Program-made: the position numbers and the translations under genes
Source of the DNA: Candidatus Binatia bacterium
GTDB lineage: Bacteria; Vulcanimicrobiota; Vulcanimicrobiia; Vulcanimicrobiales; Vulcanimicrobiaceae
Length of the DNA stretch: 64,000 nt
Direction of reading: 5' to 3'
Assembly: GCA_035544215.1 (NCBI GenBank)
Contig: DATKHY010000007.1
Span: 1,488,001-1,552,000 of the forward strand
Notes under the pieces: model-generated
The model's input: the letters and a program-made list of their open reading frames with translations, nothing else
Told to the model about the DNA's origin: nothing
The model's database searches: none
Part shown: positions 1-64,000 of the stretch, one piece after another
Position numbering within the stretch: position 1 is the stretch's first letter
Layout: the number at the start of each line of letters is the position of its first letter

Positions 1-821
1 TCGCGCGATCACGAGGGAGCCGCGCGCTGGCATGGGCCGGGGCCGGCCTTGCGCTCGCGTCGGCGGCCGCGCTCGCCGGATACTTCGGATTGATCGTTCC
101 ACGCTTGGGCGGCTGGGTGCCGAGTCATTTCTACTCGTATCCGTTTGCGGACGGGCCGGTCGCGCTCGTCATCGCTCCGCTGACGCACCCGCTTGAATTC
201 GCGCGCGCGATTTTCACGTTCGGCCGGCTCACCTACGTGCTCGAATCCCTCGTGCCGCTCGCGTTTCTGCCGTTGCTCTCGCGCTGGGCGCTGCTGGCGT
301 TGCCCGGCGCCGCGATCGTCCTGCTGGCGAACTCCGGTTACGTCTGGCGCATGGGCGATCACTACGCCGCGCTTTGGATTCCATGGCTGCTCGTGGCGAC
401 CGTGATGGGCGCGGTCGCGGTCGAGCGGCGCAGCGAGCGGCACGCGCGCAACTGGGCCCTCGCGGCCGGCGTGTTGTGCGCGCTGTTTTTGATTGCGTTC
501 GATCCGCTCCACCCGCTCCACTATCTGCATCCGTACTACCACGATCTTGCCGCCGCGCGTCGCGCGATCGGCTGCGTGCCGAAAGATGCGAGTCTCGCGA
601 CCTACGACGAGTGGTTCTCGGCGGTGGCGGCGCAACGACCGAACGCGACGATCGATCGCACGTCGGGGATGCAGTACCTCGTCTATGCTGACGATTTTCC
701 CGATACGGCCAATCAGCGGCGTCTGCGGCCGGCTCTCGCCGCGGAGGTCGACGCGGGGCGTTATCGCGTCGTCTGCCGGTACGGGAACGTGGCCGCGTAC
801 GAGGCCGTGGGGTCGCTGTGA
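1..821 (+). CDS. DUF2079-like polytopic membrane protein (3' part only)
   Basis: The reading frame is already open at base 3 and no start is needed inside the window, so this is the C-terminal part of a longer gene. The visible part has at least four hydrophobic segments (roughly the first 30 residues, then around GPVALVIAPL, LVPLAFLPLL, LLVATVMGAV and VLCALFLIAF) followed by a hydrophilic tail of about 90 residues. The layout of aromatic and His residues (WVPSHFYSY, GDHYAALWIPW) resembles DUF2079, a family of predicted membrane glycosyltransferase-like proteins of unknown substrate. The stop overlaps the GTG start of the downstream P450 gene (GTGA), so the two are probably co-translated. The family call is from pattern memory only. 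Confidence 0.6.
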   Translation, partial: ARSRGSRALAWAGAGLALASAAALAGYFGLIVPRLGGWVPSHFYSYPFADGPVALVIAPLTHPLEFARAIFTFGRLTYVLESLVPLAFLPLLSRWALLALPGAAIVLLANSGYVWRMGDHYAALWIPWLLVATVMGAVAVERRSERHARNWALAAGVLCALFLIAFDPLHPLHYLHPYYHDLAAARRAIGCVPKDASLATYDEWFSAVAAQRPNATIDRTSGMQYLVYADDFPDTANQRRLRPALAAEVDAGRYRVVCRYGNVAAYEAVGSL

Positions 822-2104
822 TTCCCGGGCCCAGCCGCTGGGCGACGATCCGCGGGCTTCTGCCGGTCCCGTTCGAACGCTTTCCCACGTTCTTGCGCGA
901 CATCACGGCGCGCTACGGCAACGTCGTTGCCTTTGCGCTGCCGTGGCGGTCGTATCTCTTCGTCAACGAGGCGGCGCTCGTAAAGGCGATCCTCGTGACG
1001 CAGCAGCACGCGTTTTCGAAGTCACTCGGAACGCGCGTCCTCCGGTTGCTGCTGGGCGAAGGACTGCTGACCAGCGAGGATCCGCTCCACCGCCAGATGC
1101 GGCGCATCGTGCAGCCGGCGTTTCATCGCGAGCGTATCGCCGAATACGCCCACGCGATGGAGCGCGACGCAAACGAGTTCGCGGACGGACTGAACGACGG
1201 ACGGACGCTCGACGCGCACGCCGCCATGACGGCGCTGACGTTGCGCATCGCCACCGAAACGCTCTTCGGCAGCGACGAGAGCGACGCCGCGCGCGTCGTC
1301 GGCGACGCGCTGCGGCTGATGATGGGTCAGTTTCCCTACATGCTGACACCGATCGGCTCGCTGCGCTCGCGCTTGCCGTTCCGCAAGACGCGCCAATTTT
1401 GGCATGCCCGTGCGACGCTCGATGCGATCATGTTCGAGCTCATCGCACGACGCCGCCGAGACGGAAGCGAACGCACCGACGCGCTCTCGCTGCTTCTCGC
1501 CGCGCGCGCCGACGACACGGGCTATCGTCCCGCGGACTCCCAACTCCGCGACGAGATCATGACGCTGTTCATCGCCGGTCACGAAACGACGGCCAACGCA
1601 CTTACGTGGGCGCTCGTCCTCCTGGCGCAGCATCCGGGAATCGACGATCGGCTCGCCGCGGCGGCTCGTGACGGCGATCGCGCGTACATCGTGCGCACCG
1701 TCAAGGAGGTGCTGCGGCTTTATCCGCCCGCCTGGATCATCGGCCGCGAGACGCTGCGCGACGTCACGCTGAACGGCGGCGTCGCGATCCCAGAGCGCAC
1801 AACCGTCTTCTTCGCGCCGCTGATGCTGCACCGCCGGCCGGACCTCTTTCCCTATCCGGATCGCTTCGATCCCGATCGCTGGCACGGTTCCGAGCCGCCG
1901 CCGTTTGCCTACGTACCGTTCGGCGGCGGCGCGCGCCGCTGCATCGGCGAAGAATTCGCGCTTGCGGAGATCGCGATCGTGCTGACGTCACTGGTCTCGC
2001 GTTGGCGCTTCACGCTGGCGCCGGGTGCGTCGACTCGAACGGCGCCGCTCGTGACGCTGCGCCCCGCCGGCCCCGTATTGATGAACGTCGCTAGGCGCGT
2101 TTAG
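818..2104 (+). CDS. Cytochrome P450
   Basis: This 428-residue protein has the complete P450 signature set. The I-helix oxygen-activation motif AGHETT lies near residue 252, the K-helix ExxR is EVLR near residue 297, and the heme-binding loop FGGGARRCIG places the thiolate Cys near residue 375. Members bind heme and insert oxygen from O2 into organic substrates using electrons from a redox partner. No ferredoxin or reductase gene is adjacent, so the partner is unknown. There is no signal peptide or clear membrane anchor, as is usual for soluble bacterial P450s. The GTG start overlaps the stop of the upstream membrane protein by 4 bases. The substrate cannot be inferred. The 3' end overlaps the convergent gene by 14 bases. 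Confidence 0.95.
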   Translation: MIPGPSRWATIRGLLPVPFERFPTFLRDITARYGNVVAFALPWRSYLFVNEAALVKAILVTQQHAFSKSLGTRVLRLLLGEGLLTSEDPLHRQMRRIVQPAFHRERIAEYAHAMERDANEFADGLNDGRTLDAHAAMTALTLRIATETLFGSDESDAARVVGDALRLMMGQFPYMLTPIGSLRSRLPFRKTRQFWHARATLDAIMFELIARRRRDGSERTDALSLLLAARADDTGYRPADSQLRDEIMTLFIAGHETTANALTWALVLLAQHPGIDDRLAAAARDGDRAYIVRTVKEVLRLYPPAWIIGRETLRDVTLNGGVAIPERTTVFFAPLMLHRRPDLFPYPDRFDPDRWHGSEPPPFAYVPFGGGARRCIGEEFALAEIAIVLTSLVSRWRFTLAPGASTRTAPLVTLRPAGPVLMNVARRV

Positions 2105-2657
2105 GACATGACGAGACGGCGGTTGGTTCCCCGGCGCGATTCTGAAACGTCTGCACCCAGCAGTTTCCGGTGAGCGAGCAGTAACAGAGCGCGATCCCGA
2201 GATGCTTGACCTCCGGGCTCAGGTAGTGCACCAAGAGGTCGCCGTCGGCTTCAAAAAGCGTGTGCTGGCTGTTCGCAGGGATGACCATGCCCGCCGTGGG
2301 CGTGCTCGTCGAGATGCGCAGCTTCGCTCCGGAACGCAGAGCGGCGCGTGACCTGGCGGTTATCTGCGGCTCTCTCCGAGCTATCTCCACCAGGATGTTT
2401 TCAAGCGACGGCTCGGCCTTACCGTCCCACGTGAGGTTCACCGAGCGGACGATCGCGGGGCCCAAACCGTCGTTGCGAACGTACAGCTGAACTTGCCAAG
2501 GCGCGTAGTTCAGGTCAAAGCTGACGTAGGGCCAGACCGTCGCGCTGAACTGCCGCGCGATGACGCGAGTCTGATAAACCGTGGCGACCGCGGCGACGGT
2601 GCTGATCAGCAGCGCGCAGAGCGCGATGACGAAGTCCAGCCGCAGCCGCGCGTTCAT
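2091..2657 (-). CDS. Hypothetical protein with one N-terminal membrane segment
   Basis: A 188-residue protein whose ATG overlaps the kamA stop by one base (TGATG), so it is probably translated after kamA. Residues about 8-28 (LDFVIALCALLISTVAAVAT) form a single membrane helix. The rest is predicted periplasmic or extracytoplasmic, beta-rich, with three Cys in the last 40 residues (ALCYCSLTGNC). I do not recognise the family. Its place behind two lysine-degradation genes may be chance, since nothing in the sequence points to catalysis. Confidence 0.75.
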   Translation of the reverse strand: MNARLRLDFVIALCALLISTVAAVATVYQTRVIARQFSATVWPYVSFDLNYAPWQVQLYVRNDGLGPAIVRSVNLTWDGKAEPSLENILVEIARREPQITARSRAALRSGAKLRISTSTPTAGMVIPANSQHTLFEADGDLLVHYLSPEVKHLGIALCYCSLTGNCWVQTFQNRAGEPTAVSSCPKRA

Positions 2658-4039
2658 CAGGCCAGCACGAGCTGCTCGTCGCCGACGCCGGCGCTGCGGA
2701 CAGCGTCGTGGATCATCTGCTCTTGGATCTCGCGCACCGCCCAGCGCGCCTGGGCCGCCGGCGAGAGCTGGTCGACCGGGTCGAAATAGACGAACGCCTT
2801 CCCGGGCTTGACACTCGGCGCGGCGTAGACGGCGATGCCGTTCTCGCGATCGTAGTACTCGTACGAGTGGACGTCGCGCTTCCCGCCGCCACCGGGCGCG
2901 TCGCAGACGAACGTGGGCGTGTTGAAGCCAGCGGTGCTGCCGCGGACGTATTTCTCGGTGTCGACGGCGGTCGCGATCGTCGTACGCAGCTCCTCGACGC
3001 CCTTGACCATGTCGTGCATGTAAACGTAGTAGGGATGCACGTTGACGTGGCCGAGGCGCTTGACCAGCAACTGCATGCGCTCGCGCGTGTCGTTCACGCC
3101 GCGAATCAGCACCGATTGATTGCGCGTGAAGATGCCGCGCTCGAACAGCACGCGCATCGCCTTCTGCGTAATCCACGTGATCTCTTCGGGTGCGTTGAAG
3201 TGTGTGTGGAGCACGACCTCCTTGCCCATCGCCCGGCCGCGATCGACGATCGCCGTCAGCGCATCGAGCCACTCCGTGTGCGTAAGGAGTTTCATCGGCA
3301 TGATCGCCGGACCTTTGGTCGCGAAGCGCATCCGCCGCACGTGCGGGATGTCGAGCAGCGCGTTGCCGATCAGCTCGATGTTCTTCGGCGGCAGCTGATA
3401 TACGTCGCCGCCGGAGATGACGATGTCTTCCAGCTCGGGCCGCTCCGCGATATACGCGAACGCGTCGTTCCACTGCTTGGGCGTCTTGGCGAGCGGGATC
3501 TTGTCGACGTACGTCGTGTCCGGCCCGATCGCGTAGCTGCGCGTGCAGAACCGGCAGTAGACCGGGCAGACGTTCAGCGGCAGGAACAGCGCCTTGTCGA
3601 CGTAGCGGTGCACCAGGCCCGGCACCGGCGAGTCCTCCTGCTCGTGCAGCGAATCGAGGGTCAGACGCGGATGGTCGGGCAGCGACGTCGACTCGAGCGG
3701 AATGAACTGGCGCCGAATCGGATCGTCGACGGGATCGTTCCAGTCGATCAGCGCGATCGCATAGGGCGAGACCCGCACGGCCATCGGAGCGACGCGAAAG
3801 CCCGCCTCAGCGTCACGATAGAACTCCGGGGTGCAGACCTCGCGAATGGTTTCGAGCAACTCCTCGGCCGTCTTGACCGATTTTTTCTGCTGCCACAGAT
3901 GATCCAGAAACGTTGTTTCGTCCACATCCGCGTACGCGGGAATGTGCCGCCAGAACTCTCCCTGCTTGAGGTTCTTGTAATCGAACTGCTCCGGCGCTAC
4001 CGGCGGTTTAATGTGATGGATTTCCGCTTCGATGGTCAT
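2657..4039 (-). CDS. kamA: L-lysine 2,3-aminomutase (radical SAM, PLP)
   Basis: The 460-residue protein converts L-lysine to L-beta-lysine, the first step of anaerobic lysine fermentation. The radical SAM cluster motif is CPVYCRFC at residues 158-165 (CxxxCxxC). The SAM-side GGD motif (ISGGD) follows. The PLP lysine sits in the family motif DAPGGGGK near residue 387. Length matches clostridial KamA (about 416 plus a longer N-terminus). The ATG at 4039 was chosen because the family N-terminus (WRHIPAYADV) starts just after it; the frame is open further upstream but only as an antisense shadow of kdd. It lies 17 bases after kdd, with a hairpin-forming repeat between them. Confidence 0.96.
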   Translation of the reverse strand: MTIEAEIHHIKPPVAPEQFDYKNLKQGEFWRHIPAYADVDETTFLDHLWQQKKSVKTAEELLETIREVCTPEFYRDAEAGFRVAPMAVRVSPYAIALIDWNDPVDDPIRRQFIPLESTSLPDHPRLTLDSLHEQEDSPVPGLVHRYVDKALFLPLNVCPVYCRFCTRSYAIGPDTTYVDKIPLAKTPKQWNDAFAYIAERPELEDIVISGGDVYQLPPKNIELIGNALLDIPHVRRMRFATKGPAIMPMKLLTHTEWLDALTAIVDRGRAMGKEVVLHTHFNAPEEITWITQKAMRVLFERGIFTRNQSVLIRGVNDTRERMQLLVKRLGHVNVHPYYVYMHDMVKGVEELRTTIATAVDTEKYVRGSTAGFNTPTFVCDAPGGGGKRDVHSYEYYDRENGIAVYAAPSVKPGKAFVYFDPVDQLSPAAQARWAVREIQEQMIHDAVRSAGVGDEQLVLA

Positions 4040-4054
4040 AAAAGCTTTTCTCTC

Positions 4055-4083
4055 TGTCACCCTTCGACAGGCTCGGGGTGACA
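4055..4083. repeat. Dispersed hairpin repeat at the kdd 3' end
   Basis: Seven-base arms GTCACCC (4056-4062) and GGGTGAC (4076-4082) flank a core containing TTCGACAGGCTCGG. I recognise this as the widespread short intergenic repeat that encodes HPEPVEG or LSLSKG-like tails when it falls inside a reading frame. Here it supplies the last codons and stop of kdd and could form a hairpin between kdd and kamA. Confidence 0.7.
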
Positions 4084-5130
4084 CCGGTATTTTTCTTCGA
4101 AATAGGTGCGCAGCGCGGGATGGTCGCGCAGCGTCTGCAGCGCCATGTCGGCATGGCCCTTGGTGTAGCCGTTGCCGATGATCATCGTGACGTCCAGCGC
4201 GACGCCCTCGGCGCCGAGCGCCGCCGCCGTGAACGACGTCGACATCGAAAAGAAGTAAACCGTGCCGCCGTCCTTGGCGCACAGGATCGAGGCGAGCTCG
4301 GTGCCCGGAACGTTCACGCAGTTGATGACGACGTCGGCGAGACCGGGCGCGACCGCCTCGACCGCTGAGCTCGTCGCGAGCGCGCGTCGCGCATCCGCGA
4401 CGACCAACTCGTCGATCAAACGGGCGCTGCGCAACAGCGCAGCCGAAACGGTCGACCCGTCCGGCACGAGTCCGATCACGCGGCCGCTCGCGCCGACGCG
4501 CGCCTTGGCCTGCGCGCACGACAGCAGCCCGCTCTTGCCGTCGGCGCCGATGACGACGACGGTCTGACCGGGCTTGCAGAGGCGCCATACCTGCGCCGGC
4601 GCGCCCGCGACGTCGAGTACGGCCAGGGCGACGCTTTCGTCGATGTCGCGCGGCAGCCGCGCCCACAGGCCGCTCTCGAACAGAATGGCCTTCCCACGCA
4701 CGCGCACGCGTCCCGTGGCGACGTCAACCTCGTCGACGGCTTCGAGGTACAGCGGCGTGAGCGTCAGCGACACGAGCGAAGCGATGCGGTCGCCCGTCGT
4801 TACGTCTATTTTGTCGCGCAGCGCGTCGCCAATCTCGAGGACGCGTCCAACGAACATCCCTCCGCTGCCCGTCACCGGATTGTGTTGTTTGCCGCGCTCG
4901 CCGACGATCTCCAGGATGCGCTCGCCGATCCGGCGGGCGTCGAAGTCGCAGGCTTCGCAGAGCTGCCGGAACGACGCCGAGTCGATGTTGAGCGCGTCGA
5001 CCTCGCAGAGCAACTCGTTCTCGGCCGCGACCGGCGTGTTATCGATCCGCCACGCGTCTTGCGGCATGGCGCCGGCCGGCTCGAGCACTCGATGAGTTCC
5101 CAGGCGATGGGGCTTGGCAGGCGCTTTCAT
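4057..5130 (-). CDS. kdd: L-erythro-3,5-diaminohexanoate dehydrogenase
   Basis: A 357-residue NAD(P)-dependent amino acid dehydrogenase of the lysine fermentation pathway: it oxidatively deaminates 3,5-diaminohexanoate to 5-amino-3-oxohexanoate. Family hallmarks are GTHRV near the N-terminus, ALNIDSASF, NPVTGSGGM and the C-terminal INCVNVPGTE and TMIIGNGYTKGH blocks. The intervening VVVIGADGKSG is the dinucleotide-binding loop. The ATG overlaps the stop of the Lrp regulator (ATGA). The last eight residues (CHPEPVEG) are encoded by a dispersed hairpin repeat, so the native C-terminus was probably EEKY or close to it. The intermediate enzyme, beta-lysine 5,6-aminomutase (KamDE), is not in this window. 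Confidence 0.94.
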   Translation of the reverse strand: MKAPAKPHRLGTHRVLEPAGAMPQDAWRIDNTPVAAENELLCEVDALNIDSASFRQLCEACDFDARRIGERILEIVGERGKQHNPVTGSGGMFVGRVLEIGDALRDKIDVTTGDRIASLVSLTLTPLYLEAVDEVDVATGRVRVRGKAILFESGLWARLPRDIDESVALAVLDVAGAPAQVWRLCKPGQTVVVIGADGKSGLLSCAQAKARVGASGRVIGLVPDGSTVSAALLRSARLIDELVVADARRALATSSAVEAVAPGLADVVINCVNVPGTELASILCAKDGGTVYFFSMSTSFTAAALGAEGVALDVTMIIGNGYTKGHADMALQTLRDHPALRTYFEEKYRCHPEPVEG

Positions 5131-5594
5131 TCCCAGCACACCGTCACGCCACCGCGATCGAAGGGCACGCCCAGGACGATCGTCGTCCGCGTGCGCGCCA
5201 TTCCCGGCGTCCCCTTCAGCCGCGCCAGCAAGTCGTCGAGGTGCTGTGTGGAACGCGTCACGACCTTGCACAAAAACGACTCTTCGCCCGCGACCGAGTG
5301 CACCTCGGAAATCTCCGGCATCTCGCTCAACCGCCGGGTGAAATCGTCGTAGTCGCAGTCGGGCGACGTATAGCAGCTGACGAAGGCGATGAGGTGCAGC
5401 CCGAGGCGGTTGGCGTCGAGCTGCGCGCTGTACGCGCGGATGTAGCCGCGCTGCTCGAGCCGCTTGACTCGGTCGTGAACCGCCGGTGCCTTGAGGCCAA
5501 CGAGCGCTCCAAGCTCGGTAAAGGTAGAACGCGCGTTGCGTTGCAACGCGTCCAAGATTCGGAGATCGAGGTCGTCGAGCTCTTCGGTCAACAT
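5127..5594 (-). CDS. Lrp/AsnC-family transcriptional regulator
   Basis: About 155 residues. An N-terminal winged helix-turn-helix (LDDLDLRILDALQRNARST, then APAVHDRVKRLEQRGYI) is followed by a RAM/AsnC ligand-binding domain (EISEVHSVAGEESFLCKV). Such proteins are octameric and sense amino acids. Being the first gene of a run into kdd and kamA, it most likely responds to lysine or another amino acid and controls the operon. The start is uncertain: ATGs at 5594, 5600, 5609 and 5630 are all in frame and none has a good ribosome site. I chose 5594 because the family usually begins just before the LDxxD element. Confidence 0.92.
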   Translation of the reverse strand: MLTEELDDLDLRILDALQRNARSTFTELGALVGLKAPAVHDRVKRLEQRGYIRAYSAQLDANRLGLHLIAFVSCYTSPDCDYDDFTRRLSEMPEISEVHSVAGEESFLCKVVTRSTQHLDDLLARLKGTPGMARTRTTIVLGVPFDRGGVTVCWE

Positions 5595-5607
5595 CGCCAT
5601 ATTCGAC

Positions 5608-7275
5608 ATGAAAGGAGGTTTGCCGAACATTCTTCGGCGCGCTAACAATAGCACCCCGCATCCGTTCGGCGCAACCCGGGCGCTATCGGCCGCGGTGTTA
5701 CTGGCCACGCTGGCGGCCGGGTGCGCCCGGCCGGGCGGGCCCGGCGGCTCGAGCGTGCGCTTCGACCTGGCCGCCGATCCGCGCAACCTCAACCCCTTGT
5801 TCCTCAACCCCGACGCGGCCTCAGTCGAGCAGCAGCTCGCCCGCCTCGCGTTCGCGCCCTTCGTCGACCTGGACGCGCGCGGCCGGCCGCAGCCCGAGCT
5901 GCTGCAAACGATCCCGACGCTCGCGAACGGCGGCCTCTCGGCGGACGGGCGCACGATCCGGTACCGGCTGCGCCGCGCGCTCGAGTGGAGCGACGGGCGG
6001 CCGGTGACCGCGGCCGACGTGCTCTTCACGCTGCACGCGATTTTGGATCCGAGCAATCCGGTGCGCTCGCACGAGGGTTACGATCTCATAGATAGCGCCT
6101 ATGCGCCCGACGCGCACACCGTCGTGTTTCACCTCAAGCGGGCGTGGGCGCCGGCCGTCATGACGTACTTCTCGTACGGATTCTCACCGCAGTTCGTCTT
6201 GCCCGAGCACGTCTTAGCGTCGCAGTCGCCGCTGAGCCGGGCGACCTTCAACTCTGCGCCAACCGTCGGCGACGGGCCGTACCGCTTCGTATCGTGGACG
6301 CGCGGCGAGGGGCTGCGTTATGCGGCGAACCCGCTCTATTGGCGCGGCAAGCCGGCGGTCGCGACGCTGACTATCCGAACGATCCCGGATCCGTCGACCA
6401 ATCTACTGCTGCTGCGCGCGGGCGATCTGGACTGGAACCTGCTCGCGCCGGCGCAGGTCGCCGTCGTGCGCGACGATCCGCGCATCGCGTTCGTCACCGT
6501 GCCGACCGCCGTGGTCGCGGGCCTCGCGTTCAACACCGCGCATTTCCCGCTCGACGACGTGCGCGTGCGGCGCGCTATCGCCATGTCGATCGACCGCGAG
6601 GCGATATCGCGAAAGATCACGCTCGGGCTGTATCCGGTGACGAACGTTATCCAGCCGCAATTCTCGTGGGCGTTCGATCCGTCGGTGCAGCAGCCGCACT
6701 ACGATCCGGGGGCCGCGGACCATCTGCTCGACGCGGCGGGATGGCGCCGCGGCCCGGACGGAGTTCGGCGGCACGGCGGGCAAGCGCTGCGCCTCGTCTA
6801 CGTGCAGTTTCCGGAAACGGCGACCGGCGTGCGCGTCGCGACCGCGACGCAGGCCGGCCTGCGGCAGCGCGGCGTCGACGTCGCGATCAAGGCCGTCAGC
6901 AACGCGCAGTTGTTCCTGCCCAACACCGGCGTCCTGGCTCGCGGCACCTTCGATCTGGCCTACGTGCCCTGGACGATGGGAGCCGATCCCGACGATTCGT
7001 CGGTGCTCGGATGTGGCGCGCCGTCCAACTACATGCGCTGGTGCGACCCCGCGGTCGAGCGGCTCGAGCGCGCGGCGCTGAGCAGCGTGGACGCCGGCGC
7101 GCGCAAGCGTCTGTACGCGCAGATTGGACGCATCGTTGCCCAACAAGTCCCGATCCTCTACCTTTTCAACGCGGACTACGTCTACGCGTATCGAAAACGG
7201 CTGCTCGGCTTCGCTCCGAACGCTTTTCTGCCCACCTGGAACGCATATCAGTGGAGGATCCGCGAGGCTCGCTAA
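5608..7275 (+). CDS. Peptide/oligopeptide ABC transporter substrate-binding lipoprotein (SBP family 5)
   Basis: A family 5 extracellular solute-binding protein of about 550 residues. It has a basic N-region, a hydrophobic stretch and a lipobox-like AAGC, so it is exported and probably lipid-anchored. Family blocks include LSADGRTIRYRLR, WSDGRPVTAADVLFT and the hinge-region ILYLFNADYVYAY near the end. No permease or ATPase genes follow, so it is an orphan binding protein here. The start is ambiguous. ATG 5608 is the only canonical candidate outside the regulator's coding core, yet a perfect ribosome site (AAAGGAGGT, 5611-5619) lies downstream of it and points to an ATT at 5629. Confidence 0.9.
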   Translation: MKGGLPNILRRANNSTPHPFGATRALSAAVLLATLAAGCARPGGPGGSSVRFDLAADPRNLNPLFLNPDAASVEQQLARLAFAPFVDLDARGRPQPELLQTIPTLANGGLSADGRTIRYRLRRALEWSDGRPVTAADVLFTLHAILDPSNPVRSHEGYDLIDSAYAPDAHTVVFHLKRAWAPAVMTYFSYGFSPQFVLPEHVLASQSPLSRATFNSAPTVGDGPYRFVSWTRGEGLRYAANPLYWRGKPAVATLTIRTIPDPSTNLLLLRAGDLDWNLLAPAQVAVVRDDPRIAFVTVPTAVVAGLAFNTAHFPLDDVRVRRAIAMSIDREAISRKITLGLYPVTNVIQPQFSWAFDPSVQQPHYDPGAADHLLDAAGWRRGPDGVRRHGGQALRLVYVQFPETATGVRVATATQAGLRQRGVDVAIKAVSNAQLFLPNTGVLARGTFDLAYVPWTMGADPDDSSVLGCGAPSNYMRWCDPAVERLERAALSSVDAGARKRLYAQIGRIVAQQVPILYLFNADYVYAYRKRLLGFAPNAFLPTWNAYQWRIREAR

Positions 7276-7380
7276 GTCATGATCGGTCAGGCCTTGCAAA
7301 ACAGCTTTGTCGCGGGGAACGCGCGTAAGGCTAGCGAACGCTTGTTCTAAGATGAGCGCCATCCCCGAGAGAGCGGCATC

Positions 7381-10300
7381 GTGATCGAGTTCTTCTTACG
7401 CCGACCGCTCTTCGCCGGGGTGTTGAGCTTCATTGTGCTGCTCGCCGGACTCATCACGATCCCGACGCTGCCGATTTCGCAATATCCGCAGATCTCGCCG
7501 CCGACCGTGACCGTCACGTCGCAATACCCCGGCGCCTCCGCCGAGATGGTGACGCGCTCGGTAACGACGCCGCTCGAGATCAACATCAACGGCGCGGACG
7601 GTCTGCAATACATGCAGTCGTACTCGAGTGCCAACGGGACGAGCCAGATCGTTTGCACGTTTGCGCTTGGAACCGATCCCACCACCGACCAGACTAACGT
7701 GCAGCACGGCGTGGACTTGACGCTCGCGCAGCTGCCTACGGCCGTGCAAAACCAGGGCGTCACCGTTCAGAAGAGCTCCGGCAACATCACGATCGCCGTT
7801 GCGATGCTCTCGACTAGCTCCGCCGTTTCCGACGTCGCGGTGAGCAACTACGCGGACCTCAACGTCGTCGAGGAGCTCAAGCGCGTTCCGGGCGTCGGGC
7901 AGGTGGCCGTTCTCGGCGACCGCACGTACGGCATGCGCATCTGGGTCGAGCCGCACAAGCTCCAAGCCAACAACGTCTCGCTCGACACGCTGATCGGCGC
8001 GATTCGCCAGAACAACGCCGACGTCGCCCCCGGCGCCATAGGCCAGCCGCCCACCACCGGCTCGCAACCGTTCCAGATCCCGATTCAAATCAACGGGCGC
8101 CTGCAGAGCGTGGACGAGTTCAAGAAGATCGTCATCGCGGCGCAGCCCAACGGCGGTTTTCTGCGACTCGGCGACCTGGCCCAGGTGCAGCTCGGCGCGC
8201 AGAACTACGTGACGTCGGCGCGCTACAACGGCCAAACGTCGGTCGTTCTCGCGATCCAGGGCCAACCGACGGCCAATTCGTTGCAAATCTCGCAGAACGT
8301 TCGCGCGACGATGGCGCGCATCGCGCAGCATATGCCGGCTGGCATAGCCTATACGATCGCCTTCGACACGTCCGACTTCGTGCGGGCCTCGATCAAAGAG
8401 GTCATCGTCACGCTGCTCATCGCGATCCTGCTCGTAGTCCTGGTCATCTTCATCTTCCTGCAGAATTGGCACAGCACGCTCATCCCGTCCATCACGATCC
8501 CGGTGTCGCTCATCGGGACGTTCGCGGCGATGAAGCTGCTCGGGTTCTCGATCAACACTCTGACACTCTTCGGTCTGACGCTCGCGACGGGCCTCGTGGT
8601 CGACGACGCCATCGTCGTGCTCGAGAACATCGTGCGCCACATCGTGGACGACAAGATCGATCCCTTCCAGGCCACGGCGCGCGCGATGCGCGAGATCGGC
8701 GGCGCCGTCGTCGCGACGTCCCTCGTGTTGATGTCGGTCTTCGTTCCGGTCGCTTTCCTGCCCGGCACGACGGGGCTGCTCTTCCAGCAGTTCGCGCTGA
8801 CGATGGCGGCCTCGATCGGCATCTCACTCTTCACGGCGATGACGCTGGCGCCGGTCCTGACCTACAAATTCGTGCACGGCGCGGAACCGACGACCAACCG
8901 TTTCATGCAGTGGTTCAATTTGCGGCTACGCGCGCTGACGACATGGTATCAAGGCCTGGTGCCGCGGTTGATCCGGCGCCAGCGAATGATGATCGCCATC
9001 TTCGTGGGCGGGCTCCTTTTGCTCGGCGTGATGTTCAAGATCACTCCGCAGGGCTTCTTGCCCAACGAGGATCAGAGTCTGCTCTACGTCCTCGTCACGC
9101 TGCCGATCCAATCATCGATGGACCAGACGACGGCGGCGGTCAAGAAGCTCGAAGGCATCATGCGCTCGATGCCGCAGGTCGAGGCGGTTACGTCGGGCAT
9201 CGGATTCGGCTTTGCCAACAACGGAGCGAATCAGGCGACGATGTTCGTGCAGTTGAAGCCGCTCTCGGAACGGCACGGCGTGCAGAACGCAGCGCTCGCG
9301 CTGCAATACAATCTGTATCAGAAATTTTCAACCATACCCGGCGTCAAGGCGCTTCCCGCGAACCCGCCGGCGATCCCCGGTCTGGGCTCGACGGGCGGCT
9401 TCGCGATCGAGATCGAGGACATCAACAACCTCGGGCTGCCCACGCTCAACAAGATCGGGAACACGGTGCTCGCTCAGGCGCAGGCCGATCCGAAGCTCTC
9501 GCAGGTCCGGATTCCCACTACCCTCGTCGGCACGTACCTCGTCACCAAGTTCAATCGTTCCAAGGCCCTCGCGTTTGGCGTTTCGCCGCAAGCATTCTTC
9601 GATACCATTAACGCGACGACCGGATCGACGTTCGTCAACTTCTTCGACTACGGTACGCGCTCGTATCAGGTGGTCGTCCAATCCACCGCCAAACAGCGCA
9701 CCACCCCCGCCGATCTCTCTCGGATCTACGTCCAAAATGCTGCCGGGGCGATGATGCCGGCGAGCCAGTTCCTCGAGACGTCGATGGCGCAGGACAACGT
9801 CGCGATCATGCGCTTCAACGAGTACAACGCCTATGAGATCGACGGCAATCCGGGAACCAACGCGAGCTCGGGCGATGCCCTCAACGCGATCCAGCGGCTC
9901 GTTATCAAGAACTTGCCGAAGGGCATGGGCTACGAGTGGACCGGCATCGCGCGGCAGCAGGTGCAGAGCGGCCCGCAGACGATCGCAGTCTTCGCCATGG
10001 GCCTGCTGTTCGTGTTCCTCGTGCTTGTGGCTCAATACGAAAGCGTATCCACGCCCTTCGTCATCATGCTGGCCGTCCCGCTCGCGCTGCTCGGCGCCAT
10101 CGGCGCCATCTACATCCGCCGCATCGTCGAGCTGCTCATGATCGTGGTTCACTCGAAGCTAGCGGGACACTTGGTGCCGATTCCAACGACGTCGTCGGAC
10201 ATCTACGCGCAGATCGGCTACGTCATGTTGATCGGGCTCGCCGCCAAGAACGCGATCCTGATCGTCGAGTTCGCCAACCAGTTACGCGAGCAGGGGATGG

Positions 10301-10608
10301 AGGCCGTGGAGGCCGTGGCGCACGCCGCGGCGACGCGTCTGCGGCCGATCCTGATGACGTCGATCGCGTTCATCCTCGGCATCATCCCGCTCGCGTTCGC
10401 GCACGGCGACGGCGCGCAGTCGCGCATATCCCTGGGCACCGCGGTGATGGGCGGAATGGTCGTGTCGACGATCATGAACCTCGCGATCGTGCCGGTACTC
10501 TACATCGTCGTGATCGAGATCACGGAACGCAACCCGCGCAAGCGCGAGCCGACGCTCCCGGAGGATTTGCCGCCTCCGCCGATGCCCATTAAGCCTGCCC
10601 TGAGCTAA
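7381..10608 (+). CDS. RND multidrug efflux pump, AcrB/HAE1 family inner-membrane subunit
   Basis: A 1075-residue proton-driven efflux transporter. The first helix starts at FFLRRPLFAGV. The TM4 proton-relay pair is intact in GLVVDDAIVVLEN (about residues 403-415) and the TM10 lysine is present in IGLAAKNAILIVEF. Twelve helices and two large periplasmic domains are expected and seen. Neither a membrane-fusion adaptor nor an outer-membrane channel is adjacent, so its partners must be encoded elsewhere. The loop between the TM9 and TM10 regions carries about 20 extra residues (RIVELLMIVVHSKLAGHL and following) compared with AcrB. GTG start at 7381. The stop codon falls inside a TGAGCTAAGTCGAA sequence that looks like a decayed dispersed repeat. 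Confidence 0.95.
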   Translation: MIEFFLRRPLFAGVLSFIVLLAGLITIPTLPISQYPQISPPTVTVTSQYPGASAEMVTRSVTTPLEININGADGLQYMQSYSSANGTSQIVCTFALGTDPTTDQTNVQHGVDLTLAQLPTAVQNQGVTVQKSSGNITIAVAMLSTSSAVSDVAVSNYADLNVVEELKRVPGVGQVAVLGDRTYGMRIWVEPHKLQANNVSLDTLIGAIRQNNADVAPGAIGQPPTTGSQPFQIPIQINGRLQSVDEFKKIVIAAQPNGGFLRLGDLAQVQLGAQNYVTSARYNGQTSVVLAIQGQPTANSLQISQNVRATMARIAQHMPAGIAYTIAFDTSDFVRASIKEVIVTLLIAILLVVLVIFIFLQNWHSTLIPSITIPVSLIGTFAAMKLLGFSINTLTLFGLTLATGLVVDDAIVVLENIVRHIVDDKIDPFQATARAMREIGGAVVATSLVLMSVFVPVAFLPGTTGLLFQQFALTMAASIGISLFTAMTLAPVLTYKFVHGAEPTTNRFMQWFNLRLRALTTWYQGLVPRLIRRQRMMIAIFVGGLLLLGVMFKITPQGFLPNEDQSLLYVLVTLPIQSSMDQTTAAVKKLEGIMRSMPQVEAVTSGIGFGFANNGANQATMFVQLKPLSERHGVQNAALALQYNLYQKFSTIPGVKALPANPPAIPGLGSTGGFAIEIEDINNLGLPTLNKIGNTVLAQAQADPKLSQVRIPTTLVGTYLVTKFNRSKALAFGVSPQAFFDTINATTGSTFVNFFDYGTRSYQVVVQSTAKQRTTPADLSRIYVQNAAGAMMPASQFLETSMAQDNVAIMRFNEYNAYEIDGNPGTNASSGDALNAIQRLVIKNLPKGMGYEWTGIARQQVQSGPQTIAVFAMGLLFVFLVLVAQYESVSTPFVIMLAVPLALLGAIGAIYIRRIVELLMIVVHSKLAGHLVPIPTTSSDIYAQIGYVMLIGLAAKNAILIVEFANQLREQGMEAVEAVAHAAATRLRPILMTSIAFILGIIPLAFAHGDGAQSRISLGTAVMGGMVVSTIMNLAIVPVLYIVVIEITERNPRKREPTLPEDLPPPPMPIKPALS

Positions 10609-10617
10609 GTCGAACGG

Positions 10618-12006
10618 CTACAGTGCCTTGACCGCCGCGGCGAGGGCGTCGACGGAGGCCTTCGCGTCGCCGAAGAGCATCGAGGTGTTCGGCATCTCAT
10701 AGAGCGGGTTCTCGATGCCCGCGAAGCCGGAGCGCATCGAGCGCTTGAGGACGACGACGTTGCTCGCCTTGTCCACGTCGAGGATCGGCATCCCGTAGAT
10801 CGGCGAGCTCGCGACGTTGCGGGCCGCGGGGTTCGTCACGTCGTTGGCGCCGATCACGAGCGCGACGTCGGCCGTTGGAAACTCTGGGTTCACGTCCTCC
10901 ATGTCGAGCAGCTGGTTGTACGGGACGTTGGCCTCGGCCAGCAGCACGTTCATGTGACCCGGCATACGCCCGGCCACGGGATGGATCGCGTAGAGCACCT
11001 TCACGCCGCGTTTTTCGAGCTGGTCCGCCAGCGCCTTGACGCTGTGCTGCGCCTGCGCGACCGCCATGCCGTATCCCGGAACGAATATGACCTTGGACGC
11101 GTACGCGAGCATGACGGCGACGTCGTCGGCGCTCGTAGCGCGGATCTGCTGGGGACCGCCCGACGCCGCGACCACCGTACCGCCGGCCGCGCCGAACGCG
11201 CCGAAGAGCACGTTGGTCAACGGGCGGTTCATCGCGCGGCTCATCGCGACGGTTAAGATGGTTCCGCTCGCGCCGACGAGCGCGCCGCAGATGATCAGCA
11301 GTGTGGAGTTGATCTCGAAGCCCGTGATCGCGACCGCGACGCCGGTGAACGAGTTGAGCAGCGAGATCACGACCGGCATGTCGGCGCCGCCGATCGGTAA
11401 GACGAAGAGCACGCCCAGCAGCAGCGCGGCGACGATCAGGGCGACGAACGCCCAGGCAGGCAGCGCTCCGAGCGTCGCGACGAACCACACGGCTAGCCCG
11501 AGTATCGCCAGCAAGACGACGGCGTTGACGACCTGCTGCCCGGGATAGGTGAGCGGACGGCCCGTCATGACCTCTTGCAGCTTCAGGAACGCGATGATCG
11601 ATCCGGCAAAGCTGATGCAGCCGATGATCGCGGAGAGCACCAGCGAGACGGCGACGACGTCGTCGAGCGTGCCCGCCGGACGCGCGACGAAATACTGCAC
11701 TGTCGAGATCAGCGCGGCCGCGCCGCCGCCCGCGCCGTTGTAGAGCGCGACCATCTGCGGCATCGCCGTCATCTTCACTTTGATGGCGGCGTAGATGCCG
11801 ACCACGCCGCCGATCGCGATGCCCAGCGCGACTGCCGGCCAGCCGACTCCGCCGGTCCGCGCGAGGATGCCGATCAGCGCGATCGCCATCCCGAGCATCG
11901 CGAGGCGGTTGCCGCGGCGCGCGGTGGCCGGCGAGTTCAGCTCGTGAAGGCCGTAGATGAAGAGCGCGATGGCGACCAGATCGGCCAGGTCGATCCCGAC
12001 GCTCAC
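10618..12006 (-). CDS. pntB: NAD(P) transhydrogenase beta subunit
   Basis: A 462-residue protein with about nine membrane helices followed by the NADP-binding domain III (PGYGMAVAQAQHSV, then HPVAGRMPGHMNVLLAEA and the GANDVTNPAA block). With PntA it couples proton re-entry to hydride transfer from NADH to NADP+, supplying NADPH. The GTG start overlaps the stop of the small membrane subunit by 4 bases (GTGA). It is the last gene of the operon. Confidence 0.96.
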   Translation of the reverse strand: MSVGIDLADLVAIALFIYGLHELNSPATARRGNRLAMLGMAIALIGILARTGGVGWPAVALGIAIGGVVGIYAAIKVKMTAMPQMVALYNGAGGGAAALISTVQYFVARPAGTLDDVVAVSLVLSAIIGCISFAGSIIAFLKLQEVMTGRPLTYPGQQVVNAVVLLAILGLAVWFVATLGALPAWAFVALIVAALLLGVLFVLPIGGADMPVVISLLNSFTGVAVAITGFEINSTLLIICGALVGASGTILTVAMSRAMNRPLTNVLFGAFGAAGGTVVAASGGPQQIRATSADDVAVMLAYASKVIFVPGYGMAVAQAQHSVKALADQLEKRGVKVLYAIHPVAGRMPGHMNVLLAEANVPYNQLLDMEDVNPEFPTADVALVIGANDVTNPAARNVASSPIYGMPILDVDKASNVVVLKRSMRSGFAGIENPLYEMPNTSMLFGDAKASVDALAAAVKAL

Positions 12007-12314
12007 TTGCCGTCCTCCCGGCGACGGAACATCTGCAGCATTCGTTCGGTGACCGCGAAGCCGCCGAACACGTTGATCGCCCCAAGCGTGACCGCCGCGA
12101 CCGCCAGCACCGTGAGCACCGGGCCGTGAGCGACGCCGTAGAGCTCCGCGGTGATGATGATCGCGCCGGCCAAGACGATGCCGTGGATCGCGTTGGTCGC
12201 CGACATCAGCGGCGTGTGCAGCGTCGTCGGCACCTTCGAGATCACCTCGAAGCCCACGAAGATGGCGAGCAGGAGGACGGTGAGCGGCGCGATGAGATGG
12301 GCGAGCTCGGTCAT
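12003..12314 (-). CDS. pntAB: NAD(P) transhydrogenase alpha subunit, membrane part (PntA2)
   Basis: A 103-residue protein with three to four hydrophobic helices corresponding to the C-terminal membrane part of single-chain PntA (PLMSATNAIHGIVLAGAI is the family signature). Split alpha subunits of this kind are common outside enterobacteria. Its ATG overlaps the stop of the soluble alpha subunit by 4 bases, and its own stop overlaps the pntB start. Confidence 0.93.
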   Translation of the reverse strand: MTELAHLIAPLTVLLLAIFVGFEVISKVPTTLHTPLMSATNAIHGIVLAGAIIITAELYGVAHGPVLTVLAVAAVTLGAINVFGGFAVTERMLQMFRRREDGK

Positions 12315-13432
12315 GTTTTCGCGCCGCCGATCAAGACGTTGCCGTCGCGCGCGATGACCGCGCCCTTAGCGACGTCGTCGTTCATGTCGACGTTCATTAC
12401 ACCGTCCTTGATCCACGGCGACAGCAACGCGTAGACGTTGCGTGAATACAGGCGGCTCGCGTCGGCCGGCATTGTGGCTGGCAGGTTCGTCGTACCGATT
12501 ATCGTGACGCCGTTTGGCGACGTGACGATCTCGTCGGGCTTCGTGAGCGCGGAGTTTCCGCCGGCTTCGGCAGCGAGATCGACGATGACGCTGCCGGGCT
12601 TCATCGCGGCGACGGCCTGTTCCGTGATCAGCACCGGCGCCTTTCGCCCGGGCACGAGCGCAGTCGTGATCACCGCGTCGTTGGCGCCGATCTGCTCGAC
12701 CATCCAGGCCCGCTGCCGGTCTTGCTGCTCGGGAGTCAGCTCCTTGGCATACCCGCCGGCTCCTTCGGCGTCGCCGCCGAGATCGAACTCCAGAAACGTA
12801 GCGCCAAGGGATTGAATCTGCTCTTTGACGGCGGCGCGCACGTCGTAAGCGCTGACCACGGCACCGAGCCGGCGCGCCGTCGCGATCGCTTGCAGTCCGG
12901 CGACGCCGGCGCCGAGCACGAGTACCTTCGCGGGCCGCACCGTTCCGGCGGCGGTCGTCAGCATCGGAAAGAATTTCGGCAACGCGGCCGCGGCAAGCAG
13001 CACGGCTTTGTATCCAGCGATGTTGCTCTGCGACGATAGCGCGTCCATCGACTGCGCGCGCGTGATGCGGGGAATCATCTCCATTGCGAGTGCGGTGAGC
13101 TTTCGCTCGGCGAGGCTCCGCGTGTACTCCGGATCGCCTAATGGGTCAAAGAAGCCGACCACGACGCTCCCCGGGCGCAGCGCGTTCAGCACGGCGTCCG
13201 CGGGGCGACCGACCGAGACGAGCACGTCGGCCTCGCGCGCCAGCGACTCCGCATCGTCGGCGAACGTGGCGCCCGCGGCCGCGTACAGGTCGTCGGGGAA
13301 CGCCGCCGCCTCGCCGGTCCCGCGTTGCAGACGGACGTCCACGCCGGACTTGACGAATCGTGCCACCGTTTCGGGCACGAGCGCCACCCGGCGCTCCTTT
13401 AAGGCGCTCTCGCGCGGAACCGCGACGATCAT
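12311..13432 (-). CDS. pntAA: NAD(P) transhydrogenase alpha subunit, NAD-binding part (PntA1)
   Basis: A 373-residue soluble NAD(H)-binding subunit (domain I), related to alanine dehydrogenase. It begins MIVAVPRE and ERRVALVPETV, and the Rossmann loop is VLGAGVAGLQAIATARRLGA. The mobile loop appears as YSRNVYALLSPWI near the C-terminus. The ATG at 13432 gives the expected N-terminus, and the longer upstream reading frame is a shadow of the neighbouring hydrolase gene. It starts 47 bases after that gene and overlaps the membrane subunit. Confidence 0.96.
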   Translation of the reverse strand: MIVAVPRESALKERRVALVPETVARFVKSGVDVRLQRGTGEAAAFPDDLYAAAGATFADDAESLAREADVLVSVGRPADAVLNALRPGSVVVGFFDPLGDPEYTRSLAERKLTALAMEMIPRITRAQSMDALSSQSNIAGYKAVLLAAAALPKFFPMLTTAAGTVRPAKVLVLGAGVAGLQAIATARRLGAVVSAYDVRAAVKEQIQSLGATFLEFDLGGDAEGAGGYAKELTPEQQDRQRAWMVEQIGANDAVITTALVPGRKAPVLITEQAVAAMKPGSVIVDLAAEAGGNSALTKPDEIVTSPNGVTIIGTTNLPATMPADASRLYSRNVYALLSPWIKDGVMNVDMNDDVAKGAVIARDGNVLIGGAKT

Positions 13433-13479
13433 AGGCCGTGCCTTACGATTCGCAAGCTGTGGCGCCCTTCGTGCGGTCG

Positions 13480-14328
13480 CTATTCGATGGCGACGGTGTT
13501 GGTCAGTCGGCCGATCTTCTCGATGTCGACCTCGAGCACGTCGCCGTCGCGCAGAAACTCGGGTGGAGTGCGCGCGAAGCCGACGCCCTCCGGTGTCCCG
13601 GTCGCGATCACGTCGCCGGGAAGCAGCGTCAGGCCTCGGGAGAGCTCCGCGATCAGGCGCGCGACCGGAAAGATCATCTTCGACGTGTTGCTGTGCTGCT
13701 TGCGCGTTGCGTTGACGAAGAGGCTCAGCTCGAGCGATTGGGGATCGCCGAGCTCCTCGGGTGTGACGATCCAGGGCCCGATCGGGCAGGTCTCGTCCAA
13801 GCTCTTTCCCTTGAACCACTGCCCGTGCCGGCGCTGGAGGTCGCGCGCCGTCACGTCGTTGAGCGCGGTGTAGCCGAAGACGACTGCGTGCGCGTCTTCT
13901 TCGGACACGTCCTTACAGCGCGCGCCGATCACGACGGCGAGCTCGGCCTCGAAATCGTATTCGCTCGACACGCGTGCGTCGAGATGGAGCGTGCTCTCTG
14001 GCGCCGCGACCGCGGTCGACGCCTTGGTGAAGAACGTGGGCGCCTCGGGAAGCCGCAGCTCGCGACCGCTGGCACGCGCGCCCTCACGGGCGTGCTCCAA
14101 GTAGTTGCGCCCCACGCAGAACACGTTGCGCGGCGGGCGGACCGGCGCGTCGAGCACGGTCCCGGCGAGCGGGACGAGAGCGTCGGGCGTGTGCCATGCG
14201 ATGCGCTCGTGCGGCGCAAGCGCGATGTATTCGCGCAGCGTGTGCGTGCCGATTGCGCGGATCATCTCGCCCTCGAGGACGCCCGGCCGCGCAATACCGT
14301 CCGCCGACCGGTACGTCAGGAATCTCAA
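13480..14328 (-). CDS. Fumarylacetoacetate hydrolase-family protein
   Basis: The 282-residue protein has the FAH fold used by fumarylacetoacetase, acylpyruvases and 2-hydroxyhepta-2,4-dienedioate isomerases. The metal ligands are visible: EYDFEAELAVVIG supplies the Glu-x-Glu type ligands, and YTALNDVTARDLQ and the GTPEGVGF loop are conserved. The substrate is not determined by sequence. Being in line with the transhydrogenase suggests a housekeeping role, such as oxaloacetate tautomerase or acylpyruvate hydrolysis. The TTG start at 14328 lies 3 bases after the previous stop, so translation is probably coupled. Confidence 0.92.
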   Translation of the reverse strand: MRFLTYRSADGIARPGVLEGEMIRAIGTHTLREYIALAPHERIAWHTPDALVPLAGTVLDAPVRPPRNVFCVGRNYLEHAREGARASGRELRLPEAPTFFTKASTAVAAPESTLHLDARVSSEYDFEAELAVVIGARCKDVSEEDAHAVVFGYTALNDVTARDLQRRHGQWFKGKSLDETCPIGPWIVTPEELGDPQSLELSLFVNATRKQHSNTSKMIFPVARLIAELSRGLTLLPGDVIATGTPEGVGFARTPPEFLRDGDVLEVDIEKIGRLTNTVAIE

Positions 14329-14331
14329 GGT

Positions 14332-14895
14332 CTACGGAGGCAGCGTTGCGCTCTTCGGGCTCGGAGACTGCTGCACGCCGCGGATCTGGTTCAGCGTAGG
14401 CAGTTTCGCATTTTGCTCCTGCTGCTTTTTCTGCTGCTCCTGATAGTATTTCGCTTGTTCTACCGCCTGTTTGTGGGCCAGGTTAATCATCACGGTGGCG
14501 GCGCCCGGCTGGTCTCCCCAGCTGCCGCCCGCGGAAATCAACGCGACGTGCCGCGAGACCTGTTGCGTCTTGGGATCGTAATCGTAGGTCACGCGGTAGA
14601 GTCCGACCTGCGCGGTTCCGTCCGGGCGGCGAATCCACATCTGCTCGGCGTTGCCGATCGTCTGTAGGTTGAACGTGCGCACAGAGCTCTGTTTGGTCGA
14701 TTTCACGCGCACTACCTGACCCTTCTTGTTGACTTCGACGACGACTTCCGTGTGCAGGGGCACATTGGGAAGGTGAATCGACGGTGTGTGCGCGGCATGC
14801 GGTGACGCACTCGGCTTCGGGGTCGTCGCGGCGAGCGCCGCCGTTCCGGTCGCCGCTAGCGTTGCGACGAGTGCGGCGCTTGCGAAGCGGAGCAA
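14332..14895 (-). CDS. Exported protein of unknown function
   Basis: About 187 residues with a clear signal peptide (hydrophobic LVATLAATGTAALAA), a Pro/Ser-rich spacer, a central beta-rich part (HTEVVVEVNKKGQVVRV) and a Gln/Lys-rich helical stretch near the C-terminus (QYYQEQQKKQQEQ-like). The central part is vaguely reminiscent of TonB/AgmX C-terminal repeats, but I do not assign it. The start is either TTG at 14895 or an ATT at 14901 that would give the more typical MKLLRF beginning and would overlap the upstream TAA. Confidence 0.7.
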   Translation of the reverse strand: MLRFASAALVATLAATGTAALAATTPKPSASPHAAHTPSIHLPNVPLHTEVVVEVNKKGQVVRVKSTKQSSVRTFNLQTIGNAEQMWIRRPDGTAQVGLYRVTYDYDPKTQQVSRHVALISAGGSWGDQPGAATVMINLAHKQAVEQAKYYQEQQKKQQEQNAKLPTLNQIRGVQQSPSPKSATLPP

Positions 14896-14896
14896 C

Positions 14897-15091
14897 TTAA
14901 TTCCGCGAGAGGACGGCAAACGGATGGCCGCAGGATCCGCAGGCCACGACGACCTGCAGGTGCGCCTTCTCGCGCACCGCGCGCGCGTCGCTTTGGCCTT
15001 CCTCGAAGCCGCAGAAACGGCACCGCGTCGACGTGGGTCGCTCCTCTGCCGCATATTCGTCCACGATAAGCGCTTTACGCGGGCCTCGCAT
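14897..15091 (-). CDS. Small zinc-ribbon protein
   Basis: A 64-residue protein with two CxxC knuckles (CRFCG near residue 25 and CGSCGH near residue 52), so it probably binds one zinc ion in a ribbon fold. No further domain is present. It is the first gene of the run leading into the transhydrogenase genes and starts only 26 bases from a divergent gene. Function unknown; it could be a redox or nucleic-acid-binding accessory. Confidence 0.7.
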   Translation of the reverse strand: MRGPRKALIVDEYAAEERPTSTRCRFCGFEEGQSDARAVREKAHLQVVVACGSCGHPFAVLSRN

Positions 15092-15117
15092 ACGAACCTG
15101 CCGAAGCAGCGCGCGAG

Positions 15118-17463
15118 ATGACTCGTCTCCTTGCGGTCGTTCTTGTGGCGGTCGCCGTCGGCATCGCCCCCGTGCGGGCCGAGCGGCCGATCGTCGATCT
15201 CCATCGTCTGGACGCGTACTTCGAGCTTTTCGCCGCCGACTCGAGCGTGCCGTGGAAGCCGACTACTGTTCGCTTGGATACCTACTCGAGCGCACCGGTG
15301 GCGTTTTCGGTTTATAGCGTCGATCCCGCCGACGTGCTAACGGCCGGATCGAGTTGGCGTTCGCGGGCGATCTCGACCGCTGGGCGCCGTCCACTGCTTT
15401 CATTCAATTTTACGCCGCCCGGCGGCTACCAATTCGAGTCGAGCGAAGTGAACGTGCCGCTCGGATCGCGCGAGGGCTTCTTCGTGATCGAGGCCCGCCG
15501 CGGCGACGTCGGCGAACAAGTCTGGATCAACCGCTCGCGCGTCGGCGTCGTCTCGAAGGAGACGCCGAGCGGGCTGCTGGTGTACGGCGCGGACCTCGGA
15601 ACCGGAATGCCGCTGGCGCGCATGCGCGTGGCGTTCGTCGTGAACCGTTCGTTCGCCACGAGCGTGACGAACGACGACGGCATCGTAACGTGGAATCGCT
15701 GGCCGCGCCCCGTCTTCGCGCTCGCGCAGTGGGGAAGCAGTTACGCGTTCTTAAGCCTGCTGCCGCAAGCGCCGCTTCCCGACACGATCGTCGGCGTTCG
15801 GACCGATTCCGCCGTGGTTCACGCCGGCGACGTGGTGCGCGTGGTCGGCTTCGCACGCACGCGTTCGCGCGGCGTCCTCAAGGCGAGCACCGGAAGCCTG
15901 CTCGTCACGATGCGCGACGGCGCCCAGACGATCGCGGAGCGCCGCGTGCCGCTTGACGACGCGGGCGCCTTTACGACGTCCTTCGCGGTCCCGCAACAAG
16001 CAGCGGCTGGCGACTACGCCGTCCTCGCGCAGGCCGAGCACGGCGTCGGCGGCGCGACCGTGCACGTCGACGCCAACGCCGGGGGTCTGACGCTGCGCGT
16101 CGCCTCGACGTGCGGCGCGACCTGCGACGCGCGGCAAGACGTCCCGCTGCTCGTGCACGCCTCGAGCGGTGACGTGAGCGTGCGCATCACCGTCATGCGG
16201 TCCCCGCACGTCTGGCTCGGATACGCCGGCGACGAGGCCCCCTGGGCGACTACGCGCTGGCTCGACGAGCTCGTTCGTACCGATTCCAGCGGCAACGCGA
16301 CCGTGGATATTCCCGCGCCGAGCGACGAGCTCGGTTCGACGTACGGTGTGCACGTCGCGGCCGGCGGCGCCACGGCGGACACGCGGGTCGCCGTTCCCAC
16401 CGCGCAGGCCGCGATACGGCTGCATCTGGATCGTGAGGAACAGGGTCTCGGAATGCCGGTGAGCTTCGACGTGTACGCGCAGTCCCTGGACGGCAAGCCG
16501 CTGGGCGGCGCCGACGTGACCGTGCGGATGGCCCACGGCGCCGCCGTGGCGCAGCAGCAGTTGCGTCTCGACGCCGACGGCCACGCGCGCGGCAGCTTCA
16601 ACGCGCCCGATCTCGGAACGAACCTGATCCTGGCATCGGTTGATCGGGACGGTCGCGCGATCGATGCAGCGCAGGTGCAGATCGAACCGCTGGCGCCGGC
16701 GGCGACGAGCGACGGGACGAGCACGAACGTGAGCGTGACCCTCGATAAGGCCAGCTATCGCGCTGGCGACGAGATCACGGTGGATGCATCCGCGCCGGGG
16801 TCGGAAGGCGAGGCGCTGATTACGTTCGAGAGCGCGCTCGGCGTGCAGACGCACGTGCTGCGCACGTCAGGCGGGCGCGCGATCGCGCATCTGCGCGCGA
16901 CGGATGCGACTGGCGAGCTGCGCATCGGCGCGGCGTTCGTGCGAGACGGCACGATCGAATGGGCCACGGTGCCGCTTGCGCTCGCGGCGCCCGGCCGCCC
17001 GCAATCGTCGCGCGTCTCGCTCGCGAGCGCGGAGTTCGCGCCGGGCCAGGCGACGAAAATCGCGCTCGACGGCGCGACCGCGCAGCGCGGAACCGTCGTC
17101 GTCCGCATCAGCCGTGGAGCGCCGTCGGGAAGCGCGCTGTTTTCCTCGGCGCCGGAGCTGCTGGCGATTGGCGTTACCACGACGCAGAACAGCGCGCCGG
17201 AGACGCTGACGTGGCATCCGTGGGTCAACTCGACGGGCGATCACGCGCAGATCCTGAGCTTCGTTCGGCGGACGCAGCCGCCGGCCGAGGCGTCGCTCGT
17301 GCAGGCCGACACCGAGGCCGTGGGCTGGAGCGTCGGTCGCGCCGGGGCCGACGGAATCGGCGTCGCGCTGCCGGAGAGCAGCGGCCGGTACACGCTCTCG
17401 GTGCTGGACATCTGCGACGACGGCAGCGTGAGCGAGGCGTCGTCCACCGTCGTCGTGCGCTGA
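15118..17463 (+). CDS. Secreted alpha-2-macroglobulin-like (MG-domain) protein without thioester
   Basis: A 781-residue protein with an N-terminal signal peptide (LLAVVLVAVAVGIAPVRA). Repeated beta-sandwich modules show macroglobulin MG2-type motifs: SAVVHAGDVVRVVGFAR and KASYRAGDEITVDA, each a 'xxGDxV' strand pattern, plus carboxypeptidase-regulatory-like TNDDGIVTWNR. Bacterial alpha-2-macroglobulins trap proteases or guard the envelope, but they are about 1600 residues and carry a CxEQ thioester. Neither the length nor that motif is seen here. It is therefore a shortened MG-repeat protein of unknown role. It ends 19 bases before polA. Confidence 0.75.
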   Translation: MTRLLAVVLVAVAVGIAPVRAERPIVDLHRLDAYFELFAADSSVPWKPTTVRLDTYSSAPVAFSVYSVDPADVLTAGSSWRSRAISTAGRRPLLSFNFTPPGGYQFESSEVNVPLGSREGFFVIEARRGDVGEQVWINRSRVGVVSKETPSGLLVYGADLGTGMPLARMRVAFVVNRSFATSVTNDDGIVTWNRWPRPVFALAQWGSSYAFLSLLPQAPLPDTIVGVRTDSAVVHAGDVVRVVGFARTRSRGVLKASTGSLLVTMRDGAQTIAERRVPLDDAGAFTTSFAVPQQAAAGDYAVLAQAEHGVGGATVHVDANAGGLTLRVASTCGATCDARQDVPLLVHASSGDVSVRITVMRSPHVWLGYAGDEAPWATTRWLDELVRTDSSGNATVDIPAPSDELGSTYGVHVAAGGATADTRVAVPTAQAAIRLHLDREEQGLGMPVSFDVYAQSLDGKPLGGADVTVRMAHGAAVAQQQLRLDADGHARGSFNAPDLGTNLILASVDRDGRAIDAAQVQIEPLAPAATSDGTSTNVSVTLDKASYRAGDEITVDASAPGSEGEALITFESALGVQTHVLRTSGGRAIAHLRATDATGELRIGAAFVRDGTIEWATVPLALAAPGRPQSSRVSLASAEFAPGQATKIALDGATAQRGTVVVRISRGAPSGSALFSSAPELLAIGVTTTQNSAPETLTWHPWVNSTGDHAQILSFVRRTQPPAEASLVQADTEAVGWSVGRAGADGIGVALPESSGRYTLSVLDICDDGSVSEASSTVVVR

Positions 17464-17482
17464 CGACGGTAGGAAAATCGCC

Positions 17483-20104
17483 ATGGCGTTGATGCTGCTC
17501 GACACCTACGGCCTCGTCTATCGGGCGTTCTTCGCGTTGCCGCCGCTGAACACGACGGCGGGCATGCCGATCAACGCGGTCTACGGCTTCACGATGATGC
17601 TCAACAAGCTGATCGCCGACGAGAAGCCGACGCACATTCTCGCGGCGTTCGACAAAGGCATGCCCGCGGATCGCGTCGCGCTGTTCGCGGAATACAAGGC
17701 GCAGCGGCGCGTGATGCCCGACGAGCTGCGCGGCCAGTTCGCACTCGTGCGCCGCGTGCTCGAGACGTTTCGCATCCCGATCGTCGAGATCGAGGGACAG
17801 GAGGCAGACGACGTCATCGCGACGCTCGCGCGCCAGGCGGAGGAAGCCGGCGAGCAGACGCTGGTCGTCACGGGCGATCTCGATCTCTTGCAGATCGTCG
17901 ACGAACGCACGACCGTGTTGACGACGCGGCGCGGCATCACGGAGCTCGGACGCTACGACCCGGCCGCCGTGCGGGAACGCTTCGGGCTCGAGCCGGCCCA
18001 GCTGCCCGACTTTCGCGGCCTCAAGGGCGACCCGTCGGATAATCTTCCCGGCATACCCGGCGTCGGCGAGAAAACGGCGAGCAAGCTGTTGCAGTCCGCC
18101 GGTTCGCTCGACGCGCTCGTCGCGAATCCGGCCCTCGCGGGCAGTCCGAAGCTTGAGAAGCTCATCGAGCAATACGGCGCGCAGGCCTGCGTGTGCCGCG
18201 CCGTCTCGATGGTGCGCCGCGATCTTCCGCTGCCGATTGATTGGGAGAGGAGCCGCTACGTTCCGCCGCCGGAGGGCGAGCTCTATCGCCTCTACAGCGA
18301 GCTCGAGTTCAGGACGCTGCTGTCGAAGCTGTCGCCCCCGCCGGACCTCCCGCTGTTCGAGAGCGGCGAGCGCCTGCGCGGAAATTATCGGAGCTACGTT
18401 TCGTCGGTCGATCCGCCGGAGTTTGCGCGGCTCGCGCAAGAGCTGAGCGCGTTGGCGGATGCGCAACGCGTCGTGTTTGCGCTACACGGCGACGCATTCG
18501 GCGTCAGCGCCAAGGCCGGCGAGGGCGTCAGCTTCGGTCCCGCCGCGCTTGCGCACGCGCCCGTGCGCGCCGCGCTCGAGCGCATCTTCGCATCGAACGC
18601 GCGCGTCGGCGCGTATGACGCGAAGCGTCTGCTGCGCGCGCTGCGCGGGACGGGCGTGGGCGGCGCGCGTTTCGCGGACGACGCGATGATCGCCGCGCAC
18701 TTGCTCGATCCGTCGCGCGGCTTCGCCCAGGTCGACGACGGAGCAAGGCGATTCCTCGGCGTCGAGCTGCCGGACGATGCCGCGGCGCACGCCGACGCCG
18801 CCTTCGCGCTCGTCGAGAAGGGCCGCTCCGAGCTCGAGTCGCGCGAGCAGCTCCGGCTGTACGAAGACGTCGAGGTGCCGCTTGCGCCGGTCCTAGCGAA
18901 GATGGAATCCGCCGGCGTTACGATCGACGCCCGCGAGCTCGAGATCGTCGGCGCGGAGGTCGAGGCGGCCGCGGCGCGTCTGCAAAAACAGATTCACGAC
19001 TTCGCGGGCGAAGAGTTCAACATCGGCTCGCCGCAGCAGCTCGGCAACGTGCTCTTCGGAAAGCTGCAAATTCCGGGCGGCAAGAAGACGAAGACTGGTT
19101 GGGCCACCGGCGTCGAGGTCTTGCAAGGCTTGTCGCGCGAGTACCCGATCTGCGCGCTCGTGCTGGAGTGGCGCGAAGTCACGAAGCTTAAGAACACGTA
19201 CATCGACGTGATCCCGCGGCTCGTCGATCCGCGCGACCGGCGCTTGCGGACCGACTTCAATCAGGCCGCGACCGCGACCGGCCGCCTCTCCTCGACCAAC
19301 CCTAACCTGCAGAACATCCCGGTTCGCGGAGAGCTCGGTCGCCGCATCCGCCGCGCGTTCGTCGCGCGCGACGACGACTACGTGCTGCTCGCCGCGGACT
19401 ACAGTCAGATCGAGCTCCGGCTGATGGCGGAGCTCTCCGGCGACGCCGCGATGCGCGCGGCGTTCCGCGAGTCGGCGGACATTCACGACTACACCGCGCG
19501 CCAGATCTTCAACGTCCCCGCAGACGTCTTAGTCGACGGCAATCAGCGGCGCATGGCTAAGAGCGTCAACTTCGGTCTCTTCTACGGCATGTCGGACTTC
19601 GGTCTCGCGCAGCGCCTCGAGATCAGCCGCGCCGAGGCGAAGGAGATGACGGCCGCGTACTTCGCTCGCTTCCCCGAGGTCCGCGCCTACATCGATAACA
19701 CGATCGAAGAGGGCCGCCGCACGGGCTACGTGTCGACGATTCTCGGGCGCCGCCGCTACATGCCGGGATTGATCTCCGGGAACTACATGTTACGGGCAGC
19801 GGCGGAGCGCGAGGCGACCAACGCGCCGCTCCAAGGCAGCGCAGCCGACCTGATGAAGCTCGCGATGGTGCGCATCGACCGGGCGCTGGAAGAGGCGCGC
19901 CTCGACGCGGCGATGCTGCTCCAGATCCACGACGAGCTGATCTTCGAGGTGCGCAAACGCGATCTGCGGCGCGTCTCGGCGCTCGTGCGCGATCACATGG
20001 AGAACGTCATCGAGCTATCGGTGCCGCTCGAGGTCACGCTCAAGTCGGGACGCAACTGGTACGACGTCGAGCCAATCGGCGACGAGGCGTTCGAGCGTGT
20101 ATAG
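17483..20104 (+). CDS. polA: DNA polymerase I
   Basis: An 873-residue family A polymerase. Residues 1-290 are the 5' nuclease (DTYGLVYRAFFA, EADDVIATLA, GDLDLLQ, and the helix-hairpin-helix LPGIPGVGEKTA). The C-terminal part carries polymerase motifs A (DYSQIELRLMAELSGD), B (RRMAKSVNFGLFYGM) and C (LQIHDELIFEV). The middle 3'-5' exonuclease domain has lost the first DxE metal motif (the sequence reads VFALHGDAFG there), though a later Asp region (YDAKRLLRAL) remains. It therefore probably lacks proofreading, like Taq and Bacillus enzymes. The gene functions in Okazaki fragment maturation and repair, and sits with mutM. Confidence 0.97.
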   Translation: MALMLLDTYGLVYRAFFALPPLNTTAGMPINAVYGFTMMLNKLIADEKPTHILAAFDKGMPADRVALFAEYKAQRRVMPDELRGQFALVRRVLETFRIPIVEIEGQEADDVIATLARQAEEAGEQTLVVTGDLDLLQIVDERTTVLTTRRGITELGRYDPAAVRERFGLEPAQLPDFRGLKGDPSDNLPGIPGVGEKTASKLLQSAGSLDALVANPALAGSPKLEKLIEQYGAQACVCRAVSMVRRDLPLPIDWERSRYVPPPEGELYRLYSELEFRTLLSKLSPPPDLPLFESGERLRGNYRSYVSSVDPPEFARLAQELSALADAQRVVFALHGDAFGVSAKAGEGVSFGPAALAHAPVRAALERIFASNARVGAYDAKRLLRALRGTGVGGARFADDAMIAAHLLDPSRGFAQVDDGARRFLGVELPDDAAAHADAAFALVEKGRSELESREQLRLYEDVEVPLAPVLAKMESAGVTIDARELEIVGAEVEAAAARLQKQIHDFAGEEFNIGSPQQLGNVLFGKLQIPGGKKTKTGWATGVEVLQGLSREYPICALVLEWREVTKLKNTYIDVIPRLVDPRDRRLRTDFNQAATATGRLSSTNPNLQNIPVRGELGRRIRRAFVARDDDYVLLAADYSQIELRLMAELSGDAAMRAAFRESADIHDYTARQIFNVPADVLVDGNQRRMAKSVNFGLFYGMSDFGLAQRLEISRAEAKEMTAAYFARFPEVRAYIDNTIEEGRRTGYVSTILGRRRYMPGLISGNYMLRAAAEREATNAPLQGSAADLMKLAMVRIDRALEEARLDAAMLLQIHDELIFEVRKRDLRRVSALVRDHMENVIELSVPLEVTLKSGRNWYDVEPIGDEAFERV

Positions 20105-20519
20105 CCTCGCGTTCTGGCTGGCGGCGGCGTTGCCGATCGTCGTCGTCCACGCGCCGCACGCGGACCTCACGCTCGAGGTCGCGCGGACCGAAGCGCAGCG
20201 CGAGTATGGCTTGATGAACCGCACGCAGATCGCGCCGCGCACCGGCATGATCTTCGTGTTCGGCGGCGATGCGCCGGTCGCGTTCTGGATGAAGGATACG
20301 CTCGTTCCGCTCGACATGCTGTTCATCGCCGCCGACGGCACCGTGCGTCGCGTCTTCGCCAACGTCGCCGTCGTGCCGCGCTCGCTGCCCGACGCGGACA
20401 TCCCGCGCGAGAGCGACGTCGCGAAATACGTGATCGAGCTAAGCGCCGGCGAGGCGGCTAAAGACGGGATCGCGCCGGGCGTGCGGCTCAACCTGCGGAG
20501 CGTTCCTTCCGCGCAATAA
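20097..20519 (+). CDS. DUF192 family exported protein
   Basis: 140 residues. An N-terminal hydrophobic segment (LAFWLAAALPIVVV) probably serves as signal or anchor. The DUF192 core is complete: REYGLMNR, GMIFVFG and the hallmark FWMKDTLVPLDMLFI. Function of the family is unknown. Its GTG start lies inside polA and overlaps the polA stop by 8 bases. The stop abuts the mutM ATG directly, so it lies in one transcription unit with polA and mutM. Confidence 0.9.
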   Translation: MYSLAFWLAAALPIVVVHAPHADLTLEVARTEAQREYGLMNRTQIAPRTGMIFVFGGDAPVAFWMKDTLVPLDMLFIAADGTVRRVFANVAVVPRSLPDADIPRESDVAKYVIELSAGEAAKDGIAPGVRLNLRSVPSAQ

Positions 20520-21335
20520 ATGCCCGAACTGCCGGAGGTTGAGACGATCGTCCGCGGTCTGGCCGGAACGATCGTGGGAAGGACCATCGAGCGCGCGGAG
20601 CTGCGGCTTGCGAAGATGGCGATCGCGCCGTCCGGCACGCGTTTCGAGCGGGCCGTCGCCGGCGAGCGGATCGCGGGCATCCGCCGGCGGGGGAAATATG
20701 CGGTCATCGAGCTCTGCTCGGGCCGCTGCCTGGTCACGAGCCTGCGCATGACCGGCCGGCTCGTGGTCGCGCGCGCCGCGGCGCCGGAGTACCCGGGGAC
20801 GCATCTGTTGCTGCACCTCAGCGGTGGCCGGCACTTGCGCTTCTCGGACGTGCGCACTTTCGGGCGTATGCGGCTCGTCGCCCCGGGGGAAGCGTGGGAC
20901 CGGGAGCTCGGCGTCGAGCCGTTGTCCACAGACTTTACACAGCAGGCCTTTGCGGGTATGCTGGCGGGGCGGACGACGCCGATCAAGGTATTGCTCCTCG
21001 ATCAGCGGCGCATCGCAGGCATCGGCAACATCTATGCATGCGAGGCGCTCTGGGAAGCCCGGGTACGTCCGAGCCGGCCCGCCCGGGCATTGACGAAACC
21101 GGCGATCCGCCGCTTACGTCACGCCATCGTCGAAGTTTTGCAGCGCGCGATCTCGATGCGCGGAACGAGCGTCGACGACTACGTTGACGCCGGCGGACTG
21201 CAGGGAAGTTTTCAGAACGACCTTAGCGTCTACGGCAGGCTCGGTCGAGAATGCCGGCGATGCGGTACCGGCAGGATCGTTCGAACGGTTCTGGCACAGC
21301 GCGGCACGTGGTGGTGTCGCCGGTGCCAAAGGTAA
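20520..21335 (+). CDS. mutM: Formamidopyrimidine-DNA glycosylase (Fpg/MutM)
   Basis: A 271-residue base excision repair enzyme removing 8-oxoguanine and ring-opened purines. The catalytic N-terminus is PELPEVETI (Pro2 nucleophile, Glu3), the conserved Lys is in RRRGKYAVI (about residue 59), the helix-two-turn-helix is in the GIGNIYACEALW region, and the C-terminal zinc finger is CRRCGT and CRRCQ. The ATG is set by the invariant N-terminus. It directly follows the DUF192 gene. Confidence 0.97.
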   Translation: MPELPEVETIVRGLAGTIVGRTIERAELRLAKMAIAPSGTRFERAVAGERIAGIRRRGKYAVIELCSGRCLVTSLRMTGRLVVARAAAPEYPGTHLLLHLSGGRHLRFSDVRTFGRMRLVAPGEAWDRELGVEPLSTDFTQQAFAGMLAGRTTPIKVLLLDQRRIAGIGNIYACEALWEARVRPSRPARALTKPAIRRLRHAIVEVLQRAISMRGTSVDDYVDAGGLQGSFQNDLSVYGRLGRECRRCGTGRIVRTVLAQRGTWWCRRCQR

Positions 21336-21363
21336 GTAAAATTTATGAAAGTGGGAATTTCAA

Positions 21364-22527
21364 ATCTCTACAACTGAAGTAGCTCCGATCAACTACGAGG
21401 AAGATCAACTGGCGCTAGAGCAGCGCCTGTACGAAGAATCGCTGCGGGTCCTCGACGAGGGCCAAGTGCTCACGGGCTCGATCGTCCAAAAGGACAAAGA
21501 CGAAGTGCTCGTCGACGTAGGCGGGAAATCCGAAGGCGTCCTCCCGTTCCGCGAGCTCTCGCTCGCCGTGGATCCCAAACTACTGCGCGTCGGCGATACG
21601 CTTGAGGTCATGGTCCATCGCATCGACGAGATGGATGGCACGCTCTTTTTATCCGAGCGCCGCGCCCGCGCGCTGAAGACGTGGGAAAAGGTGATCGAGG
21701 CGCACGACCGCGACGAAATCATCGAGGCGACGGTCACGCAGGTCGTCAAGGGCGGAGTGCTCGTGGATCTCGGCATGCGCGGCTTCGTGCCGGCGTCGCA
21801 GATCCGGCGGCAGCCCGTCGGAAACCTCGACGAGCTCGTCGGCCAGCATCTGCGCTTGAAAGTGATCGATCTCGATCACAAGCGACATCGCGTCGTGCTG
21901 TCGCAGCGACTCGTCCTCGAGGAAGAGCTCCAGGCCAAGAAACAGGAGCTGCTCGATACGCTCGAAGTGGGCCAGATCCGGGAGGGCGTCGTGGTGCGTC
22001 TCGCCGATTTCGGCGCGTTCGTCGACCTCGGCGGAATCGACGGTCTGATTCACAACAGCGAGCTGTCGTATGCGCGGATCAAGCACCCGTCGGAGGTCGT
22101 CAAGATCGGAGACGTCGTTCAGGTCGAGATCATGAAGTTCGATCCGGACGCCAAGAAGGTGAGTCTCTCGCTCAAACACGCGCTTCCGGATCCATGGGAT
22201 CAATACGCCGACCGGCTCTACGAGACGAACAAGCTTTCCGCGCAAGTCGTCAAGGTGACGCCGAACTACCTGCTCGTCGAAGTCATCCCGGGAATCTTGG
22301 CGATGGTTCCCAAGGGCGAGTTCGACGCGTCCGCCCAGTTCGCGGCGGGACAAGAGGTCGAAGTCACGTTGCTGACGATCAACCACGCCACGCGCCGCAT
22401 CACGGCGTCGATCCAGCACGTCGCCGACGTTCCGCCCGAAGAGATCGAGCAGTATGCGGTCGAGGAAGAAATCGAGGTCCCTGCCACCCCCAACGCGAGT
22501 TCGGAGCCGCCGCCGGAAGGCTCGTAA
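21364..22527 (+). CDS. rpsA: S1 RNA-binding domain protein (30S protein S1-type), non-canonical start
   Basis: Four S1 domains in series: starting at GQVLTGSIV, EIIEATVTQV, GQIREGVVV and LSAQVVKV. The third (DFGAFVDLGGIDGLIHNSEL) is the best conserved. S1 with four domains is typical of non-proteobacterial lineages, where it helps mRNA binding by the 30S subunit. The frame is open back to a TGA at 21346 and shows a plausible S1 N-terminus (TTEVAPINYEEDQ) that has no ATG, GTG or TTG before it. The first in-frame GTG (21466) would cut into domain 1. I place the start at the ATC at 21364, 7 bases after a GGGA; this is an inference. Confidence 0.85.
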   Translation: MSTTEVAPINYEEDQLALEQRLYEESLRVLDEGQVLTGSIVQKDKDEVLVDVGGKSEGVLPFRELSLAVDPKLLRVGDTLEVMVHRIDEMDGTLFLSERRARALKTWEKVIEAHDRDEIIEATVTQVVKGGVLVDLGMRGFVPASQIRRQPVGNLDELVGQHLRLKVIDLDHKRHRVVLSQRLVLEEELQAKKQELLDTLEVGQIREGVVVRLADFGAFVDLGGIDGLIHNSELSYARIKHPSEVVKIGDVVQVEIMKFDPDAKKVSLSLKHALPDPWDQYADRLYETNKLSAQVVKVTPNYLLVEVIPGILAMVPKGEFDASAQFAAGQEVEVTLLTINHATRRITASIQHVADVPPEEIEQYAVEEEIEVPATPNASSEPPPEGS

Positions 22528-22536
22528 GATGGCGCC

Positions 22537-23112
22537 GTGCGCGTTGGACTGACCGGCGGCATCGGGGCGGGGAAGAGTCAGGTCGCGACGTACTTCGCCG
22601 AACTCGGTGCCTTCGTGGTCGATACCGACGCCATCGCGCGCGAGGTCGTGGCGCCGCACAGCGACGGATTGCTGCAGATCGCGCACGTTTGGCCGAAGGT
22701 CGTGCGTAACGGCGTGCTCGACCGGGCCGCTTTGGCCGAGATCGTCTTCAGCGACCCGGCGGCGCGCGAGCGCCTCAACGCCCTGCTCCATCCGCACATT
22801 CGACGGCGCGCCATGGAGCGCGAGGCCTTGGCCAAGCCCGGCCAGCTTGTCGTCCACGTGGTGCCGCTGCTGTTCGAAACTGGGTATGATCGTCTCGTTG
22901 ACAAGTCGGTGTTGGTCGTGGCTCCGGTCGAGCAGAGGATCGCGCGCGTCGTAGAGCGCGACCGCATCGACGAGGCGCGCGTGCGCGCGCGGATTGCGAC
23001 ACAAATCGCACCCGAGGAAGCGCACCCTCGCGCGGACTTCATTATTGAGAACGACGGCAACCTCGACCACCTGCAGGAGCGTACGCGCGAGGTCTTCGCC
23101 GCCCTGTCTTAA
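22537..23112 (+). CDS. coaE: Dephospho-CoA kinase
   Basis: A 191-residue kinase that phosphorylates the ribose 3'-OH of dephospho-CoA in the last step of CoA synthesis. P-loop GLTGGIGAGKSQ at the N-terminus, VDTDAIAREV with the substrate-binding Asp, and HVVPLLFETGYD in the lid region. GTG start 9 bases after the S1 gene stop. Downstream lie about 130 bases with a possible stress promoter. Confidence 0.95.
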   Translation: MRVGLTGGIGAGKSQVATYFAELGAFVVDTDAIAREVVAPHSDGLLQIAHVWPKVVRNGVLDRAALAEIVFSDPAARERLNALLHPHIRRRAMEREALAKPGQLVVHVVPLLFETGYDRLVDKSVLVVAPVEQRIARVVERDRIDEARVRARIATQIAPEEAHPRADFIIENDGNLDHLQERTREVFAALS

Positions 23113-23185
23113 GGAAGTCTTCATCTGGGCCGGCAGAAAGCGGCGCCCGGAGGGCCTGCGGGCCAAAATTCTCAGCAAATCCTGA

Positions 23186-23210
23186 GTTTACCGAGCGCTT
23201 GTATGGGAAA
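23186..23210 (+). promoter_or_regulatory. Possible general-stress (SigB-type) promoter
   Basis: GTTTAC (23186-23191), a 13-base spacer and GGGAAA (23205-23210) resemble the Gram-positive SigB consensus GTTTAA-N13-GGGTAT. A start of transcription near 23217 would leave about 29 bases of leader with AGAGAGG (23232-23238) before the KGG gene. Seen only by eye. Confidence 0.35.
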
Positions 23211-23245
23211 GAGTACTTCTATCCATTCAACAGAGAGGATCAGAC

Positions 23246-23461
23246 ATGGCACAAGAGTCAGGGCAGGCCGGCGGCATGAGTGTTCGCGAGGCGGGCCGTC
23301 GCGGCGGCGAGCGCGTGAAGGCCAAGTACGGCTCCGAATTCTACGAAGAGATCGGCCGTAAGGGCGGCGAGGCTACCAAGAGCAAGTACGGCCCGTCGTT
23401 CTACGAGGTCATCGGACAGAAAGGCGGTCAGCGCCCGAAGCGTAAGGCTGCGGCCTCTTAG
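23246..23461 (+). CDS. KGG-repeat general stress protein (GsiB/YciG-like), 71 residues
   Basis: A very hydrophilic, glycine- and lysine-rich protein made of about 20-residue units of the type KYGSxFYEEIGRKGG. The unit occurs twice complete, preceded by a MSVREAGRRGGERV half unit. This is the KGG/LEA_5 motif of bacterial GsiB and plant group 1 LEA (Em) proteins, linked in known families to desiccation, glucose starvation and general stress. The ribosome site AGAGAGG lies 7 bases before the ATG. The 23482 gene downstream is a paralogue. Confidence 0.9.
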   Translation: MAQESGQAGGMSVREAGRRGGERVKAKYGSEFYEEIGRKGGEATKSKYGPSFYEVIGQKGGQRPKRKAAAS

Positions 23462-23481
23462 GGTACAACTAACGCACACCG

Positions 23482-23790
23482 ATGGCTGAAAAGCATGACC
23501 GCGCGGGCAAGCGCGAGATGTCCGTGCGGGAGGCTGGCAAGAAGGGCGGCGACACTGTTCGCGACCGTTACGGGTCGACGTTCTACGAAGATATTGGACG
23601 CAAGGGCGGGAAGGCGACGCGCGACCGCCACGGCGTCGAGTTCTACGAGTCCATCGGTCAAAAAGGCGGCAAGGTAGTCAAGGAAAAGTACGGTTCCGAC
23701 TTTTACGAGGAGATCGGACACAAAGGCGGTCAGAAAGTCAAGAAGCTGATCGCCGAAGCGAAGAAAAAACTGAGCGACGAGAACGGTTGA
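23482..23790 (+). CDS. KGG-repeat general stress protein, 102 residues
   Basis: A second, longer KGG protein with the same leader (MSVREAGKKGG) and three full repeat units (RYGSTFYEDIGRKGG, RHGVEFYESIGQKGG, KYGSDFYEEIGHKGG), ending in a lysine-rich helix. It starts 20 bases after the first KGG gene and probably shares its transcript. The pair looks like a tandem duplication followed by loss or gain of one repeat unit. Confidence 0.9.
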   Translation: MAEKHDRAGKREMSVREAGKKGGDTVRDRYGSTFYEDIGRKGGKATRDRHGVEFYESIGQKGGKVVKEKYGSDFYEEIGHKGGQKVKKLIAEAKKKLSDENG

Positions 23791-23796
23791 CGCACG

Positions 23797-24360
23797 TTAG
23801 CGGCGGATGTCGACCGCGCCGCTCAGCTTCCCGAGGTGGATGGTATTGTCGTCGAAGTTGACGGTGATACCGTCGATCCTCATCGTTTGGTCTCCCGAGT
23901 GGACGTAACTCGGATGCGTCATGCGTAACAGCTTGGCGTCGTTCGTCCAGGTGACGAGGTCCGTATCGAACGCTCGGCGCTGCGGGTCGTCAATGCGTTC
24001 GATGTGGACCTTTCCCACCGCGGTGAAGTCCAGCGACTCGATGTTGAGCCGGATGTGGGCCGCGGAGATTCGCAGGTACGGTTTCCCTTTACGGAAGACG
24101 ATGCCGTTGCGCACGCCGTCCACGGTTCCGCTCATCCCGTCGGGGGAGAGGTGCGCGCGGTCGTAGTCGAAGCTCCACGACTTCGTGCTGATGTGATTGT
24201 TCATTACGTGTCCGCCGTGGAGGTCGATCGGCGTCTGCCCGGGCGGCAGAGGCGGCGTGCCGCGGCCTGCCAGGGCGATCTCAACGACCACCCAGACGAT
24301 GAATACGGCTCCCGCCAAGAAGGCGAGACGCCGCACGAGCTTCTTCCTTCTACCATTCAT
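23797..24360 (-). CDS. lptC: LptC/LptA-like LPS export protein
   Basis: A 187-residue protein with one N-terminal membrane helix (LAFLAGAVFIVWVVVEIAL) and a periplasmic beta-jellyroll of the LptC/OstA type. Known LptC sits in the LptBFGC inner-membrane complex and hands LPS to LptA. The ATG at 24360 overlaps the lnt stop by 11 bases; a TTG at 24369 is an alternative. It lies close to lptD and lptF/G, separated only by a small lipoprotein gene on the other strand, which supports the role. The family call is moderate because these domains diverge strongly. Confidence 0.75.
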   Translation of the reverse strand: MNGRRKKLVRRLAFLAGAVFIVWVVVEIALAGRGTPPLPPGQTPIDLHGGHVMNNHISTKSWSFDYDRAHLSPDGMSGTVDGVRNGIVFRKGKPYLRISAAHIRLNIESLDFTAVGKVHIERIDDPQRRAFDTDLVTWTNDAKLLRMTHPSYVHSGDQTMRIDGITVNFDDNTIHLGKLSGAVDIRR

Positions 24361-25855
24361 CGGCGCCAACGTCCGATTCGGCCGCCGGCAGCGGCAATAA
24401 GTGGAGTAACGGCAGCGCGTACAACCCGATCAGCATCAAGGCGATACTGGTTGGACCAATTCGCGAAAAGACCGTTGGAACGGGTGGCCCAACGCGTCCG
24501 CTGACGATTGTCCGGCGCGCCAGCCCGGCGCGTTCCAGCCAGATTCCGTCCGGTGCGATGATGCCGCTGACCCCCGTCGCGGCGGCCCGCACGACGTAGA
24601 CGCCGCTCTCGATGGCCCGCAGCTGCGCGATTTGAGCGTGCATGTAGGGACCCGACGTCTCTCCGAACCACGCGTCGTCCGTGCTGATGACCAGCAGCTG
24701 TGCGCCTTTGCGCACCTGCGCGTAGGCGAGGTCGGCGAAGGCGGATTCCCAACAGACGAGTGGCCCGATCGGCAGTGCGCTGGTCGGATAGACGCCATCG
24801 ACGCGTCCCGGCGTCAGCCCGCCGTTGAGGTTGCCAATGTACGGCAGCCACGAGAGGAAGGCCCGACCCGGAAACCATTCCGCAAACGGAACGAGCTGCC
24901 GCTTGTGGTAGATCGAGTACGCGCCGTTCGGCGCGAAGACGTAGAGCGCGTTGTAGATCGCCGGCCCCGCAACGTCGAGGCTCCCCGCGACTATCGTCGC
25001 GTGAGTCCGTCGCGCGAGGTTCTCGAAGCGCGTCACTAATTCCGGATTGCCCTCGAGGTCCGTCGTGATGACGGTCTCCGGCCACACGACGAGCCGAGGG
25101 TGCTTCGTCGCCGCGACGCGCGTCATCGCAGAGTAGCGGCGCACTGCAAGCCCGAGGGAGTTCCATTTGAACGACTGCGCGATGTTTCCCTGAATCGCCG
25201 CGACACTGATCGTCGGCGGCGCAAGCGTGCGCGCCGGCCAACCCATCCAAGCCGCGACCGTCGCGACGAACACAGCCGCTACCGCGATCCCGAATCGACG
25301 CCACGCCTGCCTGTGCAACGCGTCCGCACCGTATGCACCGAGCACGCATAACGCAAACGTAATTCCGTACGTTCCCGCATAAGCGGCGATGGCGCGCAGC
25401 GGCGTGTCGGCCTGCGTGTAGCCCAGCTGGTCGAACGGCACGGCTAGCGCGCCGATCGAGCGCAGCCATTCGCAGACCGTGAACGCTGCCGCTGCTCCCA
25501 ACGGAGCGATCGCTCGATGCATGCGCCCGTAAGCAAAGGCTGCCAAGACCCCCGCCAGTGCGAAGAACGGCGCCTCGACCAGCGCGGGTCCGAGCGCGAG
25601 AAAAGGGCCGAAGACGCCGATGTAGTGACCGACCGTGTGCCCGACCCATGCGAAATCGAGCGCGAAGAAGATCAATCCCGCGAACCAACCGAGGAGCGCT
25701 GCGCGCTTCCAGGAAGCTCCTTGCCACACCCAGAACAGCGCGCCAGTCCCAAACGGGACGAGCCATGCTGCGCCGAACTTCGGGAATGCCGCCGACAACG
25801 CCAAGGCTGCGCAAACAGCGATTCCCACGTCGCGCACGGCGGTCGAGGAGAGCAT
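24350..25855 (-). CDS. lnt: Apolipoprotein N-acyltransferase
   Basis: A 501-residue inner-membrane enzyme that adds the third acyl chain to lipoproteins. It has about six N-terminal membrane helices, then a nitrilase-type domain with the triad Glu (VVWPETVI), Lys (YHKRQLVPF) and Cys (VCWES), and a final membrane helix. The ATG at 25855 is chosen because it precedes the first helix; an ATG at 25906 is in frame but lies inside the opposite gene. The start overlaps the start of the divergent lipoprotein in the same CATG. Its presence fits a diderm envelope. Confidence 0.94.
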   Translation of the reverse strand: MLSSTAVRDVGIAVCAALALSAAFPKFGAAWLVPFGTGALFWVWQGASWKRAALLGWFAGLIFFALDFAWVGHTVGHYIGVFGPFLALGPALVEAPFFALAGVLAAFAYGRMHRAIAPLGAAAAFTVCEWLRSIGALAVPFDQLGYTQADTPLRAIAAYAGTYGITFALCVLGAYGADALHRQAWRRFGIAVAAVFVATVAAWMGWPARTLAPPTISVAAIQGNIAQSFKWNSLGLAVRRYSAMTRVAATKHPRLVVWPETVITTDLEGNPELVTRFENLARRTHATIVAGSLDVAGPAIYNALYVFAPNGAYSIYHKRQLVPFAEWFPGRAFLSWLPYIGNLNGGLTPGRVDGVYPTSALPIGPLVCWESAFADLAYAQVRKGAQLLVISTDDAWFGETSGPYMHAQIAQLRAIESGVYVVRAAATGVSGIIAPDGIWLERAGLARRTIVSGRVGPPVPTVFSRIGPTSIALMLIGLYALPLLHLLPLPAAESDVGADEW

Positions 25856-26579
25856 GATTCGTAAATTGAATTTCGGTTTTATCGTCGTGTTTGTAACGGC
25901 GTTCATCGTTGCGGCGTGCGGTCGTCAGGTAACGCCGAACCCTCCGGGGCTCGGTCCGGGCGGCGCTCCTCCTGGGTATCTAGCCATACACTTTGACGTA
26001 TCGGCACCCTTCAACTTCTCCAACTATCGGTACATGGTCGTATTCAACACGACCGGCAACGGCTTCACGCCTTCGACCGACACCCTCCAAACGAACTGGC
26101 GCGGATACTCCTTCGCCGCGGTGGCGCTCGGCAACGGCGTCGCGTCGTCGGCCGAGGCCGTCCAGTTCGTGCCGAACAAGAATCCGCACATACCGCCGAA
26201 CTGGCTCACGCTTGGCACGACGCCGAATCAATTTTCGTTCAATCTCAACAGCAACGGGAGCGGCACCGAGTTCTCGATCCTCGCGCAAAAGTCGATCTTC
26301 AAAGGCATCGCCTCCCCCTCTCCGTCTCCGAGCGCCAGCCCATCGGAAAACTGGACCTTCAACGCCTTTACCACGCAGGCCGGAAACCAAGGGCAGTGGT
26401 TCTTTCTCGACTCTATGGGGCCGGGCGGCCCCGTCGACCCGCAGTTCGTTTCGCCGACGCTGAACATGACGACGTGCTTCGATAACACCTATTACGCGTA
26501 CGACATGTCGGTGCCCGATCCAGCCGCACAAATCGTCAGCGTCGAGATATCGAACAACCCCCTCGTAAACCACTGTTAG
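25854..26579 (+). CDS. Putative lipoprotein of unknown function
   Basis: 241 residues with an N-terminal signal and lipobox VAAC (Cys near residue 22), so it is an exported lipoprotein. A Pro/Gly linker follows, then a probably beta-sandwich domain with a short SPSPSPSASPS insert. Two Cys near the C-terminus (MTTCF and NHC) could pair. I do not recognise the family. The ribosome site GAGGAG precedes the ATG at 25854, which shares a CATG with the divergent lnt start. Confidence 0.75.
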   Translation: MIRKLNFGFIVVFVTAFIVAACGRQVTPNPPGLGPGGAPPGYLAIHFDVSAPFNFSNYRYMVVFNTTGNGFTPSTDTLQTNWRGYSFAAVALGNGVASSAEAVQFVPNKNPHIPPNWLTLGTTPNQFSFNLNSNGSGTEFSILAQKSIFKGIASPSPSPSASPSENWTFNAFTTQAGNQGQWFFLDSMGPGGPVDPQFVSPTLNMTTCFDNTYYAYDMSVPDPAAQIVSVEISNNPLVNHC

Positions 26580-26709
26580 TCCGAGTCGCGCCGCGATTGA
26601 TCTTCGCGTCCGTGCCGCTCGACCTGTCGCAGTTCGGCCATGCTAATTTTTAAAACCGACCTTTAACTGCCGATGGTCGTCGGACGGCTCGAAAGCGCGA
26701 GCAAGAGAT
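26580..26709. other. Convergent intergenic region
   Basis: A 130-base space between the converging lipoprotein and lptD genes. It contains an AT-rich patch (CTAATTTTTAAAACC, about 26643-26657) but I see no convincing stem-loop terminator, RNA gene or small coding frame. Confidence 0.5.
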
Positions 26710-29241
26710 TCAGAAGTTGAAGGTCGTCGGCACCACCGGTTGTGGCGAGCCGATTTGGAAGACCGCGGTTTGCGTCGGGAAGGCCAGCAGATTGAGTCCG
26801 ACGTTGATGGCTTGCTGCGACTCGTTGTAAAGAACCATCAGCTGGTAGCAGTTGCCGATCGTGCGCGTGTAGTAGATGATCTTGTCCGAGAAGAACTCGC
26901 CGAGCCCGAGTGAGGGCCGCCAGTTGATGTTGGTGACGAACTGTATTGACGCGTCGCGACCGAAGGGCGTGGAGAGCTGCAAGTTCGTCGTTTCGAAGCC
27001 CATGCCGGGTCCCGGGATGAACGAACCGCTGAGCAGCACGACGGAGCGCGGCGACGGCTTCGCGGTGAGCTGGTAGCTCAGCGGCTGCGCGACGCCGTCG
27101 AAGTTGGTCGACCAGCCCAGCGAGAGCGCGTAGACGTCGTCGTTGAAGATGCGCAGCATGTCTTGCGCGTTCTTCGTGTTCATCGTGGGCTGCTGATCGA
27201 GGTATTGGAACGGCACGAGCGCGGGACCGTTATAGTTCGCCTCGTTGTAGGTCAGCGTGTTGACCATGTGCGAGTTGATCGGCGTGGTCAAGCTGAGATC
27301 TTGCTCGATCGCCGCCTTGAGGTCGCCGGTGCCGTAGGCGTATTGGTCGACCGTTACGGTGCCCTCGAAGTCGCTACCCAAGACCTTCGCGTCTACCGGC
27401 CCGGCGACGAGGTTGGCGTCGCCGCGCCAGGTCGCGAGGCTCTGCGGCTCGCCCTGACCGGAGGGTTGGCTGTACTCGCCGACGGTGAGCTGCGCGGACA
27501 GTGGGATGACGAAGTGCTGGAAGAAGTCGCTGGGCCGGACTTGGAACTCCGGAATCTTGTTGATCCCAACGGCCTGCTGCGAGTAGATCTTGTCGAACTC
27601 CATCTGGTAGTCGGCGCCCGTGGTCGTGTACTGCATCAAGTAGTCGAACTCGGACTGATTGTTGAACTGCGTTATGTTGCCGAAGCTGGCGCTGCTGTCG
27701 CTGATGTTGTACGTGGTGGTTTGGTTGAGATTCTGGTTGAACTGTCGCGTGTCGCTGAAGGTAAAGCTGTTGCTGCTGGATTGTCCGCCGACCCCGCTGT
27801 GCGCGAAGCTGTAGTTCTGTGAGGTCTGCGCGGTCTGGTGGACGATGGACTCGCTGATGGACTCGTTGGGCGGGATGCTGACCAACGGACCATAGTTGGA
27901 TTGGTAGCTGAGCTGGAAGTTTCCGCGCAGGTGCTGTGAAAAATTCTCCTGCTCCGCGAGGGCCAGGTTCGTCTGCCGCCCGCCGCCGGTCTGATTGTTG
28001 ATCGTATAGACGTTGACGCTGACGCTGCGGCGGCCTTTCTTGCTCGAGTAGAAGCCGACGTAGCCGAGGCCGAGCCCGAGCTTCGTGAAATAGTTGACGA
28101 TGTAGTAGCCGTAGTAGTACGCGTCCTTGCCGAACGGGATCTGGATCTTGATCCAGGCGCCCTCGTACGAATCGTATCCGACTTCGGGGAACCAGTGCGC
28201 GTGAGCGCGTTGGTTCTCGACGGTGCGCAACGGAATGATCAGCAGCGGCAGGTAGAAGACCGCCGCCAGACCGAGCCAGAGCACCGCCTTGTGGATGACG
28301 ATCTTGTCTCCGGGATAGACCTCCATGTCCTTGCCGGTGATGTGATAGCCGCCGCGTGGGTTCTCGCAGGTCGTGACGTACGGATTGAGACCGTGGGCGG
28401 TCCCGTCGGGATCGGTGTGCAGGTCGCTGGCCGAGAAATGGACCAAGCCGCGCTGTACGCCTTCGTCGCTCGCGCCCTTGCCGTTCGTAAGCTTAGCCGT
28501 CTGCGCGACCGTGTCGAAGACGATGACGTCGCCGGTCAGCACCGAGTTGTGCTCGTGGTTGATCAGGAACGGATGGCCTGTGATCGTGATCGTCCGGTTC
28601 CCGTCATAGTGCGCCTTGTCGCCGACGATCTCTTCGTCGCCGTAGTACACGTGGACGTTGCCGATGGCGTCGCTCGGCTGCCCGCGCTCGCGGTTGCCGC
28701 TCCACGTGTCCGAGATGATGGCGACGAAGCCGGGCGCAAGCGTCGGCACGCCGGTCGGCTCGGGCGTGGGCTCCGGCGTGGCCTGGCCGGCCGGCGGTAT
28801 CGGCGGCGGCGTCTCGCCGCCGCGGATCAGGAAGATTGGCTCGGTGGATACCGCCGGGTTCGGCGTCGCGGTGGGGACGGGCGGCGGCGTGACGGCGGGC
28901 GTGTGCCCCGGCAGCGGATGCGGCGTCGCGTTGAGCGTGTACGTGCCGTTGCCGACGCCCTGCGGCACCGCCGGCGGACCTGGCGTCTGCGCCGGGGCCG
29001 GGCTCGCAGTCGCGCCCGGCGTGGGGCTGCCTTGCGGCGTGGGCGTTGCCTGGGCGATCGTCGTCTGGGCGCCGCTTGAGGAGTCTTGAGCGTAGCGCTG
29101 CGCGCAACTCTGGCCGTTGAGCAGCGACAACGCCAGCTGTTCTTGCGGATCCCCGTCCGCGGCCGGCGCGCCGGCCGGTACGACCCAGGCGACGAAAGCG
29201 GCGAAAGCGGTGATCGCGGCTATGCCGCGATTGCGCGCCAC
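26710..29241 (-). CDS. lptD: LPS-assembly protein LptD (OstA/Imp)
   Basis: An 843-residue outer-membrane protein that inserts LPS into the outer leaflet. Signal peptide (ITAFAAFVAWVVPAGAPAA), then a long Pro/Thr/Gly-rich linker (about residues 60-165), an OstA jellyroll (AIGNVHVYYGDEEIVGDKAHY, LINHEHNSVLTGDVIVFD) and a large beta-barrel rich in aromatic/Asn strands, ending in an aromatic (TFNF) as outer-membrane proteins do. The GTG at 29241 lies 7 bases after the permease stop and gives the best signal peptide. The linker between signal and jellyroll is unusual for the family. Confidence 0.9.
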   Translation of the reverse strand: MARNRGIAAITAFAAFVAWVVPAGAPAADGDPQEQLALSLLNGQSCAQRYAQDSSSGAQTTIAQATPTPQGSPTPGATASPAPAQTPGPPAVPQGVGNGTYTLNATPHPLPGHTPAVTPPPVPTATPNPAVSTEPIFLIRGGETPPPIPPAGQATPEPTPEPTGVPTLAPGFVAIISDTWSGNRERGQPSDAIGNVHVYYGDEEIVGDKAHYDGNRTITITGHPFLINHEHNSVLTGDVIVFDTVAQTAKLTNGKGASDEGVQRGLVHFSASDLHTDPDGTAHGLNPYVTTCENPRGGYHITGKDMEVYPGDKIVIHKAVLWLGLAAVFYLPLLIIPLRTVENQRAHAHWFPEVGYDSYEGAWIKIQIPFGKDAYYYGYYIVNYFTKLGLGLGYVGFYSSKKGRRSVSVNVYTINNQTGGGRQTNLALAEQENFSQHLRGNFQLSYQSNYGPLVSIPPNESISESIVHQTAQTSQNYSFAHSGVGGQSSSNSFTFSDTRQFNQNLNQTTTYNISDSSASFGNITQFNNQSEFDYLMQYTTTGADYQMEFDKIYSQQAVGINKIPEFQVRPSDFFQHFVIPLSAQLTVGEYSQPSGQGEPQSLATWRGDANLVAGPVDAKVLGSDFEGTVTVDQYAYGTGDLKAAIEQDLSLTTPINSHMVNTLTYNEANYNGPALVPFQYLDQQPTMNTKNAQDMLRIFNDDVYALSLGWSTNFDGVAQPLSYQLTAKPSPRSVVLLSGSFIPGPGMGFETTNLQLSTPFGRDASIQFVTNINWRPSLGLGEFFSDKIIYYTRTIGNCYQLMVLYNESQQAINVGLNLLAFPTQTAVFQIGSPQPVVPTTFNF

Positions 29242-29248
29242 CCGCGCG

Positions 29249-30403
29249 TCAGCGCTCTTCCAGGAGCAGCAGAAGCGCACCGGCTGTCCCCATGATAATG
29301 TTCGGCAACCACGCGGCGAGATAGGGATTGAGCGCTCCATTGCGGCCGAACGCGGCGGCCGCGGACACCATCAAGTAGTAGACGAAAAACGCGATGATCG
29401 AGAGCGCGATGCCGAGCGTCTTGCCACGCTTTCCGAAGCGCAGCGCGAGCGGTAGCGCTACCACGACGCCGATGATGCACGAGAACGGCCACGCGAGCTT
29501 GTCCGCGAGATTGATCTGGAGGTTGCCCATCGCCGTGCCGCCGATGCCTTGCTGCTGCAGCGCGTTGACCTGCGTGCGCAACGACTTGCTGCTCATGGTC
29601 CAGGGGTCGTTGTTGACCTGACTCACGAACTGCGAGGCCGTTTCGCCCAACGGCAGGCCGATGATAACGCTGTTGACGCGCTGCTGGTTCGTCAGGAATC
29701 CGTCGTTGTTGAATCGCGTGTCGATGACGTCGTGCAGCACGAGCGTACTGCCCTGCACCGTGGCGCTCTTTGCCTGGAGCGTTTCGTTCCACATTCCGTA
29801 TTTCGCCGGCTTGAATATCTGCACGTCCATCATGGTCTTGTTGTCCGGGGCGACTTGCGTCACGTAGAACGTGTTGCCCGTATCGGGATCCTTGCGAAAG
29901 AACTGTGGTTCCACGGGCAGCGCGTCGGTGTGATAGATGATTTGATAAAAAGTGCGGGTGGAAAGGTCGACGGAGCGCGGCGCGACAAATTCGTTGATGC
30001 CGTAGGATAAGGCGAACATCGCGAGGCCGAAGACGAACGGCGACAGCACGATGCGCATTACCGGGATGCCGGCGGTGCGCATTGCGGTCACCTCGTTGTC
30101 GCCCATCACGCGGCCGATCGCCAGCAGTGCGGCGAAGAGGCTCGCGAACGGAAACGCCATCGGCGTTGCCTGCGGAATCCGGAAGAGGACGAAGCGCAGC
30201 ACGAGAAAGAACGGCGCGTGTTGGTTGATGATGTAATCGGCCGCGAGAAAGAAGATGTTGAGGGCCCAAAACAACAGGAACGCGCCGAGCGCAAACAAGA
30301 ACGGGCCGACCATTTCTCGCAGCAGATAGCCGTCGAGAATGGGTATGCGAAGCGGCCACGCGCTGACGCGACGGAGCGGCTGCAGATGCGTCAGCGTTGC
30401 CAA
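29249..30403 (-). CDS. LptF/LptG family LPS export permease
   Basis: A 384-residue YjgP/YjgQ-family permease with three N-terminal helices, a periplasmic jellyroll and three C-terminal helices (FSCIIGVVVALPLAL onward). Family motifs include MAFPFASLFAALLAIGRVMGDNEVTAMRTAGI. In known systems LptF and LptG form a heterodimer with LptB2. Only one copy is visible here, so it may be a homodimer or its partner lies elsewhere. The start is a TTG at 30403. The gene is followed after 7 bases by lptD. Confidence 0.93.
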   Translation of the reverse strand: MATLTHLQPLRRVSAWPLRIPILDGYLLREMVGPFLFALGAFLLFWALNIFFLAADYIINQHAPFFLVLRFVLFRIPQATPMAFPFASLFAALLAIGRVMGDNEVTAMRTAGIPVMRIVLSPFVFGLAMFALSYGINEFVAPRSVDLSTRTFYQIIYHTDALPVEPQFFRKDPDTGNTFYVTQVAPDNKTMMDVQIFKPAKYGMWNETLQAKSATVQGSTLVLHDVIDTRFNNDGFLTNQQRVNSVIIGLPLGETASQFVSQVNNDPWTMSSKSLRTQVNALQQQGIGGTAMGNLQINLADKLAWPFSCIIGVVVALPLALRFGKRGKTLGIALSIIAFFVYYLMVSAAAAFGRNGALNPYLAAWLPNIIMGTAGALLLLLEER

Positions 30404-30419
30404 AGAGCGGAGGCGATTC

Positions 30420-30893
30420 CTAGTAGCTGCGGTACGCGTTGATCACGCGCACGACGTACGCGCGCGTCTCGGGATACGGGGGCACGCCGTGATAGCGATC
30501 GACGGCCCCGGGGCCGGCGTTGTAGGCGGCTACCGCGAGCGTGACGTTGTTGTGATAATGACGAAGCAGCGTATGGAGATAGCCGGTGCCGCAGTGCACG
30601 TTTTCGACCGGGTCGAACGGATTGCCGATGCCGCAGCCGGCGGACGTGCCGGGCATGAGCTGCATCAATCCCTGGGCCCCCGCGATGCTGACCGCAGAGG
30701 GATTGCCCGCCGACTCGGCCATCATCACGGCCCGTATCAGGCCGGCCGGGACGCCGTCGGTTTGCGCGGCACCGTCGACCAGCGAGCTAAGGGTGGCGGG
30801 GTCGAGCGAGTGGGAGGCGTACGGCAGGTAACCGCCGCCGGCGCACCCGTACAGCAGGCCGAGAAGTCCGCAAAGCCCGACCAGTCGACTCAT
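30420..30893 (-). CDS. Lytic murein transglycosylase lipoprotein (SLT family)
   Basis: A 157-residue protein with a lipobox LYGC near residue 17. The SLT domain has the catalytic Glu in MMAESAGNPSAVS, then GAQGLMQLMPGTS and the C-terminal AYNAGPGAVDRY. It cleaves the glycan backbone to 1,6-anhydro products. First gene of a run to lptF/G and lptD, which suggests it helps make room in murein for outer-membrane assembly. The ATG at 30893 follows a GGTG ribosome site. Confidence 0.93.
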   Translation of the reverse strand: MSRLVGLCGLLGLLYGCAGGGYLPYASHSLDPATLSSLVDGAAQTDGVPAGLIRAVMMAESAGNPSAVSIAGAQGLMQLMPGTSAGCGIGNPFDPVENVHCGTGYLHTLLRHYHNNVTLAVAAYNAGPGAVDRYHGVPPYPETRAYVVRVINAYRSY

Positions 30894-31004
30894 GGCACCT
30901 GCGCCTTTCTTCTCATCCCGTAAGCAGGCCTGGCAGGCAGGCCACCGTCGGACTCCGCAATTTTCCGATGGATTTCCGGCTGGGGCACCGCTAGAGTCAT
31001 AGAC

Positions 31005-31865
31005 ATGCCGAAAACGAATCTCAACGCCGACCTCATTCACGATGTCTGCCGGTACGTCGAGGATCATAGCGACGAAGCCTTGACGCTGGCTGAGCTTGCC
31101 TCGCACGCCTCGATGAGCCGCTTTCATTTCGCCCGCACGTTCAAAGCCGTGGTGGGCGTAACGCCCAAGCAGTACCTCGCCACGGTTCGCCTGCGCAAGC
31201 TCAAGGACGGCCTAGGCAAGGCCCGATCCATCGACCGAGCCGCGCACGACGCCGGATACGGCTCGACCAGCCGCATCTACGAACGCGCCGCCTCGAGTTT
31301 GGGAATGACGCCGGCGCAGTACCGCCGGGGCGGCGAAGGCGTCTCGATCTCCTACGCGTCGTTTCCGACGCCGATCGGACTGATGATGATCGGTGCGACG
31401 GACCGCGGCATCTGCTTCGTGGGATTCGGCGATGCTCCGGATGAGTTGCTCGAACGCTTACGGGCGGAGTATCGCAACGCGCACGTCGAGCCGATGCGCG
31501 AGCCATACCACGCCGACTTCGTCGCCTGGGTGGACGCGATCTCGCGTCACCTCGCGGGAGAGATTCCGCGGCCGGAGCTTCCGCTCGACATCCACGCGAC
31601 GGCCTTTCAAATGCGCGTGTGGAAGTATCTGCAGACGATCCCGTCCGGCGACGTCGCATCATATGGAGAAGTCGCGAGCGCGATCGGATCGCCCAATGGT
31701 GCGCGCGCCGTCGCGCGAGCGTGCGCGCAAAATCCGGCCGCGGTGCTCATTCCGTGCCATCGGGTGATACGGGGTTCGGGAAATCTCGGCGGCTATCGCT
31801 GGGGAATCGCTCGCAAGCGCGGACTGATCGACAAAGAGCGCGCGGCCAAGGCCGCCAACGCGTGA
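31005..31865 (+). CDS. AraC-type HTH fused to O6-methylguanine-DNA methyltransferase (Ada-like)
   Basis: 286 residues. Residues about 8-105 are an AraC DNA-binding domain (two helix-turn-helix units, TLAELASHASMSRFHFAR and SIDRAAHDAGYGS). Residues 115-280 are a methylated-DNA cysteine methyltransferase with the acceptor Cys in PCHRVI near residue 251. Full-length Ada has in addition an N-terminal zinc/Cys-38 domain that senses methylphosphotriesters, and this is absent. It therefore repairs O6-methylguanine and may bind DNA, but cannot be switched on in the Ada manner. It overlaps the next gene (GTGA). Confidence 0.93.
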   Translation: MPKTNLNADLIHDVCRYVEDHSDEALTLAELASHASMSRFHFARTFKAVVGVTPKQYLATVRLRKLKDGLGKARSIDRAAHDAGYGSTSRIYERAASSLGMTPAQYRRGGEGVSISYASFPTPIGLMMIGATDRGICFVGFGDAPDELLERLRAEYRNAHVEPMREPYHADFVAWVDAISRHLAGEIPRPELPLDIHATAFQMRVWKYLQTIPSGDVASYGEVASAIGSPNGARAVARACAQNPAAVLIPCHRVIRGSGNLGGYRWGIARKRGLIDKERAAKAANA

Positions 31866-33220
31866 CGGCCTACGATCTCGTCGTAATCGGAACGGGAAGT
31901 TCCGGAAATGCCGTCGCCACGACTTGCGCGCGTGCCGGCAGGCGCGTTGCAATCGTCGACGAGCTTCCCTACGGCGGCACGTGCGAGCTGCGGGGCTGCG
32001 ATCCGAAGAAGGTGCTCGTCGGAGCCGCGGAGCTGATCGACTGGTGCGATCGCATGCGCGGCAGCGGTTTCTCCGGCGAGGCGCGGATCGACTGGCCCGA
32101 GCTGATGCGCTTCAAGCGCACGTTCACCGACCCGGTTCCGCAGCAGCGGGAAGAAAGCTACAGCGCACTCGGAATCGAGACGTATCACGGCCAGGCGCGC
32201 TTCGTCGATCCGGCGACGATAAGCGTTGGGGATCGACGGCTCGAGACGCGTCACGTCGTCCTGGCCACCGGCGCGCGGCCGGCGAACCTCCAGATCGCGG
32301 GCGAAGAGCACCTGATCACCAGCACCGACTTCCTTGACTTGGAACGGATGCCGCGTCGCGTCGCGTTCATCGGCGGCGGCTATATCGCGTTCGAGTTTGC
32401 GCACCTCGCGGTACGCGCAGGCGCGGCGCCCGTCATTCTGCAGCGCGGCCCGCGCGTGCTGACCGGCTTCGACCCGGGCCTGGTCGACGCGCTCGTCGAC
32501 GTCAGCGGGGCGGTCGGGATCGACGTGCGCGTCCAGTGCGAAGTGCACGCGGCCGAGAAGATCGCGGCCGGCTTCGTCGTGAGCGGTATCGCCGGCGGAG
32601 AGGAGTTTTCCCTCGAGTGCGACCTGGTCGTTCACGCGGCGGGTCGCATCCCGGATCTCGACGACCTCGATCTTGCCGCCGGCAACGTGCAGCGAACCGA
32701 CAAGGGCGTCGCGGTCAACGAGTTTTTGCAGAGCCGCAGCAACGCCGCCGTCTATGCGGTCGGCGACTGCGCCGATGGGGGTGGCCTGCCGCTCACGCCG
32801 ACCGCATCGGTGGAGGGCGAAGTCGCGGCGCGCAACCTCCTCGAGGGCAATCGGCACTCCGTCGATTTCGCGGGCCTCGTCAGCATCGTGTACACGATTC
32901 CGCCGCTCGGGTCGACCGGCCTCACGCAGGCGGCGGCCGACGAGCGGGGCCTGCGCTGCACGGTCGGCGCCGCCGACTCAACGCAATGGTACTCGTCGCG
33001 GCGGATACACGCGCGGCGTTCGGCATTTCGCGTGATCGTCGAGGACTCGACCGGACGGATCCTCGGCGCGCACGTTCTCGGTCCGCACGCCGAGGAGTTG
33101 CTCAACGTCTTCTCGCTCGCGATTCGCGCTCAGATCCCGGCTGCGACTCTGGGAGGCGCGCTCTTTGCATACCCGACGGCGTCGTCCGACATCGCCGGAA
33201 TGCTCCAAGGCTCCAAATAA
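31862..33220 (+). CDS. FAD/NAD(P) disulfide reductase-family protein
   Basis: A 452-residue flavoprotein of the glutathione/mercuric reductase class. FAD loop GTGSSGNAVA at the N-terminus, redox disulfide Cys41-Cys46 (CELRGC, a CxxxxC motif), NAD(P) loop FIGGGYIAFEFAH, and AVGDCADGG before the dimerisation domain. The usual C-terminal HPT catalytic His is replaced by YPT (about residue 437), and the protein ends soon after. It likely reduces a disulfide or quinone with altered chemistry. It is translated in overlap with the AraC/Ogt gene; the stop lies 4 bases before a CIRCE element. Confidence 0.9.
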   Translation: MTAYDLVVIGTGSSGNAVATTCARAGRRVAIVDELPYGGTCELRGCDPKKVLVGAAELIDWCDRMRGSGFSGEARIDWPELMRFKRTFTDPVPQQREESYSALGIETYHGQARFVDPATISVGDRRLETRHVVLATGARPANLQIAGEEHLITSTDFLDLERMPRRVAFIGGGYIAFEFAHLAVRAGAAPVILQRGPRVLTGFDPGLVDALVDVSGAVGIDVRVQCEVHAAEKIAAGFVVSGIAGGEEFSLECDLVVHAAGRIPDLDDLDLAAGNVQRTDKGVAVNEFLQSRSNAAVYAVGDCADGGGLPLTPTASVEGEVAARNLLEGNRHSVDFAGLVSIVYTIPPLGSTGLTQAAADERGLRCTVGAADSTQWYSSRRIHARRSAFRVIVEDSTGRILGAHVLGPHAEELLNVFSLAIRAQIPAATLGGALFAYPTASSDIAGMLQGSK

Positions 33221-33224
33221 CCGC

Positions 33225-33251
33225 TTAGCACTCACTACCTAAGAGCGCTAA
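33225..33251. promoter_or_regulatory. CIRCE (HrcA operator) upstream of mraZ
   Basis: TTAGCACTC, nine bases, then GAGCGCTAA. This matches the CIRCE consensus TTAGCACTC-N9-GAGTGCTAA at 17 of 18 positions and with the exact spacing. It lies 4 bases after the flavoprotein gene and about 50 bases upstream of the mraZ promoter. The same kind of element precedes groES in this window. Confidence 0.8.
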
Positions 33252-33299
33252 AGCGCTTCACTTTGTTGTGCCGCCCCTCCGAAGCGGGCCTTCGAAATC

Positions 33300-33328
33300 T
33301 TGCCTTAGCCCTGCCTGGGGCGTATAGT
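33300..33328 (+). promoter_or_regulatory. mraZ: Putative sigma-70 promoter of the mraZ/dcw cluster
   Basis: TTGCCT (33300-33305), a 17-base spacer and TATAGT (33323-33328), close to the vegetative consensus. Transcription would start near 33335, inside the three 10-base MraZ-type repeats. Confidence 0.65.
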
Positions 33329-33355
33329 GGTGGGAAGTAGTGTGTAGTGGTGCCT
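33326..33355 (+). promoter_or_regulatory. Putative MraZ operator: three 10-base direct repeats
   Basis: Three units starting AGTGGTGGGA, AGTAGTGTGT and AGTGGTGCCT follow each other with an exact 10-base period. MraZ autorepression sites in other bacteria are tandem GTGG/TGGG boxes with 10-base spacing in front of mraZ. Here they overlap the -10 element and transcription start. Confidence 0.65.
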
Positions 33356-33368
33356 TACGGAGGGGTTT

Positions 33369-33809
33369 GTGCACGCGGAGCTCCCGCGTTTCGCGGGTTC
33401 GGAGCAACATGCTCTCGACCACAAGGGGCGTCTCATCGTACCCGCCCGCTTTCGCGAGCGGCTCGGTCCGCAATTTGTCCTAACCATCGCCCCTCCGGAT
33501 CCATGTCTCGCGCTCTATCCCAGCGCCACGTGGGTCGAGGCCTGCGGCCGCCTCGAGTCGGTATCCCAAAAAGACGAAGCCTATCGGCGCTTTCTCCGCT
33601 ACCTGTTCGCCCATACGGAAGAGGTCGCGTGCGACGCGCAGGGCCGCGTCGTCGTGCCGTCGCTGCTGCGCTCGTACGCGGGCATCGAACGCTTCGTCGT
33701 TTCCGTGGGCCTGCTGACCCGCATCGAAATTTGGGCGAAGGAGCGCTACGCCTTCGAGTCGCCGCCGGAGGGCGACGTTCCGCGCTTCATGGCCGAGTTC
33801 GGGCTGTAG
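33369..33809 (+). CDS. mraZ: Transcriptional regulator MraZ
   Basis: A 146-residue protein of two AbrB-like halves, each with the DxxGRxxxP signature (HKGRLIVPARFRE and AQGRVVVPSLLR). MraZ is an octameric ring that binds its own promoter and represses the dcw cluster. The GTG at 33369 follows a GGAGGGG ribosome site. It heads the cell-division and wall cluster. Confidence 0.96.
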   Translation: MHAELPRFAGSEQHALDHKGRLIVPARFRERLGPQFVLTIAPPDPCLALYPSATWVEACGRLESVSQKDEAYRRFLRYLFAHTEEVACDAQGRVVVPSLLRSYAGIERFVVSVGLLTRIEIWAKERYAFESPPEGDVPRFMAEFGL

Positions 33810-33841
33810 GCGTCAGGCGTAAGCGATGTGGTGCCGATGTG

Positions 33842-34705
33842 ATGCACGTCTCGGTGCTTGTGGAGCCGGCCCTGGAGTACTTGGCGATCCGGCCGGATGG
33901 GATCTACGTCGATGCGACGTTCGGAGCGGGCGGTCATTCCCGTGCGATCCTGCAGCGCCTTCGAGACGGCCGTTTGATTGCACTCGATGCCGATCCGAGT
34001 GCTGCTGCGGCGGAGATCGCCGATCCGCGCTTCACCTTCTTTCACGACAATTTCCGGAACCTCGACCGCGTCCTCGATCGAGCCGGCATCGGCTCGATCG
34101 ACGGCGTTCTCTTCGACTTGGGAGTTTCGTCGATGCAACTTGACGATCCGGAGCGTGGATTTTCGCTCGCGAAATCCTCGCCGCTGGACATGCGCATGGA
34201 TCCGGCCGTCGGGCCGAGCGCATACGAGATTCTGGCGACCGCCAGCGAGGGCGAGCTCGCCGATATCTTCTTCGCGTACGGCGAGGAGCGCTCGGCGCGG
34301 CGAATTGCGCGCGCGATCGTGGCGCGCCGCGCGCTCGGCGAGCTGCCCAACACCGCGGCCGAGTTCGCCGGCCTCGTGGCGGGCGTCGTGCGCCGGCCGG
34401 GCCGGCGCGAGCGGATTCATCCCGCGACGCGCGTCTTTCAGGCTCTGCGCATCGCGGCCAACGACGAGCTCGACGCTCTGCGCGATGGCTTGCGAAGCGC
34501 GATCGGCCGGCTGCGCTCCGCGGGACGCGTCGTCGCGATCAGCTTTCATTCGCTCGAAGACCGCATCGTCAAGCGGACGTACCGCGACGACGCGCGGCTC
34601 GACGTGCTCACGAAGCGCCCGATCCTCCCGTCCGAGGAAGAGATCGCGCAGAACCGTCGCGCCCGCAGCGCCAAGCTGCGCGCCGCGCAGCGAAAGGCGA
34701 GCTGA
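33842..34705 (+). CDS. rsmH: 16S rRNA (cytosine1402-N4)-methyltransferase
   Basis: A 287-residue SAM-dependent methyltransferase (MraW) acting on the decoding centre of 16S rRNA. SAM motif VDATFGAGGHSRAIL, then FDLGVSSMQLDDPERGFS and the C-terminal VAISFHSLEDRIVKR, all family hallmarks. The ATG at 33842 gives the usual HVSVL start. It follows mraZ after 32 bases and abuts ftsL. Confidence 0.97.
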   Translation: MHVSVLVEPALEYLAIRPDGIYVDATFGAGGHSRAILQRLRDGRLIALDADPSAAAAEIADPRFTFFHDNFRNLDRVLDRAGIGSIDGVLFDLGVSSMQLDDPERGFSLAKSSPLDMRMDPAVGPSAYEILATASEGELADIFFAYGEERSARRIARAIVARRALGELPNTAAEFAGLVAGVVRRPGRRERIHPATRVFQALRIAANDELDALRDGLRSAIGRLRSAGRVVAISFHSLEDRIVKRTYRDDARLDVLTKRPILPSEEEIAQNRRARSAKLRAAQRKAS

Positions 34706-35155
34706 ATGATCCAGCCACAGCGACACGACCGAACCATACGCATCGGTAATCCTCGGGCCGTGCGCGCCGCAACCCAACGGCGCAAGGCGCGTAAGAAGCG
34801 CGCTCGTTACGTCGGCGTCACGCGCACGCTTGCGGTACTCACCGCTGTGCTGGCGCTGCTCATGAGCTACGTCGTACTGACGTCGAGCCTGACCGGCCTG
34901 AGCTACGCGGTCGCCAAAGCGCAGGCCAACCGCGAAACTCTTCAAGAGGAGACGATGCGGCTCGACGACCGCATTGCGGCGCTGCGTTCCGACGACCGCC
35001 TCTCGCAGCTTGCGGCGCGCCTCGGAATGACGGAGCCGGCGCGCCTCGCGGTCGTGCGCATCGCAGTGCCGCGAGTCGTCCGGGCCAAGCCGTCCTTCCC
35101 GGTGCTGTCGTCGCTCGCCGGATTCTTCGCTCCGGCCGTGGCACGCCAGCAGTAG
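34706..35155 (+). CDS. ftsL: FtsL-like division protein
   Basis: A 149-residue bitopic protein with a basic cytoplasmic N-terminus (ATQRRKARKKRARYV), one membrane helix (LAVLTAVLALLMSYVVLTS) and a short coiled coil (QANRETLQEETMRLDDRIAAL). FtsL forms a complex with FtsB and FtsQ and activates FtsWI. Sequence is poorly conserved, so the call rests on topology and its place between rsmH and ftsI. The ATG directly follows the rsmH stop. Confidence 0.85.
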   Translation: MIQPQRHDRTIRIGNPRAVRAATQRRKARKKRARYVGVTRTLAVLTAVLALLMSYVVLTSSLTGLSYAVAKAQANRETLQEETMRLDDRIAALRSDDRLSQLAARLGMTEPARLAVVRIAVPRVVRAKPSFPVLSSLAGFFAPAVARQQ

Positions 35156-35171
35156 CGGCGCCGCGGCTTCA

Positions 35172-36914
35172 ATGCATCAGCGGACCTTTGCGCGCGTCGC
35201 CCCGATGCGCGCGAGGCTGTTCTTTTACGCGTGCATGGTCGTCGCGCTCTTTCTCGCGTGGCGCCTGAGCGTCGTGCAAGGGCTCGATGGACGGCTCTAC
35301 GCCAAGGAGGCACTGGCGCAGCGCTCCGACACGGTCGAGGTGTTCGCGCGCCGTGGCAGCATCTTAGACCGCAACGGCAACGTCCTCGTGCGCTCCATGC
35401 CGTCCGAGAGCGTCTACGCCATACCGAGAGAGATCCTCGATCCCGATGCAACCGCCGCGAAGCTCCGAACGATCTTCGGCAAACTCGATCCCGGCGTGGT
35501 CGCGGCGCTGCACGATCGGCATCTTTGGTTCGTCTGGATCGCGCGCAAAGTATCGCACGATCTCGCGCAGCGTGTGCGCGCATTGGACGGCCCGGGCATC
35601 GCGCTCAAGGAGGAAGACACGGGGTTGCGGGTCGACACCAGCGGATCGCTGGCCTCGACGGTGCTCGGGTTCGTCGGTACCGACGAAAACGGCTTGGACG
35701 GCGTCGAATATGCCTACGACGACGTACTGCGCGGCCGGTCGGGGCGAGTCACGCTCGAAGCCGATCAGTTCGGCCGTCCGATTCCGTTCGGGCTCGAGCG
35801 CGTCGTAACGCCCGCGCAGGCCGGCTCCACCGTGCAGCTGACGCTCGATCCGTACCTCCAATTCGTTGCGGAGCACGCGCTTCGCCAACAGGTGCGCGCG
35901 TTTCACGCGCTCGACGGTACCGCGATCGTGATGGATCCGTGGACCGGGGAGATCCTCGCGTTGGCTAATCTCCCGGACTTCGATCCGAACCGTTTCTGGA
36001 AATTCGACGACGACGCGCGCCGCGACCGAGGGGTGATGGATGCGTACGAGCCGGGCTCGACGTACAAGCTCATCACGGCGGCGGCGGCGCTGGATTCGCG
36101 CAAGGTCACCTGGACCAGCCGCTTCCCCGCACGCGACACGATCGAAGTAGGCGGGCGCACGATTCACAACGCGGAAGATGGCTTCATGGCCGGCACCGGC
36201 GGAAGCGAAACGCTGGAACAGATCGTCGAGTTTTCGCACAACGTGGGTGCGGCGGAAGTCGGCCTCTCGATAGGGGCGAAGACATTTTACGCGATGGAAC
36301 GCAAGGCCGGCTTCGGAGACCCAAGCGGCGTCGGTCTGCCGGGCGAGAATCCCGGCATCGTCCCGCCTCCCTCCCAGTGGAGCGGTTCATCGCTCGCGAC
36401 GATGTCGTTCGGTCAAGGTGTCTCCGTGACGCCGCTAGCGATGGCACGCTACTACTGCGCGGTCGCGAACGGCGGGAATCTCATGGAACCGCACATCGTG
36501 CGCGCCGTCTACGACCAGCAAGGCAAGCTCGTGCGGCGCGTCACGCCGAGGATCGTGCGGCGCGTCTTCTCGCAGCACACCGCGGAAGAGCTGCGGACGA
36601 TCCTGCGAGCGGTCGTCTTGCATGGTACCGGCGACCCGACGGCACAGATTCCCGGATATGCGACGGCGGGCAAGACCGGAACGGCGGAGATGGTGGTGGA
36701 CGGCGAGTACCGAGGCGGATACTATGCGGCGTCGTTCATCGGCATGGTCCCCTATCCGCGACCACGCTACGTCGTCTACGTGAAAGTGGAGCGTCCGATC
36801 GGCTCGTACTACGGCAGCGTCGTCGCGGCCCCGGCCTTCGCCGCCATCTCGCGCGCTGCGATGTTGCATGCGGGAGTCCTGCCGAGCGCAGCCGTTGCGC
36901 GAAATGGGCGGTGA
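35172..36914 (+). CDS. ftsI: Penicillin-binding protein 2/FtsI (septal transpeptidase)
   Basis: A 580-residue class B PBP. One N-terminal membrane helix (FFYACMVVALFLAWRL), a PBP dimer domain (RGSILDRNGNVL), then the transpeptidase with active-site SxxK (STYK, Ser near residue 296), SxN (SHN) and KTGT near residue 501. There is no PASTA domain. It cross-links septal murein with FtsW. The stop lies 11 bases inside murE. Confidence 0.96.
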   Translation: MHQRTFARVAPMRARLFFYACMVVALFLAWRLSVVQGLDGRLYAKEALAQRSDTVEVFARRGSILDRNGNVLVRSMPSESVYAIPREILDPDATAAKLRTIFGKLDPGVVAALHDRHLWFVWIARKVSHDLAQRVRALDGPGIALKEEDTGLRVDTSGSLASTVLGFVGTDENGLDGVEYAYDDVLRGRSGRVTLEADQFGRPIPFGLERVVTPAQAGSTVQLTLDPYLQFVAEHALRQQVRAFHALDGTAIVMDPWTGEILALANLPDFDPNRFWKFDDDARRDRGVMDAYEPGSTYKLITAAAALDSRKVTWTSRFPARDTIEVGGRTIHNAEDGFMAGTGGSETLEQIVEFSHNVGAAEVGLSIGAKTFYAMERKAGFGDPSGVGLPGENPGIVPPPSQWSGSSLATMSFGQGVSVTPLAMARYYCAVANGGNLMEPHIVRAVYDQQGKLVRRVTPRIVRRVFSQHTAEELRTILRAVVLHGTGDPTAQIPGYATAGKTGTAEMVVDGEYRGGYYAASFIGMVPYPRPRYVVYVKVERPIGSYYGSVVAAPAFAAISRAAMLHAGVLPSAAVARNGR

Positions 36915-38370
36915 ACGCGCGGTCGCACTGGCGACGCTGCTCAAGCGCCTGCCGGACGCGCAGATAACCGGCGCTCGCGAAATCGACGTTACGAGCATCG
37001 AGACCGCGTCGCAGGCGGTCCGGCCGGGAGCGCTCTTCGTGGCGCTGCGCGGGACGCATACGGACGGCCATAGCTACGTGCCCGAGGCGATCGCCGGCGG
37101 CGCGCGCGCGGTCGTGGTCGAGGAGTCTCCGGAAACGATTGCCTCCGGCGCGACGGTCGTGCGCGTCGCGGACACGCGCCGCGCGCTCTCGGGGTTGTCG
37201 GCGGCCTTCTTCGGCGATCCGTCGCTTTCGCTCGACGTCGTCGGCGTCACGGGCACCAATGGTAAAACGACGACGTCGCGGATGATCGGCGCTATCCTCA
37301 ACGAGGCCGGCATTCCGTGCGGAGTGATCGGCACGGTCGGCGCCGAGTTCGCTAGCCACACGTGGCGACTCGCGAACACGACTCCGCTGCCGCCCGAGCT
37401 TCACGGGTTGCTCGCCCACATGCGCGACGGTGGCGCCCGAGCGATCGCGATGGAGGTGAGCTCGCACGCGCTCGCGCTGGATCGCGTGGACGACGTCCGT
37501 TTTCGCATCGCGGTGCTGACCAACCTGACTCGCGATCATTTGGACTTTCATCAGACACCGGAGGCGTACGCGGCCGCGAAGCGGCGCCTCTTCGACCTCG
37601 CGCCGATAAGCGTTCTCAACGTCGACGATCAGTACGGCGCGCGGTGGGCGGCCGAGGTCGCGCGCGAGGGGCGCGACGTCATCACGTATGGCTCCAGTCC
37701 CGTAGCCACGCTGACGGCCGAAGAGGTCGCCGTTGCGGCCGACGGAAGCCGCTTCACCGTCGACGGCAGACTCTACGAGTTGCGCCTGCCCGGCCGGTTC
37801 AACGTGTGGAACGCGCTGGCTGCAATTGCCGTAGCAGAGCAGCTGGGCGTCGACAGCGCGACAAGCGCACGCGCGCTCGGATCGCTCGAGCGCGTGGCGG
37901 GACGCATGGAACATCTGCGCGGCGACGGCATCGACGTCATCGTCGACTACGCGCACACGCCCGACGCACTCGAGCACGCCCTGGGATCGCTGCGCGAGAC
38001 GGCGCGAGGCCGGCTCGCCGTCGTCTTCGGATGCGGTGGCGACCGCGACAAGGGCAAACGCCCCGAGATGGGAGCGGTGGCTGCGCGCATGGCCGATCGC
38101 CTGTACGTAACGAACGACAATCCTCGCAGCGAGGATCCGCGCGCGATCGCCGGCGCGATCGTGGCGGGGATCGGGAAGCGCGAGCACGTCGTGGAGCTGG
38201 ATCGGCGGCGCGCGATCGAATGCGCCATCGGTGAGGCGCGATCCGGCGACGTCGTCTTGATCGCCGGCAAGGGGCACGAGACGTATCAAATTATCGGCGA
38301 TCGCGTATTGCCGTTCGACGACGCGGAGGTGGCGCGCGCGGCGCTCTCGACACGTGGAGCGCTGCGATGA
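36904..38370 (+). CDS. murE: UDP-MurNAc-L-Ala-D-Glu:meso-DAP ligase
   Basis: A 488-residue Mur ligase. ATP loop GVTGTNGKTTTS near residue 115, and carbamate-region SSHALALDRV. The C-terminal TNDNPRSEDP contains DNPR, the motif that distinguishes diaminopimelate-adding enzymes from lysine-adding ones. The ATG at 36904 overlaps ftsI by 11 bases and gives the normal length; the upstream ATG at 36868 would overlap further. Its stop overlaps the murF start. Confidence 0.96.
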   Translation: MGGERAVALATLLKRLPDAQITGAREIDVTSIETASQAVRPGALFVALRGTHTDGHSYVPEAIAGGARAVVVEESPETIASGATVVRVADTRRALSGLSAAFFGDPSLSLDVVGVTGTNGKTTTSRMIGAILNEAGIPCGVIGTVGAEFASHTWRLANTTPLPPELHGLLAHMRDGGARAIAMEVSSHALALDRVDDVRFRIAVLTNLTRDHLDFHQTPEAYAAAKRRLFDLAPISVLNVDDQYGARWAAEVAREGRDVITYGSSPVATLTAEEVAVAADGSRFTVDGRLYELRLPGRFNVWNALAAIAVAEQLGVDSATSARALGSLERVAGRMEHLRGDGIDVIVDYAHTPDALEHALGSLRETARGRLAVVFGCGGDRDKGKRPEMGAVAARMADRLYVTNDNPRSEDPRAIAGAIVAGIGKREHVVELDRRRAIECAIGEARSGDVVLIAGKGHETYQIIGDRVLPFDDAEVARAALSTRGALR

Positions 38371-39752
38371 ATATCCCACTCGACGCGGCATTGCGCGCCA
38401 CCGGGGCGACGCTGAGGGACGCCGAATCGGCGCCGGCCTCGCTGCGCGTCAGCACCGACACCCGAACGATCGAACCCGGCGACACCTTCGTCGCGCTGCG
38501 CGGGGAGCGTTACGACGGGCACGACTACGCCGCGGAGGCGGCGCGGCGCGGCGCGGCGATGCTAGTGCTCGAGCGGCCGGACCCCCAGACGCCAGGAACG
38601 CCGGCGATGCTCGTTCGAGACGGTTTGCAGGCCTACATGGCCCTGGCCGGCCGCGCCCGCGAGCTCTTCCACGGACGGGTGGTTGCGATCACCGGAAGCA
38701 CCGGCAAGACGACCACGAAGGAGTTTCTCGCGCAGCTGCTCGCGGTGCGCTACGGAGATCGCGTGCTCGCGGCTCCGGGTAACGAGAACAACGAGATCGG
38801 GGTCAGCAAGCTCCTGCTGCGCGCGGACAATGCGGAACACGACGTACTCGTGGTCGAGATGGGAGCGCGAAAGTACGGCGACGTGGCCGAGCTCGTTCAG
38901 ATCGCGCGGCCCGACATCGGCATCCTCACCAACGTCGGCGAGGCGCACTTGGAGATCATCGGATCGCGCGAGCGGCTGGCCGACACGAAGTGGGCCCTGT
39001 TCGGCGCCGGCGCTCGCGCGGTGCTCAACGCCGGCGACGAAGTGTCGCGCGCGCGCGCTGCGGCGCTGCGTGACGAGGCGCATTGGTTCGTCGCGGTGCC
39101 CCAAGCCGGCGGCCTGGATCGCTACGAGCGGCTGCAGACCCTGACCGCACTGGTCGGAGATCACCATTTGCTGACGCGCGCCGAGGGGGGCGCGCATTCC
39201 GTCGAAGTTCACCTGCACGTGGCCGGCGAATACAACCGCGCCAACGCGGCGGGCGCGGCCGCCGGCGCTCTGGAGCTGGGCGTTCGGCTCGACGATATCG
39301 CGCCGCGCCTTGCCGATCTGCAGCCTCCGCCGGGACGCTACGACAGCATCGTGATCGGCGGCGGAATCCGGCTGATCTACGACGCGTACAACGCCAATGC
39401 AAGCAGCATGATCGCGGCGCTCGACGCCTTCGGCGCGGAGGCCGCAACGCGCCGCATCGCCGTCCTCGCGTCGATGGCGGAGCTGGGCGACGAATCGCGC
39501 GTCTTGCACGAGCGCGTCGGTGCGCACGCCGCCGGAAGAGTGGACGTGCTCGTCGTCCAGGGCGAGTTCGCGGCGGAGCTCGCGCGCGGTGCGGAGCGCG
39601 CGGGACTCGGTCCAGCACAGATCGTTTGCGTCGGCGCCAATGCCCAGGCTGCGCGCTGGCTGCGCGAACACGCGCGCCGCGGCGACGTCGTGTTGCTGAA
39701 GGGCTCGCGCAAATACAAGCTCGAGGAAATCGTAGAGGAGCTGCAAGCGTGA
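38367..39752 (+). CDS. murF: UDP-MurNAc-tripeptide:D-Ala-D-Ala ligase
   Basis: A 461-residue Mur ligase adding D-Ala-D-Ala. ATP loop ITGSTGKTTTKEF near residue 111, GNENNEIGVSKLLL, VVEMGARKYGDVAEL, and C-terminal IYDAYNANASSM. ATGA overlap with murE and GTGA overlap with the following CofE-like gene. Confidence 0.96.
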   Translation: MNIPLDAALRATGATLRDAESAPASLRVSTDTRTIEPGDTFVALRGERYDGHDYAAEAARRGAAMLVLERPDPQTPGTPAMLVRDGLQAYMALAGRARELFHGRVVAITGSTGKTTTKEFLAQLLAVRYGDRVLAAPGNENNEIGVSKLLLRADNAEHDVLVVEMGARKYGDVAELVQIARPDIGILTNVGEAHLEIIGSRERLADTKWALFGAGARAVLNAGDEVSRARAAALRDEAHWFVAVPQAGGLDRYERLQTLTALVGDHHLLTRAEGGAHSVEVHLHVAGEYNRANAAGAAAGALELGVRLDDIAPRLADLQPPPGRYDSIVIGGGIRLIYDAYNANASSMIAALDAFGAEAATRRIAVLASMAELGDESRVLHERVGAHAAGRVDVLVVQGEFAAELARGAERAGLGPAQIVCVGANAQAARWLREHARRGDVVLLKGSRKYKLEEIVEELQA

Positions 39753-40462
39753 GCCTCGCGTTGCAGAGCCTAAAGGTCAATCACGCCGAAGCGCCGCCCG
39801 GCCTGATCGCGATTCCCGTGCGCACGCCGCTCGTACGCCCCGGCGACGATCTGATCGCGACGGTCGCCCAGGCCGTGCGCGGCATCGCTCGTCCCGGCGA
39901 CGTCGTCGCCGTCTCGGAGAGCGCCGTCGCGGTCGCGCAGGGTGAGTTCGTCGTGGCAGAACTCGTCCGGCCGTCGCGGCTCGCGTACGCGCTCTCGCGG
40001 CGCGCCGGCGCGCTCGCGACGATGAGCCAGCCGGAATCCGTGCAGCTGGTGATCGACCGCGCCGGCGTGTGGAAGGTGATCTACGCGACGCTCTTACACG
40101 TGATCGCGCGCGCCCGCGGACGGCGCGGCGCATTTTACGAGGTGCTCGGCGAAGCGATCGCGGCATTCGATGGCTACACGGGCACGATGCCGCCCTACGA
40201 GCGCGCGATCGTATTCTCGCCCAGCGATCCGCAGGGCACCGCGCGCGCGTTTCGCGAGCGCACCGGCATCGAGTGCGCTGTGGTCGACGCGAACGATCTC
40301 GGCAAGGCCAAGGTGCTGGGTGCATCCGACGCCGTCCACGCCGGCGCCGTTGAGGCGGCCCTGATGCACAATCCGCACGGCAACAGCGACGAACAGACGC
40401 CGGTCGTCGTGCTCAAGTGGCGCGGCCACGGACCAGATCCACTGTTGAGCTCAGTATCGTGA
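39749..40462 (+). CDS. CofE-like (coenzyme F420-0:glutamate ligase-fold) protein in the wall cluster
   Basis: A 237-residue protein with similarities to the F420-0:gamma-glutamyl ligase fold: RPGDDLIATV, PGDVVAVSESAVAVAQG near the N-terminus, VDANDLGKAKVLG in the place where CofE has its metal-binding TDTNG loop, and a C-terminal TPVVVLKWRG strand. CofE adds glutamates to F420 by GTP-dependent amide bond formation. No other F420 gene is in the window, and the gene sits in overlap (GTGA on both sides) between murF and mraY. A role in modifying a wall precursor or in glutamate ligation to another carrier is an inference. Confidence 0.6.
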   Translation: MSLALQSLKVNHAEAPPGLIAIPVRTPLVRPGDDLIATVAQAVRGIARPGDVVAVSESAVAVAQGEFVVAELVRPSRLAYALSRRAGALATMSQPESVQLVIDRAGVWKVIYATLLHVIARARGRRGAFYEVLGEAIAAFDGYTGTMPPYERAIVFSPSDPQGTARAFRERTGIECAVVDANDLGKAKVLGASDAVHAGAVEAALMHNPHGNSDEQTPVVVLKWRGHGPDPLLSSVS

Positions 40463-41421
40463 ACGCCGCACTCGGGCTTTTGTTTTGGGCGCTCGTCGGG
40501 TTGGCGATAGCCGGAGCGTCCGGATTGCTATTGCTCGTCCTGCTCGGGCGGCTGCGCGTGGTGCAGCACGCCTACGAAGACGCTCCGCAGACGCATCGCG
40601 AGAAGACCGGAACGCCGACGATGGGCGGCCTGGTCTTCGTCGTGGCGCTTGCCGCCGCGTTCGCGGTTGCGCGCGGCGCACTGCTCGGCGATCTCCTCGT
40701 TCTCGTCGTTCTCTGCGCCGTCATCGGGGCGGTCGACGACATCGTGAAGGTGCGCGGCGGCGCGAATCGCGGGCTGCCGGCGCGCACGAAGCTCCTGGCG
40801 ACGGCGCTGGCCGCGACGATTTTCCTGCGCGCGATCGACGGCCGGCCGTCGTTTCCATCAGACGTGCTCTTCCACGCCGGAGCGTTCGCGATTGCGGCGC
40901 CGCACTGGCTCTGGTTCGTGCTCGGCGTTCTCTCCGTGACCGGGACGGTTCACGCGGTCAACTTGACCGACGGCCTCGACGGTCTCGCGGCCGGCACGAT
41001 GATCCCGCCGCTCGCGCTTTTCGCGCTCGTCGCCGCGGCGACGGGCGTTCCCGCCGCCGCGATCGGCGCGAGCACCGGTGCCGGCGCGTGCGCCGCCTTC
41101 CTCATGTTCAACCGGCATCCGGCGCGGCTCTTTATGGGAGATACCGGTTCGCTTGCGCTCGGCGCGCTGCTCTCGGGCGTCGCGATCCTGAGCGGCGAGA
41201 TGCTGCTGCTGATCGTCGCCGGAGCTGTCTTCGTCGCCGAAGCGGTTTCGGTGATCCTTCAGGTGTCGTATTTCAAGGCCACGGGCGGCAAGCGCATCTT
41301 CCGTATGAGCCCCCTGCACCATCACTTCGAGATGATCGGCTGGCCCGAAACGAAGGTGACGGCGCGCTTCTGGCTTGCATCGCTGCTCTGTTCGTTGGTA
41401 GGATGGGCTATCGTGAGATGA
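40459..41421 (+). CDS. mraY: Phospho-MurNAc-pentapeptide translocase
   Basis: A 320-residue membrane enzyme with about ten helices making lipid I from UDP-MurNAc-pentapeptide and undecaprenyl phosphate. Hallmarks: THREKTGTPTMGG, AVIGAVDDIVKV with the catalytic Asp pair, NLTDGLDGLAAGT, LFMGDTGSLALG and the cytoplasmic MSPLHHHFE. GTG start overlapping the CofE-like stop. Confidence 0.97.
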   Translation: MNAALGLLFWALVGLAIAGASGLLLLVLLGRLRVVQHAYEDAPQTHREKTGTPTMGGLVFVVALAAAFAVARGALLGDLLVLVVLCAVIGAVDDIVKVRGGANRGLPARTKLLATALAATIFLRAIDGRPSFPSDVLFHAGAFAIAAPHWLWFVLGVLSVTGTVHAVNLTDGLDGLAAGTMIPPLALFALVAAATGVPAAAIGASTGAGACAAFLMFNRHPARLFMGDTGSLALGALLSGVAILSGEMLLLIVAGAVFVAEAVSVILQVSYFKATGGKRIFRMSPLHHHFEMIGWPETKVTARFWLASLLCSLVGWAIVR

Positions 41422-42818
41422 AGGACGGGTTTCGGTTCGGCACCGGCGAGACGATCCTCGTCATCGGGCTCGGGAAAAGCGGATTAGCGTGCATCGAGGT
41501 GCTGCGCGAGCTCGGCGTCACGATTTTTGCGACCGACGAGAAGTCCCGCGAACAGCTGGCCGACGCGGTAGCGGCTGCCGAGTCGTTCGGCGCGCGCTTC
41601 GTCGAAGCTGCCGACGTCGCAGGCATCGTCGAGGGGCTTAGCTGTGCCGTGCTTTCGCCCGGCATTCCGCCGACCTCGCCGGTCGCGCGGCGCATGTATC
41701 ACGCAAACGTGCCGGTTCTTGGGGAGATCGAGCTCGCCTATCGTCTCTGCAACGCGCCGATCGTCGCCGTCACCGGAACGAAGGGCAAATCCACTACGAC
41801 CGCGCTGATCGGGCATCTGCTGCGCAGCTGCGGCCTGTCCGTTCGCGTCGGCGGCAACATCGGCAATCCGCTGATCAAGGAAGTGCGCGGCGCGGCCGCC
41901 GACTCGTGGGTCGTGGCCGAGGTCTCCTCGTTCCAACTCGAGACGATTCGCGCGTTCAAGCCGCGCGTCGCCGTGCTGCTCAACGTGTCGCCCGACCATC
42001 TCGACCGCTACCATTCGATGGAAGAGTACGCGGAAGCCAAATATCGAATCTGCGCCAACCAGTCGCTGACGGATTGGTTCGTCGGCAATCTCGACGACCC
42101 GATGGTGAGCGTGCTGCACTGGAGGCGCGGCGACACCCGCGTGCAGGCCAGGCAGCTCTGGTTCAGCCTCCGCGGCGGCGACGAGGCGACGATGTACCTG
42201 CGCGACGGCATGCTGACCTACGCGCCGGTCGCCGGCGACCCGCGGCCGATTTCGATCATGCCCAGTGCAGAGATTCCGCTCGCGGGCGAGCACAACTTAG
42301 AAAACGCGATGGCGGCGCTGTTGGCCGCGCTCGCGGTCGGCTGCCGTCCCGCGGCGCTGCGCGTCGCGCTGGCCACGTTCGCGCCGATGTCGCATCGCCT
42401 GGAAACCGTCGCCGATATCGACGGCGTCCGCTACGTCGACGATTCGAAGGCGACGAATCCGGCGGCGGTCGTCGCGGCTTTGCGCACCTACGATCGGCCG
42501 ATCGTACTGATCGCGGGCGGACGCTCGAAGGGCGGCGACTTCGACGCGCTGGGAGCGGAGATTCGCGACCGCGTCGAGACGCTGGTCGTGATCGGCGAGT
42601 CCGCGGCGGCGATTCGCGCGGTCGCAGGCGGCGTGCCCGTCGTGGAGGCCTTCTCTATGGAAGAGGCCGTGCAGCACGCGAGGCGTCTGGCGCGCGAAGG
42701 CGACGTGGTGCTGCTGTCGCCGGGGTGCGCGTCGTTCGACATGTTCGCTTCGGCTGACGATCGGGGCGAACGGTTCGCCGCCGCCGTCGCGGCGCTGCGG
42801 GAGCCGGCCGGTGCATAG
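41418..42818 (+). CDS. murD: UDP-MurNAc-L-alanine:D-glutamate ligase
   Basis: A 466-residue Mur ligase. N-terminal Rossmann loop VIGLGKSGLACIEVL, ATP loop VTGTKGKSTTTALIG, EVSSFQLETI, and the C-terminal DDSKATNPAAV and LLSPGCASFDMF signatures. ATGA overlap with mraY; its stop lies inside the ftsW start region. Confidence 0.97.
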   Translation: MKDGFRFGTGETILVIGLGKSGLACIEVLRELGVTIFATDEKSREQLADAVAAAESFGARFVEAADVAGIVEGLSCAVLSPGIPPTSPVARRMYHANVPVLGEIELAYRLCNAPIVAVTGTKGKSTTTALIGHLLRSCGLSVRVGGNIGNPLIKEVRGAAADSWVVAEVSSFQLETIRAFKPRVAVLLNVSPDHLDRYHSMEEYAEAKYRICANQSLTDWFVGNLDDPMVSVLHWRRGDTRVQARQLWFSLRGGDEATMYLRDGMLTYAPVAGDPRPISIMPSAEIPLAGEHNLENAMAALLAALAVGCRPAALRVALATFAPMSHRLETVADIDGVRYVDDSKATNPAAVVAALRTYDRPIVLIAGGRSKGGDFDALGAEIRDRVETLVVIGESAAAIRAVAGGVPVVEAFSMEEAVQHARRLAREGDVVLLSPGCASFDMFASADDRGERFAAAVAALREPAGA

Positions 42819-43974
42819 CTCGGCAACGCTGCGGAGACGTGACGCGTCGGGCTCCCGTCTGCCGTCGTACGCAGCCGCGCCGCTCGACACCGTGTTGTTC
42901 ACGGCGGTCGCCGCGCTGGTCGGCATCGGTCTGGTCATGGTCTTCTCCGCATCGAGCGCAACGGCGTACGCCGAGCACGGCGACATCGCGTATTACCTCA
43001 AGCGCCAACTCGTCTGGCTCGCCGTCGGCTTGGCCGGCGCGTACGCGGTCTACCGCATGGAGTACCACCGCTTGAGGGCGCTCGCGCCATACCTTTTGCT
43101 GGCAGCGTTCATCGGGCTCGGGCTGGTCTTCGTGCCGCACGTCGGCCTGGGGGTCAACGGCGGCCGCCGCTGGATCGGCGCGGCGGGTATCAGCGTGGAG
43201 CCGTCGGAGTTTGCCAAGCTCGCGCTCGTGATCTATCTCTCCGCCGTGCTCTCCGCGCGCGGCGAGCGCATCACGTCGCTGGCGCGCGGGCTCGTGCCGC
43301 TGTGCGTTCCCGTAGCGCTCATGGCCGTGCTCGTACTCAAAGAGCCCGACATGGGAACCGCGAGCCTCTTGGTCTTCACGGCGTTCGCCCTGTTCTTCGC
43401 AGCCGGCGCGCGCGTCGTTCACCTCGCCGCGGTCACCCTGGCGACGGTGCCCTTTGCGGCCCTCACCGTGCTCGCGAGCCCGTACCGGCGGGCGCGCATC
43501 TTCGCCTTCGTCGATCCCTGGAAGGACCCGCTGAACACTGGCTTTCACATCGTGCAGTCCCTGCTCGCACTCGGAAGCGGCGGCCTCTTCGGCGTCGGCT
43601 TAGGTGCCTCGCGCGCGAAGTTCTTTTATCTGCCGGAGCAGTATACCGACTTCATCTTCTCGGTCCTCGGCGAGGAGCTCGGCCTGATCGGGACGCTCGC
43701 CGTCATCGCCCTCTTCATCACGCTGGCGTACCGGGCCATTCGAATCGCGCTGGCCGCGCCCGATCGCTTCGGATTCTTTCTCGCCATCGGATGCGCAGCG
43801 ATGATAACGATCCAGGCCTTCGTCAACATCGGCGTCGTCTCGTCGTCGTGGCCCGTCACCGGCGTTCCGCTTCCGTTTATTTCGTTCGGAGGCAGCTCGC
43901 TCGTCGTCAACCTGCTCGCCGTCGCACTCATCGCCAACGTCGGACGCCATAGAAGAATCAGCGGGCGAGAGTGA
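42811..43974 (+). CDS. ftsW: FtsW/RodA-type lipid II polymerase
   Basis: A 387-residue SEDS glycosyltransferase with about ten membrane helices. Conserved ISVEPSEFAKLALVIYLS contains the family's catalytic-region Glu and Lys, followed by LKEPDMGTA and the C-terminal PFISFGGSSLVVNL. With FtsI it builds septal murein. GTG start overlapping murD by 8 bases and GTGA overlap with murG. Confidence 0.95.
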   Translation: MHSSATLRRRDASGSRLPSYAAAPLDTVLFTAVAALVGIGLVMVFSASSATAYAEHGDIAYYLKRQLVWLAVGLAGAYAVYRMEYHRLRALAPYLLLAAFIGLGLVFVPHVGLGVNGGRRWIGAAGISVEPSEFAKLALVIYLSAVLSARGERITSLARGLVPLCVPVALMAVLVLKEPDMGTASLLVFTAFALFFAAGARVVHLAAVTLATVPFAALTVLASPYRRARIFAFVDPWKDPLNTGFHIVQSLLALGSGGLFGVGLGASRAKFFYLPEQYTDFIFSVLGEELGLIGTLAVIALFITLAYRAIRIALAAPDRFGFFLAIGCAAMITIQAFVNIGVVSSSWPVTGVPLPFISFGGSSLVVNLLAVALIANVGRHRRISGRE

Positions 43975-45035
43975 CCGTCGTCTTTGCCGGCGGCGGCACG
44001 GGGGGACACCTCTATCCCGCCATCGCGATCGCCGATGCGCTGCGCGCGCGCGCCGCGACCGTGGCGTTCATCGGCTCCGCCGACCGCCTCGAGACGACGA
44101 TCGTGCCGAACGCCGGCTATCCCCTCTACACGATCGCCGCCCACTCGCTGCCGCGCGGGCTCTCGCTGCGGATCTTTCGCGCGATTGCGGCGAACGTCAA
44201 AGGCACTATGCAGAGCCTAGGTCTTCTGCGCGCCCAGCGTCCCGATCTGGTCGTCGCTACGGGTGGCTACGTCAGCTTCCCCGTCGCCCTCGCCGCGCGC
44301 ATCCGGCGCCTGCTGCGCCTGTCGCGCGCACCGCTGGTTCTGCTCGAGCCCAACGCGTCTCCCGGTTTGACGAACCGGTTGCTCGCGCCGATCGTCGACG
44401 AGGTGTGGCGCAGCGTTCCGATCCGCGCCTCGCTGTTACGTCTGCCCCCACGCCAAGACGCCGCGGCCCGGCTCGGGCTCGACGCGTCGCGAAAGACACT
44501 CGTGGCGGTCGGCGGAAGCCAGGGCGCGCGCGCGATCAACGACGCGCTACTGCGCCTCGCGTCGCAGAGCGGCGTCCCAGCCGGCTGGCAGCTACTGCAT
44601 CTGACTGGTGAGACCGATTACGAGCGCGTGGCGGCTGCATATGCCGCGTGCACCGAAGCCCGAGTCGTCGCGCGAGCCTATCTCGAGGACATGGCCGACG
44701 CGTACGCGGTCGCCGATCTGCTGCTGACGCGAGCCGGCGCGTCGACGCTGGGCGAGTTGAGCGTTCTCGGAAAACCCGCGATCGTCGTGCCGTACCCGTT
44801 CGCGGCGGAGGGGCACCAGGCTGCGAACGCGGCTCGGCTCGCGGCGGCGGGCGCGGTCGTCGTGCTCGCCGACCGAGACCTTCCGGACGCTCTGCCGGCG
44901 GTGCTCGCGCAGACCACCGAACCGCAACGGCTCGCGGCGCTGAGCGAAAACGCGGGGCGCACGCAGGGGAGCGATCCTCTCGTCGCGATTCTCGCCCGGA
45001 TCGACAGCTTGGTACCTCGAAGGGACGAGCGGTGA
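43971..45035 (+). CDS. murG: Lipid II synthase MurG (UDP-GlcNAc transferase)
   Basis: A 354-residue GT28 enzyme making lipid II from lipid I. N-terminal GGGTGGHLYPAIAIADAL is diagnostic; VATGGYVSFPV, GGSQGARAIN and the sugar-nucleotide site TRAGASTLGELSVLGKPAI also match. Overlaps ftsW and murC by 4 bases each. Confidence 0.97.
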   Translation: MTVVFAGGGTGGHLYPAIAIADALRARAATVAFIGSADRLETTIVPNAGYPLYTIAAHSLPRGLSLRIFRAIAANVKGTMQSLGLLRAQRPDLVVATGGYVSFPVALAARIRRLLRLSRAPLVLLEPNASPGLTNRLLAPIVDEVWRSVPIRASLLRLPPRQDAAARLGLDASRKTLVAVGGSQGARAINDALLRLASQSGVPAGWQLLHLTGETDYERVAAAYAACTEARVVARAYLEDMADAYAVADLLLTRAGASTLGELSVLGKPAIVVPYPFAAEGHQAANAARLAAAGAVVVLADRDLPDALPAVLAQTTEPQRLAALSENAGRTQGSDPLVAILARIDSLVPRRDER

Positions 45036-46420
45036 CGGACTTTCACCTCATCGGCGTCGGCGGCATCGGCATGAGCGCGATCGCGCGCATCCTGATCGCC
45101 CGCGGCGAGACGGTCTCCGGTTCGGACGTCGCCGTAACGCCTCTGATCGAGCAGCTCCGCCGCGAGGGAGTGCGGATCGCGATCGGCCACGACCCGCGCA
45201 ACGTGGAGAAGGCTCGCACCGTCGTCGTCAGTTCCGCGATAGATCGCCGCAATCCGGAGTGTGTGGCGGCGGCGCGGCGGGGGATTCCGCTCTTGCACCG
45301 CGGCGAGATGCTCGCGCGGCTGCTCCACGGGCGCCGCGGCATCGCGATTTGCGGAACCCATGGCAAAACGACTACGACTGCGATGACCCACGCGGTCCTG
45401 CGCTCCGGCGGCATCGACGCCGGGCTCGTGCTCGGCGGCATCGACTTCTCGCTCGACACGAACGCCTACGACGGCAGCGCGGCGTGGTTCGTCACGGAGG
45501 CCGACGAGTCCGACGGCTCGTTCGCACTGCTCGATCCCACGATCGCGATAGTGACGAACATCGAGAACGACCACCTCACCAGCGACGACGAGCTTCCCGG
45601 GCTGGTGCGCGCGTTCGGCGAGTTCCTCGGTAAGCTTCCCGACGACGGCCTCGCGATCGTGGGCAGCGACAACCCGCTGGCCGGATCGCTCACCGCGCAC
45701 GACCTGCGCGCAAAGGTCGTCACCTACGGCCTCGACTCGCAGACGGTTCGCGCGGGCCCAGTCGACTTTGAAAATTTCGGGTCGCGCTTCGACGCGTACG
45801 CCGGCGACGAGAAGCTGGGCCGCGTCGAGCTGCGCGTGCCGGGCGCGATGAACGTCCAGAACGCCCTCGCCGCCTTGGCGGTCGGCCACGAGCTCGGCGT
45901 GCCGTTCGCGGCAATTGCGCGAGCACTGCGGGCGTTCCACGGCGTGCGCCGCCGCTTTGACGTTCTGGCGCGCGACGGACGCATGACGCTCGTCGACGAC
46001 TACGCGCACCATCCGACCGCCGTGCGCGCGACGATCGCGGCGGCGCGCCGCTACCATCCCGGCGAGCTCGTCGTCGCCTTCCAGCCGCACCGCTATACGC
46101 GCACGGCGTTTCTCTCGAGCGAGTTCGCGGACGCGCTGAGCGGCGCGGACAAGGTCTATCTCGCGCCGGTATACGCCGCGTCGGAACCCGCGATTCCGGG
46201 CGTGAGCGAACGGTCGATCGGAGACGCGCTCACGTCCACGGGCGGAAGCGTGACCTACGTCGCGCGCGTCGAGGATCTCGAAGACCGAATTCTCGACGAG
46301 ACTCCGGCAGGCGCGATGGTGCTGATGCTCGGCGCCGGCAACATCACGGACGTCGCCACTCGCTTGGCGCAACGCCTGCGCTCTCCGGCCTTACACGGCG
46401 CCGCGGCGGCCAACGCATGA
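45032..46420 (+). CDS. murC: UDP-MurNAc:L-alanine ligase
   Basis: A 462-residue Mur ligase starting the stem peptide. N-terminal GVGGIGMSAIARIL, ATP loop CGTHGKTTTTAMT, EADESDGSF and C-terminal DDYAHHPTAVRATI and FQPHRYTRT. GTG start at 45032 in a GTGA overlap; the ATG of murB overlaps its stop (ATGA). Confidence 0.97.
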   Translation: MTDFHLIGVGGIGMSAIARILIARGETVSGSDVAVTPLIEQLRREGVRIAIGHDPRNVEKARTVVVSSAIDRRNPECVAAARRGIPLLHRGEMLARLLHGRRGIAICGTHGKTTTTAMTHAVLRSGGIDAGLVLGGIDFSLDTNAYDGSAAWFVTEADESDGSFALLDPTIAIVTNIENDHLTSDDELPGLVRAFGEFLGKLPDDGLAIVGSDNPLAGSLTAHDLRAKVVTYGLDSQTVRAGPVDFENFGSRFDAYAGDEKLGRVELRVPGAMNVQNALAALAVGHELGVPFAAIARALRAFHGVRRRFDVLARDGRMTLVDDYAHHPTAVRATIAAARRYHPGELVVAFQPHRYTRTAFLSSEFADALSGADKVYLAPVYAASEPAIPGVSERSIGDALTSTGGSVTYVARVEDLEDRILDETPAGAMVLMLGAGNITDVATRLAQRLRSPALHGAAAANA

Positions 46421-47373
46421 GCGCGACCACCGCGCGCGCGACGGCCACTCTCCTGCGCCACGACGACCGCGAGGCGCTGAGCGGGATCTTCGGCGAGCGC
46501 GTGCGGTTCGACGAGCCGCTCGCGCCATACACGTCGTGGAAGATCGGCGGCCCGGCGGACGCGTTCGTGACGGCCTGCGACGACGCCGAGCTCGCGCAGC
46601 TGCTGAGCTTTTGCCTGCGGCGGCGCATGCCGTTCTGGGTTCTCGGCGGCGGGAGCAACGTGCTCGTCGGCGACGGCGGGGTGCGCGGTATCGTGGTCCG
46701 ATTGGCGGGCGAGTTCGCCGCCGTGCACGTTCGCAGCGGCGAGAGCGAGGTCGTCGTCGACGCCGGGGGGTCGGCCGACATGGCCCTGGTGACGGGCAAG
46801 GCGGCGTCGGCGGGGGCGGGCGGTATCGATTCGCTGGCCGGGATCCCGGGGACGGTCGGCGGATCGCTGCGGATGAACGCGGGCACCGACCGCGAGATCG
46901 GCGAGTTCGTCCGGACGGTCTGGGTGCAGTCACCGAGCCGGCCGGAGCCGCACGAGGTCGGCGTGCGCTACCTCTATCGGCGCTCGACGCTCGAGCGCGA
47001 CGTGATCGTGTCGCGCGTGACGCTGGCGTTCGATCGCAGCAGCGTCCGTGAGGTGCGCGAGGACTTGCAGACGCGTCTCATCCGGCGCAAGAAGACGCAG
47101 CCGATCGCGTTGCCCAACGCGGGCTCATGCTTCCGCAATCCGGACGGCGACAAAGCCGCCCGCCTCATTGAGTCGGTGGGAGCTAAGGGGTGGCGCGAGG
47201 GCGGCGCGGAAGTTTCTCCGCTGCACGCCAACTTCATCAACAACGTCGGAGGAGCGACGGCAAAAGACGTAGCCACGCTGCTCGCACGCGTCCGGCGCGC
47301 GGTGCGCGACCGGTGCGGAGTCGAGCTGCAGCTCGAGGTGCACTTAGTCGGGGTCTTCATTGATGCAACGTAA
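46417..47373 (+). CDS. murB: UDP-N-acetylenolpyruvoylglucosamine reductase
   Basis: A 318-residue FAD enzyme forming UDP-MurNAc. FAD-binding LGGGSNVLVGDGGVRGIV, SLAGIPGTVGGSLRMNAG, the proton-donor Ser in NAGSCFRNP and the C-terminal Glu in LQLEVHLVG. The short loop between these is as in type II MurB. Its last codons overlap the ddl start. Confidence 0.96.
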   Translation: MSATTARATATLLRHDDREALSGIFGERVRFDEPLAPYTSWKIGGPADAFVTACDDAELAQLLSFCLRRRMPFWVLGGGSNVLVGDGGVRGIVVRLAGEFAAVHVRSGESEVVVDAGGSADMALVTGKAASAGAGGIDSLAGIPGTVGGSLRMNAGTDREIGEFVRTVWVQSPSRPEPHEVGVRYLYRRSTLERDVIVSRVTLAFDRSSVREVREDLQTRLIRRKKTQPIALPNAGSCFRNPDGDKAARLIESVGAKGWREGGAEVSPLHANFINNVGGATAKDVATLLARVRRAVRDRCGVELQLEVHLVGVFIDAT

Positions 47374-48304
47374 CGTTACCGTCGCCGTCGTCATGGGCGG
47401 CAGCAGCGCCGAGCGCGAGATCTCGCTCCGTACCGGGTCGGAGGTGATGCGCGCGCTGCTTGCGCTCGGCTACGACGCTCGATCGCTGGACTACGACGAG
47501 CAGTTCGTGGATGCGCTACGCGAGCTCAAGCCCGACGCCGTCTTCATCGCGCTGCACGGACCCGGCGGAGAGGACGGCCACGTTCAAGCGCTGCTCGAGT
47601 ATCTCTCGATACCCTACACGGGGAGCGGATTGGAAGCGGCCGCGCTCTCGATGGACAAGCACCTCACGAAGAAGCTCCTGGCCGCCGAAGGCCTGCCCAC
47701 GCCCGTCTGGGATCTCTTCGACCTCACCGGCGGGACGCTGCCGCTACTTCCCGGGTCGCTCGATCTGCCGCTGGTCGTCAAGCCGCGCTTCGAGGGATCC
47801 TCCGCGGGCATCGCCATCGTGCACACCCACGAGGAATGGACCAGCGCGATGCTCGAGGCGTCCAAATCCTACGCGCAAATCCTCGCCGAAGAGTACCTGC
47901 AGGGCCGCGAGTTCACGTGCGCGGTGCTCGGCGAGGAGGCGCTGCCGATCATAGAAATCGTCGCGAATCGCGACGGCTTCTACAGCTACGGCGCAAAGTA
48001 CGAGCCCGGCGGAAGCACTCACATCGTGCCGGCGCAAATCGACGAGGGACTCGCCGCGCGCCTTCAGATGCTAGGCCTGTCGGCGCATCGGCTGCTCGGC
48101 TTGCGCGACTACTCACGCAGCGATTTCATCGTCACGCGCGACAACCGTCCGTATCTCTTAGAAGTGAACTCTCTGCCGGGTTTGACGCCGGTCAGCCTCG
48201 TGCCGGACGCCTGCGCCGCCGCGGGGATCGGGTTCGAAGCGTTGATCGACCGTCTCGTCGGTTACGCACTTGCACGCGCGGAACTGCGCGACGCGGTGGC
48301 TTAG
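47363..48304 (+). CDS. ddl: D-alanine:D-alanine ligase
   Basis: A 313-residue ATP-grasp enzyme making the D-Ala-D-Ala that MurF uses. GGSSAEREISLRTG near the start, LHGPGGEDGHVQALLE, KPRFEGSSAGIAIV and the C-terminal LEVNSLPGLTPVSLVP. The ATG at 47363 overlaps murB by 11 bases (a TTG precedes it in frame). It closes the cluster: ftsQ, ftsA and ftsZ do not follow. Confidence 0.96.
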   Translation: MQRNVTVAVVMGGSSAEREISLRTGSEVMRALLALGYDARSLDYDEQFVDALRELKPDAVFIALHGPGGEDGHVQALLEYLSIPYTGSGLEAAALSMDKHLTKKLLAAEGLPTPVWDLFDLTGGTLPLLPGSLDLPLVVKPRFEGSSAGIAIVHTHEEWTSAMLEASKSYAQILAEEYLQGREFTCAVLGEEALPIIEIVANRDGFYSYGAKYEPGGSTHIVPAQIDEGLAARLQMLGLSAHRLLGLRDYSRSDFIVTRDNRPYLLEVNSLPGLTPVSLVPDACAAAGIGFEALIDRLVGYALARAELRDAVA

Positions 48305-48308
48305 TCCC

Positions 48309-48758
48309 TTAGCGCCCACCGAACGCTTCCGCGTCGTCTGCGGCGAGCAAATCCAGGCGCGACGCTTCCGGCGGCAACTTGCTCGCGATGGGATAGCGCC
48401 GAACGAACTCCGCGTCGCCGAGGCGCTCGCCGATCGTCATGCGTTCGAATCCTTCGTTGATCTCCGGATAAACGTTCGCATCGGTGTGCTCGCGGATCCA
48501 CGCGGCGACGTCCGCATCCGAGCTTGCTCGCGCGATGACGTCGCGCAGGGCGGCCTCCGCGATGTCCAGCTTTAGAAGCAGACGCGAGCTAAACCCGGTA
48601 ATTTGGTAGGCGCCGATGTTGCCGCCAGGCAGCGTCGCGCGAAGCTTATCGACGGTTCGAGCCAGCATCAAAAGATCGAGCCCGGACAAGGGCTCGCGCG
48701 GACTCCTCGGCGGCCGCCGGGTCAAATCGAGCGCATCCATCCTTGCATCTTTTGCCAC
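48309..48758 (-). CDS. DUF5069 protein
   Basis: A 149-residue soluble protein. The N-terminal LDLTRRPPRSPREPLSGLDLL and TVDKLRATL match the DUF5069 signature. Function unknown. GTG start at 48758, or an ATG at 48740. Convergent with ddl, whose stop lies 4 bases away. Confidence 0.8.
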   Translation of the reverse strand: MAKDARMDALDLTRRPPRSPREPLSGLDLLMLARTVDKLRATLPGGNIGAYQITGFSSRLLLKLDIAEAALRDVIARASSDADVAAWIREHTDANVYPEINEGFERMTIGERLGDAEFVRRYPIASKLPPEASRLDLLAADDAEAFGGR

Positions 48759-48892
48759 CCAATGCGAATGCCTGCGCGCCGCTGGGGTAAAAGTCGCAGG
48801 GACGGACGAGAATGGCGGCGCCGGAAGTCGGATGCTTCGTCGCCGTCGAAAGAAGCTGCCCTAGCACTTTGCCAAACTGATGGAGGAATTCG

Positions 48893-50059
48893 TTGCCTAC
48901 CGTTGTCGATCGTGGTCTCGAAGGTGTCGTAGTCGGGTCCACCCAGCTCAGTAACGTCGAAGGGACGATCGGGCGCTTAACCTATCGCGGTTACGACATT
49001 GACGATCTCGCGCCGAATGCGACGTTCGAGGAAGTCGTTCACCTATTGCTCTACGGGCATCTGCCGAATCGGCACGAGCTCGAGGCGCTCAAGCGCGACC
49101 TCGGCGCGCGCCGGGCGCTGCCGGAACCGCTCATCAACGCGATGCAGAGCGTGCCGAAGACGGCGTGGCCGATGGACGTGCTGCGCACCATCGTCAGCGG
49201 CCTCGGACTCTTCTCACCGGTCAACGCGCACGGCGAGCACCTGTCCGACGTGCACACGGCGATCGACCTCATCGCCAAGGTGCCGACGATTGTCGCGGGC
49301 TGGGATCGGATTCGACGCGACCTCGATCCGGTCGCTCCGCGAACCGATCTGTCGCAGGCCGGCAACTTCCTCTACATGCGAACCGGCAAGGTTCCGCACG
49401 CCATCGAAGAGGACGCGCTCGACACGTACCTCGTGCTTTTGGCCGACCACTCGTTTAACGCGTCCACGTTCGCCGCGCGAGTCGTCGCCTCGACGCGCGC
49501 GGACATCTACGCGTCGGTGACCGCAGCGCTCGCGACGCTGCAGGGCGACCTTCACGGAGGCGCGGCGAGCGCTGCCTACCAGACCGTCACCGAGGTGAAG
49601 ACGCCGGAGAACGCGGAGCGATACGTCCGCGACATCCTCGATCGCGGACAGCGGATCATGGGGATGGGGCATCGCGAATACAAGGTGCGCGATCCTCGCG
49701 CGCGGCATCTCGCGGCGATGGCGAAGGAGCTGTCGCACCACGTCGGCGGCAGCCCGTGGTACGAGACGGCGCACGCGCTCGAAGAGGCGAGCCGCAAGGT
49801 GCTGCAGGAGCGCAAGCCCGGCAACACCATCTATGCGAACGTCGACTTCTACACCGCTCCGGTGCTGGCCGACCTCGGGATTCCGGGAGACGAGTTCACG
49901 TGTCTGTTCGCGTGCGGGCGCATTGCCGGATGGACAGCCCACGTGCTCGAGCAGCTTGCCGACAATCGTTTGATTCGTCCGCAGGCGACGTACGACGGTC
50001 CCCCCGCTGGGCCGTACGTGCCGATCGACAAGCGCACCACGAACGGCGTGCGGACCTGA
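48893..50059 (+). CDS. gltA: Citrate synthase (short, CitZ type)
   Basis: A 388-residue enzyme condensing acetyl-CoA and oxaloacetate. Active-site residues: His in GDLHGGAASAAY, His in MGMGHREYKVRDPRARHL and Asp in ANVDFYTAPVL. The length fits the dimeric Gram-positive/archaeal type rather than the hexameric E. coli enzyme; 2-methylcitrate synthase cannot be excluded. TTG start with a strong GGAGG site 6 bases upstream; no in-frame ATG is nearby. Confidence 0.95.
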   Translation: MPTVVDRGLEGVVVGSTQLSNVEGTIGRLTYRGYDIDDLAPNATFEEVVHLLLYGHLPNRHELEALKRDLGARRALPEPLINAMQSVPKTAWPMDVLRTIVSGLGLFSPVNAHGEHLSDVHTAIDLIAKVPTIVAGWDRIRRDLDPVAPRTDLSQAGNFLYMRTGKVPHAIEEDALDTYLVLLADHSFNASTFAARVVASTRADIYASVTAALATLQGDLHGGAASAAYQTVTEVKTPENAERYVRDILDRGQRIMGMGHREYKVRDPRARHLAAMAKELSHHVGGSPWYETAHALEEASRKVLQERKPGNTIYANVDFYTAPVLADLGIPGDEFTCLFACGRIAGWTAHVLEQLADNRLIRPQATYDGPPAGPYVPIDKRTTNGVRT

Positions 50060-50075
50060 GGCAGCGCTAGCGACG

Positions 50076-50795
50076 ATGCTCGTCGTGCCGGCGATCGACC
50101 TGCGGGCTGGGAAGTGCGTGCGCATGAAGCAGGGCGACCCCACGACGGAGGTTGAGTACGACGACGATCCGGTCGAGATGGCGAAAGAGTTCGTAAGCTC
50201 GGGCGCGCGGCGACTGCACGTCATCGATCTCGATGGAGCGTTCGGCTCCGGCGAAAATCTCTCCGCGGTGCGGCGCATCTGCGAGGCCGTGGATGTGCCC
50301 GTGCAGACCGGCGGAGGTCTGCGTGCGGTCAAACACGCGGAGAACGCCTTCGAGGCGGGCGCTTCCGAGATCATCCTCGGGACGCTGTTGGTCGAGGACG
50401 AGCGGCTGGCGCGGCACATCATCAGCCGCTTCCCCGGCAAGGTGATCGCCGGCATCGACGTGCGCGGTAGCCAGGTCGCCACGCACGGCTGGCAGGAGCA
50501 CACGCCGGTCGACCGCGACGCGCTCGTCCGCCGCGTCGCGCAGTGGGGCGTCTCGCGGATCATCTTCACCGAGATTCGCCGCGACGGAATGGGTGAAGGC
50601 TACGACATCGACGCGCTCAATGCGGTCGCGAACGCCGCGGAGGTGAAGGTGACTGCCAGCGGCGGCGCGCGCAACATCGATGACCTGAAGCTGCTGAAGC
50701 AGTCCGTCCCGGTGACGGTCGATTCGTGCATCGTCGGCAGCGCGCTCTACAACGGCACGATCGACCTCCAAGAAGCCATCGCTGCCGTCGCCTAG
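50076..50795 (+). CDS. hisA: Phosphoribosylformimino-AICAR-ribotide isomerase (HisA)
   Basis: A 239-residue TIM barrel of histidine biosynthesis. First-strand Asp in VPAIDLRAGKCVRM, second in IAGIDVRGSQVA, and phosphate-binding GGGLRAV and SGGARN loops. No other his gene is adjacent, so it is detached from a his operon. It could also serve as the dual HisA/TrpF (PriA) enzyme, which sequence alone does not settle. Confidence 0.92.
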   Translation: MLVVPAIDLRAGKCVRMKQGDPTTEVEYDDDPVEMAKEFVSSGARRLHVIDLDGAFGSGENLSAVRRICEAVDVPVQTGGGLRAVKHAENAFEAGASEIILGTLLVEDERLARHIISRFPGKVIAGIDVRGSQVATHGWQEHTPVDRDALVRRVAQWGVSRIIFTEIRRDGMGEGYDIDALNAVANAAEVKVTASGGARNIDDLKLLKQSVPVTVDSCIVGSALYNGTIDLQEAIAAVA

Positions 50796-50824
50796 CTCCC
50801 GGTTTCATCCTGAGCGCCTCTCCC

Positions 50825-50842
50825 GTCATCCTGAAGGATGAC
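50825..50842. repeat. Short palindromic repeat GTCATCCT-GA-AGGATGAC
   Basis: Perfect 8-base arms with a 2-base loop, preceded by a related CATCCTGAGCG (50812-50822). The sequence resembles the widespread GTCATCCTGAG...AGGATGAC intergenic repeat of soil bacteria. It lies between hisA and the PadR gene and contains the ATG at 50838, which is therefore a doubtful start for that gene. Confidence 0.6.
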
Positions 50843-50854
50843 TTGGTTATTACG

Positions 50855-50883
50855 TAGTACGCTATATATCGTGCCGCGTACTA
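50855..50883. promoter_or_regulatory. Inverted repeat, likely PadR operator
   Basis: TAGTACGC (50855-50862) and GCGTACTA (50876-50883) are perfect inverted 8-base arms with a 13-base TATATA-containing centre, that is 21 bases between arm centres or two helical turns. A TTGGTT (50843-50848) and TATATC (50865-50870) at 16-base spacing could be the promoter. PadR proteins usually autoregulate through such sites. Confidence 0.6.
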
Positions 50884-51176
50884 TTGAGCTTTCGGAATCC
50901 TGCGCTTTGATCTTAGCGTCTCTGATGGGCGGCCCCAGGCACGGTTACGCCATCATCACGGAGGTCGAATCGCTCACGGGAAAGCGGCTGGGGCCGGGAA
51001 CGCTCTACGGCATCATCGCCCGATTGGAGAGCTGGAACTTTATTTGTCCGCTCGACATGGAAGACCGCGGGCGGCGTCCCTATCGCATTACGGCCGCCGG
51101 AAGGCGGGCCTTCGAGGATCGGCTCGACAGCCTGAAGCGGCACGAGCGCGCCCTCAAGGCGTTGGCGACCTCTTGA
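50871..51176 (+). CDS. PadR-family transcriptional regulator
   Basis: About 101 residues. Winged helix-turn-helix with the PadR signature (SLMGGPRHGYAIITEVE, GTLYGIIARLE, RGRRPYRITAAGRRAF). These regulators control neighbouring membrane or detoxification genes. The GTG at 50871 lies inside the inverted repeat; the ATG at 50838 gives 11 more residues but falls in a dispersed repeat. Its stop overlaps the following gene (TTGA). Confidence 0.92.
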   Translation: MPRTIELSESCALILASLMGGPRHGYAIITEVESLTGKRLGPGTLYGIIARLESWNFICPLDMEDRGRRPYRITAAGRRAFEDRLDSLKRHERALKALATS

Positions 51177-51514
51177 GTCCTCGTTTGGCCGCCGCGATCT
51201 GCGCGCTTTATCCGCGACGCTGGCGTGACCGATATGGTGAAGAGTTCGTTGCGCTGCTTCGGGCGCTTCCGCCGTCCCCCATAACGATGGTCGACGCCTG
51301 CATGCACGCAATTCGCTTGAATGCGGCGCGTGCGACCGTCGCCGTCATAATTCTCGTGGGCATCGTCCTTCCATTTGTGTTGGCCGCGCGTCACCCGGCC
51401 ACGCCGGCGCATAAAGCTCATGCGTACACGACGTTGCCTCTCGAAACGGCCTGCCGCGCATATTCAAGCGTAAGTCGAGTCGGACACATCGAGGAGCAAC
51501 GGTGCTTGGATTAG
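51173..51514 (+). CDS. Small membrane protein downstream of PadR
   Basis: 113 residues. A short N-terminal helix with LYPRRWRDRYGEEFVALL, a motif common in proteins encoded right after PadR genes, then one membrane helix (VAVIILVGIVLPFVLAA) and an exported tail with two Cys. Function unknown; possibly a membrane partner or target of the regulator. TTG start overlapping the PadR stop; the stop overlaps the next gene by 13 bases. Confidence 0.7.
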   Translation: MSPRLAAAICALYPRRWRDRYGEEFVALLRALPPSPITMVDACMHAIRLNAARATVAVIILVGIVLPFVLAARHPATPAHKAHAYTTLPLETACRAYSSVSRVGHIEEQRCLD

Positions 51515-53631
51515 CACCGCTAGCCGTCATATCTGCCGGCGTGCCGTTTTCGCTCCAAGATCATCGCATCATCGTGCAAGTCTTCGCCGGGCGGATCGGA
51601 CCATTTTCAATGGTCGTCGACACGGGATCGGACGGACTCCTTCTGACCCCCGAGGCAGCGCGCCGCATCCGCGCAGCGGTAAAGTCGGGGGGCAGCATCA
51701 CCGGTGCGGGGCCGGGACGCACCAAGATCGGCACGATGACCGTCCCGAATCTTCAGATCGGAGACGTTCGTTTCGACAAGGTACCGGCGATTGTCGCGGA
51801 TTTGTCTCGCATCCGGCGCGGGATCGGTTTTCGCCATCTTGACGGCATCGTCGGCTACGATCAACTGAGACGATACCGCCTCCTCGTCGACATGGATCGG
51901 CGGCGTCTCGTTTTTTCCTCCGGGATGATGCCCGTTCCAAAAGATGCGGCCACGACTGCCTTTAGTCAGACGGATGGGTTCGTGCGCGTGCCCGCGGCCG
52001 TCGACGGGGTGCACGGGACGTTCGTCGTCGACACTGGTGATCGCTCACAGCTCACGCTGTTCCGTGGGTTTGCAGACACGAACGACTTTTGGCACTTTGC
52101 GAGCGTACGGAATGCACTCACGGGGTTCGGCGTCGGGGGGCCGGTCTATTCCGATCTGATGCGGACGACGCTGCAAGCGTTCAATACTACGGCCGCGGAC
52201 GTGATTACGCGTCTACCTTTGGCGAAGACCGGAGCCTTTGCGACCGATACCGATGCCGGAAGCATCGGCAACGGCTTCTTGGAGCGCTTCAACGTCGTTT
52301 ACGACTATCCCGACGGAAAAATGCTGACGTGGCCGGTGAAGGCGCCGGTGGCCGATTCCTCCACGTTTCGCTTGCCGGCTGTTCCGTCGACGCCGGCGCA
52401 CTCACTGTCGCGTCATGCGGTCTTTGGCGCCGCTGCCGAATTAAAGCCGGGCGGCGTAACGCTTATGTACGTTACGTCCAATGGGCCGGCGTACCGCGCG
52501 GGGCTGCGCGTCGGGGACGTCGTGCGTTCTATGGGAGGCCGGCCGGTCACGACGACCGCAGATTTCTACGAGTCCGTTCATGACGCCACCGCCGGCGCCG
52601 CCCTCGCAGTTGATTTCACGCGCGATGGCGCAACCCGGCAGGTCGTGGTCAGTTTGGGCGCGGCGGCAAATGAGTCGGCAGCCGGGGTAACGACGCTCTA
52701 CCGCGACGTGGAAGTTGACAACTCCCTTCGTCGGACGATCCTAACCCTTCCGGCTGATGCGGCACGGCCGGTACCGGCCGTCCTCGTCATCGGCGGAATC
52801 GGATGCTTCTCCGTAGACGTCGCCGCAAATGCGGGGGATCCATACCTGCGGCTCGCTCACGATCTAGCTCGCGCCGGTTACGCCGTGATGCGGTTAGAGA
52901 AGAGCGGAATGGGCGACAGTCAAGGCCCGTGCGCAACGGTCGATTTCGAAGCCGAAATGCGGGGCTATCGAGCGGCGCTGGCCTCTTTGCAAGCCGACCC
53001 GTCGGTCGATGCGCGGCACGTTTTTCTGTTCGGACACAGCATCGGCAGCGTTATCGCGCCACGGATGGCGCGTGCCGGCGGGATAGCGGGCGTCATAGTC
53101 GCCGAGGCCGTCGGCCGGGATTGGCCCGAGTACGAACTGCGAAATACCCGCCGGCAGCTGGAGCTCGGCGGCGATGCCGCGAGTTCCATCGACGAGGCGC
53201 TCATCGAGAAATCGCGGTGTATGCAAAAGTTCCTGTTCGAGGATGAGCCGGAAGGCGAAATCGAAGCCGCGATGCCGTCTTGTAAGGCGCACAACGGCGC
53301 CTACCCCGTTACGGCCTGGTACGTGCGGCAGGTCGCCCGGTCAAATATCGTCGAGCCGTGGGCGGTTCTCGGCCTCCCCGTTCTAGCGATATATGGAACG
53401 TCCGACGTTGTCACGGAGCTCACGGATCACCAGCGCATCGTCGACGTAGCAAACGCCAAGCGTCCTGGTTCCGCGACGCTCGTTACGATAGTTGGCATGT
53501 CGCACGTACTAGGTAAAGCGTCGTCTGAGGGTGCCGCCGCCAACGACTTTGATAAGGGCATTATCGAACCGTACGACTCTGCCTTAAGCGACGCGGTCAT
53601 ATCGTGGCTCAACGCTCACTATTCGACGTAG
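51502..53631 (+). CDS. Aspartic protease-like / PDZ / alpha-beta hydrolase fusion
   Basis: A 709-residue three-part protein. Residues 1-300 hold two retropepsin/pepsin-like half domains, each with an active-site type motif (VVDTGSDG near 38 and VVDTGDRS near 176). Residues about 315-390 are a PDZ domain (TSNGPAYRAGLRVGDVVRSMGG). Residues 400-709 are an alpha/beta hydrolase with nucleophile GHSIG (Ser near 512), a candidate Asp in YGTSDVV and a candidate His in MSHVLG. A short hydrophobic N-terminus suggests export. The second protease half has Asp-Arg-Ser after DTG, so activity there is uncertain. The fusion order is one I do not know from a described family. Confidence 0.85.
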   Translation: MLGLAPLAVISAGVPFSLQDHRIIVQVFAGRIGPFSMVVDTGSDGLLLTPEAARRIRAAVKSGGSITGAGPGRTKIGTMTVPNLQIGDVRFDKVPAIVADLSRIRRGIGFRHLDGIVGYDQLRRYRLLVDMDRRRLVFSSGMMPVPKDAATTAFSQTDGFVRVPAAVDGVHGTFVVDTGDRSQLTLFRGFADTNDFWHFASVRNALTGFGVGGPVYSDLMRTTLQAFNTTAADVITRLPLAKTGAFATDTDAGSIGNGFLERFNVVYDYPDGKMLTWPVKAPVADSSTFRLPAVPSTPAHSLSRHAVFGAAAELKPGGVTLMYVTSNGPAYRAGLRVGDVVRSMGGRPVTTTADFYESVHDATAGAALAVDFTRDGATRQVVVSLGAAANESAAGVTTLYRDVEVDNSLRRTILTLPADAARPVPAVLVIGGIGCFSVDVAANAGDPYLRLAHDLARAGYAVMRLEKSGMGDSQGPCATVDFEAEMRGYRAALASLQADPSVDARHVFLFGHSIGSVIAPRMARAGGIAGVIVAEAVGRDWPEYELRNTRRQLELGGDAASSIDEALIEKSRCMQKFLFEDEPEGEIEAAMPSCKAHNGAYPVTAWYVRQVARSNIVEPWAVLGLPVLAIYGTSDVVTELTDHQRIVDVANAKRPGSATLVTIVGMSHVLGKASSEGAAANDFDKGIIEPYDSALSDAVISWLNAHYST

Positions 53632-54782
53632 GTGCGCGGTAGCTCGCTCGGAAGGCGCGTCACGATCTCGTAGTTGATCGTGTCGGCCCAGGTCGCCCAG
53701 TCGTCGGCCTGGACGGCGGCGTCGCCATCGCGGCCGATGAGCGTGACGACGGAGCCGACGCGCGCCTTGGGCGCGAGTCTGAGATCGATCTCCGTCATGT
53801 TCATCGCGACGCGCCCTACGATCGGGCAAAGCGCGCCGTCCACGACGAACTCGCCGCGGTTGGAGAGCGCGCGCGGCACGCCGTCGGCGTAACCGACGGG
53901 AACGACGCCCACGCGCATGTCGTGCGGCGCGTGAAAGCTGCCGCCGTAGCCGATCGAGGCGCCCGCCGCGACGGTGCGCACCACGACGATCTGGGAGCGG
54001 TACGAGAGCGCTGGGCGGAGGTCGGGCGCGTTGCCGCGCAACGCCTCACGCGTCTGCAGCGACGGCATCAACCCGTACAGCGCGATGCCGAAGCGCGCCA
54101 TGTCAAGGCGCGTCTGCGGCCAGAGCATCGCGGCGGCCGACGCGGCGATGTGGCGCAGCGGGTGCAGCGAACGCTGGTCGAGCAGTGGCGTGACCGCGTT
54201 CAGCGCGCGCTCGAACGCGCCGAGCTGGTGCATCGTGTACGGAGAGTCGAGCTCTTCGGCCGACGCCAGGTGCGAGAAGATTCCCGCGAGCTCGATCTCC
54301 GGGAGGCGTAGAAACTCCTCGACCGCGTCGACCAGTTCGTGCGGCTCGAATCCAAGCCGATTCAGATCCGTGTTGACCTTGATGTGGATCCGCGCGGCCG
54401 CCAGGCGCTTTCGGGCGCCGGCGCAGAGCAGTCGCGCAAACTCCTTGGTGCTCCAAACCGAGAGCTCGAGGTTAGCGGCGAGCGCTTCCTCGATCGCTTG
54501 GGGCGGCACCGGGCCCAAGACGAGCAACGGCCCCGGGATTCCCCCTCCGCGCAGCGCTAGCGCCTCCTCGAGCGTGTAGACGCACAGTCGCGCCGCGAAG
54601 GGCTCGACGGCACGCGCCGTCGCCAGGAGCCCGTGGCCGTAGGCGTTACCCTTGACTACGAAGGCTGCACGACGCGCCCCCACGAGGTCGCGCAGGAGCC
54701 CCGCGTTGTGGCGCAGCGCGCCCAAGGAGATCTGTAGGCCGCCGATCACGGTAGCGGACTTCTGCCGGTTGCGGGGTTGCAC
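53619..54782 (-). CDS. alr: Alanine racemase
   Basis: A 387-residue PLP enzyme supplying D-alanine to Ddl. The PLP lysine is in FVVKGNAYGHGLL, the conserved Arg and catalytic Tyr regions are KVNTDLNRLGF and SIGYGGSFH, and MNMTEIDL is near the end. GTG at 54782 overlaps the -35 box of the groES promoter; a second GTG at 54749 gives the start nearest the family's usual N-terminus. Convergent with the hydrolase fusion (13-base overlap). Confidence 0.95.
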   Translation of the reverse strand: MQPRNRQKSATVIGGLQISLGALRHNAGLLRDLVGARRAAFVVKGNAYGHGLLATARAVEPFAARLCVYTLEEALALRGGGIPGPLLVLGPVPPQAIEEALAANLELSVWSTKEFARLLCAGARKRLAAARIHIKVNTDLNRLGFEPHELVDAVEEFLRLPEIELAGIFSHLASAEELDSPYTMHQLGAFERALNAVTPLLDQRSLHPLRHIAASAAAMLWPQTRLDMARFGIALYGLMPSLQTREALRGNAPDLRPALSYRSQIVVVRTVAAGASIGYGGSFHAPHDMRVGVVPVGYADGVPRALSNRGEFVVDGALCPIVGRVAMNMTEIDLRLAPKARVGSVVTLIGRDGDAAVQADDWATWADTINYEIVTRLPSELPRTYVE

Positions 54783-54805
54783 TCCTCCTTAGAGTTTGCT
54801 AGTAT
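54777..54805 (+). promoter_or_regulatory. groES: groES-groEL promoter
   Basis: TTGCAC (54777-54782), 17 bases, TAGTAT (54800-54805): a good vegetative sigma promoter. The start of transcription falls near 54812, next to the CIRCE element. Confidence 0.75.
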
Positions 54806-54812
54806 GGCACGG

Positions 54813-54839
54813 CTAGCGCTCTCGCGCCGAGAGTGCTAA
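54813..54839. promoter_or_regulatory. CIRCE (HrcA operator) of groESL
   Basis: CTAGCGCTC, nine bases, GAGTGCTAA: 16 of 18 consensus positions with exact spacing, placed right after the promoter as in most bacteria with HrcA. HrcA dimers bind here and release on heat shock. hrcA itself is not in the window. Confidence 0.9.
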
Positions 54840-54885
54840 ATCCTCAATCTCAATAGAAAGCCTGTCAAGCTGTGGAGGTCTGGAA

Positions 54886-55191
54886 GTGAATCTGAAGCCA
54901 CTGTTCGATAACGTCGTTGTCGAGCACGTAGAGCAGGACGACAAAACGAGCGGCGGCGTCTTTTTGCCGGATACCGCCAAGGAAAAGCCCCAAGAGGGCA
55001 TCATCCGCGCCGTCGGCGACGGGCGCGTGACCGACAAAGGCAACAAGGTCGACATGCACGTCAAGGTCGGTGACCGCGTGCTCTACCGCAAGTACTCGGG
55101 TAGCGAAGTCAAGATCGACGGCACCGAGTACCTCATCATCCCCGAAAAAGACATTCTCGCCATCGTCACCAAAGTGCCGGCCGGCGTTTAA
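54886..55191 (+). CDS. groES: Co-chaperonin GroES
   Basis: A 101-residue co-chaperonin that caps GroEL. LFDNVVVEHVEQDDKTSGGVFLPD holds the mobile-loop region in the family's place, followed by GDRVLYRKYSGSEVKIDGTEY. GTG start with GGAGG 7 bases upstream. It is followed after 18 bases by groEL. Confidence 0.97.
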   Translation: MNLKPLFDNVVVEHVEQDDKTSGGVFLPDTAKEKPQEGIIRAVGDGRVTDKGNKVDMHVKVGDRVLYRKYSGSEVKIDGTEYLIIPEKDILAIVTKVPAGV

Positions 55192-56867
<1,676 letters not shown>

Positions 56868-56868
<1 letters not shown>

Positions 56869-56917
56869 CTTACGGGAGCGTAAGCGAGTCGAAGGGCGCG
56901 TCGCGGGACGCGCCCTT
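56868..56917 (+). terminator. Tandem hairpin terminator after groEL
   Basis: First stem GCTTACG/CGTAAGC with a GGAG loop (56868-56885), second stem AAGGGCGCGTC/GACGCGCCCTT with a GCGG loop (56892-56917), the latter a perfect 11-base-pair stem followed by GTCTATATT. It lies between converging genes and could serve both strands. Confidence 0.75.
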
Positions 56918-56919
56918 GT

Positions 56920-57786
56920 CTATATTCCCGGTTCCGTCAGCGTGCTCGCCGTGTCCGTCGCCTCGGGCGTGACGAGCGGCTTATCGTAGATCGTTTCACT
57001 GGGTTCGCCAACGTCTTCGAACGCGATGACTGCGTGCCGAACGACGCGGCGGTGCTCCATGTAGAGCGTCGCGGCCGCGCTCTCGCTGGCGATGTACGGC
57101 GCGCCGTCGCGCACCGCAAAGTCGATCGTCCACGGCACGTCCACGAGCGGGCGAATTGTGAAGTTTCCGGAGACGACGGCCTTGCGCGGCAGATAGTCGT
57201 TCGATCCTACCCAGAGTTCGCGCAGGCGATTGTCCTTGGGCCGGCGCAGCGGCGTCAGCTTGAGATGGTACGTCGGTATGCCGTCGATCGCCGGCGCGTC
57301 GATCAGGGCGATCCGATAGTCCGCGGTTTGGGCAGATACGATCGCGATGACGGGCAGCGGCGGTGGCGCCGCATCCGAGCTGCCCTTGATTTGCGACCGG
57401 TAGCGCAGGCCGAACGTATACGTCGGTTCCAGGAGTGGCACTCCTAGCAGGTCGCTGGCAGGCGCGGGGCGCCCGGCGGGAATCGTAGCGATGGCTGGCG
57501 CGAGCCTGCCCGTCGAGAGCGCGATCTTGAAGCTGAAGTCGAAGCCGTGGGGAACCGGCGGCGCCTGCGCTAGCTGCTCCTCGCTGATCGGAAAGACGCG
57601 GATCGCTCTGTAACCCGGATCGCAGCTGGCGCGATAGTGGTCGAGGGTTGGCCGCGCGCCATCGAGCCCGCTGACGGCGATCGTGTAGTCGATGCGCGCG
57701 GGATAGGTCGCGCGCGTAACGGCCGAGCGTGCACGCAGCCAAATGGTGTACGCGTCGGATCCGTCGAGCGCCGCGGCGATCGGCAT
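56920..57786 (-). CDS. Hypothetical protein, LolA-like region
   Basis: 288 residues, mostly beta-strand, with RELWVGSNDYLPRKAVVSG resembling the last part of outer-membrane lipoprotein carrier-like folds. No clear signal peptide at the chosen ATG; the preceding gene's stop is one base upstream, so coupling or a slightly different start is possible. Function unknown. Its neighbour is another uncharacterised exported protein. Confidence 0.7.
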   Translation of the reverse strand: MPIAAALDGSDAYTIWLRARSAVTRATYPARIDYTIAVSGLDGARPTLDHYRASCDPGYRAIRVFPISEEQLAQAPPVPHGFDFSFKIALSTGRLAPAIATIPAGRPAPASDLLGVPLLEPTYTFGLRYRSQIKGSSDAAPPPLPVIAIVSAQTADYRIALIDAPAIDGIPTYHLKLTPLRRPKDNRLRELWVGSNDYLPRKAVVSGNFTIRPLVDVPWTIDFAVRDGAPYIASESAAATLYMEHRRVVRHAVIAFEDVGEPSETIYDKPLVTPEATDTASTLTEPGI

Positions 57787-57787
57787 G

Positions 57788-58498
57788 TCAACCCGCGGAG
57801 GTCCGCCATAGCTTCGGGCAGAGGAGCGTATTCGTCGGCTCGCTCGCGAGGGAGTCCACCATGTCTTGAGTCACGTCGAACCGGATGCTGCTCGGCCATC
57901 CGCCCCATGGGACCGGAAACGGTATGTTGATGCGGACGTAGTGGTACTGATGCGTCGGCGTGCGCAGTCGCAGCGCCAACTGTTGCGTGCCGGGCGCGGC
58001 CGATGGATCGGAGTACAGCCAGGTGTAGTACCCGTCCTGATCGTTTTCCACGACGATCTGCGCAGGCAGCGTGGGCGGCACTGGTTTATTGCACGTCGTT
58101 TGGCTCTTGTCGAAAAGCACGAACGTCGGCTGCACGTAGAGAAACGACTGCGGCGCCTCTCCGGATAGCAGCACGGGTTTACCGGGCTCGGGCGCCGGGG
58201 CGTCGCCGAGCTTCTCACTGATGCTGCGGTCGACGCCCGCGATGAAGAACAGATAGTCCGTCGCGGAGCACCGGTACTTGGGGGCGTCGAGCGCGATCCG
58301 ATAGACGCCGAACGAGCTGTCGAATTCGATGACCGCCTTGTCTTCGTCGCCGCGCTCGAAGCGGTAAACCCGGTCGACCTCGGTCCGCCCGATGCGATCC
58401 GTCAGCCGCACCCGCAGGGCCACGGTCGCGTTGGGTGACGCTCGAGCGATCGCGCCGCAGAAGCCGACTTGAAGGACGACGTGAGCGAGAGCCAGCAT
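57788..58498 (-). CDS. Exported hypothetical protein
   Basis: 236 residues with a short signal sequence (MLALAHVVLQVGFCGAIARA). The rest is beta-rich with scattered Cys (KYRCSA, QTTCNK, LLCPK) that could form disulfides. I do not recognise the family. First gene of a two-gene unit, divergent from korA across 62 bases. Confidence 0.7.
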   Translation of the reverse strand: MLALAHVVLQVGFCGAIARASPNATVALRVRLTDRIGRTEVDRVYRFERGDEDKAVIEFDSSFGVYRIALDAPKYRCSATDYLFFIAGVDRSISEKLGDAPAPEPGKPVLLSGEAPQSFLYVQPTFVLFDKSQTTCNKPVPPTLPAQIVVENDQDGYYTWLYSDPSAAPGTQQLALRLRTPTHQYHYVRINIPFPVPWGGWPSSIRFDVTQDMVDSLASEPTNTLLCPKLWRTSAG

Positions 58499-58560
58499 CG
58501 CGGCGTCGTTCTTGCGGCATCCTTCGCAGGCCTCCGGCCCGCAACGAATAATCCCATAGC

Positions 58561-60384
58561 ATGCCCGCGCGCAACCTCAACGACTTCACGATACGCGTGG
58601 CAACGGTCAACGGCTCGGGAAGCCAGTCCTCGAACCTCGTCCTGACCAACGCCATTGCGCGGCTCGGCATTCCCGTGGCTCCCAAGAACGTCTTCCCCTC
58701 GAACATCGAGGGCCTGCCCACTTGGTTCGACGTGCGGGTGTCGGCGCTCGGATACCAGTGCCGCGCGCGCGACTTCGACGTGCTCGTCGCGCTCAACGCC
58801 GCCACCTGGCAGCAGGACGTCGCCGGCGTCAAATCGGGCGGCGCGGTGATTCACGAGGAGAGCTTTCCGTGCAAGGGCGACACGCTGCGCGAGGACCTCA
58901 GTTACTACGCCGTGCCGTTCACCGCAATGGCCAAAGAGCACTTCGCGGATAAAGGCAACCTGCGCAAGTATTTGATGAACATGATCTACGTCGGCGTGGT
59001 CGCGCAGCTGCTCGAGATTCCGGCGTCCACGGTCGAGGAGAGCCTGCGCCTGCAGTTCCGCAGCAAGGCGTCGGCCGTGGAGCTCAACATGTCGGCCGTT
59101 AGCCTCGGATTCGGATACGCGAAGGAGCACTTCGAGAAGCACGATCCGTGGCGCTTGGTGCCGATGGATGGAAAGACCACGGGCCTGATGTTCATGGAGG
59201 GCAATCGCGCCGCCGCGCTCGGCTGCGTCATGGGCGGCTGCACGGTCGCCGCTTGGTATCCGATCACGCCCTCGTCGTCGCTGTGCGAGTACTTCATTCA
59301 GTACTGCGATCGCTACCGCGTGGACTCAGGATCCGGCGAGCACAACTTCGCGATCGTGCAAGCCGAAGACGAGCTGGCCGCCGCCGGAATCGTCTTCGGC
59401 GCCGGCTGGGCGGGCGCGCGCGCGATGACCTCGACCTCGGGGCCGGGGATCTCCCTAATGGCGGAATACGCCGGCTTCGGGTATTTCGCGGAGGTACCGG
59501 GCGTCATCTTCGACGTGCAGCGCGCCGGGCCGTCGACCGGCCTGCCGACGCGGACGATGCAGGGCGACGTGTCGTTCGCGTACTCGCTCTCGCACGGCGA
59601 TACCAAGCACATCGTGCTGTTGCCGGCGACGGTCGCCGAGGCTTACGAGTTCGCGATGGAAGCGTTCGATCTGGCGGAGCGCTTTCAGACGCCGGTCTTC
59701 GTTCTGAGCGATCTGGATCTCGGCATGAACTCGTGGCTGACGCCGCCGCTGCGTTATCCGGAGAAGCCGTTCGACCGCGGCAAGGTGCTGAACGCTGACG
59801 ACCTCGCGTCGATGAAGTCGTGGGGGCGTTATCGCGACGTCGACAAGGACGGGATCGCCTATCGCACTCTGCCGGGGACCAAACATCCCGGCGCGGGTTT
59901 CTTCACCCGCGGCACCGGACACGACGAGGAGGCGCGCTACTCCGAGATGCCCGACGTCTGGCAGCGCAACCTCGATCGCCTCAGCCGCAAGCACGACACC
60001 GCGCGCCGGGCCGTGCCGGCGCCGGTCGTCGAGGAGAAAAAGGGTCGCAAGGTTGCGGTCCTGGCTTATGGGACGACGCACCATGCGGTGGTCGAGGCGC
60101 GCGATTTCCTGCTCGACGCCGGCGTCGAGCTCAACTACATGCGCGTGCGCGCGCTGCCGCTCTCGCCTGAGGTGGCGACGTTCGTCCAGCGTCACGATCG
60201 CGTCTACGTAGTCGAGCAGAACCGCGACGGACAGCTCTACGGGATCTTGCGCACGGAGCTTCCCACCCATTTGATCGGGCGCTTGGAGTCGATTCGCCAC
60301 TACAACGGCGTCCCGATCGACGCTCACGCGATCATCGATCCGCTGCTGGCGGAGCAGCGCGCGCCGGCGGTCGTAGCGGAATAG
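58561..60384 (+). CDS. korA: 2-oxoacid:ferredoxin oxidoreductase, gamma-alpha fused subunit
   Basis: A 607-residue protein. Residues 1-190 are the gamma domain (GSGSQSSNLVLTNAIAR, NVFPSNIEGLPTW). Residues about 205-600 are the alpha domain (EGNRAAALGCVMGGCTVAAWYPITPSSSL, TSGPGISLMAEYAGFGYFAE). With KorB it oxidises 2-oxoglutarate or a related 2-oxoacid to the acyl-CoA, passing electrons to ferredoxin. The closest family is KorAB without a separate ferredoxin subunit. It is followed by korB after 3 bases. Confidence 0.93.
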   Translation: MPARNLNDFTIRVATVNGSGSQSSNLVLTNAIARLGIPVAPKNVFPSNIEGLPTWFDVRVSALGYQCRARDFDVLVALNAATWQQDVAGVKSGGAVIHEESFPCKGDTLREDLSYYAVPFTAMAKEHFADKGNLRKYLMNMIYVGVVAQLLEIPASTVEESLRLQFRSKASAVELNMSAVSLGFGYAKEHFEKHDPWRLVPMDGKTTGLMFMEGNRAAALGCVMGGCTVAAWYPITPSSSLCEYFIQYCDRYRVDSGSGEHNFAIVQAEDELAAAGIVFGAGWAGARAMTSTSGPGISLMAEYAGFGYFAEVPGVIFDVQRAGPSTGLPTRTMQGDVSFAYSLSHGDTKHIVLLPATVAEAYEFAMEAFDLAERFQTPVFVLSDLDLGMNSWLTPPLRYPEKPFDRGKVLNADDLASMKSWGRYRDVDKDGIAYRTLPGTKHPGAGFFTRGTGHDEEARYSEMPDVWQRNLDRLSRKHDTARRAVPAPVVEEKKGRKVAVLAYGTTHHAVVEARDFLLDAGVELNYMRVRALPLSPEVATFVQRHDRVYVVEQNRDGQLYGILRTELPTHLIGRLESIRHYNGVPIDAHAIIDPLLAEQRAPAVVAE

Positions 60385-60387
60385 GAA

Positions 60388-61416
60388 ATGACAGCAAACT
60401 TGAATATCGTCGGTCTAACACGCGAGGTCTACAAGGGCCTTCCGACCACGCTGTGCGCGGGTTGCGGACACAACTCGATCACGAACCACCTGATCAAGGC
60501 GCTCTTCGAGTACGGGATCGAGCCGCACAAGCTCGCGAAGATGAGCGGCATCGGGTGCTCGTCCAAGACTCCGGCGTATTTCGTCGAGCAGGCCCACGGT
60601 TTCAACGGCCTGCACGGGCGCATGCCGTCGGCCGCGACCGGAGCCAAGCTCGCCAACCGCGAGCTGCTCGTGCTCGGCATCAGCGGCGACGGCGACACGG
60701 CCAGCATCGGGCTCGGGCAATACTGTCACATGATCCGGCGCAACGTCGATTGCACGTACATCGTCGAGAACAACGGCTGCTACGGCCTGACGAAGGGACA
60801 GTTCTCGGCTACGGCCGACGTCGGCTCGACGCAGAAGAGCGGCAAGGCGAACGAATATGCGACGATCGACATCTGCGGCCTGGCCATCGAGCTAGGCGCC
60901 ACCTTCGTCGCGCGGTCGTTCTCGGGCGACGGCAAGCAGCTCGTTCCGCTGCTGCAGGCGGCCTTCTCGCACCGCGGCACGGCGGTTCTCGACGTCATCA
61001 GCCCGTGCGTCACGTTCAACGACCACGAAGGCTCCACGAAGAGCTACGCCTACGTGAAGGATCACGACGTCGTGCTGCACACCGCCGACTATATCGCCGG
61101 CGGGCGCGAGATCAACGTCGATTACGAGCCTGGGACCGTTCGCGACGTCGAGCTCGAAGACGGCTCGCACGTACTCCTGCGCAAACTCGACGTGGACTAC
61201 GATCCGACAGACGGCATCGGAGCCTTGAAGACGATCCACGAGACGCGCAACCGGGGCGAGTTCGTCACCGGGCTGCTCTACGTGAACACCGAGGAACGCG
61301 ATCTCTGCGAGCACGAGCATCTCACGCGCAGGCCGCTCGCGCAGCTCGACGAGGACGCGCTGCGGATCGACCACGAGGAGTGGGACCGCATGATGGAGGC
61401 GGCAGCGTCGAAGTGA
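60388..61416 (+). CDS. korB: 2-oxoacid:ferredoxin oxidoreductase, beta subunit
   Basis: A 342-residue TPP-binding subunit. CAGCGHNSITNHL and GIGCSSKTPAYF supply the conserved Cys of the iron-sulfur site, GISGDGDTASIGLGQ is the TPP/Mg loop and IVENNGCYGLTKGQFSAT follows. Such KorB proteins carry one 4Fe-4S cluster and TPP. In a cell with citrate synthase the pair can run the 2-oxoglutarate step of the TCA cycle. GTGA overlap with the next gene. Confidence 0.95.
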   Translation: MTANLNIVGLTREVYKGLPTTLCAGCGHNSITNHLIKALFEYGIEPHKLAKMSGIGCSSKTPAYFVEQAHGFNGLHGRMPSAATGAKLANRELLVLGISGDGDTASIGLGQYCHMIRRNVDCTYIVENNGCYGLTKGQFSATADVGSTQKSGKANEYATIDICGLAIELGATFVARSFSGDGKQLVPLLQAAFSHRGTAVLDVISPCVTFNDHEGSTKSYAYVKDHDVVLHTADYIAGGREINVDYEPGTVRDVELEDGSHVLLRKLDVDYDPTDGIGALKTIHETRNRGEFVTGLLYVNTEERDLCEHEHLTRRPLAQLDEDALRIDHEEWDRMMEAAASK

Positions 61417-61820
61417 AGCTCCGCGTAGGCGCGCTCCTGGTCGCGCTGATCGCCGTGCAGACGCTTCCGGCCAAGGCCGTTGTCGTGCACGGGCGGGTAT
61501 GGCAGGCGACCTACGTCGCGGCGTACCAGCCGACGTTCGGTCCCTCGCGCGTGCCGTATGCCGGGACGCTGAAGCTCAAGTTCGACCACGGCATCGTCAG
61601 CGGCACGTATGTATCGGATTCGGTGCGCCCCGATTCGTTGTACGGACGCACGATCGCCGTCAGCGGCGGTGTGAGCGAGGGCCACGTGACGCTCAACCTG
61701 CAGGCGCCGGGCGGATTCACCGTGCGCGGCACGCTTTCGGGCGACGGCGAGATCTCGGGTACCGCCACGATCCGCGGATCGTTCTACAACTTCCTCGCCA
61801 AAGTCAAATCGTCGCCGTAG
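61413..61820 (+). CDS. Small secreted protein of unknown function
   Basis: 135 residues with a signal peptide (VGALLVALIAVQTLPAKA). The mature part is a compact beta domain with GTLKLKFDHGIVSGTY and RGTLSGDGEISGTATIRGSF, a pattern seen in many uncharacterised exported domains. GTG start in a GTGA overlap with korB. Confidence 0.7.
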   Translation: MKLRVGALLVALIAVQTLPAKAVVVHGRVWQATYVAAYQPTFGPSRVPYAGTLKLKFDHGIVSGTYVSDSVRPDSLYGRTIAVSGGVSEGHVTLNLQAPGGFTVRGTLSGDGEISGTATIRGSFYNFLAKVKSSP

Positions 61821-63283
61821 ACCAGACAAAAAAGGTATGGCTCGCGTTCATATTGCTGAGCGCGACGTTTTTCATGCTGCTCGTCGACTTCTCGATCGTG
61901 AGCATCGCGCTTCCCTCGATGGAAAGCGAGCTCCACATGCGGGCGTCGCAGGGGCAGTGGATCGTAAGCACCTACGCGATCTTCCTGGCCGGATTCCTCA
62001 TGCTCACGGGGCGCTGCGCCGATCTGTACGGGCGGTTTCGTTTCTTCGTCGCCGGGTTGATCGTGTTTGCGCTCGGCTCGTTGCTCGGTGGCCTGGCGCG
62101 CAGCGGCGAGATGCTGATCGCCATGCGCGCCGTGCAAGGGCTGGGCGCCGCGCTGGCCAACCCGGCGGCGTTGGCGATCGCGCTTTCGCTGTTTCCGGCG
62201 GGACCGCAGCGCTCGCGTGCGATCGCGACGTGGGGAATGGTCGGCACGATGGGTGTCGCGGCGGGCATGCTCTTCGGCGGCGTTCTCGTGCAGTATCTGG
62301 GATGGCGTTCGGTGCTGTTCGTCAACGTGCCGATCGCGGCGCTGGTCCTCGCACTCGCACCGATCTATCTGACACGCGATCGGGGTGACGCGACGCATCC
62401 GAAGCTCGACGTGCTCGGCGCGCTTCTGCTCACGACAGGGCTCGTGACGTTCGTCTACACCGTCGAGTCGATCCCGGTCGAGGGCCTCGGGTCGTGGCAC
62501 GCGCTTGCCGGCATTGCGGCGACCGTGGTGTCGCTGGCGCTGTTCGTCTTGGTCGAACGCCGCGTTGCCGAGCCGATCCTGCCGCGGCGCGTTTTACGGT
62601 ATCCGGATCTCCTCTCCGGCGCGTCGGTCGTGATGCTCCAGCCGATGTCGTACGCCGGCATCTTGGTGTTCGCATCGGTCTACGTGCAGCGCGTCTCCGG
62701 TTACGCTCCGCTATGGGCGGGGCTGGCCTTCCTGCCGTCGACCGTCATCGTCGCACTCGTGGCCGCGCCGCTGACCATGCCGATCGCGCGCGCGCTCGGC
62801 GTGCGCACGATGGGCATCGTGATGGGCGGTTTGATGACCGCCGGAGAGGCGATCCTGCTCTTCATGCAGCCGAACTCGCCGTATTGGGCGATCCTTCTTC
62901 CGGCCACGTGCATCGCCGGCTTCAGCGGCATGCTCGCCTATCAGACGGGAATGATCGCGGGGCTCGCGCACGTCGACGACGTCGACGAGGGCAGCGCCTC
63001 GGCCGCGATGAGCTTCGCGCTGCAGCTCGGCATCGGCTTGGGCGTGGCGTTCGGCGCCGCGGTTGAGGAGGCGAGAACGGCGGCCTTGCTCCACGCCGGT
63101 GCGTCACCAATCGTTGCGCTCGCCGGCGGCCTCCACGGCGCGTTCTGGTTTTCCGTGATCGCGGGGGTGGCGACCGCGGCGGCCGTCGTCGCCGGGTACC
63201 GTCACGCGGCAGCGGCAGAGATTCCGCAGCGGCATTACCTTCCGTTCGGGAAACTGCATCATCCCATCTCGGTGAAGGCGTGA
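61808..63283 (+). CDS. MFS transporter, DHA2 (14-helix) type
   Basis: About 490 residues. First helix LAFILLSATFFMLLVDFSIVSI, motif A-like GRCADLYGRFRFF between helices 2 and 3, and motif C-like GMVGTMGVAAGMLFGGVLV. About 14 helices, as in EmrB-like exporters. Substrate unknown. The start is unclear: no ATG, GTG or TTG precedes helix 1. Candidates are ATC 61808, a GTA whose frame overlaps the previous TAG, or TTG 61853 inside the helix. I use 61808 provisionally. Confidence 0.85.
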   Translation: MVAVDQTKKVWLAFILLSATFFMLLVDFSIVSIALPSMESELHMRASQGQWIVSTYAIFLAGFLMLTGRCADLYGRFRFFVAGLIVFALGSLLGGLARSGEMLIAMRAVQGLGAALANPAALAIALSLFPAGPQRSRAIATWGMVGTMGVAAGMLFGGVLVQYLGWRSVLFVNVPIAALVLALAPIYLTRDRGDATHPKLDVLGALLLTTGLVTFVYTVESIPVEGLGSWHALAGIAATVVSLALFVLVERRVAEPILPRRVLRYPDLLSGASVVMLQPMSYAGILVFASVYVQRVSGYAPLWAGLAFLPSTVIVALVAAPLTMPIARALGVRTMGIVMGGLMTAGEAILLFMQPNSPYWAILLPATCIAGFSGMLAYQTGMIAGLAHVDDVDEGSASAAMSFALQLGIGLGVAFGAAVEEARTAALLHAGASPIVALAGGLHGAFWFSVIAGVATAAAVVAGYRHAAAAEIPQRHYLPFGKLHHPISVKA

Positions 63284-64000
63284 CGGAGACGCAGTTGGAC
63301 CAGCTCGTCGCGGCGTTGCGCGGCGCGTCGTCGGTCTTCGTACTCACCGGATCGGGCATCTCGGCCGAGAGCGGCCTGCCGACGTTTCGCGGGGTCGGCG
63401 GGCTCTGGCGCACGCACCGGGTCGAAGAGCTCGCGTCGCCGGAGGGGTTTGCGCGCGATCCACAGCTGGTGTGGACCTGGTACAACGAGCGCAAATCCGC
63501 GCACGGACGCGCGCAACCCAACGCCGGCCACGTCGCGCTGGCGCGGCTCGAGGACAGCGTTGCGGACTTCACGCTGTCTACGCAGAACGTCGACTCGCTG
63601 CACTTGCGCGCCGGGTCGCGCAACGTGCTCGAGCTGCACGGTAACCTGCGCGAGGCGCGCTGCGCGCGCTGCGACGCGCGCCGGCCGCTGCCCGACGATG
63701 GTTTACCGCGCAGCCAGATCCAGCACGAGTGCGGCGGGCTCTTTCGGCCCGACATCGTGTGGTTTGGCGAGCCGCTGCCGGAGGCGGCGTGGCGAGCGTC
63801 CGAACGCGCGGCCGCGCGGGCCGGCGTCATCCTCGTGGTCGGCACCAGCGCGGTCGTCTATCCGGCCGCGGCGCTGGCGACGCATTACAACCGTCGTGCC
63901 TTCGTCGCCGAGATCAACCCCGAAGCGACGGCGATCAGCGACCACGTAAACTGCACGTTGCGCGGCACGGCGGCGGAGGTGCTCCCGAGAATCCTGGTTG
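63280..64000 (+). CDS. cobB: Sirtuin (NAD-dependent protein deacylase), 3' end cut by the window
   Basis: At least 240 residues. NAD motif GSGISAESGLPTFRG, catalytic TQNVDSLH and LELHGN, and RPDIVWFGE. The YNER motif near residue 70 corresponds to the YxxR that marks class III desuccinylases/demalonylases such as CobB and SIRT5. The zinc site has the first CxxC (CARC) but only one Cys in the second half (QHECGG), where a His may substitute. GTG start overlapping the MFS stop (GTGA). No stop before the window end. Confidence 0.92.
   Translation, partial: MTETQLDQLVAALRGASSVFVLTGSGISAESGLPTFRGVGGLWRTHRVEELASPEGFARDPQLVWTWYNERKSAHGRAQPNAGHVALARLEDSVADFTLSTQNVDSLHLRAGSRNVLELHGNLREARCARCDARRPLPDDGLPRSQIQHECGGLFRPDIVWFGEPLPEAAWRASERAAARAGVILVVGTSAVVYPAAALATHYNRRAFVAEINPEATAISDHVNCTLRGTAAEVLPRILV

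Follow-up and report, generated by a model that had tools for sequence, protein, structure and literature searches.

Features at the mraZ locus

The window, that is, the whole stretch of 64,000 nucleotides that was analysed, belongs to a soil bacterium of the Candidatus Eremiobacterota (Vulcanimicrobiota). Its genome (G000) has a size of 3.23 Mb in 9 contigs and is 97% complete, and the nearest named relatives are MAGs of Candidatus Eremiobacterota / Vulcanimicrobiota, many of them out of palsa samples. The features considered here are listed in Table 1. The division and cell wall (dcw) cluster runs in the order mraZ, mraW, a small unnamed ORF, a penicillin-binding transpeptidase and Mur ligases. 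It is preceded by a flavoprotein gene, and a CIRCE element, the operator of HrcA, begins 4 bp after the stop codon of this gene. In the relative G005, an hsp20 gene sits between the two.

The -10 hexamer of the mraZ promoter, TATAGT, was conserved in the genus at about -46. When positions 33050-33450 were scanned, no other sigma70-like promoter was found, and a second promoter that would lie over the CIRCE and serve mraZ was thus rejected. Three TRGTG repeats extend over the -10 and the presumed start of the mraZ transcript and were conserved in the 13 genus members; by their resemblance to described boxes, they are probably MraZ boxes.

Table 1. Coordinates of the features considered in the window.
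Feature	Position	Strand	Remarks
Pyridine nucleotide-disulphide oxidoreductase (flavoprotein)	31862..33220	+	Pfam PF07992, PF02852; start inferred from Pfam match
CIRCE (HrcA operator)	33225..33251	.	1 mismatch in 18; probable remnant of a lost divergent hsp20
Weak terminator-like stem	33243..33258	+	6 pairs, uses the CIRCE right arm; within chance (shuffles mean 0.5)
mraZ core promoter	33300..33328	+	TTGCCT-17-TATAGT; 48 bp downstream of CIRCE
Putative MraZ boxes	33328..33352	+	3 direct repeats TRGTG (TGGTG-N5-TAGTG-N5-TGGTG), 10-bp period
mraZ	33369..33809	+	first dcw gene; Pfam PF02381, E 4.8e-27
mraW (rsmH)	33842..34705	+	Pfam PF01795, E 4.9e-96
Penicillin-binding transpeptidase (ftsI-like) and two Mur ligases	35172..39752	+	dcw cluster continues
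groESL CIRCE	54813..54839	.	2 mismatches; positive control for placement

The CIRCE element and HrcA in the genome

The element before mraZ reads TTAGCACTCACTACCTAAGAGCGCTAA. It fits the CIRCE consensus TTAGCACTC-N9-GAGTGCTAA at 17 of 18 arm positions, and its spacer is exactly 9 bases long. The sole deviation is GAGCGC instead of GAGTGC. Since the groESL CIRCE carries the same change in one arm in nearly all genus members, these cells probably have an HrcA that tolerates it, and judging from the sequence the protein probably still binds this predicted operator.

An hrcA gene is present in the genome (PF01628, E 1.6e-52), and a CIRCE of its own, with 2 mismatches, precedes it. Across the whole 3.23 Mb, four CIRCE sites with at most 3 mismatches were detected, which lie before mraZ, groESL, hrcA and an FmdB-type zinc-ribbon gene, and the reversed control pattern gave no site genome-wide. 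The groESL site is located directly 3' of the -10 of the groESL promoter. Shuffling the window 100 times with its dinucleotides preserved yielded no CIRCE at up to 3 mismatches. A chance match before mraZ has a negligible probability and was rejected on the zero count in shuffles, on the genome-wide rarity of the pattern, with the other three sites standing just before genes, and on its recurrence in 8 of 13 genus members.

The earlier note on this DNA had described the near-perfect element with exact spacing before mraZ, a second CIRCE at groESL, a promoter about 50 bases away from the first, and the use of HrcA by the cell. The first three statements held, an hrcA gene with its own CIRCE is present in agreement with the fourth, and the genome-wide search that it had proposed returned the mraZ site as one of only four.

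The FmdB-type gene (PF09723; L002 1198-1527, G000:C3:531164) is directly preceded by its CIRCE, and the spacer core of this site, GGTCAATGA, was conserved across most of the genus. From this placement, the gene is a predicted HrcA target.

Occurrence of CIRCE upstream of mraZ among relatives

The upstream regions of mraZ were compared in 13 members of the genus whose mraZ could be read and at 40 other related mraZ loci. CIRCE was present in eight of the 13 genus members, with no mismatch in G005, 1 in G000, G007, G008 and G011, 2 in G009 and G012, and 3 in G002. The other five (G001, G003, G010, G014 and G016) have mraZ without CIRCE. Among the 40 loci outside the genus, none carried the element, and the view that CIRCE is ancestral to mraZ in the family was rejected on this count. 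The conservation before mraZ that the earlier note had proposed to check was therefore found within the genus and not beyond it.

In the eight carriers, CIRCE and the mraZ -35 are 48, 50, 25, 5, 19, 82, 26 and 24 bp apart, and no constant helical spacing or phase to the promoter was seen across them. A CIRCE that controls a promoter is expected to overlap or directly follow it; the element in the window lies 48 bp upstream of the -35, and those of the relatives 5-82 bp upstream. Such variable spacing is unlike an operator of the mraZ promoter.

hsp20 as the probable original owner of the operator

In three of the eight CIRCE carriers (G005, G009 and G011), an intact hsp20 gene (PF00011) is divergent from mraZ, with CIRCE between the two genes. 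Fewer than 65 bp separate the element from the start of hsp20, so that it occupies the usual position of an hsp20 operator. The Hsp20 proteins of G009 and G005 share 76% and 67% identity with that of G011. By our own reading of the sequences, the G011 hsp20 promoter (TTGACA-16-TAAAAT) begins within the CIRCE spacer, and the hsp20 gene at locus L063 has the promoter pair TTGACA-17-TATAAT. In G008, a frameshifted and truncated hsp20 adjoins the element, and in G000, G012, G002 and G007 CIRCE has been kept at mraZ with no hsp20 there.

The element also accompanies hsp20 away from mraZ. In G001, CIRCE occurs with hsp20 (L139) beside transglycosylase and LptF-like genes, as we named them from their translations, which precede mraZ in other relatives; mraZ of G001 lies on another contig with neither CIRCE nor hsp20. 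Further hsp20 genes away from mraZ have CIRCE at L063 (2 mismatches), L154 (3 mismatches) and, more weakly, L150 and L151, with TTGACA in the spacer. Across relatives, the site lies with hsp20 in G001, L063 and L154, and has remained at mraZ after hsp20 loss in G000, G012, G002 and G007.

Trees were built on MraZ+MraW and on MraZ+MraW+HrcA. They grouped G000 with G005 (100%) and G012 with G002 (100%), and joined this pair with G011 (92-99%). Among the genomes without hsp20 at mraZ, G012 and G002 are a sister pair, and they presumably reflect one loss since they share the flavoprotein-CIRCE junction. The groupings indicate that hsp20 was lost independently at least twice, or three times counting G007.

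Because a divergent hsp20 stands beside CIRCE in some relatives and is lost in others, and because the CIRCE of G001 stays with hsp20, we read the element before mraZ as the orphaned operator of a divergent hsp20. We give this reading a probability of about 0.74, with a deletion history that is drawn from few genomes, several of them fragmented.

The sole other hsp20 of G000, at C7:1554032 and about 2 kb past the window, belongs to a different type, and no CIRCE was found for it at up to 6 mismatches. A second hsp20 type (L143, L146, L153 and L159), located about 10 kb after groESL in several genomes, showed CIRCE-like sites upstream with 1-3 mismatches in several relatives; it was not found in G000.

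LexA-type boxes upstream of mraZ

A different repressor site was detected before mraZ in many relatives. In 5 of the 13 genus members (G003, G010, G014, G016 and G008; loci L013, L014, L016, L017 and L018) and at 15 of the 40 other loci (L021, L024, L026, L028, L032, L051, L052, L054, L055 and L059 among them), the box CGAACRNRYGTTCG, which is the LexA box of the Gram-positive type, was found with at most 1 mismatch no more than 250 bp upstream of mraZ, mostly at 84-144 bp. Shuffles gave an expectation of 0.02-0.03 loci. A near-identical box (CGAACGTATGTTTG in G000) also lies upstream of most lexA genes that could be read in these genomes, that of G000 included, and this resemblance supports LexA as the protein that recognizes the boxes at mraZ. 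The mraZ upstream region of the window has no LexA box, and G008 carries CIRCE and a LexA box together.

At L082, a perfect LexA-type box, CGAACATATGTTCG, stands 17 bp before an ORF (806-1514) that looks ImuA/RecA-like by eye, with no Pfam match. This ORF is likely an SOS gene.

Retention of the site and alternative explanations

CIRCE with at most 3 mismatches was kept in every lineage seen in which the adjacent hsp20 is lost or broken (G000, G012/G002, G007 and G008). Between G012 and G002, the arms of the orphan site were identical at 17 of 18 positions, compared to 161 of 247 fourfold sites (65%) and 22 of 33 positions of the spacer and right flank. The conservation of the arms gave P values of 0.007 (binomial) and 0.024 (Fisher), which come from small numbers and from one pair picked after looking. 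Arm identity above that of neutral sites in this pair suggests that something still maintains the site, and this counts against a reading of it as purely an orphan.

One way to account for this is exaptation: CIRCE would have been kept after the hsp20 loss since bound HrcA regulates mraZ and the dcw cluster, either by repression of an upstream promoter that escaped detection or by action over a distance, and division and wall synthesis would in this way respond to folding stress. We consider this possible but unlikely. Survival of the site in all four lineages with a lost or broken hsp20 speaks for it, as does the arm identity of the G012/G002 pair, compared with about 65-67% at its neutral and flanking positions; the LexA-type box at about the same place in relatives indicates that repressor sites there are not unusual for mraZ. 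However, the only sigma70-like promoter found is 48 bp from CIRCE, the spacing of 5-82 bp keeps no phase, and five genus members do without the element. For the window lineage itself, one change in 18 positions would be no rare outcome of a recent deletion. A more specific proposal, for which we hold little expectation, is that the leftover hsp20 operator was recruited to put dcw under HrcA in lineages that had lost the LexA (SOS) box seen at this place in relatives. This would be a swap of stress signals, with G008 and its two sites as the intermediate.

It is improbable that one ancestral HrcA site served both hsp20 and mraZ, so that the window would retain the mraZ half. The divergent pairs with a single site in G005, G009 and G011 would suit such an origin, but CIRCE lies near the hsp20 start and not over the mraZ promoter, and it is found with hsp20 alone in G001.

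It appears quite improbable that the site was retained as an RNA element, with the whole CIRCE stem, or the right arm together with the bases after it, serving the flavoprotein gene as terminator or 3' end. The window has a terminator-like stem, and G012 has a strong one with a T-rich tail that uses the right arm. However, the stem in the window is within chance expectation and has a poor T tail, and G002 has no such terminator. Moreover, G000, G012, G002 and G008 all have the left arm TTAGCACTC without a mismatch, which is more than a terminator requires. A terminator as the reason for the element was rejected, being plausible in G012 only.

Proposed history of the locus and its meaning

Under the preferred reading of an orphaned hsp20 operator, the ancestral order in the genus would have been LptF/G <- transglycosylase <- hsp20 <- CIRCE, followed by mraZ ->. 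In the window lineage, the flavoprotein gene would have come in on the hsp20 side, and hsp20 would have been deleted between this gene and CIRCE. Such a deletion would leave the element where it now stands, only 4 bp from the stop codon of the flavoprotein gene and 48 bp from the -35 of mraZ, and HrcA would very likely still bind it. The most plausible residual action would be a roadblock by HrcA to read-through from the flavoprotein gene.

HrcA is a repressor that acts at promoters. Because the site lies off the mraZ promoter, any effect of HrcA on mraZ and the dcw cluster is probably small, and HrcA control of the cluster is possible. The earlier note had proposed such control, and a weaker version of its proposal survives: the CIRCE is real and recurrent, hrcA is present, and the site was retained after hsp20 loss. 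Against the stronger version, the element appears to belong to a divergent hsp20, mraZ of G001 has none, and the spacing varies. Its two suggested routes gained little support: the scan of 33050-33450 revealed no second sigma70-like promoter, and the terminator-like stem after the flavoprotein gene did not exceed chance.

The case illustrates that an operator may persist when its gene is gone and come to stand before an essential cluster. It is also a warning that a perfect-looking operator need not regulate the next gene. Should HrcA act at the orphan site, the division cluster would be rewired to a signal of protein-folding stress. With LexA-type boxes before mraZ in many relatives, it is a testable question whether stress controls dcw in this phylum.

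Comparison with known systems

The putative MraZ boxes of the window resemble those of known mraZ promoters in being direct repeats with a 10-bp period at the promoter. Their form is TRGTG, unlike the TGGGN of the E. coli MraZ boxes, and they are separate from CIRCE and downstream of it.

In the literature covered, where several of the papers that mention CIRCE, mraZ and HrcA are on Mollicutes and subscription journals are few, the passages of PMC5138195 that were consulted report no CIRCE at mraZ. The E. coli dcw region has described LexA boxes (PMC3265435), which are similar to the present case as sites of a stress repressor in the dcw cluster or at its head. They differ in the repressor and in the stress, and the mraZ of the window is without a LexA box, whereas relatives have one.

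Compared to the CIRCE/HrcA systems of groESL, dnaK and hsp20, the site in the window is alike in its sequence, in its 9-base spacer and in the presence of an hrcA with its own CIRCE in the genome. It is unlike them in standing without a heat-shock gene and in lying 48 bp upstream of the mraZ promoter rather than over a promoter.
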